From Caenorhabditis elegans (Eukaryota; Nematoda; Chromadorea; Rhabditida; Rhabditidae): a DNA stretch of 64,000 bases. Of the stretch, positions 1 to 64,000 are shown piece by piece. The position numbers were made by a program, and so were the translations under genes. The number at the start of each line of letters is the position of its first letter. Position 1 is the first letter of the stretch. Where the stretch lies: NCBI RefSeq assembly GCF_000002985.6, contig NC_003284.9:3038001-3102000 (forward strand), read 5' to 3'. The notes under the pieces were generated by a model. The model searched no databases and was not told the origin of the DNA. It saw only the letters and a program-made list of their open reading frames with translations.

Positions 1-529
1 GTTAATATTTTGTAATGGCTTTTCGGACTTTCAAACTTTGAGCGGATTATTCCAAATCTCAAATTTACACAAACAATTAACGTGCACCATCTTCTCATTA
101 GCCATGCTTTTCATGAAAGCTTTTCTTGCATATTCATCAATTCCTGTTTTTTTTTTCAAAGCGATAAAACTGATTATAAACAAAAAGCCGAAAAAACAAG
201 AACTTGTATTCGTTTTCAAAGCATTGAGCATACGTAACTTGTTATTCTTCAAGAATGTTTTGGCAAATATTCAGAAAACTTGAGCTTCCGCGAGAAAGTA
301 TAGCAATTAGCATTTTTCATGATCAAAAGGGCACAAGTTTCTTGGAAATGTGTTCTGACGGAAAGGCGCAATTTTCTGCAGAACCTCAATGAAACAAGTT
401 GGTGGACTGGGGACCAATGAATTATTCCCAGCTACATAGCTTATTAGAATTATTTGTGTGTTTTGATATTATTTGCAAAAAGAAATGCCCTATTAAAATT
501 TGCACTACATTTCGCTGCTATCCACTCAC

Positions 530-3500
530 ATTGTTCGTAATTTCAGTATTAAGAGAAACAGTCGAACGACTTGTTGACTGATTCAGAGATCTCTCGATTG
601 CTTCAGCCATTGCATCGAGGACCTCCGTTCCAAAACTATGCCACGCGCCCGCCTCGAGCCTCATTTCCTCTTTTCCAATTGTCACAACAGCGCGCCCACT
701 CAAAATCATGATGAACTTGTTGCTGAACTCTCCTTTTGTGAAGAGCACGGCCGGCTTAGGCTGAACGACGCCGACTTCTTTCAGACATGAGAACTGAGTG
801 GTCTCGACCTGAAATGAAAATGATGGAGGATTTCAGTAAACTAGAAAAACGAAATACCTTCTTGCAGTTTTTCCGGATTAATTTCTCGAGAATCGTTGGC
901 AAAATGTAGTTTGAACTGAAAATTTTGTGGCATGTGCTCATCACTTGAATTGTCACAGCGAGCATTTGAATGTTAATTGCACATTTTGCATGAGCAGTGT
1001 TCACTATTTGACTCATGTCATGATTCTGAAAAAAATATTTAAAAATTTTTTATTGCACAGAGTCTGAGCTATGTCATTTGCGATAAGACTGAAAGGTGGA
1101 ATAGCGCCAGTGAGGTAATTGCTTCAAAGCATGTCTATGGCACCAAAATGTCCAAATATCATAGTAAAAACATTCTAAAAAATTTATAAATTTTTTATGA
1201 TTTTTTGAAATTTGGAAAAATCTAAGTTTTTGCCACTTTTTGGAAGTGCTCGATCTAAAAAAATTACCTTCAATTTTGACGGTCTACATATGTTTTAAAT
1301 ATTACTGTAGGGATTCGATCATGTTAGAATGTTTCTATTTTCTCAAAAAGTGGCAAAAGTTTAATAATTGCCACTCTTTTCAAATTTTTTTTGCAACTTT
1401 TTACTATAATATTTGGTTATTTTGGCACTAAAGAAGTGGGTTTTAATAGGTTATTTCGGCGCTGGCGCTACTTTTCCTTTAAATAAAACTATAATAGTCT
1501 AACATAACCGAATATCATAATGAATGTAAAACTTTGTAGTTTTTTTCTAGAATTCTGAGTAAAAATTTTGGAGAATTTCTAAATCTTCAAAAAAAAATGT
1601 GGAGTAATTTTAAACATTGCAGCACGTCCAAAATTCAAGAGTGCTTGAATAAAATTAATGCATAAAATTTGAAATTTTTTCCTCGTCTTCCTAACTTCTT
1701 ATATAAGACTACCACTTTTTGACTGTAAGTTAAAATTCTAACACTTTTTGAAAAGTTTCACTACAAAATTCGGGCATTCTAACACCATCAAAGCAACTAA
1801 ACATTTTTCTACTGACGATATTTGTAAAAAATCTAACTGATTTAATATGTTTTATGTTGATATTCAGCAACAAATTCAAAATACAAGGTGTGGATAGAAT
1901 GCCAACTAGACCCATTAAAATATTCACATTTCAGTGCCAGCCTCCTAGGTTCAATTTCCTTGTTCTTAGAAATGTCATGCCCATTCGAATTTTGTGCTCC
2001 TTCTAGAATGAGTCATAAAAAATTCCGGCCTCTTTTTTTTGTTGTTTCATAGGTCACGAATTGAATTTTTAATCTATTCGGACTCTATAAAGCTTATTAC
2101 TTAATGTAGAACATATGTAGATGTAAAATTCTGGTTTTTGAAGTATTGTAGCCTTTCTTGAAAACTCTCCATGAGACAAAACAGATAAACTTATAAAAGA
2201 AGAAGATGCAAGTAAATCGGATTTTCCAAAAGACTTGATTCTATCAACTAGATTGGTTCACTATTTGGGCTGGTTGTCCAAACATTCAAACGTCGAGGTG
2301 CTACGAATGTTCGCTTTTTATGTGAAAAAAACAAGGATGAGAAACAAGCTTTTTGAAGGGATTTAAAATGAATGAAAAAGTCTGGATGACGAGATAATAA
2401 AGCTTTATACCTGGATCCGTTGCCAAGTTGATCACTCAAAAATTACTCCGATCCCAGAGATTTTATGAATATAGAAATAAACATTCCACTGGAAGTTAGA
2501 AATATCAAAGTGATAAATGCAATTAGGCAGTGGCAGTAGGTACTGTCCATCTGCCGAATCGGAGTCCGTGAGTAGGACCCGGCCATGGAAACATCTCGAA
2601 TAGAATAGCAGGACGGTTCGCGTGTCGTTCGGCCACCGCCAGATTGTCCGGGCAGCTGTAGCATTCAGACTTCTGTGAGACTACCTTCTTCTCCGTGGAG
2701 AAGAAGAAGAATCACACAAGAGAATGATGTACGACCGCGTGGCTTCAGGGGGGGAGGGCCGACCGGCTCGACCAAGGAGGAGCGAGAGAGAAAAGCCATG
2801 CAATGAGGGGGGGGGGGGCACACAACGTCTTTCGGACCGCGGGCGCACTAGGACAGATATGCCCTCGAGATATATGAACAAATTGTCGGCTTTCGATAGA
2901 TGGTGCGGCGGTGGTTGGGGGCGTCAAGATGCGGTGAGAGTTTTTTTTGGCTCCGAAATAGGCAATAAAAAGATGTGTTGGTGAGAGCGTTTTTCTTTTT
3001 GTTTTTCAAAAGCACTCAACAATTGAAGAAGGATTGAGGATGTTTTGAAGTTAGAACAAAAAAGAATTTGAATAGAAGCTAGGAAAAACTCGGAAATGAA
3101 ATGTTTTCAAACTTATTTTTCATTCGTTTAAGCGGATAAAAAATTTATTTGCCACTCACTTTCTGATCTAATTTTTCAAAGTTGTTATCAATTTTGAAGT
3201 TAAAGTCGGAACATCACCAATTGGAAAATTTTAAAACCTAGTGTTAAATGTCAGTATATCATAATAAAAATTTCAAGAAATGATGATTCGGTTCTTACTT
3301 ACCCAAATATTATGTTTTTTTTTGAAAAATTTCGTACTTGCATTTAAATTTTATGTATTTGAAGGTGGAGCAGCTCAAATGGGAAAATTGCTTTAAAACA
3401 TGTCTATGGTACCACAACGTTAAAAAAATGTCTAAAATCGTAGAAAAAAATTCAAATAAATTTTGAAAAATTTTTAGTCGACTGTCAAAAGTGGCAATTA

Positions 3501-6500
3501 CTGAGTTTTTGCCATTTTTTGAGAAAACTATCGAATGTTACAATGTTTAAATATTAATATTTGTAGCATATGTAAATCATAAAATTAGGGAAAAATTTTT
3601 TGATCGTTTTTTTTTGACTTCCAAAAAAGTGGCAAAAACTGAGATTTTGACAATTTCAAAACATGATATGAAACATGTAATTTTTATTTTTTGTTACTAT
3701 GATATTTGATAATTGTGGTTCTGAAGCAATGTCTCTGTTCTAAAGCAATGTCCCAACTAACGGTACTCTAATTTTAAAGATACTAGGGGTTGAACCTGTT
3801 ACTCTACATGTTTGGTCTACATTTTTGGAAAATTCGACAGCTTACCAAAACTTTTTACTGAAAAAATGTTTAAATATGATGTTCTACTGTGTTGGACTAT
3901 AATAAATGTATGATATTATGACTAATCTCCACAGACTATCTCCGCCTTTAAGCAACTAGTATGTACCTGTTCAAAAGTCAACTAACCCTCTTCCTCTGCC
4001 GTTTTTTCCTGTGCACATTATCGCACACTGCATCAGTTTCATCAATGATTTCGCACTGAATGATTTCCTCAATGATGTCCTCGAGGGTAATCAGTCCACA
4101 GAGCTCGTAAATCGGGTCTTTATCTTCTTGCTCGACGAGTCGCTCGACCAGCGCCATGTGATATTCGCCCTGAACTCTAGTAGATTAAATGTTTTTTTTC
4201 TAGACACATGAAGTTGAAAATATCTTTTGAAAAGCTTTTTTTCAAGCTTTTAAAAACCGGGTAAGATTGATCCACTTAATTGAATTGAGTCTTTGGAAGC
4301 GAGGCGTTCTTACCCGTTTAAATTCTTCCAACATATTTCGGAGTGGCATGTCTACCAACACACGACGAACTTCATGGTTGTAAATTGAGGCGATTTTCAT
4401 GACATTGTGATTATCGTCAGGATCGAGCAATGCGAGATCTTTTACAAACAGAAGTGCGACAATGTTCTTACGGTCATCTGAAATATTGATTTTATTTATT
4501 TATTTTCTCTGATTTTGGTAAGCTATCAAATTGAATTTTCAGGCAAAATAGTTATTTCAGCTCACTTTTTCAAATAAAACCTATGCCAGGCGAAAGAAAA
4601 CCTTTAAATTAGTTCTCTAAATACAAAAAAAATTTGGAAAACACTTTGAACTATAATAGAAAAATCTTGATCTTAAATTTTTCAGTTCTTCTGTTCACAA
4701 CTAGAGAGGTTTGAAAAATTGCGGATGTTTGCAGGTTTTATATCTGGATCTTATTAAGGGTGCCCAGAGTTATACAAAGGCTTTGGGATACTTTTGGTAA
4801 ATGTTGTATTTTTGTAAAATAAATCTAAAGCCTCTCACATAACTCCATCAATAAATTTTTTAGATTTTTCCTGGCCGAATAATATTTTTTGAACGTTGAT
4901 TAGCGGCAATAAGGGAATTTATTTAAAATCACTCCTATGATTACCAAATATTATAAGTTTTACTAATTCAGTTGTCGTGACTTATTTCAAAGATTAAACA
5001 TTTTTTAGCTTTACCCCCAGCAAACATTTTCAATTTAACAATTTTTTTTGTTGCGAATTTATAAATTATCCATGCAGTTTCTTTATAGCTCACCATTCAA
5101 CGATTCACCCCCAAATGTCTTACTTTCGTAAATCGGAATACGCGTATAACCCATATCTAAAATCTGTGTCACCATTCCAGCGCCAAGTGTCAACGTATGG
5201 GGCAACATAAAAATGTCCTCGTAACGGGTCATCGCGTGGGCGACGGTTTTGTCGTAAAGCTCGAGTGCACCCAATACCATTTTAAATTCGTCAGATTGCC
5301 CTCCAATGATGCTCTTCTCGGATAACTTGAGCATTTCGACAAGCTTGTTCCGCTCCAACGAGCGTGTTAGCTCTTCTTTCAAGAAGATATCGAGGACCTG
5401 CAAAAACATGCAAACATTTGAAATTATTATTTTTTGAATAAAGGTCAAATTCCTGGCTGATAATAGAAAATTTATGAAACCTTAGATATTGGCCACGTCA
5501 GAGGATACATCAGGAAAAGGAGAACTTGTGTGATTGGAATTGTTCTTGCACCAATCGGGAGTCCTAGCCTGAGATTCAAAATTATAAGTACACACAGGTT
5601 ACGTAAACCCTTACTTCACACATAATGCTTGTGGAATGATTTCTCCAAACACGACAATACAAGATGTCGCCGCAACAAGTACAGCAAACCCGCTGCCCAC
5701 TAATTGGTCCATCAAAAGCGAAACGCCGACGTTTACAACTACGTTACCAATCAATAATGTGCACAACAGTTGATTTCCTTTTTTGCGAATTGGTAGAATT
5801 CTTCCAGCGTCCCTTTTTTCTTGTTCAGTACCACTTGCGATGTAAAGCTGAAGCTCATACGGAGACAGAGTCATCAATCCAAGATTGAGACCGGAGAACA
5901 AACCAGAGAAGCACAGAAGGATTAATAAACAGATCCACTGAAAAAAGCAATGAAATGAACTATAGTTAATTAAATGAGTTTTTAAAGTTTTTACACAATT
6001 GTTTTATGCTTTGATAATTTTGCTAATTTTACCACTAAACATGCTATCGAAAAATGTTCATCAAAAGAATGTTTTCCATGTCTACTTGACTCTAGATACT
6101 TAAATGATCCACAAAAGTCATAGAAAAATATATAGCAGCCGACACCTCGTGAGTTCATTCTTAATGATGATTACGACTGTAACTCAAAAACCATATTTTA
6201 AATGGAAGGTTTATCTAAAGGAAATAAAATTCATCGTATATGATTTTTCATTGTTTTTTTTAACATTTCAACTTTTTCAGCAACAGCTTAAATGTTGCAA
6301 AATTAAACATGGTTTTCTAATTATTAATGTTAATTCTATCGCTTATATCTGGAATCAGAAACTCACCGAAAGCCATTTTGGCATATACTCATCAACGGGC
6401 GGAATTTCAGTGGTGACCATTGTGAACGGATCTTCTACTATAACAAACTGAGGGTTGGCATAAAACTTTTCTGACACGCAGAGTTTGAAACTGTCCTTTG

Positions 6501-7806
6501 ATTCAGTGGTTCTGAATTAAAACCATTTCATATTTACAAACTTTTTTTCATCAACTCACTTTGGAAAGCTCATCTCAACAACGACACGAATGGGTGTCAT
6601 AGAAGAAAAATCGGCTTCAAAGAAATGTGCCAAATCTTTACAAGACCCGTCTGCTGTGAAAGTGAGAGCTCCGATGTCTTGAAAATTTTGGCCGAACAGA
6701 ACAACTCGAACATTCTTATTTGGGACAACGACGACATTGTGTTTTCTGAAAGTAGGATTTTAAAAATTAGTATATATTCTAATCAGCCCCGTATTACTTA
6801 TTGTGTCCGAGAACAATGTTTTCAGTAGAAGAGGCGTGAGCTTCGAGGCGAAGTCCCGAAACTCGAACTTTTGATAAATGAAGTGATTCCGGTTTTGAGG
6901 CTGAACTTGGCAGAATTGAAGGTTCCAATATCACAGAAGAGTTGACATTTAATAATCCTTTTGATGAGGTTGAATTGTCAGTGGAGCGGACCTGAAAATT
7001 AAATAAAAAATGAAAGTTCCTTTTTTGTCTGGCTTTATTCAAAGTTTTGAAGAAAGATACTTTTGCACTGAAATTGAAATTGAAAAATTGTTTAAAAGAA
7101 AGTTTTTGAAACTACAAAGACTAAATAGCGTAGTAAAACTTTTCAAAACAAATTTGGAAATGTTTTATTACCTGCCAAAAAATGACTATCACTCAGTTTT
7201 GTCACTCATAATTTGGGATATCAACCAAAAAAATATTTATATGATTTTCAAACTATTATTTTGTTTCAAATACTCGTGTCAAAAAATCCTGGAACATGCG
7301 AAATTGCTCTTGGCAAAAATTGGCAATTTGCCAAAACTTTGACTTGAAATTTTAACAATCTGAAGTGTTTTGTTTTATTATGATATTCGATCATTATGAT
7401 TGTGTTTAAGCAAAACTTTCACTGGCGCTACTCTACCTTTAATGACCAATAATTGTATATTTATTCATATACTAATTGTTTCAAAATTTTAATTTTCTTT
7501 ATAAATCTATAGCCCCTGTTAACTTTTGGAACGACTATTTCTTCCTATACAACAATTTGTTGTATACATTTTTGATCAGAAACCAAGGACACGCGACGCT
7601 TATCTATTGAAAATGCTTCCAATTAGAGGCCAAATGCAAGTTACCCTCTGGAAACGCATTTCAAAAGATTGTCAGTGTACTGACATCACACATTGTGATT
7701 TCGTGGCACACATTTTTTTCGCTGCTCTTACCGGAGAAGAAGACAGTGGCGATGTGAAAGTGAGCAAAAATATCAGGAGGCCGAGAGCCCATGGTGTCTT
7801 TGACAT
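530..7806 (-). CDS. CNNM/ACDP family Mg2+ transport protein (3' end outside window)
   Basis: Eleven coding exons in phase: 7732-7806, 6798-6991, 6560-6745, 6367-6511, 5615-5937, 5481-5568, 5094-5397, 4314-4477, 3987-4169, 858-1025, 530-808 (703 codons). It starts [13 protein letters not shown], a signal peptide. An extracellular region (residues about 26-200) follows, then the DUF21 membrane domain from about residue 201 ([15 protein letters not shown] type; [22 protein letters not shown]), a CBS pair (about 370-535) and a cNMP-binding-like domain (about 590-700). This order defines CNNM (ancient conserved domain) proteins of metazoan basolateral membranes, implicated in Mg2+ efflux. The last visible exon ends AAT|GTGAGT; reading through gives a stop three codons later, but the cNMP domain is incomplete there, so I infer more exons to the left. 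C. elegans has several cnnm paralogues and I cannot tell which this is. A TTTTCCAG acceptor at 7846 precedes the start codon by 39 nt. Confidence 0.9.
1092..1480. repeat. MITE-like palindromic element, family A, copy 1
   Basis: About 390 bp inside the 3-kb CNNM intron. The left end AAAGGTGGAATAGCGCCAG is inverted at the right end (GGCGCTACTTTTCCTTT), and the arms stay imperfectly complementary inward (both carry a motif resembling CCAAATATYATAGTAAAA). Related full or partial copies lie near 3362-3777, 7100-7443, 14560-14730, 20680-20990, 39934-40345, 43530-43760 and 50565-50990. No coding capacity, so probably a non-autonomous DNA transposon family. Confidence 0.65.
2443..2664 (-). CDS. possible small single-pass membrane protein nested in CNNM intron
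   Basis: A 73-codon ORF on the same strand as the CNNM gene, inside its 3-kb intron (1026-3986). It lies at the edge of the only GC-rich patch of that intron. Residues 1-45 are polar and Cys/Arg/Ser-rich; residues about 46-68 are strongly hydrophobic ([17 protein letters not shown]), followed by a short K/S/E tail, as in a type II or tail-anchored small protein. I do not recognise the sequence. An in-frame stop (TGA) just upstream bounds the start. It could also be an alternative 5' exon of the host gene, but its 3' donor (GA|GTAATT) would be out of phase with the next exon. A chance ORF is not excluded. Confidence 0.35.
   Translation of the reverse strand: MLQLPGQSGGGRTTREPSCYSIRDVSMAGSYSRTPIRQMDSTYCHCLIAFITLIFLTSSGMFISIFIKSLGSE
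2560..2960. other. GC-rich intronic patch with G-tract and hairpin
   Basis: Base composition departs sharply from the surrounding AT-rich intron. It holds a perfect 10-bp inverted repeat (CTTCTTCTCC / GGAGAAGAAG, 2685-2706), an oligo-G run of 12 at 2807-2818, and CGG-rich sequence near 2905. GC-rich, CT-strand-biased patches of this kind in worm introns are often internal promoters, but no functional site is proven here. Confidence 0.4.
3362..3777. repeat. MITE-like palindromic element, family A, copy 2
   Basis: Second copy in the same CNNM intron. The left end AAGGTGGAGCAGCTC is followed by a motif close to that of copy 1 (ACATGTCTATGGTACC); the right arm ends near GGTACTCTAATTTTAAA. Arms are more diverged than in copy 1. 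Confidence 0.5.
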
Positions 7807-10800
7807 TGAACGGTACAGGTTGATAGGAATTCGAGTGTGAAGGCTCTGGAAAATAATGACTCATTGGGAACAATAGAAATTTTAATCAGAAACAAGAAAA
7901 ACAAAAAAACAGAAAGAGATGGTGAGTTAGAAAAATTGTCGGAAAAATGTGTTATTGTTCGAAATTTTAAAAAAATTCTCTAAGTTATATTGTTTGCATA
8001 CCTAAATAGAAAAAAGAAAAAAGAGAAGACCCGTCATAAAGCTAATTATCAAATTCAGTCTGGTTTCCCTTTTTTTTATCAATTCATTTTTTTTTTCATT
8101 TCTCTGATAAGAGCCCCACAAATTTCTAAAGTTTGATGTACGTGGTGCGTGACTCTGCACTGAAAAAAATACAAATCGCGATGACACGGCTTCTCCCTTC
8201 ACCAAGCTCCAAACTCGGCAATTTAAATTTCTCAGTTTTTCCTCGAGAGGAGATGAGGGTTCAAAAAACGATGCTATTCAATTCAATCAAGAGAAGTGGA
8301 AGTGGAATGCTGCAATAAAAAGAAATTACAATGAATGAAAAATGCAAGAAAGAAGCAACAAAGAAAAACGAAAGATTAGTGTGTGTGCTACGCATTTTTC
8401 TTTGGTTTCGTAGCAACTAATAAAGTTGCATCCATGGATATTTTTAGGTCTTTGTTAGGGGCCCACCACGTCATTTTTATTGAAAATTGATTCATCATAA
8501 GTTGCCATATAACTTTTATGTGATAAAAATTGACCGTGAATATGTATTTCTAGTCGAAAAAAGATAAATTGAAAAATGTGGAAAACAAATATATGTTTTG
8601 TATTCTAGAGAAAATTATTCAAATTTTCGGGCAGATAAGATGTAGTTTTGACTGCAAAATCAAAAAAAAAAAGATTCAACTCAATCTGACTTAAAAATAC
8701 GTATTTCTCAAAAAATTGTATTCCTTTTATTTCTCACAAAAATTGCTCATAAACTTTGTATATCGGTTCAAAATTCCAAAAAAAAAGGGTTAACTTAGAC
8801 AAAATCCTAAGTTTTTGGCTTGTCCGTATTGTATCTTGTAAGATAACTTCCCGCCAATTTTTCAGTGTGTGCTGTCCGGAGTAAATCAAACAAGAAACAG
8901 AAAACAATGGCAATGGCAACACCTTCAAAACCCTGAGAAAAGTGACGTGTATTTCTCACGGTTGCGGAAGATTTTCAAATCAATTTTAATAATGGTGATT
9001 GAGCAATCGTTTTTAAAAAATTAATTCATCATTCTATGTTTGAATGCATCATTGTACCACAACAACAATAACAACCTCGTGATATTGTTTAAAAAAAAGC
9101 AAAGCGTGAGTCACCTTAACGGATTGAGAAATTTAGAAATTTCACATAATTGTTTGAATTTTGAATGAATTTTTTTATTAAAGTTAACTTATTCCGGTAA
9201 AATCAAGTTCAAAAAGCGCACAACGATGACGATTGCTGGAACGAAAATTGAAATTGAAACTTTTCATTAGTTTCTCTTTCAAAACTCTCGAATTACAAAA
9301 TATCATGGCGGCGAGTGTAGTAGAAGAAGAGCAACAAAATACAATGGTCTTGCGAACAAATCAAACTGAACGATCATTGACCGCCCTATAATCAATCAGT
9401 TTTACATGTATTGATAAAATTTTCCTCCACATATACACACACTGGCAGCCAACTCTCGTTCTGCAAACACTAAAGAGTTCAGAAAAAGTGGGTGAACCAC
9501 GTATTTCGGTGAGACCGAAACTAATAATTGCGGTGTGTGTGAGCGAAGTAAATGCAAGAAAAAAAAAGAAAAAAAAAAGAAATTATTCACCAGTTGCACG
9601 CAAGTTCGAATAGGACTGCTCGAAAATATTCAAAATGCGCAGTGCAAAAAAGTTATGGAGTTTTTCTTCACAACATTTTGCATAAGAGGGCATTTTTTGT
9701 TCCTTACAATACTACGTCACAAATTATGTAGGCATGTTTGAAAAATTTCTGAATTCAGATTTTAATAATTTTAAAATCACATGTTTTTGATCACAAGTAT
9801 TAATTTCTCAAAGTTCTCCGTCAATTTTTAGGATTCAAAAAAAAATCCGTCAACGAGCCTGAGAATTTAAAAAAAATTCACGTCTCACTTTAAAAAAATG
9901 TATGAAAATTTTTTTTGGTAGATCAAAACCCATAAATACCGTTCAATAAATTTTGAAATCAAAATATGTATTGACAACAGAAAAAGGGCAGGTTCAATGA
10001 TAATAAAGAAATTGCAATCCTTAAAAGATAGACCAAAACGGAACAGGCAGACATCCATTAGATTTTTAGAATGCAAATGGACAAATAATGCATTAACTCA
10101 TAATTGATGTGAAACATCACATCATATAGAAAAGAGAACAGAACACAACTATGAAATCTCAGTGAATTTGAAAATTGTGTACTTTCTGAAAAAAAAACTG
10201 AAGGACGATAACAGCTGACGATTGAGGTGCACTTCGGAGTGGGTGCAAATCGAAGAAAAATAGAAGAAAAAGTTTTTGATGGTTTTAAAAATGAAATGAG
10301 GATGTCATAAAAATGTAAAACAAACTGAAATAGGTGAGATGTAAAAGGATTACATTTTCAAAAGTTAAAGAAGAAAATTATGTTCAAAAAGGTAATTTTT
10401 ATTTGAAAACGTAAGAAGTCGTTAGAAAAAATACGTCTAAACTTGGAATGATTTTTTGTGTGGATATCAAATAGAGAAATTAAAATTTGTTCATTTGTTG
10501 ATTTATTTATGGATAATTACAAAAAAGAATGCACTTCATAACTTGTAATTATTAAATTCTCGTTTTCTTTTAACTATTGTAGGCCTAATAACGCTAATTA
10601 ATTTTACGTTTTGACTAAACTATTACTTTAATTATAAATGAATGGAAATTTATTTTTGAGTTACGGCAACTACTTAAGTAATAGAAACAAAAATTGGAAC
10701 TTTCTTTGCTAAGAAATGAATCAAGAAAACAAATTGCGGACACATTTTAAACACACATTTTTGTTTCAACACGCTTTGAAATTTCAAAAAACCCAGCGAA

Positions 10801-11329
10801 AGTCATCGGTGAACAAATATGACCTGGGCCCGTCATACGAGATGAGCAAATGAAACAACAGAAGGGAAAAGTTGGTGGACATTGATGTCATAGAGATGTC
10901 ATTGAGATAGCCCCGGTGGTCTGAGGCACAAAAAGTTTCAAAAAGTGGCGCCAGCTGATCTGAGAAATAGATCGACAAGTGTGGGAGTAAGATAGATGGA
11001 AGGATGATTTATTTTTTGTTAATTTTAATTCTTTTCGTCTTTTTTCATTCGAACATATTTCGTATTTTCGCCTTTTGTGTGAAACAGAAATAACCAACAC
11101 TAAACAAAAAAAATTATCAGTGCAATCATATTTTATTATTTTCTCGACATTATTCCCAACTTGTCGTCAATTTCTCTTTGTCCACTTCTTGAACAAGATA
11201 TCAAAGATGAGAGAAAGACAATTTTTGTTGAAAAATTTCGATTATAATCCCACGCAGCCCACCTAAACTTCTTCAAAAATTCCCAAAGATTCCAAGTAGC
11301 CAGCTGCACAGAACAAGTAAAAAAGTTGA

Positions 11330-11540
11330 TAGAGAAACGAGTCAGAGAAGCTAGACACCACGCAAGAGAGTGTCCTGGCTGTACGAGCAGCGGAGCAAAC
11401 GAATTCAAAATTGAGAAGCTTTGGGTGAGTGATGAGGAAGTGGTACTGTTGTGGAGACGCAGGGCGCGAGGCAGGAAAAGCTCAACTAGAGACGCGGCGG
11501 GCGGCTGTATGACAGAGAAAACGCATGGCAAAATGACAGA
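11330..11540 (-). promoter_or_regulatory. candidate distal promoter of the CNNM gene
   Basis: A GC-rich island in AT-rich DNA about 3.6 kb upstream of the CNNM start codon. On the minus strand it contains CTGCGTCTC (complement of 11454-11462), a motif found upstream of many broadly expressed C. elegans genes; the same motif lies upstream of sec-3. The splice acceptor at 7846 needs either an SL leader or an upstream exon, and this island could supply the latter. Inference only. Confidence 0.3.
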
Positions 11541-12072
11541 GTTGCACGATTTTAGTGGAGAAGATTATCGTGCAGAGGAGATACTTTTCTGAACATTTTT
11601 ATTGTTGAAAATCTTTTGAAAACAATTTGTCGGGCTTAGTCAGAAGTTTAGAGGAAACTGAACTTAAATCTGAACTTCTGAAATTGTCATTTTAAAGTGT
11701 GTCAGTGCAATTTCTCGCTGTTTCTCGCTGAACTCAAAGCCGAAGAAGTTGTTCTAACATGTTATTTGGAGGTCTCAGGGACTCGGAAACAATGTGAGAG
11801 CTTTTCGCAATTTCTTTTTTTTGTTTCAGTTACTAGGCACTGTGATTTCATCAGGTAAAGGTAAGGAGCGGGAGCATCTGAATTACCGTTCTGAGCAATT
11901 TCTTCATAAGTTGAACTATGAAATAACAAACGAATTAAAGTATATTGCAATTTTTTCTAAAATTGTTTCTCTATATTTTACATTGTACACCAGTACCATT
12001 TGCCCGTAGGTTTTTCAGTAGTACTTTGAAAAATATAAGACTAAAATTTTCCAATAGGAATTAGATTCCTGG

Positions 12073-12262
12073 GCACCACGTGGTGCCAGGCTCTCCCATT
12101 ACGGTTTGATCTACAAAAATGCGCAAGTTTTTTCCTCAAAAAAATGTGACGTCAGCACGTTTTTAACCATGTAAAAACAGTTTAGAAATCTTTGTTTAAA
12201 TTCCCGCGATTTTGTAGATCTTCGTAGATCAAACTGAAATGGGACACTGACACCATGTGGGG
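12073..12262. repeat. foldback element, family B, copy 1
   Basis: An inverted-repeat element: the left arm has CACGTGGTGCCAGGCTC, then CCCATTACGGTTTGATCTAC; the right arm returns with GTAGATCAAACTGAAATGGG and then a degenerate version of the terminal motif. A second copy lies at 50655-50835. Non-coding; MITE-like. Confidence 0.65.
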
Positions 12263-12493
12263 CACTGAATTTTCGGTTTTTTTTCTGTTAATCATATGAC
12301 AATGATTGAATTCCATTTTCCTATTTAAACAATATGGAATTGATTTTTTTAAACTGCGAACAACAAAAAAAATAAAAAATTATTTAATAAAAACATATCG
12401 TTCCAAAGAAAAATAACAAATTTCTCTGAAAATGAGGCAGATTGATTTTTCAAAAAAAAAAAAAGAAGCAGGGTTTCCCAATATTCTTTCCCT

Positions 12494-15400
12494 TCACTCC
12501 ACATCACTCTCCTCCGTTTCCTCCGAGTCATTCTTCTCAAACGGCGAAGTATTCGAGCGTCCGCGTCTGCAACAATAAAATTTTTTCGATTGTTAAAAAC
12601 CATATTTTTTATGAATTTCATTTTTGATCATTGAGGTAGTTGTTAGGATTTTGATGATTTTTATTATTCTCGACGAATGTGAAAATTCAAAGTTATTATT
12701 TCGGTTTTCATGCCAGTTAGGCGCGGGTGGGGTTCGCTTCATGATATCGTTTTGTTTATATTTTTTTGTAGAAACTGAGTGTTTGTAAGGCTTAGAAAAA
12801 GCTCTACAAAAGCTCTATTGCTTACAAAAAATGTGAAATTACAATTCCTGCAAAAGATATTGATTTGAAAATTTTTCTATTATACATTCACCTTTTTTGG
12901 GATACGTTGAAATTTGGGGAAATTTATGGAAATAGCTCGTTAAGAATTTTTACAAAGTGTTATATGTAATTCCTATGTAACTGTATTATGGTTTTGTCAC
13001 AAAAATCACGGTAGCGGGCCTCGAGGCTGCGGATTTTTTATCGCAAAAAATGCGCGCTTTTGGAAACTATAGTTGTTCATATAGGTTATTTTTTATTTTG
13101 TCATTTGGTTTGTACCTGAATTCTCTAATTTTGTTTAAAAAATATTGTTATATTGAAACACAAGGAAAACGAATTTCAAAACTCGGTTGTCACAAAGCTG
13201 TGAAATTTAAATTCACAGCAAATATTGCAAAATTCTATAATATTTCAAAACTCACTTGAAAAGATTCATATCAAATCCACCAAATGCTCCTAAAGTTGGT
13301 GCACGTCTTCTGGCAGCATGCAAGTCCTCGTTCTCTTGCTCCATCTGACGCTTCTTTGCTCGTTTGGTCATCCACAGGTGGAATCCATCGTGTGCTGGTA
13401 TATCCGATTCGGTTCTTGTTCGCAATTTAATTTGCTGCAATCGAATTTTGGTAAGAAAACAAGTTATCCGGATACTCAATGAAATAACGGGGAAAAAACA
13501 ACGGAGAAAAAAACTTACGTCACTCGTGTTGCTTTCCCGCTTCTTTTCTTTATCTCTTCTGAACGAGTCACGAACAACGGCGGCAAATTTGATTCGAGTT
13601 TGGGGATGTGACGGAGGGAAAGTGCAGACCAACATTCTAAACACCGGTTCCATATCCTGAAATTTTTACGAGGAAAGTTTCGAGAAAAAAGTTGATCAAA
13701 CTTACGTGAAAAACTTTGTAACCCGGCCCCTTGTGATTAGAACTGTGAATTCTGTCCAATTGATCTTCAACAGAATTAATCATGTTAAAGAACATCTGGT
13801 ACAACTGAGCATAGATTGATGTATTCACGATAGAAATGAGTGCAAGACCCAACAGGAACGCAGCCGCCAGGAATGGAGAATACTAAAAATTTTTTAATAG
13901 GAAAAAACCAAAATAATTTATGAACCTGAATATTGTAAGGCATGACATCACCCAATCCAATTGTTGTCAAGCTGATGAATGTGAAATAAAACGCATCGAA
14001 GAAACCGATTCCTGAAAATTGAGGCAATGGTTAGATAAAAATAGAGGGCCAAATATATTAAAATATAAATATAAATATTTGTCAAATTTTTGTAAAGAGG
14101 AAAATTGTTAAACCACTATTATATTGCCAAAAAATTTTGTTTTATTTACACTGAAAATTGAGGCAATGGGTAGATAAAAATAGAGGGCCAAATATAAATA
14201 TCATTTACTATATATAAAGCGCTTATTCCGTTTGTCCATAGTTTGTAGTCTATGTAGTCTTTGTAGTCTGCGAAGTTTTAGCTTCTGGAGGGATAGTGAG
14301 TTGGGGTTAGTGTAGGGATATAGTCGGGGTACGGTAGTGGTACAATGGTGGTACGGTAGGAGTACTGTATGATTACGGTAGTTTCAGAAAAAAAATGGTT
14401 TTCAGCTCCAGAAGTCGGGGCCGCGCCGGAGGTGCGGTCCACGGCTGGTTAAAATATAAATATAAATATTTGTCAAATTTTTGTAAAGAGGAAAATTGTT
14501 AAAAACCACTATTATATTGCCAAAAAATTGTGTTTTATTTACACTTAAAATGTTCATATTTCTGAGTTATAGGAGCTAAAGTGCTTTCACAAAGAGTGTC
14601 AAAAACTGAGTAATTGCCACATTTTTGACTGTCAATAAAAAATTTTCAAAAAATTTTCAAAAGGTTTGCTGTAATATTTTATCATTTTGGCACTATAGAA
14701 GTGGTTTTTAACATTTTCTTTAACGACACACAAACTTTAAATTGTGGAAAAAAAAAATTTCCTGGAATTCCTAACTCAACTTTTATATGTACTATACTGA
14801 ACCTAAAACAAAGTAAATTTCATGTTGTTGTACGTACCCGGTTTGTTGCCTTCATTATGGTCAAACATTTTTATAGTAAGTGTGCAAATCAAAATGTATG
14901 CCAGTACAAGAAACAGTGCAAGCCACATTGGAAGCAATATTTCGTTCTTCTTACGGTTAACAGGCTGCTTCCGAAGTTTCCTAAAAATCAGTAAACTTGA
15001 AAAAAAACTTAAAAATTCCATTCACTTGTATTTCAGAAGAAGAAATATGTAGCCATTTGTCAATATCTTCTGAAACCATTCACCAATGTCACCAAGCACT
15101 ACTAGCATAATGGGCAGGCCAATCGACGCATAAATCATGGATAATGTTCTTCCCCATACTGTTTGACAAGATATTGTACCATAACCAATTGTTGAGAATA
15201 AAGTCATTGAGTAGAAGGTTGCCGATGAAAAGTACCACATCAAATGCATATCTAAATTTTCAGCTTTGTGCCATACACTTCCATGAAATCTTCCTTCTGC
15301 CTCTAACATTGTTTTGTAATATCTCTAAAAAACAACGTTCTTGAATTAATATTAACTAGTTAAATCTTACTTTTATAAGTTTTGCCAACTTGTTAACCCG

Positions 15401-16413
15401 ATCTGTCCCATTTGTACTTAGCGTAACGTTAATTATATCTGTAGTTTCTTCATCAATTATACCTTGCATTAAAACAATAGTTTCTTTTAAATCCTGAAAT
15501 ATATGATACAATTTTTTAATGTATTTTCATGAATAACTAAAAACTAACCTCCAGTTCTCTTGGAGATTCCAACTTTTCGAACATAAAGCCGCCGAGAAAA
15601 ACATATCCGACAAGTAAAGCAATCAATGTGACATGCCTTATGCCGAATTTATGATGATAATATGCAAGCCATGCGAAAAACCGTGTTATTTCTGAAAGCT
15701 AGGTATTTTTTAAAATTATTATGTTTTAAACAAACTTTGTTTTCGTATCTGTTTTTTCCGTTCCTTGTATTTTTTCTCATCAAATTCGAAATGAAAACCG
15801 AACGGTGACATGTCTTCAACTTTGCTCATGTGTGTGTCGATTTTGAGAACTATGCAATTATTTCGCTCCTGAAATTTGCTTTTAATGCCTATTTTTCATT
15901 CCAGTGGACTAATCAATATCATGACGTAAAATAAAGTTTTACTTAAAGTTTTACATATAAGTTTTTAATGTGAATTTCTTAACACTGACAGGGTATACTT
16001 TGATAGTTTTTGGTTTCATCAAAATTTCGGCATGAAAAAATACATGTCAATTATTTCTCAATAATTCAACAAAATTTTGATAAAACCAAAAACAACCGAT
16101 CTGCCGGAGGTTCAAGACTAATAAAAAGTCATTTTGGTCATGGACTGTATAATTCTTAACAAAAAATACAAACAGAATTTACATTTGTATTTAAAAAAAA
16201 AACTGTAAAAAATCTGGAATACATCTACCTGACAGGTATCAAAGTATTGTATAATTTATTTTATTATTAAACCTTTTTTAGAATTAAAAAAAAAAACATA
16301 CTGTTAGATGGTTTTTGATGATTCGACTCCTGGCCTGAATTTCGGACTCTTCTGAAATCAATTCTCATTTACCATAGTCTTAGCTAGAACCACTTACTGA
16401 TGGCAACATCCAT
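12494..16413 (-). CDS. TWK-type two-pore-domain K+ channel (TWK-1 of this window)
   Basis: Twelve exons, 519 aa: 16398-16413, 16302-16351, 15736-15868, 15549-15691, 15371-15493, 15026-15324, 14838-14980, 13926-14011, 13706-13882, 13519-13656, 13256-13434, 12494-12566. After a cytosolic N-terminus comes M1 (about residues 78-97, VTLIALLVGYVFLGGFMF), then an extracellular cap with N-glycosylation sequons (NVT, NGT). Pore loop 1 has STIGYGT, followed by M2, M3 (about 270-290), pore loop 2 with TTIGLGD, then M4. Both selectivity filters are canonical, so this should be a K+-selective leak channel of the plasma membrane. The C-terminus is cytosolic, basic then acidic (ends EETEESDVE). Exon 11 ends AA|GTGAGT inside AAG TGA, so retention of the last intron would truncate the protein after 496 residues. 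Intron 7 holds a duplication and a Helitron. Which twk gene this is I cannot say. Confidence 0.9.
14012..14545. repeat. tandem duplication in TWK-1 intron 7
   Basis: Copy 1 (14012-14151) abuts the exon-8 acceptor; copy 2 (14152-14200 plus 14449-14545) is nearly identical but split by the 248-bp Helitron. Shared markers are GAGGCAATGG, ATAGAGGGCCAAATATA, GTAAAGAGGAAAATTG and TTTTATTTACACT. Copy 1 therefore serves as an unoccupied reference for the insertion. Confidence 0.85.
14201..14448 (+). mobile_element. 248-bp non-autonomous Helitron
   Basis: It begins TCATTTACTATATATAAA and ends CTGG preceded by a GC-rich hairpin (CCGCGCCGGAGGTGCGG). It is flanked by A on the left and T on the right: the Helitron signature 5'-A|TC...CTRR|T-3' with no target duplication. 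The interior includes an inverted CTTCTGGAG/CTCCAGAAG pair and one reverse-complement unit of the 123-bp satellite found in the large Helitron. Both ends match those of the element at 34976-39777, so the two are siblings. It has no ORF. Confidence 0.85.
15985..16250. repeat. foldback element in TWK-1 intron 2
   Basis: Inverted segments GTTTTTGGTTTCATCAAAA (left) and TTTTGATAAAACCAAAAAC (right), with outer CTGACAGGGTATACTTTGAT and ATCAAAG...CCTGTCAG-like arms (CTGACAGGTATCAAAG on the right). Probably a small decayed DNA transposon. Boundaries are approximate. Confidence 0.4.
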
Positions 16414-17420
16414 GTTTCCTGATTTTCATCCAGATTTTTCCTCTCCGAATTTAGGTGCAATTATTTCACCACTGTAGAAACGGGAGGCAATCTTTTGTCT
16501 CCGAACCCGCGTTGAACGGAAAAGTGACTGCTCTTGGAGAAGAATGATAGGCCGACCATCATATTGTTTTACTGCCTACATTTATGGCTCTTTTTCGTCA
16601 GTACTCTCATCAAGGGCTCTTATCAAGCACTTTACAAAATATACTTCTCTTCCTGATTTACTACCGTTTATGGAATTGTGCTTCAATATTGAGTGCATCA
16701 GGAGCAGCCACGATTGATGATGCAACTACCCAACTGCCGCGTGATTTTAAAAAGTCGTAAAATGTTGCAATTTATGTTGCAAGTGATTGTGGATTTTTAC
16801 GAAAATTTGCGGCTAGAATGCATTTGAAAATGAATCTACATATAAATTTGTTTCAATATTAAGCAAACAAAACTAAATTCTATTTTGAAAAAGTAAGGAA
16901 TTCAAAAATTTGAACACGTGGTTATGGTAGTGTTTATGATTTTTTGCTCTCTACTCTTTTTATTGAAACTATACCATAAAAGAGAAGCGTGCTATCATTT
17001 CAAGTCGTTAACGGCCACTGTGCACCCGATAACCGTTAAGCTGACATTTTCATCGCATTAACTTCACATTTCTCGAAGTGTTTGATAAAAATGGTTTGAT
17101 AGAGCAACTCTGGGTCTATATTTAGAATTTTCAACATCTTCGGTAACTGGAACATTTTAAACTTTTATACCACTCGGTTCACCAAGTGAATCTACCTTGA
17201 TTTTTATTAGTTTTATCAATGTAATAAAAAATATAAAAATCAAAAATAAAGGAAGTCAATCGAGAATGTCGACGATTTTAAAACTTAAATATCGAAAGCC
17301 AAATACACATGCAGACTACCAAGCTAGTATATATTATGAGAATTTTTGTAATGACTGGTATTATATATGAACGTTGTTTTCTTGTTGACGAAGCATTAGA
17401 AACAATGCGTGCTAAGATGA
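16414..17420. other. intergenic region between TWK-1 5' end and rsef-1 3' end
   Basis: One kilobase holding the TWK-1 promoter and the rsef-1 3'UTR. An in-frame stop lies upstream of the TWK-1 start. I see no additional gene or recognisable RNA. Confidence 0.6.
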
Positions 17421-20400
17421 TTAAGAACCACGACACTTTGAGAAACATCCACCCTTCTTTGCAACTGCTGGATTGAGCACAACACCTGTTGAGCGAATTT
17501 CAACATCTTCTACTGCCATGAGCTCTCTGAACAAATATTATTTTGCGTCACATGCTCAACTTTTGATCTATAACCTGGTTAGTGCCAACATAGCGTTATC
17601 AATGTTACTTCCGTCTAAAGCACTGGTTTCCATGAATAGAACTCCCATCGCCTGAAATAATTGGAAAGTAACAATACGTGACAAATTCAAAAATACATAA
17701 AATACATACCGCAGCCATACTTGCACCATCTGTCTTTGCCACCGAGCCTGGCGTCGAAATACGCATATCAACCTTGTTTCCTACCAAAATGATCGGAATA
17801 CTCCTTTCTGTTGACTCCTTTATAGTCTCAATCCAGTCGCGAACACGGAGAAACGACTGCTCCGCACAGACGTCATAGACTAGGATTGCTCCATCAGCTC
17901 GACGAAAATATGATTTACAAAGTGATCGGAAACGTTCTTGTCCCGCGGTGTCCCATAGCTGAAGTGCAACGTTTCTTCCGTCAACATTGACAGTCTTCAC
18001 GTGAAAATCTACGCCAAGTGTGCTGGGGAGCTGATTTGTGAATTGACGACGGATCACCCGCATTACAAAACTACTTTTTCCAACAGCGGCGTCTCCACAC
18101 ATCACGATACGGAACGTTCTTTCAGCTGGGCCGTTAGCATCATTGAGGCCCTATAAAAAATTAGTATAACAATAAGTCAACCCTAGAATACAATTGTTAT
18201 ACTTTAATTAGAAGCCGCCGACATTTCACGAGTTTCGCGCCCCACTGTGTTTAACGTGACAGCGACACGCTCTGAAGAAGATGTATGGGGCGTGGTGCTT
18301 TGAAATGTCAAACACAGTTGGGCGCGAAACTCATGAGATGTCGGCGGCTAATATTGGTTGAAAGTCCTGATTTTCGATAAAATTTTTGCATTTTTTCCTA
18401 CACTCCACGCAGTTTCTTTATTATAGCTAAAATGCACAAAAACATTTCATACATTTTTGGCCGATGCAGCACATTTAGTGTGTTGCAATCAAAAATTATA
18501 AACACATCATCACAAATGATTATGTTGCTATTTTATCGCGTTTATCACGTCTTAACCACCTATTCTTCAGTGAAACTTTAGGGAAACTGAGACATAGCTT
18601 ACCATAAGATCTCCCGGAGTATCGAGCCCTTGCAAGCTATGCGCATCGTCTAGAATCAATGATGTTTCTGGCACTGAAATTATTAAAATAAAGTACACGA
18701 ATAAAATTCACTTTCCTCGATTGTTCCGAAAATCGTACCTTGCTCCTCAGTACTAATCGCATGAAGTGGCACGGATCGGAACACGTTCGTGGACGTTTGA
18801 AAGTTCTCCACAGAATTACGATTCGAGCTGAGCAATCCGGGAGAAGGAGTTCTCAAATTGAACTGTCGGAGAACAGATGCTCTGCTATCCAGTGCATCGC
18901 GGAGGCTTTCATTGGTTTCGTGCAATTTGCGATTGGCATCACTGAAATTTTAGGTTTTTAGAGCTTTAATAGGGCCGGAAGCTCACAATAGGAGTTGCAA
19001 TTGTTTCCTGACAGATTCACTTTCCTCGGTGGCGTGGGAAGCTTGATCTGAAGAGCTTAATGAATTAATAGGTTCAAGTTGAAATAAAATACCTCTTCTT
19101 GCAGAAAGTTCATCCTGCTTCTGATCAAATTCACATCTGACTTGTGCAAGCTCACTCTTGATCATCGCCAGTTCGAGATGGTTTTCAGCAAGATTTTGTC
19201 GCAAGTCGTTATTTTCCTCATTTACAACCTACAACTCATTGCTGTATCAAGGGAATGGTGCAGCTCCACATTTCGAATCAAACTTTATTAACTCACTTTC
19301 AGTTTATCAGACAACTCTTTTTGATGGTTCAGCCGTTCATTTTCTCGTTCAAGAGCTTTTTCCATTTTCTGCAGTCTTTCTATGTTGTTTCTCATTTCTG
19401 ACATTTCATCCGACATTCTTTGGCGCATTTCTTCTTTCTCTTTTGTCAGACGGTCTCGCTCCTGAAGTATTATTTTTGTGGGGGGAAAAGACTTGTAACG
19501 CCACCTCTTGCCGGGCTTTCATTTCTGTGAGCTCCAGTTGTTGGTCAACTTCGCTTTCCATCTCTTCCATTCTACGATTGTACATTTCACGTTCACTGGA
19601 AAATATAGTATTTTTACAATTTAGTATTCACTGAGTAATATAATTGATTTGCATTTGCAGGCTTAGAAAAACACTGATCTTAAGCCTACTATGGACAACA
19701 GGGGTCCCATAAAGTTTTCTACACAAGCGCCCGTGTCAGCTATGTTTTTTTTTAATAAATGAAACTGAAGTATCACTAAATAAGACAAACTTATATTAGA
19801 TTGTCATAACATTTTTGTACGGCTTCCATGTGAGCGCAGAGCGGCGTCGGCGTTTCACGCAAGCGGCCGACACGTTAGGTGTTCCGCGCCGCACTATACA
19901 TGCGGATACGTTGCGGCGAGGCGACTCACCGGCCGGGGAAAGCGCCTAACCGGCGCCCAGATGAACCCAACATTTTTTCAAAAATACATAGTGTTTTAAC
20001 AGTGATGTAACGAATTTTTTGTGATTTTCATCTAAAATCAGAATGGTTTTGAAAGTCAGATATAATTTATTACTTGGTTTTTTGTTTCAATTGCAAAACT
20101 GTGCTTACCTTGCATAAATACGTTGAAGTCGCTCATTTTCATGCTTCTTCTCTGATAGTTCTTTGTGAAATGATCCAACAACTCTCTCAAACTTCCTTAA
20201 CAATGCAGGAACACCAGATGACTGTAGTTGTTCGTACAGCACCAATACTTCTTCTTGGCTGAAATTATATTTGTCTTTTTTCAAAATAGAAAATTCTTAC
20301 CATGGAACGCTAAAGTCAATGTTAATATTTGTATCGGACTCTGAATGATAGTGTTCTTCGTCAAATACTCGGATCGCTGGTCGAGAGGAAGTCGAGTCAC

Positions 20401-21385
20401 TTTCACTGTCAAACATTTGTTCATCACGTAGAAACATTGGTGGGTCCTCTACAGCAACCGATGCTCGACGCTGCATACCATTCAGGCCTAAAATAAATTT
20501 TAGAACTTGAAACAAAATTTCTAAACCTTTACCATGACTTTCTCCGTGCTGTACAGTGTCTTGGAAACCCCGCAAAAATTCCAACTTCTCAATTTTTCCA
20601 GAACCATCTTGATCCAACTCCGTGAATATGAAACGCAAATCCTGAAATTCAACAGTTTTTTTTTCAGTTAGTAGAGAAATTGTTTCAAATCGTTCCTATA
20701 ATGCTAAAATGTCAAAATATCACAGAAAAAATTATCAATAAAATTTTGGATTATTTAGATATAAAGCTAAAAACGTTGAATCTCATATCACAATTTTGGA
20801 AAATTTGAAACTTTTTTCCACCAAATTAAATATTTCAATAGCGTTTCAATTTGTGTATTTCATCATTCCAGAGGATCCAAACTTGCAGCAATGCTTACAA
20901 TCACTCAAAAAAGTCCATAATTTTAAAAAGTTTGACAATTTACCAAAACTCTGACTGAAAGTTATCAAAAACTTATTATACCTACCGACGATAATTCACT
21001 TTGAATTAACATAGCTCAAATAGCTTAAAATTTTTGCTACTGCATTTCCATATTTAACTTGTACCCCTTCTACCCTCACTTGATTAATTTTGACAGCTAC
21101 TAATTCCGTTCATTTTTGTTTTATCAAAATTTTTTCAAACAGCTAAACAACAGAGATATGAGCCGTCAAGTTGAGGGTATGGGGGTGCTATTCTTATAAG
21201 AAAAACAGACAAAAAAATTATTTGTTAAAATCTACATTTTGTAATACTTCAAATTTTTAGCAAAAATCGCAACTTACATTATCATCAAGCTGTGGGCACA
21301 CTTTCCTCAAATCCTCCATCGTCAGGTATCCCTTGGATTCGGAGTCGCAGAGAGAAAAGAGATTCTCCACCTCGGGTTTCGACAT
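17421..21385 (-). CDS. rsef-1: RSEF-1, RASEF/Rab45-like EF-hand coiled-coil Rab GTPase
   Basis: Thirteen exons, 634 aa: 21278-21385, 20533-20641, 20301-20487, 20109-20258, 19505-19595, 19297-19461, 19093-19228, 18987-19047, 18739-18941, 18603-18673, 17710-18150, 17575-17651, 17421-17526. Two EF-hands: loops DSESKGYLTMED (residues 14-25) and DQDGSGKIEKLE (46-57); the second has full Ca2+ ligands, the first a weaker set. A long acidic/basic coiled coil runs from about 130 to 370. The C-terminal Rab domain (428-634) has the P-loop GDAAVGKSS (446-454), WDTAGQERF (493-501), NKVD (552-555) and ETSAL, and ends CFSKCRGS with cysteines suited to prenylation. This architecture is the RASEF/Rab45/Rab44 group, Rabs that also dimerise and sense Ca2+ in membrane traffic. 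Exon 5's donor (GAG|GTGGCG) is the weakest junction; all phases agree. The start was chosen 9 nt after a TTTTGCAG acceptor. Confidence 0.93.
18213..18349. repeat. foldback element in rsef-1 intron 10
   Basis: About 137 bp with terminal inverted repeats of about 45 bp, outermost AGCCGCCGACAT and ATGTCGGCGGCT. The arms also share GAGTTTCGCGCCC and ACTGTGTTT. The short unique loop is around 18255-18300. A MITE-like non-coding element. Confidence 0.75.
19826..19955. repeat. GC-rich block in rsef-1 intron 4
   Basis: A 130-bp island rich in CGGC/GCCG words (GGCGTCGGCG, AAGCGGCCGACACG, GCGGCGAGGCGAC, CTAACCGGCGCC) inside an AT-rich intron. The outer GGCGTCGGCG and GGCGCC words are partly self-complementary. 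It looks like a dispersed repeat fragment and has no coding potential. Confidence 0.4.
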
Positions 21386-21393
21386 GGTTCGTC

Positions 21394-21401
21394 GTCTCTG
21401 C
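21394..21401 (-). promoter_or_regulatory. probable SL trans-splice acceptor of rsef-1
   Basis: TTTTGCAG on the minus strand, with AG just upstream of the short leader AGACGACGAACC before the start codon. No intron donor is apparent immediately upstream, which is typical of an SL1-spliced worm gene. A longer in-frame N-terminus from an upstream ATG is thereby disfavoured. Confidence 0.5.
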
Positions 21402-22465
21402 AAAACTGCGGGTGCGAATGATATGCGAGGGCGGAAAACGGGCAAAAACGGCCACGGTGGAACTATAAAAAAACACACACACACATAGCTATGCATTATA
21501 TCGATTGACAATTTATCGGAAGCTAGCTGCCTTTAACAACAGTCATGGGAGTGAACGAGGGGGAGCTGTTTTTAAACAAAAATCGGGAACAAAAATTATC
21601 ACAAACAAAAAAATATTTTTCGAAATTTCAAACCACAAAAAATATGAATGTGTCGAACCGCACCGTACTATGTGATCGGATCAGATTTAGAGAAAAAGAA
21701 TGAAGAAGAAATTAAAATCGCCCCAAAAAAAATCGTTCTGTTTATTGTATTGTACGTGTACACAAACGGTGGAAAATAGAGAGAAATGGGAAAAGCGTGG
21801 CAATTTTCCTTTTATGGTTGTGAAACTTTCTATTCGTCACAAAGAGTTCTCAAATAAAGGGCGATGAGCGGAAGAGCATTGCTTTTGAATCTGGCAAAAA
21901 AAAAATAAACGAAAATAAAATCATTGTTATTGTTATTGAGTGGAGAAGCGTATGAATTTTTGAAATCCTCATACAAAAACGCAACACAACTTTTAAATTC
22001 AGTTAAAATCCTTATTGTTTCATCAGTCTTCCCCATAAATTTTAGATTTTCCCGACTATCCGGATTTCGGTTGTTAGTCCCTGTTTCTCTAAAAATTATT
22101 CATTAAACCAAAAGCACCCAATTCTTTTCAATAACTATGTAATACCCGGAACGTTTTTGTGTTCACTGACTCAGCTTCAAATTAAACTTGTCAAGTGGTG
22201 GTCTATGGAATAGACAATGAGTGAGGGGTACAGTAATGAATTGAGAAAAAAAGTGGAAATAATTAATAACAAAAATTACATAATATTTGAGGGAATATAA
22301 TAGTTTGAGAACAAAGGTTTCGTGTTGTTAGATCTGCGAGTGGTGGCCCCACCTTTCCCGCAGTATATGCACAGTTTAATCAGCTGTACAAAATTTGACA
22401 ACAGAGGAATTATGGTCGACTGTTTTCAGTTGGTATTTCGCAATATATTTTTCCACCGATTTCTA

Positions 22466-22500
<35 letters not shown>

Positions 22501-25500
22501 CAAATGAAAAATGTTCAAGGAATTGAGAGAAAATAACGCTTTAAAAAAATGAACGTTTACTAGGTTTTAAACAACTGTTTAAAGTGGATTTTTATCGGAG
22601 AGGAGATTATTTAAATGGAACACTTTTTTAAATTCTATATCTTTTTTAAATTCTATCACTTTGAACACTTTTTTAAATTCTATAGTACTTGCTATCAAAA
22701 AGTGGTAGCTACCGTATTTCCTCTGTTAGTCTTTCATGCAAGACTAATTTTCGATTGATCCGTAAGGGTTCAAGACAAGTAGAAGAAATACGGTAATCTG
22801 TGTTCACTAATTTTTGTTATGTAAGTCAAATTAAAATAGTTTGAATATACAGATCAAAATATAAAATTTCAGTAAATTGTGTTTAAAAGTCATAGGAATA
22901 CGAGCTTGCTGAAACGCTCAAAATTTCTTTGATAGTCTAGTTTTCAAAAATTATGGTTGTTGACGTTTGACTGAAGAATTCAGGAAAATCAATAGCCATT
23001 TTGAGTTTTCAATTCCAATTTTATGTAAACAAAATGATTTTTGCGATTTTATAAAACTATGTTTGGCAAGAGTTTCACTTATTTCTTGAATTTTAAAAAT
23101 GTATAATTGTATATGTAGTTGTATATTGTATAGTTAATTGTATAGTTAAACCGCATTGTCAAGTTAAATATTATAATTTCAAAGACCAAAGAGAATTAGA
23201 AAAAAGCGCCATTATGATCATGATTGTGCTTTAGACAAAATTTGATTATAAAAGTGTTTTGTGCAATGAATAAATAGGAAGTTAGTTTTGCAAAAACATT
23301 ATCTTCACTGCAAAAATTAAATTTTCAATTTGAAAACAATATAAATAAAAAAATGCTTAGAAACAACACATCAGTCACATATGAGTTGAGAACTATAAAA
23401 TACGATTAAATATGACTAAACCTTTTGCCTGAACGTTCAAAATTGAATCCAGTGAATTGTCCAAAATTCACAGATAAATCCACGTGTATACTAACACTGT
23501 TAGAAGTTAATTTGTTAATGAATAAATTTAGAAACTATGGTTTCAAAACGAGTTCCAATATATGTTTAATATTTAAGTAATAAGAATTTTGAAATAAATT
23601 TCATGTTTATCAAAGCAGCGTTTTATCTTTCCAACTATCTATATAACTCTTCAAATTTATCCATAACCTGACACTTCCGGCAGTTCCATCAATTGTATTC
23701 GTTAACCTGCCGCTGATCGGTGCAAGCTATAAGTCAACATGTCACATAAAAAGGTGCCTAAAAAGGACACAATTGCCGGGTGGCTTTGATAAACACCGCT
23801 TCACACACTTGAAGGAGTCGTTTACCTGGTCTCAATTGCCATTGTCAAAAAAAAAGAAGCGTCTCTATTGCGCAACAGAACACAATAGAGCAGCCACGTG
23901 TGTGCTGGTCCCACCGGTCTGCGACACCTTTCCGGGAGTGTCCTTTAATCTAATTATTTATGTTGGCAATTGTAATGAGCTGTATGGAAAGGATACGATA
24001 TTATGTAATAGAACCTGCTTACCCGGGAGATTTCAAAGGCGGCTTCTGTCTCCTAAACAAGCTCATATTCATATTGCCAGCTTTTTTCTTGTTACTGGGT
24101 GTCAAGATGTATGTTCACAATTAAGAGTGGGGGAAATGGCAAATGACAATTATCTCTAATGCATTTTCATTTCCACTTCCAATTTTCCTTTTTTTTTCAA
24201 CTTCCCATTTTTCAATTTGTAACTGTATCGTTTTCCAGTCAATCTTCCTGCGCGCCCAATATTTTACGCTACGTTGAGTTGAAAGTGTCTCCGCTTTTTG
24301 CACCTCTTCTAAATATACAAGGACGGAACGATCATCTTGTTTCTCAACATTACCAAGGTAGCAAATATATAAGTAGAAGAAAGAGCTAATGAGAATGATT
24401 TATGTGAACTATCAAATAAAACAACTGCTGGCGGAATGAGGAACGCAATGACTTTGAAACATGTCTATGTACATAGCTGGGCGGTCGAAAATTAGCTGAA
24501 TGTCCTTCCATGCCAATCGGCTTGGAATCGCGAAACAAAAAACCATTTTATTTGTTTTGTAATTGACGGTTAGTATGCAAAATTAATCGACACTTCAGAG
24601 TAGATTTCTCTTCGAAATATAGGAATCGGTGGATGTTAATTACATGGGTTTTGTCACTCCGAATATGGGATTTTAACGCTTTTTGCAGTTTCAAATTATT
24701 TTTGTGTCTGGTTAAGATGTGAAAATGCATTGTTTCAAGGACAGAGCGAAGATTGTTCATAATATCGGCAAGTGGCCTTATTCTGAAACTCTATTGCAAC
24801 ATTACGTGTTTTGGGGGAAAATGAAACTATAAACAGAACTAATTTGAGAAAAGCGACAAAAATATGTATTCATTCAGAAAAAAAGGAAACAGAGTGTTTA
24901 CAACAATGATTGAAATTATTTGAAATTAAATAAAAAACAATCACCGTATTTCTACAGGTTACTGAAATCGTGATTCGTAACAAAAATTTACCGTAACTTC
25001 TATAACTTTTTTTTGCCGAAAAATACGTTGAGTAACCTTTTGTCGATTTTGTGAAAAACAAACCGACTAAGCTTATATATGGAGATTAGTAAGATGGTCT
25101 TTCTGCAAGTAAGTGAAAAACTGTGAAAATGAAACTTTAACATTTCGAGCACCAACCTGAAAATTAGAGTTCGATATCCAGCTTTGGCAGAATAATATTC
25201 CATATTGTTTATTTCCAAGTTTGACAATTCATCAAATGTTTCCCTAGAACCACCGTTTGACAGGTTGCTCCAATTAGCCGCAGTGTGCAGCTATTCCCAA
25301 CCATCTTCCCCCATCTCATTTTCGCCATCATTTTCCCCCGCATCATCTGAGATGTGCAAAATGAAAGGTCAAGTTATAGATTTCGTGTTATTAAATACAA
25401 ATAATTGACTTCTCATGTGGCGTTGGATCTCGAAAATCGAGTGTAATTGTCATGACCATGTTTAGGAGGGCGGTGGTGGTAGCTGCTGCTGCATCATCCT

Positions 25501-25687
25501 TCCCAATGTCAACGCACCCTCTTCTCTCACCCAAATTGCCAGGCCGTCGCCCCGCCCACTCTCGCACATTTAACTTGTCTTATAGTCACCCCTCATCGTC
25601 CGACAATAACCAATCATCGGTGCCTTCAACAGTGTCGCATTCCCGACTTTCGAACGTGCAAAGCATTCGTTTAACACTTTTCTACAG
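21402..25687. other. 4.3-kb intergenic region upstream of rsef-1 and ceh-30
   Basis: A divergent promoter region. It contains an (AT)n tract at about 22470-22498, a GC-richer stretch at 23690-24150 with a CACGTG box near 23895, and a partial dosage-compensation-like motif at 24244-24255. The longest ORF (about 23773-24159) has no ATG, no splice continuation and no domain. The length fits the complex neuronal regulation known for BarH genes. Confidence 0.5.
22468..22498. repeat. (AT)n microsatellite
   Basis: About 15 uninterrupted TA dinucleotides. Confidence 0.95.
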
Positions 25688-25705
25688 TACCACTCACTTC
25701 CCAAA

Positions 25706-27361
<1,656 letters not shown>

Positions 27362-28659
27362 TATTTCTTGTGTTAATTTTTAAAATTTGTATGTAATATT
27401 TTCAATTAAAGTCACAAAAACCGATCTCAATGGGTTAGATAGGGAGAAGACGCTTTCTTTTTTTCACAACATTGCATATGTATCGCTTGTGTTATTTTTA
27501 TTTTGCTTGATTATGTCATTTCCACGTCATTAATAATAATATTATTATTTTATTATGCTGTTCGTGGATGATGACGATTTCCGAAATCTGATAAGAAAAC
27601 TGGAGATGGTGGGGCATTCAAAAATACAATGAACACAAGACGTGCCAGAAGCGCCAGGTGTTGGCGAGTGGCGCAACCGTTCTGATTTTATCGCGACGGA
27701 AGAGGTAAATATGTGAGATAGAATACTTGGCAGGCGTCGTTAACACCTCACCTGTTCGACAAATACCTTTACCTGACAGACGGTTCCTAGCTCACTTTTT
27801 CAAAAAATGTGGAGAAATTAGTAAAACTTATTTCTATGGTGTTCAAATGTCCAAAGATCATGATAAAACCTTTCAAATAGAAATTGGAAATTTTGGTACT
27901 TTTGTGTGAATCGAACTCAGTTTTCACCAGTAACAATAAACATTTCTCGCAATAAAAATTTTCCAAAATTTTTTTTCAAAAATGATATGTAGTAATTTAG
28001 CAAAATTTTGACATTCATAGTAAAGGCACAAATTGTTTTTCTGAGTGGGTCTCGCCACGATCTCAGTTAAAATGCTTGCTACAGGCGCGAATATATACAA
28101 ATTTGTTGTTAACTTGATAATAAAATTAAAGTTTGTGAACTTTTAAATTTTAAAGTGAACCTAGAAAAAATAGTCGATAGTACATATTTTGATGCCTTTC
28201 AAATTAGAAAATTTTCAAGAATTACTATCATGCTACATTTTTCAATTTATAACATTTGACTTAACAATATATAATTGCTCTCTCTAACTCATATTGCTGA
28301 AATGGTATAAATTTTTAAGGATAAAAAATCATAGCAGCTTCCATTCTACAGTTCATTGTTTCAATTTTGTCCCCGGAAGAGCACAAGTGTCGTTCATTAG
28401 TAAGCTTAAGATAATTGGTAATTGGTAGTGTGTTAGGCTAGTGGTATGTTTGTGTAAGCACGCAAGAAGTGTGCATTCTTCCGGTTCAGTGACAACTAAC
28501 AACTAACACGCCTAATTCCATGTAACACGCTCCTCTTCTATTATGTTTCCCCTTTTCGTCGCCCACAAAACCAGGCTCATTTAGTGGAAATCTCGCATTT
28601 GAGAAACTCCAGGCCCTCATCCTGATCATCGTTCTCGTCTTTAGACAAATTGGTCGTGT

Positions 28660-28697
<38 letters not shown>

Positions 28698-30873
28698 ACA
28701 TATACACATTGAAACCCACTTGACATCTAATTCGAGAATAGACAGGGGAGAAAGGAGACGAGTACGGTAATCGTCTACCGCCAATAAATAGGATTTTGAA
28801 GGAACGGTGTCATTAAAGCAATTGGACACCACACCGTGAACGGTAGTGGGGTGAATTGTGAATGAACACATCCAAAAACACAGTTTGCAACCATTCCGAT
28901 GAATTTGGTTCCGTCGATGGGGTCATAAAAATTATAACCTCATAATTAGTATTATTTTAACAACCTCTGGATTAGGTAGAATAAGATAATCTAATGATTG
29001 TTTTACAATCACTTGATCTTCTTCCCATATTTTATGCCACAACGGAGACAATCATGATGTTCTGCGCACCGATCCGTGATCTGATGATGTGGCTCGTCAA
29101 CCACCCCTAATGTATCATTGACTGCTGCTCTCAATAAAAAGATTACAAGGGAATTAGCTCAGGGGGCTGGTGGCAATTGATTCAATTTACACTCAGCACA
29201 CACACACACACTGACAAATACACGTATACACCTGTCGTCTCCTTTGTCCGATGAGCTCCCGGATGAATAAAAAATGAAGATGATGCTAATTTGGGAGAAA
29301 TGTGTATGATATGGGGGAAGGCAAAAGTTTGACACCTTTAATCGGGATCATTGAACAGTTGATCACACTTGCATATAGGACAAATTACAAAATTGTCTAG
29401 TTCTTGATTTTCAGATTTTCGAGTATTTTACCGTATTTCTTCTATTTTGCATCACGATTCTGTGTTTCGGCTGCTCACCAACTGGCAGAATATGTTTTTT
29501 ACGTATCTGATGATTTCCAAAGGAACTAGGATAATACCTTTCAAGGTAAAGTAGTGGGATCCTAAATTGATCAGCGATAAAATTTTGAAATTTTTTTTTT
29601 TTTTTAATTTTTGAAAATTTTTTTTGGCTTTTTTAATTGAATTCTTGCGGAGTCACACATTTTTTTCTAACTCTGCAATTTTACTGTGATTTCAATCAAT
29701 CATTCTGTCACTATCACACAAATTTTTCTAGATATAAATTCTCTGAAAAAGAACAATGGCTAGAAGTGATGCACACTTTCAAAACCGCATTTTAATTTCA
29801 AAGCGGATTTTTCCTAGGAAGACACCGTATGCTTGGAATAAGTTATAGTGGAAAGACGCCGGGTAAAGTTCTCGGGACAAGTTGCGGTATTTATGAGAGG
29901 AAATTGGAAACTAATTAGGACAGAGATGAGTAGTTTCAGATGAATAGCTGATTTTATTGCCATTTCTATAGTTTATTTCTTTTTTAGATGAACTTTTTCC
30001 CCGATGAATTCTTCCCAATTTCCATTCAATAACATTACATGAGTTTACGAGTTCATGTCAAATGGTGAATAAGTTGAGTTACATGAGTTTACAGGAAATG
30101 TTTGACATTCCAATACGAAGACCAGTTCAATAAATCATTCTCGCAACGACCCCTGAAACGATGACATGATTGAACAATAATTCGTTAACAAGTCGACTCA
30201 ATTGCAATAATACACGGCTGCGGTCTCCTTCGACAATTGTCATCTTGCTAAACAATTGAACAAGACGAATGAAAAGAAGGTTGAGGTTTTGACAAACTGT
30301 ACAGGACGCGTCTCTAACCTCCTTTCTCAAATTGGGTGGCATCATTGTTCGAAAAAGGTGTCGCTATAATTGACGAATTATTCGACTCCTAGGCAGACGA
30401 TCTTCAACTGTAAAGGTGTTACGGAAAATCTACTCAGCTATGAAAGTTGGAAGGCCTCCACTTTGACGAGTAACGTAGAGTGTTTGAGGTGGAGAGGAAG
30501 CGGGACGACTTTTTGCTTCCCCCCAAAATTGTCTATTAATGAGAAGGCTAATTGACGCACTTGGTGTGAGGAAATCGCTACCGTAATTTTGTCATTTGGA
30601 ATGATTCGCAATGTTCTGTTACTTGAGCGAAAACACTCCAGCGTCCGTTGACTGTATTGCATTTTATTATTTTATAATAACCAAGACATTGAAAGTGAAA
30701 CATTACAGAAGAAATTAAGAGATCGGATTTTGAGAATGAGGGCAAAATTAAAGTGGCTCAGCAGGAAAAATAGAAGAGAAAAACAATAGAAATTGAGAAT
30801 TTGACATTTTGCGTGATGAAAACCGGATAAATACTCTAAGCGAAAAAAAAACAATCTTCAAGGTGGAAAGGTA
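27362..30873. other. 3.5-kb region between the convergent ceh-30 and ceh-31 3' ends
   Basis: No coding exon is supported. It holds a (CA)n microsatellite near 28663-28696, a shorter CA run near 29199-29210, and a stray copy of the GGGTCTCGCCACGAT word near 28047, also found in the large Helitron. A GGGGTGGTT word lies on the minus strand near 29100. Unusually long for a 3'-3' spacer, so enhancers shared by the paralogues are plausible but unproven. Confidence 0.5.
28663..28696. repeat. (CA)n microsatellite
   Basis: About 16 CA dinucleotides, the last interrupted by CCCACA. Confidence 0.9.
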
Positions 30874-32307
30874 TTATTCATCCTCATCTGATTCTTTTTT
30901 AGAAACAGATGCATTTTTTACAGAATCAGGAGATACTGATGGTGATTCTTTTGGGGAACTGATATCATCTTTTACGTTTTGCGATGCTAGAAATTGCAGT
31001 AGAGAATTTTGAGAGTTGCTAGCAGGAATCATTGAAGAAGTTGGGACGACTAATGAATTGAATACAGGGCGATTATTAGAAGCTCCAAACATTGAAGTGT
31101 TCTGTGATAAGTAGTTTGCCCAATATGGATTTGTTCTTAGAAGTTGTTGAACGGCGGCCATATTTCCAGCATCGTGAAGAAGATCCATACCAACAGAGGC
31201 TTGTCGTTTCCATTTGGTTCTGAAAGTACCGTGAACATTTTTTTTCATTTCAAGCACTTTTTTTCTCAAATTTTTTGCGCCTCCCAGGGTAGCAGCTCCA
31301 ATCTCAAAAATTGGATAATGACAGTGGAGCCGTTTCCCGTGGGGTGGTTGAAAGGAGTGGGGGAGGGCGCGGAAAAAAGATGACACTACTAAATAAAATT
31401 GGTGGGCGCACGCAAAGAAATTGAGGAGGGGTGAGAGCTTTGATTAAGATAAATTTCGATGGGGGTGAAGCTTCTCGCTAATGCACTACAATTAACACAA
31501 AGTGGCGTGTTTAGACTCAATTCTCGCCCAACTGCTGGCGCAAAGAGCCACACGTTGTTGTTTTTCGAGAAAAGAAAAAAAGTTTGCCTAATTAAGGAAT
31601 ATAGCCGACCAACCTTCTATTTTGATACCATGTCTTTACTTGAGTATCTGTTAGCCCCATTCGATGAGCCAGCTCCATCCTATCTTGAACAGACAAGTAC
31701 TTCTGCTTCTCAAAGGTGTTTTCTAGCTCTTGAAGTTGTTTGTCGGTGAAGATAGTTCTCGCCTTCCGAGCCTTTTTTGATCCCACGCATGTCGGACTCT
31801 CGTTCACAGATCTTTCGGTATTCGGGCTCCCAATTCTAGGGGATGATGGCGATTCCGAGGAATTAATGGAGGTAGGAGATGGATCTACAATAACAAATAA
31901 ATAAAGAAAACTGTTTGTATAGGTAAGAGGAGAACAAAGGATCATAATTGGTTGACCTATTACTATTACAGATTACCGTCCATGTGACTACTGGAGCGTT
32001 AATCCGTTAAATATCATTTTTCAGGTTAGTTGTACATTCAACATTCTCATGGAAGTCTATGTAGATTAAAGTGTTAGAGATGGTTGAACGAACATACAAT
32101 AAATGCAATAACTTTAGGAAAATGGTGGCAAAATGGATTACCTGGTTCGTTGGTTGAGTGTGAAGTTGGATCAAGCAGATCAGAAATGCGAAAAGAGCTG
32201 TTTAAGTTTATCTTCGCGCCACCGGAAGAACTCTGAGCAGCAAGTTGGTTGGTGGGGTCTAGAAAGAATGCAGGAATCAGAAACTGACGGAGATCCAACA
32301 TTGACAT
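30874..32307 (-). CDS. ceh-31: CEH-31, BarH-class homeodomain transcription factor
   Basis: Exons 32142-32307, 31614-31884 and 30874-31219 give 260 aa. It is colinear with CEH-30: the same start block ([18 protein letters not shown] against [18 protein letters not shown]), an FIL motif FRISDLL, a nearly identical homeodomain with Tyr49 ([15 protein letters not shown]), the post-homeodomain MDLL...YWANYL block, and an acidic Ser-rich tail ending KKESDEDE. Both introns fall at the same codons and phases as in ceh-30, so the pair arose by an inverted tandem duplication. It likely acts as a neuronal repressor with partly redundant targets. Intron 2 carries a TRA-1-like word. The Helitron lies 2.7 kb upstream. 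The name is by elimination against ceh-30. Confidence 0.9.
31332..31349 (+). promoter_or_regulatory. TRA-1-like word in ceh-31 intron 2
   Basis: GTTTC, four bases, then GGGGTGGTT: the spacing of the TRA-1 consensus TTTTCnnnnTGGGTGGTC is exact, with 4/5 and 7/9 matches. It lies antisense to ceh-31, in the intron homologous to the one carrying the TRA-1 site of ceh-30. Weaker than that site at the core. Confidence 0.4.
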
Positions 32308-34975
32308 TGTTATGATAACCTTATCAGATGATGTAACAATACAATAAGTTTTGTAATAGTCAAATTGAATGACTTTTAGACAGTAGTTTAGTGTGAATGA
32401 GTGGGTTGGAAGGGTCCTGTTGCCTGCAGTCACTAAACGTCGCAAACTCGTTGATTGGTCTAGTCACGCCCATGCGAAGTGGAAGGCGGGGCGTGTCGAA
32501 GAAGGGAATAGAATGGATGACACCACGCGGTTTTGTATTGAGAAGTGTGGTCCGTGCAATCCACCTTTTTGAAGCCAATCAAGTGTGATAATGGGGGACG
32601 ATGAAGCTGAAAACGAGCAGCTTCGAGGAAAAGACGAAAAGCAAAAGTTTCGGAAATGAGGCATTCAGGTGAGAAGAAAACAATTCAGACAAATCCCGAA
32701 ACTGCCGAATGCAAACTATGCACACTAGGCTTTTCCTAAAAGCAGAGTAACAACGCAATGCAACATGATCCAAACGAGCAATGATTTTCAGATAAAAAAG
32801 CACTGAATAGAATTCAATATAACTAGCTATGCTAGTGTAAAACCGCAGAAAAAATCAAAAATAGCATGCTGCTTCGGCGTGCAAAAACTAGCGACTAAAG
32901 CTAAAAATGAGTTTCAGCCCGAATGATGTTTCAGCTTTCTGACTAAAAGATGATGAGGTCTAATAGGTACATTGTGTGTGTTTTAATATTTGATACATCA
33001 CTGATTTGAAATCAGCACAATGGAAAACACTATCTGAAAAGTTCAGTAACAGTGACTACTTTTGATAGTTCATTTTGCATTTAGATTTTCCTGGCTGTGA
33101 TCTTAAACTTGCTTCACACGTACAGTTCAGATTAACTGGTAACATCTTTTGGTACTTGTGTAGTATACCTAACACAAAAACATTTTCCAGTACATTTTCC
33201 ATGCATTTCTTTTGAAACATAATAATTTATTCAAACCATGAAATAGATTTGCATTTTTAGACTTTGAAATACTTTAACCTTAAGCCTATTATCGGCAAAA
33301 AGGGGTTTAATATTTTTGGACCAGGTGTACTAAACTGGTACCTAATTTTTTTAATCCCAGATCCGCAAAAATCAGATTCTCAAAACACTAAAAATTATAA
33401 TAAAATGCTAAGTAAGTAAATTTTTTATTTATTTTGAGCTTTATAGGAACTAAAAAAATGTAAACGTTTTCCGAGCTTTTAATTTCTTGAGCATTTATAC
33501 TTAATTAGAGTTTAAATTTGTATTTTTCGGTAGCCGAGTTTGCAATAGTCTGGGTTCCTCTTTTATAGACTATTATGAGCAAAAAAACTTTGTTTTACAT
33601 ATTGAAATATTTTAAAAATTATAAACTAATATTTATAGTTGTAAAAAATTTTCAGACCCTTTATGTTTGCTTGAAAATTTGTTCAAAAAGTTTTCAATAA
33701 AATATCATGTTGAAACATCGTTATCATTCTGAAAAATATATTTGCAAAGTGAACAATGTCAACAATCGTTATATTTTTCACAACCGATTCATGAACAACG
33801 CGAATCTATTGTTTGTTATCAACGTCTAACAACTTACTAATACTTAATTTCCTGCCGTATTACCTCTCTAGTTTTCCGGCTGTTTATGTTTGGCGGCCAC
33901 CTCCGTAAAACGTTAACTTAAACGTACAAATCTAATTTTATGCTGTCCCATCGTTTTCCCTCTTTCCCACTAACTAATAAGCAATATTTCCGGTCACAAA
34001 CGGTCGATGAGCAACAATAATATCTGCATTCTCTTTGACGGACAGCTGTAGGCCCATTACCGGGGTTTTATGAGGAAAAGAGGAACCGCTATATGGTGAA
34101 CTGTTATTAAGGGTACCGAACACAGTCATCTGGAAAATTTACTAATCGAATACACTACGGGTTTTCATTTTTGTGTTGGAATGACTAATGGGTCAAAAAA
34201 AATTATCAAAAATGTAAACTACAGAGCTTTTTTTCAATTCTAAAAAAATGTATTGTAACAACAACTCAAGATAAGAGTGAGTTCCAGTAGTAAAATCATC
34301 AATTGAACATGTTCCTGAATTTTGACTTCATGTCGGAAGACTTTTAAATTGAAGTGCGCGAAATTGGTAGGAGTCTGCGCTTGTTTGCCGCCCGCTCACC
34401 AAAATACAAGGACAACCCATATACCGGGAGGAATTTGTCGCCTCGCCCGGATATTCGACAGACGTGACAAACGACTGCTTTTCAAACTGCCAATTTCGAT
34501 GTCACACCTGCAGTTTTATAATTCCTTCGGGTGGTCTCTAATCTTGTGCAGCGCCTAATAAGAACATTTTCTTTAACAAGAAATTAAATCGTTTTGAATG
34601 GAGTTATACTTGCTCTGTTAACAGGAAATTTTCAGTTCGGCATTATTTCAGTGATATAATAAATCCACAGAAAACAACGTTTAGAAAGGTTGAATATGAG
34701 TAGCCTGATCATGATTTCAGGTGCCCGTTTCAATTTCAAAAATATTTCTGTTTTCAACTACTGTTTAATGGTCATCTTTTAATAAGATTTTTCAAAATTT
34801 TTTCAATATTTCAAATCTTCGGCAACTCGACAGCTGTTAAAAAAATGAGTAAACTCTGATTTTTACAGAAGTACATGTTTTTGGCAATGAAACACAATTT
34901 TCAAAAAAATCTCCCAACATATTACATCTGAATATTTTTAACTGTCACTCTGAAAATTGGAAATTTTATCAATAA
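32308..34975. other. ceh-31 upstream region
   Basis: No gene seen. Just upstream of ceh-31, GGCGGGGCGTG (about 32486-32496) is an Sp1/KLF-type GC box. Around 33260-33600 is a degenerate repeat with words TTAAGCCTATTAT and TCTTTTATAGACTATTAT that recurs near 19650. Confidence 0.45.
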
Positions 34976-35361
34976 CCAGCCGATAACCGCGCCTCCGGCG
35001 CGGCCAACGACTGGCGGAGTTTAAAATGTATAACAAATAGATGTCCTTTTAATCATTCAAAAATGCCTCATTAAAAAAAGTTGAAACTTCATCGATTAAA
35101 TCGCATTTTCTCCTTCCATGGTATACGATTCAGAAAATTCAAAGAGACAGTTAGAATGTTCTGATTTTTCTACTAACACATTATCATTATCAGGCTTTCG
35201 AAAAAATTCCACAGAGTTACAGTTTTTTTAATAAGTTAATAACTTTCCTTAACTGGAGAAGTCTGAATAATTAACTACTAAGTTCTTTGAATATAGATGT
35301 AACGAAACAAATAAAAACTCCTACAGTTATAGGAGGTTGTAGAGCATTTCAGAACTTTTTT

Positions 35362-35414
35362 GAATTTTCCAGATGATTCTAGAACAGTCTAGAATTTTCT
35401 TGAAACTTCCAGAA
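35362..35414 (+). promoter_or_regulatory. phased heat-shock-element array 1 (11 pentamers)
   Basis: Alternating GAA and TTC triplets recur exactly every 5 bp (GAA, TTC, GAT, TTC, GAA, GTC, GAA, TTC, GAA, TTC, GAA); nine of eleven are perfect. HSF-1 trimers bind three or more alternating nGAAn/nTTCn units, so this is far beyond a minimal site. C. elegans Helitrons have been reported to disperse HSF-1 sites. Confidence 0.8.
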
Positions 35415-35429
35415 GGTGCTGAAACAAAA

Positions 35430-37479
35430 AATTTGATTCCAGAACAAAAATTTGGATTTCCCGCCAAATGTTTTCCTCAGAAAATTTGAATTTCCCGCCA
35501 AAATCTTTTTTCTCAGAAAATCTGAATTTCCCGCAAAAATTTTTTTTCCTAGAAAATTTGAATTCCCGCCAAAATTTTTCTCAGAAAATTTGAATTCCCG
35601 CCAAAATTTTTCAAAGAAAATTTGAATTACCGCCAAAATTTCTTTTCTCATAAATTTTGAAGTTCCCGCCCATATTTTTAAGGGTCTCACCACGATGGGT
35701 CTCGCCAGTTCCAGGTGGTACTTAAGCTAACAAAAAGTTTCTCAGAAAATTTGAATTTCCAGTCAAAAATTTTTTTCTCAGAAAATTTGAATTTCCCGGC
35801 AAAATGTTTTTCACTGAAAATTTGAAATTCCCGCCAAAATGTTTTTCACTGAAAATTTGAATTTCCCGCCAAAATTTTTTTCACTGAAAATTTGAAATTC
35901 CCGCCAAAAATTTTTTCACTGAAAATTTGAATTTCCCGCCAAAAATTTTTTCACTGAAAATTTGAATTTCCCGCCAAAATTTTTCTCACAGAAAATTCGA
36001 ATTTCCCGCCAAAATGTTTTTCACTGAAAATTTGAATTTCCAGTCAAAAATTTTTTTCTCAGAAAATTTGAATTTCCCGGCAAAATGTTTTTCACTGAAA
36101 ATTTGAATTTCCAGTCAAAAATTTTTTTCTCAGAAAATTTGAATTTCCCGGCAAAATTTTTTTCACTGAAATTTGAATTTCCCGCCAAAATTTTTCACTG
36201 AAAATTTGAATTTCCCGCCAAAATGTTTTTCACTGAAAATTTGAATTTCCCCCCAAAATTTTTCTCACAGAAAATTTGTTTTTCACTGAAAATTTGAATT
36301 TCCAGTCAAAAATTTTTTTCTCAGAAAATTTGAATTTCCCGGCAAAATGTTTTTCACTGAAAATTTGAATTTCCAGTCAAAAATTTTTTTCTCAGAAAAT
36401 TTGAATTTCCCGGCAAAATTTTTTTCACTGAAATTTGAATTTCCCGCCAAAATTTTTCACTGAAAATTTGAATTTCCCGCCAAAATGTTTTTCACTGAAA
36501 ATTTGAATTTCCCCCCAAAATTTTTCTCACAGAAAATTTGTTTTTCACTGAAAATTTGAATTTCCAGTCAAAAATTTTTTTCTCAGAAAATTTGAATTTC
36601 CCGGCAAAATGTTTTTCACTGAAAATTTGAATTTCCAGTCAAAAATTTTTTTCTCAGAAAATTTGAATTTCCCGGCAAAATTTTTTTCACTGAAATTTGA
36701 ATTTCCCGCCAAAATTTTTCACTGAAAATTTGAATTTCCCGCCAAAATGTTTTTCACTGAAAATTTGAATTTCCCCCCAAAATTTTTCTCACAGAAAATT
36801 TGTTTTTCACTGAAAATTTGAATTTCCAGTCAAAAATTTTTTTCTCAGAAAATTTGAATTTCCCGGCAAAATGTTTTTCACTGAAATTTGAATTTCCCGC
36901 CAAAATTTTTCACTGAAAATTTGAATTTCCCGCCAAAATGTTTTTCACTGAAAATTTGAATTTCCCCCCAAAATTTTTCTCACAGAAAATTTGTTTTTCA
37001 CTGAAAATTTGAATTTCCCGCCAAAAATTTTTTCACTGAAAATTTGAATTTCCCGCCAAAATTTTTTCACTGAACATTTGAATTTCCCGCCAAAAATTTT
37101 TTCACTGAAAATTTGAATTTCCCGCCAAAAATTTTTTCACTGAAAATTTGAATTTCCCGCCAAAATTTTTTCACTGAAAATTTGAATTTCCCGCCAAAAT
37201 TTTTCTCACAGAAAATTTGAATTTCCCGCCAAAATTTTTTCACTAAAAATTTGAATTTCCCCCCAAAATTTTTCTCATAGAAAATTTGAATTTCCCGCCA
37301 AAAATTTTTTCACTGAAAATTTGAATTTCCCGCCAAAATTTTTTCACTGAAAATTTGAATTTCCCGCTAAAAATTTTTTTCACTGAAATTTGAATTTCCC
37401 GCCAAAATTTTTCACTGAAAATTTGAATTTCCCGCCAAAATGTTTTTCACTGAAAATTTGAATTTCCCGCCAAAAATTT
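35430..37479. repeat. about 33-bp minisatellite with E2F-like core
   Basis: About 2 kb of degenerate units of the form TTCACTGAAAATTTGAAT followed by TTCCCGCCAAAAT; variants end CCAGTC, CCCGGC or CCCCCC in place of CCCGCC. About 25 units contain TTTCCCGCCAAAA, identical to a high-affinity E2F/DP consensus. Between about 36010 and 37000 units are ordered into a higher-order block of about 265 bp repeated roughly three and a half times, showing recent unequal exchange or slippage. Confidence 0.85.
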
Positions 37480-37614
37480 GGGTCTCACCACGATGGGTCT
37501 CACCACGATTGGTCTCACCACGATGGGTCTCACCGCGATGGGTCTCACCACGATGGGTCTCACCACGATGGGTCTCACCACGATGGGTTTCACCACGATG
37601 GGTCTCGTTACGAA
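37480..37614. repeat. nine tandem 15-bp repeats
   Basis: GGGTCTCACCACGAT repeats nine times with single-base changes. Single related copies occur at about 35682-35705 and 28047. The period is a multiple of three, so all frames read as short peptide repeats; these are not genes. Confidence 0.9.
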
Positions 37615-37626
37615 CATTTTTAAATT

Positions 37627-37689
37627 TTCTCGAATTTTCCAGAAGGTTCTAGAACATTCCAGAATTTTCTCGAGCTTTCCAGACGATTC
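37627..37689 (+). promoter_or_regulatory. phased heat-shock-element array 2 (13 pentamers)
   Basis: TTC and GAA alternate exactly every 5 bp for 63 bp; the first nine triplets are perfect (TTC GAA TTC GAA TTC GAA TTC GAA TTC), followed by GAG, TTC, GAC, TTC. It shares sequence with array 1 (TTCTAGAACA and TTCCAGAAGG), so one array is a duplicate of the other. It is the strongest HSF-1 site visible in the window. Confidence 0.85.
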
Positions 37690-37716
37690 TATATAGAACA
37701 TTTCTCGAATTTTCTG

Positions 37717-39713
37717 ATATCCCTTCAAAAGGCGAAAAGTCAATTTTTCCCAAACTACAGTAATCCTACAGTACTCCTACAGTACCACTACAGTACTACT
37801 ACAGTACCCCGACCACATCCCATCACTAACCTCAAACCAATATCCCTTCAAAAGGCGAAAAGCCAATTTTTCCCAAACTACAGTAATCCTACAGTACTCC
37901 TACAGTACCACTACAGTACTACTACAGTATCCCGACCATATTCCACTACTAACCCCAAACCTATATCTCTTCAAATGACTAAAACACAATTTTTCATAAA
38001 CTACAGTAATCCTACAGTACTCCTACAGTACCACTACAGTACTACTACAGTACCCCGACCACATCCCATCACTAACCTCAAACCAATATCTCTTCAAAAG
38101 ACAAAAACACAATTTTTCATAAACTACAGTAATCCTACCGTACTCCTACAGTACTCCTACAGTACTACTACAGTACCCCGCCCATATCCCCCTACTAACC
38201 CCAAACCTATATCTCTTCAAATGACTAAAACACAATTTTTCCTAAACTACAGTAATCCTACCGTACTCCTACAGTACTCCTACAGTACTACTACAGTACC
38301 CGGACCATATCCCACTAATAACTCCAAACCTATATATCTTCAAAAGACAAAAACTCAATTTTTCCTAAACTACAGTAATCCTACAGTACTCCTACAGTAC
38401 CTCTACAGTACTACTACAGTACCCCGACCATATCCCACTACTAACCCCAAACCTATATCTCTTCAAATGACTAAAACACAATTTTTCCTAAACTACAGTA
38501 ATCCTACCGTACTCCTACAGTACTCCTACAGTACTACTACAGTACCCGGACCATATCCCACTAATAACTCCAAACCTATATATCTTCAAAAGACAAAAAC
38601 TCAATTTTTCCTAAACTACAGTAATCCTACAGTACTCCTACAGTACCTCTACAGTACTACTACAGTACCCCGACCATATCCCACTACTAACCCCAAACCT
38701 ATATCTCTTCAAATGACTAAAACACAATTTTTCCTAAACTACAGTAATCCTACCGTACTCCTACAGTACTCCTACAGTACTACTACAGTACCCCGACCAT
38801 ATCCCACTACTAACCCCAAACCTATATCTCTTCAAATGACTAAAACACAATTTTTCCTAAACTACAGTAATCCTACCGTACTCCTACAGTACTCCTACAG
38901 TACTACTACAGTACCCGGACCATATCCCACTAATAACTCCAAACCTATATATCTTCAAAAGACAAAAACTCAATTTTTCCTAAACTACAGTAATCCTACA
39001 GTACTCCTACAGTACCTCTACAGTACTACTACAGTACCCCGACCATATCCCACTACTAACCCCAAACCTATATCTCTTCAAATGACTAAAACACAATTTT
39101 TCCTAAACTACAGTAATCCTACCGTACTCCTACAGTACTCCTACAGTACTACTACAGTACCCCGACCATATCCCACTACTAACCCCAAACCTATATCTCT
39201 TCAAATGACTAAAACACAATTTTTCCTAAACTACAGTAATCCTACCGTACTCCTACAGTACTCCTACAGTACTACTACAGTACCCCGACCATATCCCACT
39301 ACTAACCCCAAACCTATATCTCTTCAAATGACTAAAACACAATTTTTCCTAAACTACAGTAATCCTACCGTACTCCTACAGTACTCCTACAGTACTACTA
39401 CAGTACCCGGACCATATCCCACTAATAACTCCAAACCTATATATCTTCAAAAGACAAAAACTCAATTTTTCCTAAACTACAGTAATCCTACAGTACTCCT
39501 ACAGTACCTCTACAGTACTACTACAGTACCCCGACCATATCCCACTACTAACCCCAAACCTATATCTCTTCAAATGACTAAAACACAATTTTTCCTAAAC
39601 TACAGTAATCCTACCGTACTCCTACAGTACTCCTACAGTACTACTACAGTACCCCGACCATATCCCACTAATAACTCCAAACCTATATCCCTCCAACAGC
39701 CGAAAACGCCTTG
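37717..39713. repeat. 123-bp satellite, about 16 units
   Basis: The unit contains CTACAGTAATCCTACAG, then further CTACAGTA words, then CCCCGACC and CTAACCCCAAACC. Because 123 is divisible by 3 and one frame lacks stops, a 584-codon ORF (37975-39729) appears; it is a repeat artefact. Three unit types alternate in a higher-order pattern. A single reverse-complement copy sits in the small Helitron near 14285-14395. Confidence 0.9.
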
Positions 39714-39933
39714 CCTTTGTAAGCTATGACGTCACTTCTTAACAAACGGAAACTATTTTTTTATATATAGGTAATGATGCTACAGTTGGGTAGTTGTCAA
39801 ATTTAATAATTCTCGGCAACTGCCGAGTTTTGGCATTTTCGGTAATCGGCACTGTTCACAATCCAAATTTTTGGCAAATCGACATTTTCGGCAATTCCCT
39901 GATATCTATCATCACACTGGGTCTTGAAAGTCG

Positions 39934-40345
39934 TTAAAAGGTGGAATAGCTACTCATAATGGTACAGGACGACCAAATTTCATAGTAAAACAGTCCAATA
40001 ATGTTTAGATTTTTCAGTCAAAATTTTGGCAAATTAAAATTTCCAGTTAAAGTTTTGGAAAATATGATATTTTGAAGATATCCAGAAAAATGTCGCATGT
40101 TCCGACCCCTAAAATACTTTAGCACAAGTAATTGAATCAAAATTTAAGTATAAGAATCGTAGAAAAAAAAACAATTTTTTGGTCGAACTCCAAAATTTTG
40201 AGTGGCACAAACTGAGTAATTGCCACTTCTTGACTGTCATGACTGAAAATTTTTAAAAATTTTTAAAAAAGTTTGACGATGATATTTGGACATTATAGGA
40301 CCATAGAAGTTTCAAACAATTTTCTCACTGGCGCTAATACAGCTT
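39934..40345. repeat. MITE-like palindromic element, family A
   Basis: Left end AAAAGGTGGAATAGCTACTC; right end CACTGGCGCTAATACAGCTTTACC. Same arrangement as the copies in the CNNM intron; lies 150 bp outside the Helitron. Confidence 0.6.
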
Positions 40346-41606
40346 TACCTGTTCAAAATGCCAGTTTTGGTCTGAAATCCCATTTTATTATTTTGAAAGA
40401 ACACATTCAAATTTATAAAAATCCTTAATTTTCAAATCTGCTGAATATCAAATTTCTTTTTTAGTTTTTGTTGAATACAGTTTGCCATGATTGATGATGT
40501 AATGCAGTTTAGCTCGCTAGAACCATAACATTTGGCATTTATAAATGCAAAGTCATCAATGCATAAGCTTGCGTAACTTCATTAATTGTCAATTTACCCA
40601 TCTTCACTGCTATCGAATACCTTCCATTTCCGGACAACTGACAGCATATGGTCATCTCCTGTCTTCAACTTGCAGCTCTTTTTTTTCTTGCGCAAAACCA
40701 ATTATGTGTGCAAACTGTTGGTGGATTCCCAATTAAGGGGATGTAGGTAGAGGTCAGTAAGACAATAAGTTAAAAGTTGCCGATTTTAAGAGGGGACCAC
40801 GACGAGATGAATTGTTCCACTTGTTGTCAATTATACATGTTCCTTGTCGGAAGTATTAAAAATATCCTTGAGATCATCCGAACAGTCAGTCAGCTGCCTC
40901 CTTGTCCACCCGCATCATTTGCTCATTTGTGACTAATAATTGAGGGAAAGAGGTGCGCGGAAAAACAAATCGTCCTTGGCAAGCTGCAGGATGAGGAGGA
41001 TAATGGGTGGTATCAAGTCGGCAATATTGTAGCATCACTCTATATTTTCGTTCTTACAGGGACCATTTAATTCGAGGTCAATGTGACAAGTTGCTTTGCA
41101 GTTTGTTAGGAATCACACATCTTGAAATTTTTACAGAAATATCATTGTCTGACGTTGAAAAAGTACTTTAAAGTTACAAAATAGAAAATGTATATAATAC
41201 ACATTTCAGGGGTTATTTGATGTTTGAATAAAAAATTATAACTAACAAAAACACTGATAATTTTTGAAAATGCATTTTTGAATTGAAGCATAACTTACTA
41301 GTTAGTAATCTTTTAAAGGTAATTTACTCAAATATATTTTGGAGCATATTTTTCTGTAAGAACATTTTCTATTTCTGAAAATACAAATAGCACTAGAATT
41401 AGTATTCACATGGTGACCAAATTAATTAGAAACATTTTGGGAACCGCTGATGTGTCCTTTAGAACAGTGTTTTGCAGTTTTAAGCTATAAGATATTGTTT
41501 TTTTATTGTGGCGAAAAACCCTGAGCTGCTCTTTTTATAAACAGCGTTTTTGTTTTAATTATTTTGCTTAACATTTAACAGACATGAATTTACTACAAAT
41601 TTTTGA

Positions 41607-41939
41607 TACTTATGGGTTTCGTTCCCCCCAAAATGTTTTAATTTTCTACATTTCATTTAACCACCTTTAAAATTAAAAATGTGAACAAAAGTACGGAGCA
41701 AAGCATTCATTTCTACAAATGAAACCATTCATTTCTCCAAATCGTTCCAGAAAGTTCACGTTTTTGTGGTTTTTGTGGGTTCTAAAATTTCATTTTCCAT
41801 TTTTCCATTTAAAAAAGTGAATAAAAATACGGAACAAAGCATCCATTTTTACGAATCGTTCCAGAAAGTACACGTTTTTGTGGTTAATTGAAATTTAGAA
41901 AATTAAAACATTTTGGTGGGAACGAATCCCATAAGTACC
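41607..41939. repeat. 333-bp foldback element
   Basis: Terminal inverted repeats of about 50 bp: TACTTATGGGTTTCGTTCCC at the left and GGGAACGAATCCCATAAGTA at the right, continuing through CCAAAATGTTTTAATTTTCT. The interior has a direct duplication marked by CGTTCCAGAAAGT and CACGTTTTTGTGGTT. A MITE-like element with unusually well preserved arms. Confidence 0.8.
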
Positions 41940-43132
41940 AAATTTTCAAATATTTTTTGGTTTTGTGCTATAAAAATATAGCCGTCACACTACATACACC
42001 TTTAACATTTTGAAAAACAGGTAACTAGTTATTCATGCGCATTTCATTAATTATGTCTAACTTTCTCATTTTTCGGTGAAAAATATCACTCTTCGCTATT
42101 AAGCTCAAATTTTTAGAGTATATTTTTTAAGCTCCGGCACACTCTCGTACAATAAGTGTTATTATAGTATTGTTCTTCTCTTGAAAATAAACATATCTAT
42201 AAATTTAGATGTCATGAATTCCAATTACTTATTTTTCGCCCATCATAGAAGTCCGACGTTATTTGTACATACGTTAGTTGTCAGAAGTCCAGTAAAAACA
42301 GAACATCGAGCCGAACCCTCGGCAGCATTCAGACAAACTCAATATTTTATATTTTAGCTTGTTTTGGTTCGAACCAATCCGTAAATTGGCAAAAGGTTCC
42401 CTCCTGTTATTCTTTGTGTAAATTAGCTTGTTAGAACCGAGAGCTAGACTTCAAGAACTGCAGCGATAAAACTGGGATGCGTCGTGTGCATATATTTTTT
42501 TATTTTTTTCTCGATGCCCAACACATGGGACCGGAATAATGAGGGCGTTTTTTCTTTGCTTCCAAATACACCACTAAACTTTTACTTATACTACCAAAGC
42601 TTCTTGTTCCAGAAATTTGTTCGTTAGAATTATTGTTTTTTGCTCACCAAGTGTAAAAAGTTAGAGAATTGAGCTTTGAGGCTAATCTTTTCAAGAACTC
42701 TTTTGTTTATACTAGTTCCTTGCTCTGGGTGGTTCGTTTTTGTGTCTACCAAAGAGTCCAATTCACATTTTGTTTCTAAACAAAGAATGATCGAAAATCT
42801 TTTCCTAGTCTGTAATATTTTTGAAAAATGGTGCAGGGCACATCTTATAATACTATTTGCAGCATTATAATCACGTTTGTCTTTTTCTTCTGTGGTTATT
42901 TCTGCAAATTTTCAACACAATACTTGAACAAGACTTGTGTTCCAATGTGTCTTTATTGAAAAAAAAACTTAATGCTCTTTTAGATACCAGTCTGCTTTTT
43001 GATTCTGATAGATCAAAAAAAAACTCTCCCCTCCTCCTTTTTCGGGCTCCATTCGTCTATAAATCTTGTCCTGATACTATCGTTTTTTTTCTATTTTCAA
43101 CTTTTTTTGCAATCCATCTTCCAGATACCACA

Positions 43133-46100
43133 ATGATGTTTATTCTGCAACAACTACTTCGGTTTTTTCGGCTCAAAAATTTTGAGGTACTTGTTTATTT
43201 TTTGTTTTTTTTTTGTTTCGGTGTGATTTGATTTTTTAAATTTTTTTAAAGTCAATTCTTGATAAACAAAAATTAGAATTTTTGGTGTTCTAAAATGAAG
43301 AAGCAATGATCGCAAAGTTCAAAATCAACGTAAATCCACATTTCCGGTTTTGAGCATTTTTGACTAAGCTGGCTAAGTTTGCAAGTTCATCTAGGGAATC
43401 AAACCTTAAAATATGTTTAAAGAGCTCTTCGAGCAACTGATTTGCCTACGGTGACACTAATTTTATATTCCCATTAACATGTGAAGTTGCAAAATTTTTA
43501 GATCAGTCAAACAGGCTCAATATGTTGAAAACAAAAATGTTAAAAACCACTTCTATGATGCCAAAATGGCCAAATACAATAGTACTTTCCAAACTCTCCA
43601 AAACTTTTTTGAAATTTTTTTGTTTAGAGCCAAAAAGTAGCAATTTTTACTGAAATTTTTTCAACTTCTAAATTTTATATGAAATTTAGAAAAACATTTT
43701 TTTGATTTTTTTAAACTGTAATATTTGGTCACTATGGTGCACTAGGCACTTTGAAAAAAATTTTCTCAAATTTAATCAAATCAAATCAAAATCGGGAATT
43801 TTCTGATTTTGGATAAATTTAGCTCATTTCATTAAAAACTTAGAGCCGCCGTAAAAATCTTTGACAAATTTTTTGAGCGCTCATTTTGTAATTGAGCCTT
43901 TCACTGAGAAATTAAAAACACTGCAAAAAGTTCTTAGAATCAATATCTCAGATGGAATTAATATTGCTTAAGGTTTGAATAACAAAACGCTAAAAGCTAG
44001 AAAAAAAAACGAAAATAGCAATTTTGCCTAGCATAAAATACTCCCTTTCTTTATTTTTGTGTTTTTTACACGGATCCCTGCTCGTTGGCACCCACCGAGC
44101 GCAGCGGAGTACTTTAAATGATGTGAGACTGGCAGTTTTGAGGAATCCAGAGAAGCGGATTGGCTCAGCTGGCCTTGGATACCAGCTCAATTACGTTTTG
44201 ATGTGTGGTCCTCTCATCCGGTTTGCTGATAGCTTTCTAATTTCGGATGTATCGTTTCTGCGTTCTTCATTCATCATTCGAAAAATGTGTTTTGTTCTAG
44301 TTTTTCACGTTTTCCTTAATGTTTTTTTTTCATAGCGTTTAATTGCTCTTTTTGCCTTGTTGCAAAGCATCGTAAAATTAAGCATTCATTTCTAACAACG
44401 TGCCAAGAAGTCTGAGAATGAATAAATTGCGCATTACTTATCTATCCCCCGTTCCTTTATCGTTGTTGCAAACATTCATTTGTGTATTTGCCAGGCACGT
44501 CAAATGCACAATCTACAGAGTAAAAAACAAGCATTCGAGGTTGAGGTTTTCACATTTTTATTATGTTGTTCGTCTTGAGTAATACTTCAAATTTCAGCAT
44601 GCAAAACCTTTCACACTTCATTGCTCACTTTTGATGCTCGTCCTTCTGTACTCATTTCTTGGTGGATTTATATTCGATCGCATCGAGACCAATGCACACG
44701 CCGAAATGAAACGCAATGAACGGATCAATAGAACAGCGTGTGTTTCTCAAGTAAGTCCTTTTTTGTATGTTTTGACTCATTCCTAATTAAATTGTCGCGC
44801 CACAAAAGTGTGCTACATATAATTTAATAAAAATTATGGGAATCTCTCGTTCTTTTTTTTACAGATTCTGCATTCTATTCACAGATGGAGCCATAATCAA
44901 ACACACAAAGTGCAGTACGCAGAGGATATCGCTGATTGTTTTGAGCCTGAAAAGTGAGAATAAAAATAAATGTTCACAAAACACGAAGATCTTTGGAACA
45001 GTATTGCTGTAACTACAACTATGAAGACATTAACTGAGCGCTTTAGAATTTTTCATGTTGAAAGTCCATAAGTGGAATTTTGAACAAATTTATCAAAAAA
45101 AGTTATGACGGTTCAAATTAAACCAAGAACATTTTTAAAAACAGAGTATGGTCAGTGTGTCAAAATTTCGAGGAATGTGGACTTTTTGAGTAATTTTAAA
45201 CATAGCTGCATGTTTGAACGGCAAAAATGTTTGAATAAAAACAAATTGAACGAAAATAAAGTATTAAACTCCTAGAAAATCTTTCTTTAAACTTCCAAAA
45301 TTATGATATGTCTGAGGTTTGACAACTTTCTGGCTGCCAAACGAAACATTTAGAAAAATTTTTAACTTTTTAGTTTAGTGTTTGAATATTTCAGCGCTAG
45401 AAGAGCAATTTAAGTCGTTTTTCTACTGGAGATTTTCACCTTAAAGTGCTCGTTTTCTAACAATATGCAATAATACTTTTTTTGTTAATTGGTTTGATGA
45501 GAATTCCAAAAAAAAAAAGTTTTTTGTCCAATGTTAAAGCACGAAAAAGTTAAAAAAATTTCAGAGACGAAAGAAGCGAATGGAATTTTGTAACTGCAAC
45601 GTTATATGGTTTTGGCATTGTCACAACATTAGGTACATCATGATTTATATACTTGCACCCATTTGGTTTTAAGGGTACAACAGAATTGCGCCAATAACTT
45701 ATACGGGAAGAATGTTTTGTATCGTTTATGGCATTTGTGGTATACCAGTTACAATGATCATCATTGCAAATGTTGGCCAGTACCTGAACAATTTTGCAGG
45801 AGATTCGAGACGCAAGGTCACTTGTTTTTTAATTTTTTTTTAAATTCCAAGTTCTATTTCTAGATAGAAGCCTACAGGCAGCAGAGACGAATGTCAAAAG
45901 CTTCATTGGCCGGCAAAATTTACAAAGAATCTTCAATCCAAGTCACATCGTTAGCTCTTCTATGTGTCTTCTTAATATACGTGGCAGTTGGTGCATTACT
46001 ATTGCCATTGTTAAATGGAGAACTCGACTTTTTCAACGGACTTTATTTTAATTTTTTGTGTTTAACTGCGATAGATTTTGGGCAACTGGTTCCGATTCGG

Positions 46101-47336
46101 GTTGAGCTGCTACCAATAACATTTCTGTATGTGTGCATTGGATTGGCGATTACAACAATTGCTATCAGTTAGTTTTTAAACACTTGTGAAAATTATCATC
46201 GTTTTTTGTTTCAGATATTGGTTCTGAATATATGAAAAAACTTCACTACTGGGGCAAGAAAATGAAGAATGCCGCGCAGACAAGAATTTGGTTTGGTGGA
46301 AAAACGTAATTTTATTTTTATTTTTGAAAGACCACATTAGTTGAATTATGTTAAAATTTTCAGTTTAAAAGTCAGAGACCTCCTTCATGCAGTGGGTAAG
46401 AAATGTGGCGTAGAACCAGGAATGATTGATGCATTGGATTTGGAAAATGTTGTAGAGCGGACAATTGCTATGCAGGTTTTTTTTTCAAATTTTTTTTGCT
46501 CATACAAATTTTAAAAGTAATTTTTCAGGAAGGACGGGAGCCGCCCGAGGATTTGAACGATGAGCCACCACGTGAGCCATCTCCTCGTTCAATCATTCAT
46601 TCACCGTGTTCCACAAGACCATCGAATCCTCCAATGAGCCCACCATCTCCACGAGAAGACCACCCATTTATATTCAAAATGTACTGCAAAGCCAATTTAT
46701 ATTTCTGAATCTCTCATTTTGAGTGTTCTCTTTTTTTCAGGGATGCTCCTGCTCCTCGAAGCCCATTACCATTGCCGGCATATGAATTGGATATCAAAAA
46801 GCCGATATTTCAGGCATTGTCCAATGAGTTTATGAACCAATCGGCGCAGGAGAAGTTGTTTAATGATCTCGATACTTTTCAAATTGAAATTAATACTGAG
46901 CTAGTTGAGGATCATAAATGTGAAAGTGTTATCATTATTGAACCACCAGCAACATTTGAAGACATGACTATACAACACAGTCTTTGTGTTGAAGATTATG
47001 AGAGGGAAGAAAAAGGTTATTGATTATTCGATGATTGTTTTATTATCAAATCAACAAATTTCAGTTCCGAAACGATTCCGCGAAAAGAAAGAAATGTATG
47101 GTCGAGACCCGCGTAAACTGTATGAAACTTATCAAGAGGAATGGGATAGATTGGAACGGTTATCAGATAGGAAGTAAGTTGATCAGATTGATGGACTTCA
47201 ATGACAAAACCAATTAAGGCACGGTCCGAGAAGGAAGTCAGTTTTGAACTTATCAAACTGTTCACCGGAACGAAGTGTTTCCCCATCTCCGATCAGGCAT
47301 TCTTTAACTGGGGAGGGCCACAGAAGAGATTCGTAG
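43133..47336 (+). CDS. atypical TWK-type two-pore-domain channel (TWK-2 of this window)
   Basis: Twelve exons, 555 aa: 43133-43186, 44598-44750, 44865-44953, 45565-45632, 45674-45816, 45864-46167, 46215-46305, 46364-46475, 46529-46680, 46741-47015, 47065-47173, 47219-47336. M1 is at about residues 26-43; pore helix 1 and filter at about 105-130; M2 ends VGQYL; M3 at about 195-215; then pore 2 and M4. The fold is TWK-like, but filter 1 reads TTLGYN (canonical TTIGYG) and filter 2 reads AIDFGQ (canonical TIGFGD), so K+ selectivity or conduction is doubtful. The cytosolic tail is long, with SP/PS-rich stretches and a last exon rich in SP motifs. Exon 11 ends AA|GTAAGT inside AAG TAA; retention of the 45-nt last intron would stop the protein after 517 residues. 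Identity of the twk gene is not known to me. Confidence 0.88.
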
Positions 47337-47981
47337 TCCTGCGAAGAGTTTTACAAATTGCCGCAGATTTTGTATTTTGTTTAAATAAATAATGTATACA
47401 TATTATTACTGCATTTTTACAAATTTTGATTTTCAGACCAATGTGAAAAAACTAGTTGAACATATATTCCGTTGATACACAATTTTGCAAATAGAACAGA
47501 AAAAGTTTTATTTCAGAAATTTCGAGTTCCAATTATGAATTTATAATTTTTTTTTGAGGGCATATTTTGAACTACTGCCTAACTGCTGTGGTAATTTTAG
47601 CAATTATCAAAGTTGCTGACTGCCGAAAACGCCAATTGTCCAAATGTTTGTAATTCTATAAACTCGTGGAGTTTAGAGCTTCGGATATTTGAATATTTGG
47701 GGCAATTCAAGTTTGAATTCTTTCTCAAACTAATAAATGGAATAAAGTTTACTGCGCATGATACAGTATTAAATATCGATATTTTAGGTAAAAGCCGACA
47801 AAACTACAATTCCAAATAAATATTAGAATAACTGTACTGAATATTTATTCAATTGTCAAACATAAAACTTACTCCCAATCCAATTATTTCAATTTTATTA
47901 CTGGCAGAAATTATTTCAGAGATTCCCATAAATCACAGTAGGTTAAAATATAATTTTAAATACATTAAAACATTAAACAAT
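47337..47981. other. convergent 3' spacer
   Basis: Contains the 3'UTR of TWK-2 and that of the orphan gene on the other strand (AATAAA on the minus strand near 47845). Nothing else seen. Confidence 0.6.
47384..47389 (+). terminator. poly(A) signal of TWK-2
   Basis: AATAAA 48 nt after the TAG stop. It supports the last exon and its stop as the true 3' end. Confidence 0.75.
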
Positions 47982-49331
47982 TTAGATCGAATCAAGTTGA
48001 ACTTTTGATACTGCAGCTTTGTTAACAGTGTAAAGAGTTGAACCGTCAAAAATATGCTCTCCCTCTTCGACAGTTTGAGGAAGTTGGACCCACTCCAAAG
48101 TAGACTTATCGTCAAAAATGTTTCCTTTGAGAGCCCAAACGGCTCCGTAGAAAGCGCTTCCCGTCATTCCTTTTTGAACACGGCCACCAGCGACAATGAA
48201 AGAATTGGTCTTCTTGTCAACAAATGAGCAGTTTGGACCAACGAAACCGTATTGGGGAAGAGAACTGTACTCTCCTTCAATATCAACATGACGAGCTGTT
48301 TTTGATTTCAAGTCAAAAACGAAGAAACGAGTTTTCTCCCAATTGAATCCACATCCATGAACAGCGTAGCTAATGAGCACTTTGTCATTGACAGTCTCAG
48401 CAATTACTGGAGATCCTCTCTGAAAACAATTTTTAATATTATAAAATTCTTGAACAATCTTCGTTACCAAATGGTTGTCATCAGAGTGAATTTGCGAGAT
48501 GTTTTCGACAGTAGAAGAAGCTCCATTGACAGTGAGAGAATAGATTTGAATGTGACAATTGTCGTCTTTGAGAAGAAGAATAGTTTCACCATTTGAAGAA
48601 GTTCCAGCAGCAGCGATAACTTCAAATCTTTGAGTCTCAGTGAGGGTTTTGGTTTCTGGGGCCTGAAAAAACATTGTGGTGTATATCTAATAAAGGATGA
48701 TGGTTCGAAAAAAAGTCAATTTCCAAAGCTTGTTCATATGCTGACAGTCTATGGGTCTATACGTACACTTTAGGTTTATATGTACCATATCGAATTTTAA
48801 ACTAAAAAAAAAACTTACAGAAGTAATACTTTAAATTAATTTTGAAACAAAATTCTAATCACAGAATCACTCACATTTAACAAAACCTCATTGAAAGAAT
48901 TACTATCCCATCTGAACAACTTTTGGAATCCAATTGCTCCAAAATTGACAAAAGCGAGAAGATAAAGCTGATTGTCACGAACAAACAACACTTCTTCCGA
49001 GTTTTCTTCGCTTACGAGCTCCGGGAACTGAAATTGTTTAGGTCTGAAATGACCAGGAAAACAAGGCAAACTCACATCATGTCTCTCCCATTTGTTGGAT
49101 TCCTTATCAAAAGTCAGAACGTAAGTTCCTGCAAAAGCCACGCGATGTCCCCAGTTGTGATTTGGTTGAGCGACGTCTAAACAAGAAAATTGTTCTAAAT
49201 TTGAAAAAAAATGTATATAAATGCTCACATTTGCGCCCCACCAAAGTCAACTTTCCGTCTTGAACGAACGAATAGTGATATTCGCATAGCTCTCCGTTGT
49301 TTCCAAAACCTTCAGCAATTTTCTCAGACAT
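47982..49331 (-). CDS. unrecognised 329-aa cytosolic protein, possibly beta-propeller
   Basis: Five exons: 49229-49331, 49076-49176, 48875-49027, 48468-48662, 47982-48419. It starts MSEKIAEGFGNN six bases after a TTTTCAG acceptor and ends KVQLDSI. No signal peptide or membrane segment. The sequence is a series of beta-rich stretches with recurring hydrophobic-aromatic pairs (KWERHD, LYLLAFVNFG, RFFVFDLK, YGAVWALKG, LEWVQLP), spaced roughly every 45-60 residues, suggestive of a kelch-like propeller, but I see no diagnostic GG doublets throughout. I do not recognise the family and assign no function. Codon use (GGA, CTC/CTT, AAG) is that of a well-expressed worm gene. A TATA-like TTATAAACG lies about 75 bp upstream. 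Confidence 0.85.
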
Positions 49332-49337
49332 GATCAA

Positions 49338-49344
49338 CTGAAAA
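49338..49344 (-). promoter_or_regulatory. probable SL trans-splice acceptor of the orphan gene
   Basis: TTTTCAG on the minus strand, then TTGATC and the start codon. The six-base leader is typical of SL1-spliced messages. Confidence 0.55.
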
Positions 49345-52300
49345 CATACATTTTAAATCAAAAAGAATTAGTACAAACATCTGAATATAACAAAAACGGA
49401 AGAAAGTTTATAAACGCGGCAGGTGAAGTCGGAAACCAGGAAGTAAAAAGAGAAAAAGGAAGATGTTCTGGGCAAACGGCCAAAGGTTGAACTCAATTCG
49501 TTCTTCTATAGAATTGACGGTTCAAAAAGACATTTAGACATAGAAGTCCTTAGAAGATTTCTAGAAAACTGGTTGCAAAACATATTCGCAAAACATTACG
49601 AAACGACTCTTTGCCGAATAAAATGAAAAATTTATAGAACATAATTGGACATATAATATTTTATGTGAGGTTTCAATAATATATTCTCAACAACTCAAAA
49701 GAAAACACATCCAAAAATCGATAAATGCGCAAGGTGAGAGGCAAAAATGGCTTAGAGAGCGGTGTATTTCTATTGGGGAAGTCCAGTTTTATACGTGTTG
49801 TTTGCCAGGTGGCCAGTGACTCATTGTGGGAAAATTGGGAGAATAAACAATATTGCGAAATCAAATATTCTTCATGAAATTTCCATGGAAAGAATGAACA
49901 CTGTCGGAAAATATTGTTATGTAATTCTCACAGTGAACAACAACACGATTGTCCAAAAAAAAACTTTATTCATAATACTGCAAAGAAGGGTGAAAGTGAA
50001 TCAAAATGGAACTTGACGTATTTGGTCAATAGCAGTAGTATTTGCTGCGAACATTTACGGGGAATTTGGTATTTGCTTTTGTCTGTGTACTGTAAATACA
50101 AAGAAGTTTTGATCAAAAGTAGAAGTACCTACTTTAAAAGTGGTAAATCTGAAAATTAAACAGTTTGATGTCTTGTAGGCTACCAAAAAACATCAGTTAT
50201 ACAGCATAAATTATGTTATTGTACTGAAAATAAAACATTCGAGCACATTGTTAAATCATAGCTAATCTTTATTTCGGCAGTGACCAAAATGGATATCCTC
50301 TGATATTTTCAAAGCTGCGGACTTCTGAATTTTCGAAAAAAAAAATTCATTTTCAAGAATATACAGATTGCAGGTTTTATAGATTTTGAGACACAAATTT
50401 ATGTCAAACAGTGTTTTTTTAAAGCTCAATCAATTTAGACTAAATACGCAATTACCATAATTGGAAACCAGGCAGTAAGGATCTGGAACGAGAATCCCAA
50501 TTTCTAATTCCTCTGAAATTAAATTCAATGTTTTGTTCTAAAGACAAAACTTTGGCTTATGTTGGTTTTTCGCTATAGTGTCAAAATATTTGAATATCAT
50601 AGTAAAAGTTTTCAAAATTTTTTTAAAGTTTTCATTTACTGTCGAAAAGTGACAATCGCACGTGGTGTCAGAATGTCCCATTTCGTTGTGATCTACCAAA
50701 ACTGCGGGAATTTAGACGCAGACTTCTCAACTGGTCTCGCATGGTTAAGAATGAGCTGACGTCACATTTTTCGGGGAAAAAATTCCCGCATTTTTTGTAG
50801 ATCAAACTGTTATGGGACAACCTGACACCACGTGCAATCGCTCAGTTTTTGCACTCATAACTTTGGAAGTCGACCAAAAAAAAAGTTCTACGATTTTTAT
50901 ACTTTAAATTTGATTTAATTATTTGTTGTAAAACATTTTAGGGGTTAGAACATGCAATATTGCTCTGTGTTTCCTCAAAAGCTCTTTTTTGTTATTTGGC
51001 AGATTGCTAAAACATTAAAAAAATCTAAAATTTTCTGGTTGGTTTTATTATAATCTCCGATTTTTTTCAAAACATAAACATAGTTCAAATAATGGAACAA
51101 ATCTATATTGTGAACAAAAGTGAGGAAAAATTTTATAAGTTAATGTTGTAACAATAAAGATTACAAAACTATTTCCAAAGTTTGTCTTCTCTCAGATATT
51201 TTTTGTTTCCATACACTATTTTAGTGCAAAGAGCAAAAAAATTTTCAACAAAGTTTCTGAGAGAAATTCTAGAAAATGTTACTTTGGAGTGATTTGGGAA
51301 TTTTTAAAGTTTTGAAAATGTACCATATTTTGCATGTAGAATGCCACATTTTTTATCAAAAATGAGCCTAATGTTTTGAGAATTTTTAAAAAATCCTTTC
51401 GATGCATTTAAACATTTTCTATCAGGTTTCTACTTATATCGTGTTATCGTTTACTTTTTCCTTTTCAATTTGAAAAACCAAAGACATCACTTTTGTTATT
51501 CTCTCTACTTTTTCTTTTGAAGAACCTTGATTCGCAGGACATGTTTCAATGAAGTCGGAGAAGGTAAGAGAAAAGTGACAAGTGGTCTACAACGTTTGTT
51601 TTCAATTTGCGACACTGCACGCACAAAAACGCTCCGTTGAGAACCGATTTGATCTTGCTCTACGGCGTACAGTTTTGTGTTGTTATTATGTTGTTTTGAT
51701 GTTGTTTCGATGGTCCGTCAATATCGACTGTCCTTCACAGTTAGTCTTCGAGCGGTGGTCTCTTGTGTCGCCTTTTTTTCTCATTTGTCCTCCCCCCCTT
51801 TACCACTGCGCAAATAGATTTGGGATCTAATGTATGTAAGTGCGCTCTACCGCAATCAATGGGTTTCTCCAAACAAATGCCCTTGCCATTTGAGAAACGA
51901 AACAGAATCTCTTGAAAACATTTCTGATAACCGATTCGTTTTAGTTTTCTACAATCAACTTCAAAGAATAATCATTATCTATCGATTCACTGATATAATT
52001 CTCGTGTTGTGACCTTATCAATCGACAAACAAGTCGATTACTCTGAATGTTCACATCAAAAACTCCTCACCCGTATTGCCGGCGTTAAAGTGAAAATCTT
52101 GAAACGATGGTAAACTATTATTTTTTGTTTTGTTGCCTACGTGCTGGCCCCCGACGTGTCCATCTCTATCTCTCTTCCCCGTGACCGTGGTGTGCACTGC
52201 TGCCGGGCGCGTTTCTCCCCGTCCTGTTCTCCTCACATCCCTTTCTGCGCGCTGCAATCTTCTAAATGTCACGCACACAGCAAAGTTGCACTACACTTGT

Positions 52301-52436
52301 TGGGACCTTCTTCTCTCCGAGCATTGACCGCTCAGTTTTTGTCCTCCCTTTTTCTCTTCTTACTCAAATTCTTTTTATTTTTCTTATCTACATTTGAAAA
52401 ACGTTTCTTACTTTTCACTTTTTGAGAGCTTTGGGT
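49345..52436. other. 3.1-kb intergenic region upstream of the orphan gene and pccb-1
   Basis: A divergent promoter region. It contains a family A fragment and family B foldback around 50565-50990. A CT-rich stretch (52140-52430) just before the pccb-1 start is its likely core promoter. Short ORFs near 51580-51830 have no support. Confidence 0.55.
50655..50835. repeat. foldback element, family B, copy 2
   Basis: Left arm GCACGTGGTGTCAGAATGTC with GTGATCTACCAAAACTGCGG; right arm CCCGCATTTTTTGTAGATCA ending CCTGACACCACGTGC. The arms are about 55 bp and well matched. It is inserted within family A sequence. Confidence 0.8.
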
Positions 52437-54211
52437 ATGTTGTCCCGATTTGCCCGTCAACTGGCGCTGCCAGTTTTCAACGGAGTTCTTCATGTGAGTT
52501 TATATTAGGAAATAAGTATAGGAAATAAGTTATAATGAACTATATTTTTCAGCCAACTCGAGCCACCAGTTCGATCGCTCATACCATCAAGGTTGCCCAT
52601 AAGATCGATGAGACCAGAGAGAAAGCTCTTCTCGGAGGTGGAAAGAAGCGCGTCGACGCTCAACATGCTCGCGTAAGACATTTTTCCAAAAAAAAAAACC
52701 TACTTATATGAAAAAATTTTGCAGGGAAAGCTAACAGCTCGCGAACGCATTGATCTTCTTTTGGATAGAAACACCTTCAGGGAGTATGACATGTTTGCCG
52801 AGCACACCTGCAACGACTTCGGTATGCAGAAAGAGAAATATCCTGGAGATTCGGTTGTCACTGGACGTGGAGAAATCAACGGACGTACCGTCTTTGTTTT
52901 CTCCCAAGACTTCACTGTTTTCGGAGGATCTCTGTCATCCATTCACGCCAAAAAGATCGTCAAGATCATGAGAGAGGCCATGCTTGTCGGAGCCCCAGTC
53001 ATCGGACTCAATGACTCCGGAGGTGCCCGTATCCAGGAAGGAGTTGAGTCGCTTGCTGGGTATGCCGATATCTTCCAAGAGAACGTGATGGCTTCTGGTG
53101 TCGTTCCTCAAATCTCTATGATTATGGGACCATGTGCTGGAGGAGCCGTCTACTCGCCAGCTCTAACCGACTTCACTTTCATGGTTCGTGATACCTCCTA
53201 TTTGTTCATCACTGGCCCAGATGTTGTCAAAGCTGTTACCAACGAGGAGGTCACCCAGGAGGAACTTGGAGGAGCTAAGACTCACACTGTCACCTCTGGA
53301 GTCGCTCACGGTGCTTTCGACAACGATGTTGATGCGCTCATGAGCCTCAGAGAGCTTTTCAACTATCTTCCACTCTCCAACACTGATGCTGCTCCAATCC
53401 GTGCTGCTGAGGATCCATGGGACAGAGCTGTTCCATCTTTGGATACTGTTGTTCCATTGGAAAGCACTGCTGCCTACAACATGAAGGACGTTGTTCACGC
53501 TCTTGTCGACGAGGGAGATTTCTTCGAGATTATGCCAGACTACGCCAAGAACTTGGTCATTGGATTCGCCAGAATGAACGGACGCACTGTCGGAATTGTT
53601 GGAAACAATCCAAAGTTTGCTGCTGGATGCCTTGATATCAACTCTTCCGTGAAAGGAGCTCGTTTCGTCCGATTCTGCGATGCTTTCAACATCCCAATCA
53701 TCACTTTGGTTGACGTTCCCGGTTTCTTGCCAGGTAAATTTTCCCGATTGAAAGTATTTCAAATATTAAATCAAATATCTTTTCAGGAACTGCCCAAGAG
53801 TACGGAGGTATCATCCGTCACGGAGCCAAACTTCTCTACGCTTTTGCCGAGGCCACCGTTCCAAAGATTACCATCATTACTCGCAAAGCCTTCGGAGGAG
53901 CTTACGATGTCATGTCATCAAAGCATCTTCGTGGAGACATCAACTACGCCTGGCCAACTGCTGAGGTTGCTGTGATGGGAGCCAAGGGTGCAGTCTCCAT
54001 TCTTTTCCGTAATGATAAGGAGCACGCCGTTCAACACGAGGAGGAATACACTGAGCTGTTCAGCAACCCGTTCCCAGCCGCTGTCAGAGGATTCGTCGAC
54101 GACATTATCATTCCATCAGAGACCAGAAAGAAGGTGTGCGAGGATTTGAACATGCTTGAAAGCAAGAAGTTGAAGAACCCATGGAAGAAGCACGGAAACA
54201 TTCCACTCTAA
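52437..54211 (+). CDS. pccb-1: PCCB-1, propionyl-CoA carboxylase beta subunit, mitochondrial
   Basis: Exons 52437-52493, 52553-52672, 52725-53733 and 53787-54211 give 536 aa, close to the 539 aa of human PCCB. The N-terminus ([19 protein letters not shown]) is an Arg-containing amphipathic mitochondrial presequence. The body is a tandem carboxyltransferase domain with [29 protein letters not shown], the acyl-CoA/biotin oxyanion motifs [16 protein letters not shown] and [13 protein letters not shown], and [20 protein letters not shown]. With the alpha subunit it carboxylates propionyl-CoA to methylmalonyl-CoA in the matrix, feeding the B12-dependent branch of Val/Ile/Met/odd-chain catabolism. 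Strong codon bias (GGA, GTC, TCC, AAG) indicates high expression. The 3' end is 302 bp from the convergent wrt-2 stop. Confidence 0.97.
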
Positions 54212-54513
54212 ATTTCCAGCACTACCCACTCCGCCTTAATCCATACTATTATGTTGCCATTTCACCGGCCTGCTCGGTATTTGACGTGTTTACTTGTGAA
54301 TTTTCATCCCACATACAAAATGCGCCATTTGCGTATTCCAATTGTTCGAGTATTATTTCCTTTTTCCGTTTTTTTGTTTTGTAAAGTCATAATTGAAAAT
54401 TGTATTTATTACTGTTCTCAGATAAATAGTAGATTTTTGTGTTATTAGTACGAGCTTTCGAAATGGGACAAATGAAATCATATGTGATAATTGAGGCTAG
54501 CTAGTTGGCGCTT

Positions 54514-56296
54514 TTAGAGGACTCCGAAAAATTTGGCAACACTGGTTAGAATGGCACGCTGGACTGGTGGGATGACCTGCTCAACATCTTCTACGCTTGG
54601 AATTTGAAGCTTTGGAAGATCCTCAAGTTTTGGGAGGGTCATTGGTGGAAGTGTAGATGTCATTTGAACCGGCATTTGTGGAAGAGCACCAATTGGCATT
54701 TGTGGAACTCCTGCTGCTGCTGCTACTCCTGGCTGAGCGACAACTTGTGGAGCTTGGAACATCATTGGTTGTGGGAACTGTGGGAGTGGGGCAAATCCAA
54801 GTTGTTGCTGTGGCTGAGCTGGTTGCTGCTGTTGCTGTGGTTGTGCTTGTTGTTGCTGCTGCTGCTGCTGCATCTGTTGTTGTTGCTGCTGCTGGTTAGC
54901 ATAAACTGGAAAATGGGATATATCTCATTGTGATTCTGAAATTAGGCGATGCTAACCTTGTTGCTGGAATGCTTGGTGCTGTTGTTGAAGCATTGCGGCA
55001 AATGGGTCTTGGTAGTATTGTGGCTGAGGTTGCTGTTGAGCATATTGTGGATATCCAGAATCTAAAACATGCAATCTATATTAACCATAATTGATTGTTC
55101 TATACTCACATTGTCCATTTTGTGCGACTCCGTACGCTTGTTGAGAAAATTGTCCGTAGTTTGTGGCTGGATTCACAACTCCCGGGTAAGCGACTTGAGC
55201 TGGCTGTTGGACTTGTTGTTGTTGTGGAGCATATGGTTGAATGTTAAGTGGAGCTCCCTGTTGTGGAACTGTGACTGATGGTTGGTGAGTGACAACAGAA
55301 GAAGCTGTTGGGGTGGTTGCTGGTTGTTCAACAACGGCGGCGGCCTCGACGATTGTGTTCTGAAATTACTCCAAATAAATAGTGTATCATCCAAATTAAT
55401 CGGAAATATTTGAGCATTTGCCTGAAAAGTTCTCACTTCTCGTTTCTTGTTCTCCACAGCTTGCTCTTCGTCGAAGCATGGCATTCGCTTGATAGAAGCA
55501 ACGTAAACAACGCTTAAATTGAATTAAATTGGTCTTAGTTTCGAGAGGGAATAAAACTCACGTTCCATTTTCGGAAACACTCTTGCTCAAATTCGAGATG
55601 TAATCAAAAGCAACAAGTCTAGAACCATCCAAAACCTCTCCTCCAACTACCAATTGTCCTTGCTTAACAATAGCGTTTCCGCGATCCTCTGCGCTGATAA
55701 GAACTTGATAACTGCAGCATTTCATCTAAACGATGTTTGGAAGATTAATTAAATTGTCATTTCACTTTTCATTTTCAACATACCTCCAGTTGGTCAGCGA
55801 ATGGATCCGATTGTGGTGAAAGCCCTCCAACCCACTCTCCCTCCTCGCATGTTTTTGATTTGTATTCATCAGTGCAAATCTGAAACAAAGTACACCGTTT
55901 TTTTTTGCAAATACATATAAATGACAAACCGCAAGTTGTGGAACAAAGTTTGGATTTTTGCTTGGGCTCTTGATGAATTGATCGGATCTTCTGAGGTATC
56001 CATCATCCTTTCCAGCAACTCTATAGAATTGAGCAGTTTCTCCAGCTCTTGTTCCATTTGCAGTCCATCCGAAGCATTTTGGTCTTGCACACCCAAGAAC
56101 AGGGTAGCCAGATCTTAGTACCTAAAGTGAACATTTAGTATATGTACAGTTACAAATCATGGGCTTTATTAGTTTTCTGTTCTTTAAAAATCAAGGAGTT
56201 GCTCACTTGGAAAGTGTATGGAATAGCTGATTGTCCACAGTAGGAGGCAAGGGCCACTGGCACTAAAGCCAAAAGGAATATGATCGGCGTATGCAT
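54514..56296 (-). CDS. wrt-2: WRT-2, Wart-domain hedgehog-related secreted protein without Hint domain
   Basis: Eight exons, 454 aa: 56207-56296, 55930-56121, 55784-55879, 55562-55725, 55437-55512, 55110-55359, 54957-55061, 54514-54905. Signal peptide at residues 1-19 (MHTPIIFLLALVPVALAS). The Wart domain is about 20-215: CGQSAIPYTFQ, VLGCARPKCFGW, CTDEYKSKTCEEGEWVGGL, CCSYQVLISAEDRG, GGEVLDGSRL, with about nine cysteines likely disulphide-bonded. The rest is low-complexity Q/P/A-rich (residues about 240-400, with poly-Q runs) and ends in a short LPKLEDLPKL helix-like tail. There is no Hint/Hog autoprocessing domain, so it cannot self-cleave as Hedgehog does. Warthog proteins are worm-specific ligands or cuticle/molting factors secreted by epidermis. 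An upstream in-frame ATG (56395) would bury the signal peptide, so I chose the later one. Confidence 0.85.
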
Positions 56297-56551
56297 CCGA
56301 GAAACAATTGGCAGGTTGATTGTCAATGAGAAGCGATTTGAACTACAATGAAAAGCTGGGCGTGGAAGGGACAATGGCCGTCTCGACAACGACAAGAAAA
56401 TAAGGTCATCAAAATGTCTTTTTGCTGCTTTTCCTCTATATCTCCCGTATTGTTACGCGCGCGCGGATCGGTTGTCCCTCCTTCTCCTCTCCAGATTCCT
56501 CGAGATAAGGCAAGTGAAAGTCAGATCTACAACACCGGGAGTGAAGCCGTA

Positions 56552-56569
56552 GGGGGGGGGGGGGGGGGG
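56552..56569 (+). repeat. oligo-G tract (18)
   Basis: Eighteen consecutive G, about 260 bp upstream of the wrt-2 start (C-tract on the wrt-2 strand). It is of the length class prone to deletion in dog-1 mutants and likely polymorphic between isolates. Confidence 0.95.
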
Positions 56570-57115
56570 CCCAAAAGGCATATTCTCGTATCGGTTTCTA
56601 TCAGTGCAACACTTTCACTTGCCGTATGTTTGTCACCAATAATCCGGATCGCGAATCAGTTTTTTCGGTGGCTACCCAATTTTCATCAAGCTATTGTTTT
56701 ATTCAAGAAAAATGGAATCGGTGTGGATCTAGCCATGCGGTTAACGGAAGACGATTTATGACCGGCTATTCCACGCGTATGTGGAGCTAGATTTGTAGCT
56801 TGTTTGAAATTCCTACACTATTCGAACAAGTTATGTTCATTTTACTTTACAGAGTCTGATAAGAATTGAAAACCAAGAATAAATAAACATCCCCCCTCCC
56901 CTAATTTTACTTTTTCTACGTTACCATGTTTAGTGGTTAGATCGGTTTATAATTCTCTTATAAACCTTCACAGTTACCTCTTAAAATGTTAAATTTTGTT
57001 CTGAAGTTTTCCAAAATAGATTGCGGCCTATCAATTTTACCTTTAAATCGAGTGATGAAAAAAAATGCGCTGTTAAAACAATTCTTACATGAAATAGTTT
57101 TAAATAAGATATAAG

Positions 57116-57149
57116 TACAGGGTGGTCCATAATTATGGACCACCCTGTA
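57116..57149. mobile_element. 34-bp perfect palindrome resembling fused mariner-type ends
   Basis: TACAGGGTGGTCCATAA followed directly by its exact reverse complement. TA plus CAGGGTGGTCCA resembles Tc1/mariner-type terminal inverted repeats with a TA target, here joined head to head with nothing between. Each arm also contains a GGGTGGTC word. Confidence 0.7.
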
Positions 57150-57670
57150 TAAATGAGTCAAAAAATGTATATAAGAGTAAAATGTAAAACATAAAGTGAG
57201 ATATAAACGGAATAACATTATAGAAGTTGTTTTTATTAGATTTAAATCGTGTTACACCCCTTTTTTATTAAAAGTTGCCAAAGTGTGTTCTTCAGAAAAC
57301 ACACCATTTGCATGTCAGATTCTTAAGTTGACCAGTTCAATGCAAACATTCAGTCAAAATTTCTACAAATGTGTAACCAAGAAGTCAGTTCCGTGAAATT
57401 TTTGTGAGCATTTGAAAATACGTGAAATAAAAGTCACCAAGCAAGACATTTATTTTTCAAAAAAGCAAGCATTACTACTATTTTCGAATGGGGAACACCC
57501 GTAAATTTATATTACAGACATCAGTAATGTAACGAAGTTCACCTATTACAGAATAGATAAATAAATATATTACAAAGCATGGTTCAGTAAGTATTAGAGT
57601 TCTGATAAATTAAAACTAAATTTTAAATGAATTAAAACAACAAAATTCAATAAAATTATTCGTCGTAATA

Positions 57671-60600
57671 TTAGTGTTGTTGAGCAATTTCTGAGAAGAA
57701 CTGAAGTACAGTGTCAGTGGAAACTTCGAGCTCAATCTTCGAGCCTGGGTAACAAGTGAGAATCAGTTTGTTGTATTCCGCAATTTGCTTGACAAATTGC
57801 TCTTGCATATCTCTCCATACAACTTGCAAAAGTGATGAATTGGCAACCAGGTTCTTCTCAATTTTCTTGTACAGTTGCTCGAGTCCTTTTTTCACTTCTT
57901 TTCCCGGATGTTGTGAAATTACCTGGAAAATTTATGAAATGGCGATTTTGATGATTAACTAGAAATTCAACCTTTTTAAGCTCAATGCGACTGAATTGTT
58001 GTTGATACGAGATTTCATCAGGACGAATTCCACGCGTTTCGATAAAGTTGTTGACATTGTCGAAGAACGTCTGAAATTTTTGGAATACATATCGATAGTT
58101 TTGGGAGATTTTTGTTTAAAGGTGGAGTACCGAAATTCGAATGAGATGTTTTGAAAATTCCTCAAAAAAAGTTATGGAGGTTCAAAGTCGGAAAAAAGGT
58201 TTTGCAGCTAAAATCACAATTTTTACAACTTCTCGGTGTCGCAGCGTCTGGAACTTAATTTTTATTTATTGATCACTCTTTAATAAATTTGTTGGTCTTT
58301 TATTGGGCGTATATGCGCTGAATTGTTGGGTCTAAAATAGCAAAGCCTCAAATTTTGGTACTCCAACTTTAAACTATGGTAGAGTGCCTTTTTTTACAAA
58401 TGTTGTAGAATGACAAGCCAAAATTAGAAAGAAAAAACTAGTTTAAAGCATAATAGTCAAGTTTTTTTTCAAGCATTGGCAGCACAGTATTGAAACATAA
58501 ATTTCCATATTTATATATCACCTGAATCTCTTTGAGTGGACGACCCATAAACTCTTTTACGTACGCATCAATATGTTCTTCCTTGAGCGCTTTCGCATCT
58601 TTTCGTTGTTGATCCAAACATGAGATTTTTAGCTCCGACAAAGTCACTGAAACATTTATCACCATCACACTTTATTGTTTCCTAGAACACTTACAATAGA
58701 GCTCGTGGTAATTTTCAAACTTGACTACAGACGACGGAGACTTGCTGTATTGATTGGCGGCAGCTTTTTGTATCCCGTCACAAACCGCCCGGCAAAGATT
58801 GAAATATGCCTTCTCCAAGTCAGTTCTTCTCTCGGCATTTTCAAAGATAATTTCAGCACGTCTCACAAAGTTTGCAAAGCGAAAAATTGATGGGAGAATT
58901 CCGATTCTAGTCTTTTTAGCAATGCGAACTTCCGAGTACTGGGAACATTCCATTTGCTGGAAGAGAAGATTATTGCAATTACAGTACATATAAATGGAAC
59001 TCACAATAAATGCATCAAACTGGCGTTTTATCAGAACAACTAAACTTCCAAATGTGATCGAAAAATAGGAGCTTGGGTCTTGTGGTAGAAGCACTTTCTT
59101 CGACATGATTACAAACAAAAGGAGAACATTGCTAAAATGTGTAGGAATTTAAAATAATATGTACGTGTACCTTTTCTCACCTAGGATTGTGCCTACAAAC
59201 CGCCCGACAGAAACTATCAAGATGAATATTGAGCGAGTCAAACAAGTTGCCCATAACGTGTCTCACTTGCTCGTTCATATGTTTCTCCATACTACGTCCT
59301 CCGAGACTTGAGCTATCACCGCTTCCAGTTGAAGTCGTATCGAACTGAGCCAACAGCTCCGAGTTGATGTGGAAGAAGCGGACAACGAACTTTTGCTCTG
59401 CGTCAATCACAGCGCTCAGTTCTGCCAGCACCGTTTCGATGAGTTGCGGTAAGACTTCAGTATCAATTTCACTGGAGGTGCTCAGGAAACTCTGGTTGTC
59501 AGAACGAAGTGAAATGTTTGCAGATTCATTTGCTTCTGAAATCAGATGATTATTTTTTGCTGCAAATATTAGCAAACATACTTGACTTCTTTTCAGAACT
59601 GTTAGCTTTTGGAACTTTGTTGATCAGTGTCTCAAAGAAATTGTCAAATAGACGTTTGTAAAGTAGATTCGTGCTGTCGATATACTTTTGCAAGACTAAA
59701 TTGCAAGCCTTTGGACGGTTCGTTTTCAGCCAGTTGATAAGATCAGAGAGTGGAGAAAGGGCGCGAAAGCGTTGAGACTGTTTTGGAATACACAGTTCAT
59801 GCCACTCATGATCCAAAGATAAGTCGTTCTGAAAAAAAAACACGCGTTGAAAATGATTTTATACAGTGCGCGCGCTTGCTACAGGATTCTTCTAAAATTT
59901 ATAATAGATGTATTGAAAAAACTCCACATTTTAACGTGAATCTATTGTGAAATTATGGTATGTGATGTAAAAAAAGCTTCGCATGCGCTGTAAAATATCT
60001 GAAATTCGAGAATTTTGGTTGAAATTTTCAAAAAATTCAGAGGGTCCTTTAGCGAGAGCGTGACCTCCGGAATTCTCTAATACTTCTACAATTTAGGGGG
60101 TCCTCGAGCAAGCAAGCACACGTTCATTGAAACTTACCAAATTCGAGAACAGTGCAGAGAGGTGAGACATGAGCCTATCGACAAAGACATCCACTGCGGT
60201 AAGCTCATCATTTCTGTCCTGATAGGCTTTCATTTGAAGCATTGGCTTAGAAATCCTCCCGTGCCAGAATTGTGCAACAGCGCGTGCAGCGTCCGTGCAT
60301 CTTTGAACACTGAAGTATCATAATATTACTTGAAAACTCTAAGTTGTTCACTCTACCTTTCTGGGTTACTGAAGTTAGCTTGTTTCAGAGTCTCAATGTG
60401 GGAATCAGTAACAGCCTGCAACGAATTGACAAATGAAACGATTTCCTCGTTGAGACGTTGCTTGTTCTTTCTTTCAACCACCGATAAACTATCTTTCTCT
60501 TCGATCAATTCGATACTGTTCCTCACAAACTGAAAATAGTTGATTAAAATTTCAATAAATTCCTTTACAATGTAGTACCGCCAAAATGTCATCACAACGA

Positions 60601-61837
60601 TCAAGCTCTTTTTCGACCGACTCAACACCGGTCAATGCTGCATCAATACTCGAAAGCAACTGGTTTACGGAATTCTCACTGTCCATCATAGAGTTGATGT
60701 TGGCTCCATCGAGAGATTGCAATTGCTCCGTCAGCATTTCGGCAAAAATATGTGCTTCACCAATAGTCAAATTAGCTCGCGCAATCAACTTTCGAAAGTC
60801 TGCGTCCTCCTTGTTGGATATTGGCTGATAATCACTTTGCATCGCCATATCATGCTCAGGAAGCTCAATGGGTATAATGGAGGTTTCTGATTCAAGTTGC
60901 GGTAGAGAGAAATTGCAGAAATCTGGCATCTGGACTGGAAGGTATTGGCATGACAACTAAAATACGAAATTTTCAGTAAAAAAGTTGAAAGTATTATAGT
61001 TGGATACCTTGTAGAGTTCTCGAATGAACTCGTCCTTTTCCTCAGCGGAACCAGCCAAAATCACATATTGATGATCACCGATAGTGATGTGGAACTCTGG
61101 TGATGCCTGAATTTTTTTAATGTTTGTCAGTTGAATAAAATTCTCAATTTTTTTTAAACCCAAAAAAACTTGAAGTAAATGCGAATTTAACTAATTGATA
61201 AGCCATTTTGTCAAAATAATTCCTGCAATTTGCATCATCTTTTCGACAAATTTAGTGTACAATAACTATTCTTTCAACAACTTCTCACCTAACTTTAGCT
61301 AATTGCAATTTTTACAATTGATAAAGATCGTTGAAAAGTTGCGGCAAAATGGCGAATTTTTAGCTATTTTAGGTTGATAAACTCCATCAAACATTAGTGT
61401 TCGTAAAACTTGAAAATCCTCAGTTATTCGAGAAGCTTCACATTTTTTGCGTTATGTTCTTCGTTACGCTCACATTTGCTCACTACATATATCGTATAAA
61501 TTGCGTGAATCCATATAATTTTCAAATACTCACTTTTTTCGGATTTATTCCGTCGATTTCTCTGACTTCTCTCAAATTGAACCTGTCCTTCTTTTTGAAT
61601 GTATCATCTTTCTCCCCTTTCACAAAGTATAAACGGACGGCGATGGGGTGCTCGATTGTGACTGCAAGTTATCGATTTTTATACAGGACAATTCCAAGAA
61701 TTCTTACCTGCTAAACATAGTAGTGTCTGGTTTTTCTTCTTTTTTCCATCCAACTTTGAGACATTGACTATTGCTTGAATTCTTTCATCGTCTTTCTGGA
61801 AAAGTTGCCGCTGGATTATCTTCCTGATTGCAGACAT
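57671..61837 (-). CDS. sec-3: SEC-3, exocyst complex subunit Sec3/EXOC1
   Basis: Thirteen exons, 848 aa: 61708-61837, 61534-61661, 61008-61106, 60579-60956, 60357-60529, 60138-60309, 59582-59828, 59181-59535, 59005-59131, 58695-58956, 58522-58646, 57972-58070, 57671-57922. Residues 1-119 are a Sec3-type PH-like domain ([13 protein letters not shown] start; [37 protein letters not shown]) that binds PI(4,5)P2 and small GTPases at the plasma membrane. The middle (about 150-350) is helical coiled coil; the remaining C-terminal half is the helical-bundle CorEx-type rod. Length is close to the 894 aa of human EXOC1. It marks sites of polarised exocytosis within the octameric exocyst. A TTTCAG acceptor at 61844 puts a six-base leader before the ATG. 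Intron 11 holds a MITE-like insertion. Confidence 0.94.
58117..58374. repeat. MITE-like element in sec-3 intron 11
   Basis: The left end AAAGGTGGAGTACCGAAATT is inverted at the right end as AATTTTGGTACTCCAACTTT; about 258 bp, no ORF. The terminal AAAGKTGGAGTACC is related to, but distinct from, family A. Confidence 0.65.
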
Positions 61838-61843
61838 TCAAAT

Positions 61844-61850
61844 CTGAAAT
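61844..61850 (-). promoter_or_regulatory. probable SL trans-splice acceptor of sec-3
   Basis: ATTTCAG on the minus strand, six bases before the start codon. Confidence 0.5.
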
Positions 61851-61982
61851 TGAAAATTTATATAATCACATTGATTAAGTAGAATAATAAAAATTTTAAA
61901 CTTAAACCAAGCATTAAAAAAGAAAACAATAAAATCAGGGAATTGGAAACAGTTATGCCCAGTAAAAACATACGGAGTTATT

Positions 61983-61991
61983 CTGCGTCTC
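61983..61991 (+). promoter_or_regulatory. CTGCGTCTC promoter motif upstream of sec-3
   Basis: An exact CTGCGTCTC about 150 bp upstream of the sec-3 start, in the 640-bp gap between sec-3 and the zinc-finger gene. The motif is recurrent in promoters of broadly expressed worm genes. Nearby GCGTGCGCGTTTCTCGATG near 62044 adds a second GC-rich patch. Confidence 0.5.
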
Positions 61992-62480
61992 TGCAGTTTT
62001 CTGTGGTGACTAGTACACGAAAAACACGCCAGTGGCCGGTTAGCGTGCGCGTTTCTCGATGAACACCACTATTTATATTGCAATGCAGGGAAGCAAAAAT
62101 AATTTTATTTGGTTTTATTTTTACACTTGCAAAAGATATAGTAATAGAATTGAAACGAATTGATTGACCTGAAAAGATTTATTTTTGGCAATTATTTAAA
62201 TAGAACACGATTCCTAAAACGGACCGTAAAAAAATGACAATTGAAAGTTTTCAATTAGGAGAATCTGCAAAAGTAAAAAAGAAAGAAACAATAAATAATA
62301 TTACACGGATCAGAAAAAAAACAACAGAGAGTTTGAAAAGGTCGTGGTTTTGATTTGGAAGTGACTTGAGGCATAAGTTAAAAGTAGAAAAAAAGTAACA
62401 GAAAACTTAAGTGAGACAAAAGAAAATGATTAATGACATGTAGCTATATTAAATCGGGGGTAAGTTTCAAAATGAGATTA

Positions 62481-64000
62481 TCACTGAACAGCGTTTCTGA
62501 CTGGATACATGGTGTAGTTGGTAGTAATCAAAGTGCGACGCAGCGGAAGTGGGCCTGCAGGTGGAAGTGTGTAGTTGCGGTTACGAATTGAAGTCGGGAT
62601 TTTGATGATCTGATTTATTTATTAGTTTTTACAGTAAATTGTATTATCGCCCCTTTAAATTTTTTTTTATAAAACAAATGTGGACATATGTATATTTCAA
62701 TACATTTTGTTACATTTCGCGACATTACTTGATTAGCCCCATTAGTAATTATTGTATTCTAAAGAAAAAACACACAAAATATGCTGGACAATCCGAATTT
62801 GGAAGTATTTTAAATCTTGGTAACTACTGAAACTTGTCCTATTAGACCTGCTAGCTTATATCTCGGTTGTCTTAAATTGTACCAAAAATAGTACAATGTC
62901 AATATGTTGAAAATTATTTTACGTAATTACGCAGTTAAAATGTTTTGATAAAATTAAAGAAAATCGAGATATTAGCTGTCAGCGTGAAGCAATCGGTGAG
63001 CAAGTCTAATAGTGATAATACAATATGTAGTAGTACCTTCTGACATGACAAGTAACTTAATGCATTTATCAAAATCTTACCGCTCGACCCTTTGAGTACG
63101 GAGCAGATCGCACAGTGTACTGCGGCTGACTTGCCGCCATTTTAGAGACGACTTCTCCAAGACTTTTTCCAGGTGGAACCGGTCGAGACGATTTTTTGCT
63201 AAAACGAAAAATATTGTTAAAAACCTAAATTTGGTAGTTCTTACAATTTGACTTGGGGCGGCATTGTGCTGAAAGTCAGTGTCTTAAAAACGGTCGCCGA
63301 GGGGACGTAGCTTTCCGAAGGCGAACGTTTTATGAATTTCCCGTAAATAAATGTATTTTTCATGCTCGACACAAAATCATCGTGATCTGCAGACTCCAGC
63401 TGAAAAAATAGTTCTGCTTTAAAAACTGCAAATTTAGAACTCTATCTAACCGTTGCCAATAAGTCGCTTTTAGCCTGATTGTAAACCACTAAGCCAATGC
63501 TACCCGACATAACTGCCTGCAGTTCACACTTTGCGTACGTGTAATATGCGGTTGTCATCACTGTTTGTTTGTCTCTGGTGAACAAGAATTCCTTTACAAA
63601 ATCACTGGAACGGCGTGTGATGGCTTGCATCAGAAACGGGCCAGATGGTATTCGAGCATTTTGCATTGACTCACACTGCAAAAAAAAATGTATTTTAAGC
63701 GACCAATGTGTACGTTTTTTTTCTTTTTTTTTCTCTCACCACCGGCATCTCTCCACACCCGTGAGTCAGCATTGTGTGGTCACTGGCTTGTTGTAGAGTG
63801 TCAAAGTGAACATTACATTCGGAACAGAACCAATTAAACGACACGGGATGATTTAGGGTCTCGTGATGCTCCAAAGAAAATTGTGATACAAAATTTTCAG
63901 AACACGTTCCACAACGAAGCATTGCAAACTGACGGGATCTTGTTTTGGGCTCAGTTTTTTGCTCTTTGAGTTCCGTTTGAGGACGGTTCTCATTGAGCCG
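62481..64000 (-). CDS. C2H2 zinc-finger protein (5' end outside window)
   Basis: Exons 63740-64000 (open at the window edge), 63451-63675, 63245-63399, 63081-63198, 62481-62609; 295 codons plus stop. Visible residues 1-26 are K/R/E/Q-rich. Two C2H2 fingers follow: CGTCSENF...HHETLNH (about residues 29-50) and CSECNVHF...HTMLTH (about 60-80), both C-x2-C-x12-H-x4-5-H. The rest (about 88-295) is not a domain I recognise; it is enriched in aliphatic and Ser/Thr residues and ends in a basic, Pro/Arg/Tyr-rich tail ([17 protein letters not shown]). It may bind nucleic acid, but with only two visible fingers the function is open. The 644-bp gap to sec-3 on the same strand makes an operon unlikely. 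Confidence 0.85.

Follow-up and report, generated by a model that had tools for sequence, protein, structure and literature searches.

A short, slightly decayed copy of the Helitron-borne heat-shock element satellite on the Caenorhabditis elegans X chromosome

Why do thirteen heat-shock element (HSE) pentamers stand in phase inside a Helitron on the C. elegans X chromosome, and do they serve any gene nearby? The array lies between a homeobox gene and an ion-channel gene in the window, the 64,000-nucleotide stretch of DNA analysed here. A sequence-only reading of the window had described an unusually long HSF-1-binding array within a Helitron and had proposed it as a heat-inducible enhancer for ceh-31 or for the downstream TWK gene. 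An HSE array within a Helitron and published HSF-1 binding to such elements both stand, but the unusual length is not supported and the enhancer role is disfavoured. Very probably, the array is a short, decayed copy of a 40-bp HSE satellite that was spread by Helitrons and is probably bound by HSF-1, most likely without a target gene.

The biology of a transposon spreading HSEs is important, though it is in print: the spread of HSEs by a transposon was published in 2019 and the 40-nt satellite in 2015. Garrigues and colleagues placed 11,527 of 18,766 C. elegans HSEs in Helitrons, described eight HelitronY4_CE copies that hold more than 100 HSEs and reported that HSF-1 and Pol II increase at Helitron HSEs on heat shock (Garrigues et al., 2019; PMC6927752). 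The HSF-1 binding in worm Helitrons to which the sequence-only reading had appealed is thus documented by ChIP on Helitron HSEs genome-wide. In the same report, heat-induced genes were enriched among those lying up to 2.5 kb downstream of a Helitron HSE bound by HSF-1. Heat shock likewise raises Helitron1_CE RNA, whose amount is sensitive to HSF-1 levels (PMC6765114, 2019). Subirana and colleagues had earlier described a 40-nt Helitron satellite as a multiple of AGAANNTTCT; among the Helitron-related families, it alone had relatives in the other Caenorhabditis that they studied (Subirana et al., 2015; PMC4595182). The additions made here are modest, namely the exact ends of the element, a later origin of two imperfect pentamers and a roughly neutral-looking divergence in long arrays.

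The array and its relatives in the genome

Two features make up the HSE sequence at this locus:

37627..37689 (X:3,075,627-3,075,689), no strand assigned: HSE array of 13 phased pentamers, 11 of them perfect
37702..37714, no strand assigned: three more perfect pentamers, in 5-bp register but with the order flipped relative to the main array

From 37627 to 37689, TTC and GAA triplets alternate strictly every 5 bp. All thirteen are in phase and units 1 to 9 are perfect, as the earlier reading had stated; units 10 (GAG) and 12 (GAC) are each one base off GAA. The array thus has the make-up of an HSE, that is, at least three alternating nGAAn/nTTCn pentamers in 5-bp phase. The phase is lost after 37689, where 4+1 bases split off the triplets at 37702-37714; these bases are absent in 8 of 12 distant copies. 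The 63 bp of the array correspond to some 1.6 repeats of a 40-bp unit that holds eight pentamers; the first and second copies match at 21 of 25 bases at lag 40, which is the period of the Helitron HSE satellite. The array also contains the decamer AGAAGGTTCT at 37641-37650.

Shuffled versions of the window gave longest perfect runs of three pentamers (30 order-1 Markov shuffles) and four (30 order-2 Markov shuffles). Estimates from the product of base frequencies were 6e-10 nine-pentamer runs per 64 kb and 0.0014 seven-pentamer runs in the whole genome. A search of the genome (100,286,401 bases in seven contigs) for seven perfect pentamers returned 2,038 placements (1,038 forward and 1,000 reverse), which overlap within arrays and so are not a count of loci; the reversed control pattern had no placement in the genome. 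With the array and the abundance of seven-pentamer runs so far above the shuffles and frequency estimates, chance is not the explanation.

The length of the array, presented by the sequence-only reading as exceptional, proved ordinary for this genome. The longest perfect run among the loci retrieved was 37 pentamers (X:443 kb), and perfect runs of more than nine pentamers occurred in 16 of 20 retrieved loci, which were picked for many matches and are not a random sample. When single units were allowed a one-base miss, a chain of 284 phased pentamers, 242 of them perfect, extended over about 1.4 kb of contig C1 (13.6139-13.6153 Mb; locus L069), its best lag among those tried being 160. The array is therefore a short, slightly decayed copy of an abundant repeat that has already been described.

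Its closest published counterparts are the Hac-HSEs of HelitronY4_CE, HelitronY1_CE, HelitronY1A_CE, Helitron2_CE and Helitron1_CE (PMC6927752), which are likewise HSE clusters in C. elegans Helitrons and whose extended motifs the authors interpreted as tandem HSEs that overlap. Compared with the Hac-HSEs as described there, the array differs in nothing of kind, being a short copy (13 pentamers) that has no recognised coding start within 2.5 kb. By unit length and decamer it resembles Cele_Fam_7_40 (PMC4595182), with which it shares the 40-bp period and the multiples of AGAANNTTCT, although it holds only 1.6 units.

The Helitron that carries the array

The array lies within a larger element, with these features:

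34976..39777 (X:3,072,976-3,077,777), minus strand: non-autonomous Helitron of 4,802 bp, with its 5' end at 39777 (A before TC) and its 3' end at 34976 (CTGG before T), delimited by copy boundaries
34976..35014, minus strand: hairpin at the 3' terminus, ending in CTGG and folding as DNA at -15.4 kcal/mol (z -3.11; none of 200 shuffles did as well)
37717..39696, no strand assigned: 123-bp tandem repeat, 16 copies, with an 11-bp CTACAGTACTC-like repeat inside each copy
37479..37606, no strand assigned: 15-bp tandem repeat TGGGTCTCACCACGA, 8.5 copies
35738..37475, no strand assigned: 35-bp tandem repeat, about 50 copies, with further 35-bp repeats at 35447-35679
35342..35420, no strand assigned: second, degenerate HSE array, 77% alike to 37612-37690 and including five perfect pentamers (35392-35414)

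Helitrons begin with TC after a target A and end with CTRR before a T, just preceded by a GC-rich hairpin. On the minus strand, the termini of the element read A followed by TCATTACC and, at the other end, ATCGGCTGG followed by T, in agreement with this signature. The right boundary is sharp: 32 of 40 copies stop exactly at 39778, five run 1 base and three 4-6 bases beyond it, and the flanks that follow ...GGTAATGAT differ between copies. In a right-end comparison of 25 rows, all ten copies that reach the end (nine alignments stop there and one runs 1 base past) have T after GGTAATGA, while the other 15 rows stop inside the element or match internal repeats. At the left end, the 3' terminus is CTGG before T at 34976, and A precedes CCAG on the plus strand (...ACCAGC) in 9 of 9 copies reaching it; the hairpin is the one listed above. 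The earlier placement of the array inside a Helitron is thus upheld by tested termini and a 3' hairpin.

No match to the Rep domain (PF14214, Helitron_like_N) was found in the element; the 13 matches in the genome all lie elsewhere, 12 of them on contig C2 (at six places) and one at X 16.9 Mb. The open frames of the element, including one of 701 aa across the 123-bp repeats, look repeat-derived. With no Rep-domain match and with frames that look repeat-like, the element is taken to be non-autonomous. From its own 5' end it carries the 123-bp repeats, the HSE array, the 15-bp and 35-bp repeats, the degenerate HSE array and the 3' terminal region. In unit length, its repeats of 11, 15, 35 and 40 bp resemble the 11-, 15-, 34- and 40-nt families that occur together in HelitronY4_CE on chromosome I (PMC4595182). 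Within the 35-bp repeats there is a 262-bp higher-order unit (36015-36838); three 300-bp stretches, beginning at 36015, 36277 and 36539, show 100% identity, and this part is a recent local expansion.

A further comparison is offered by the autonomous Helitron1_CE elements of chromosome II, of which six complete copies carry 15-, 32- and 31-nt satellites (PMC9918286). One autonomous copy, L089 on contig C2, was seen over 4 kb. From its 5' end it has 15-bp repeats, 32-bp repeats, HSE runs of 5, 5, 4, 5 and 3 pentamers, and then the gene, whose position is given in Table 2 of PMC9918286. Over 26 bp of 5' terminus, L089 and the window element match at 96%, and both have 15-bp and 32/35-bp repeats in the same order with an HSE cluster beyond. 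The window element differs in lacking a Rep-domain match, in its 123-bp repeat and in the extra HSE array located 5' of its 15-bp repeats; within the stretch of L089 seen, no HSE run of at least three pentamers lies 5' of the 15-bp repeats. The degenerate array at 35342-35420 seems to lie where the autonomous Helitron has its HSE cluster, after the 32-nt repeats and before the transposase gene. As this second array would then stand in the promoter-HSE position of the autonomous element, the array at 37627-37689 is probably an addition. At L089:3460-3525 (C2 near 1.9698 Mb), the 5' end of the autonomous Helitron (...AAGTAATGA on the plus strand, ending at 3485) directly abuts a CCAGCCGTT... inverted repeat that resembles a second Helitron's 3' end, an arrangement like that of a head-to-tail insertion.

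Divergence of HSE cores and spacers

Homologous copies of the array were drawn from 30 loci, of which 20 were used (the window itself and nine tandem neighbours of included loci were dropped, and both members of a pair 3.6 kb apart on C2 were retained). Against the window, these 20 copies differ in 4.7% of comparisons at core columns and in 7.0% at spacer columns (column permutation p 0.26). Close copies show 3 differences in 309 core and 3 in 204 spacer comparisons, while distant copies show 34 in 468 and 30 in 292. Units 10 and 12 read GAA in all 12 distant copies and GAG and GAC in all eight close ones; the two imperfect units are thus most simply explained, from these alignments, as later changes within a subfamily. 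Without them the core difference falls from 4.7% to 2.0%, to be set beside the 7.0% for spacers, from which matching subfamily sites were not removed.

Long arrays were compared with themselves at lags of 10-200 in tens, and 24 of the 26 loci entered gave counts. The best lag was 40 in 20 loci and 160 in the remaining 4. One period apart, cores mismatch at 569 of 5,796 sites (9.8%) and spacers at 452 of 3,864 (11.7%), with a pooled Fisher p of 0.004 for sites that are not independent. A single locus, L070, weighs heavily in this pooled figure (84/1,008 core and 169/672 spacer), while L069 at lag 160 has more mismatches in cores (31/756) than in spacers (5/504). The core was the less diverged part in 12 of the 24 loci and the more diverged part in the other 12, and this even split shows no consistent selection. 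Weak constraint on the cores is possible, given the slightly lower pooled core mismatch; overall, the divergence in long arrays looks roughly neutral, a weak argument against continuing selection on HSE cores in the scattered copies.

The same comparisons bear on two other explanations of the array. It is very unlikely that the phasing is a by-product of slippage in a 10- or 20-bp minisatellite unrelated to HSF-1. The arrays are indeed tandem repeats, with the best lags given above, and at a distance of one period cores and spacers have diverged to about the same extent, as slippage might lead one to expect. However, in pentamer pairs 10 bp apart spacer mismatch reaches 78%, near the 75% that unrelated bases would give, and core mismatch 12%, a figure lowered by construction because blocks were picked for high core score. 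A recent duplication of decamers would have kept the spacers alike, and simple-decamer slippage was set aside because the spacers between neighbouring pentamer pairs are unrelated. Published ChIP, moreover, places HSF-1 on Helitron HSEs, for the families as a whole. We also think it quite unlikely that the array serves the Helitron in cis, for example through heat-opened chromatin at the 5' part of non-autonomous copies that would give Rep access. Loci away from Rep-domain matches do hold far longer arrays than the autonomous L089, with its runs of three to five, but that comparison is with one autonomous copy over 4 kb, and core divergence in the long arrays is not consistently below that of the spacers.

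Neighbouring genes and the possible role of the array

The genes proposed as targets of the array are represented in the window by the following frames:

31595..32307, minus strand: homeobox gene, with a homeodomain frame at 31595-31972 and the ATG at 32307 in a separate frame
45864..46169, plus strand: ion-channel frame (PF07885, E 4e-7), part of a neighbouring K2P/TWK-like gene

Their domains agree with the names ceh-31 and TWK given by the sequence-only reading. Both genes proposed as targets are real neighbours. Enhancer activity on the homeobox or the K2P channel gene is nevertheless unlikely. Cooperativity of HSF-1 binding is increased on tetrameric and pentameric HSEs (Schmauder et al., 2022; PMC9148306), Helitron HSEs no more than 2.5 kb upstream have been linked to heat-induced genes (PMC6927752), and an effect over a longer range is conceivable. 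On the other side, the distance from the array is 5,320 bp to the homeobox ATG and 8,175 bp to the first channel frame recognised by Pfam, although the true transcription starts could be nearer; the second array (35392), too, is still some 3.1 kb away from that ATG. With both genes beyond the 2.5 kb of the published enrichment, they are weak candidates, and neither 'ceh-31' nor 'twk' occurs in the main text of PMC6927752. The enhancer role is thus disfavoured.

A broader role has also been considered, in which HSE arrays of non-autonomous Helitrons, which can number hundreds of pentamers, would titrate HSF-1 under heat shock or open gene-less copies in cis for mobilisation in trans. This is likewise quite improbable. 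The words 'decoy', 'sponge', 'sink' and 'satellite' do not occur in the main text of PMC6927752, and no title on Helitron arrays as HSF-1 sinks was found among the literature matches listed. If titration did take place, the array at 37.6 kb would be one small site of a genome-wide HSF-1 sink.

The reading preferred here, that of a passively spread satellite, would run as follows. Ancestrally, HSEs would have stood at the promoter of the Rep-helicase gene of an autonomous Helitron, where heat, acting through HSF-1 trimers, would have switched on the transposase. A unit of eight pentamers would have been shaped as HSEs early and then amplified in tandem as a satellite. The 40-bp satellite would have spread passively in non-autonomous Helitrons, presumably mobilised in trans, and would now be decaying with little visible constraint. 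In the window, HSF-1 is likely to bind the array on heat shock, probably cooperatively and with three to four trimers' worth of sites, but the array most likely lacks a physiological target gene.

The homeobox gene near the array has a partner in the window: the homeobox genes at 25706-26476 (plus strand) and 31595-32307 (minus strand) are convergent, have similar N-termini and form an apparent duplicate pair. A further ion-channel frame (15025-15324, minus strand; PF07885, E 1.4e-17) lies on the other side of this pair, which is therefore flanked by two channel genes.
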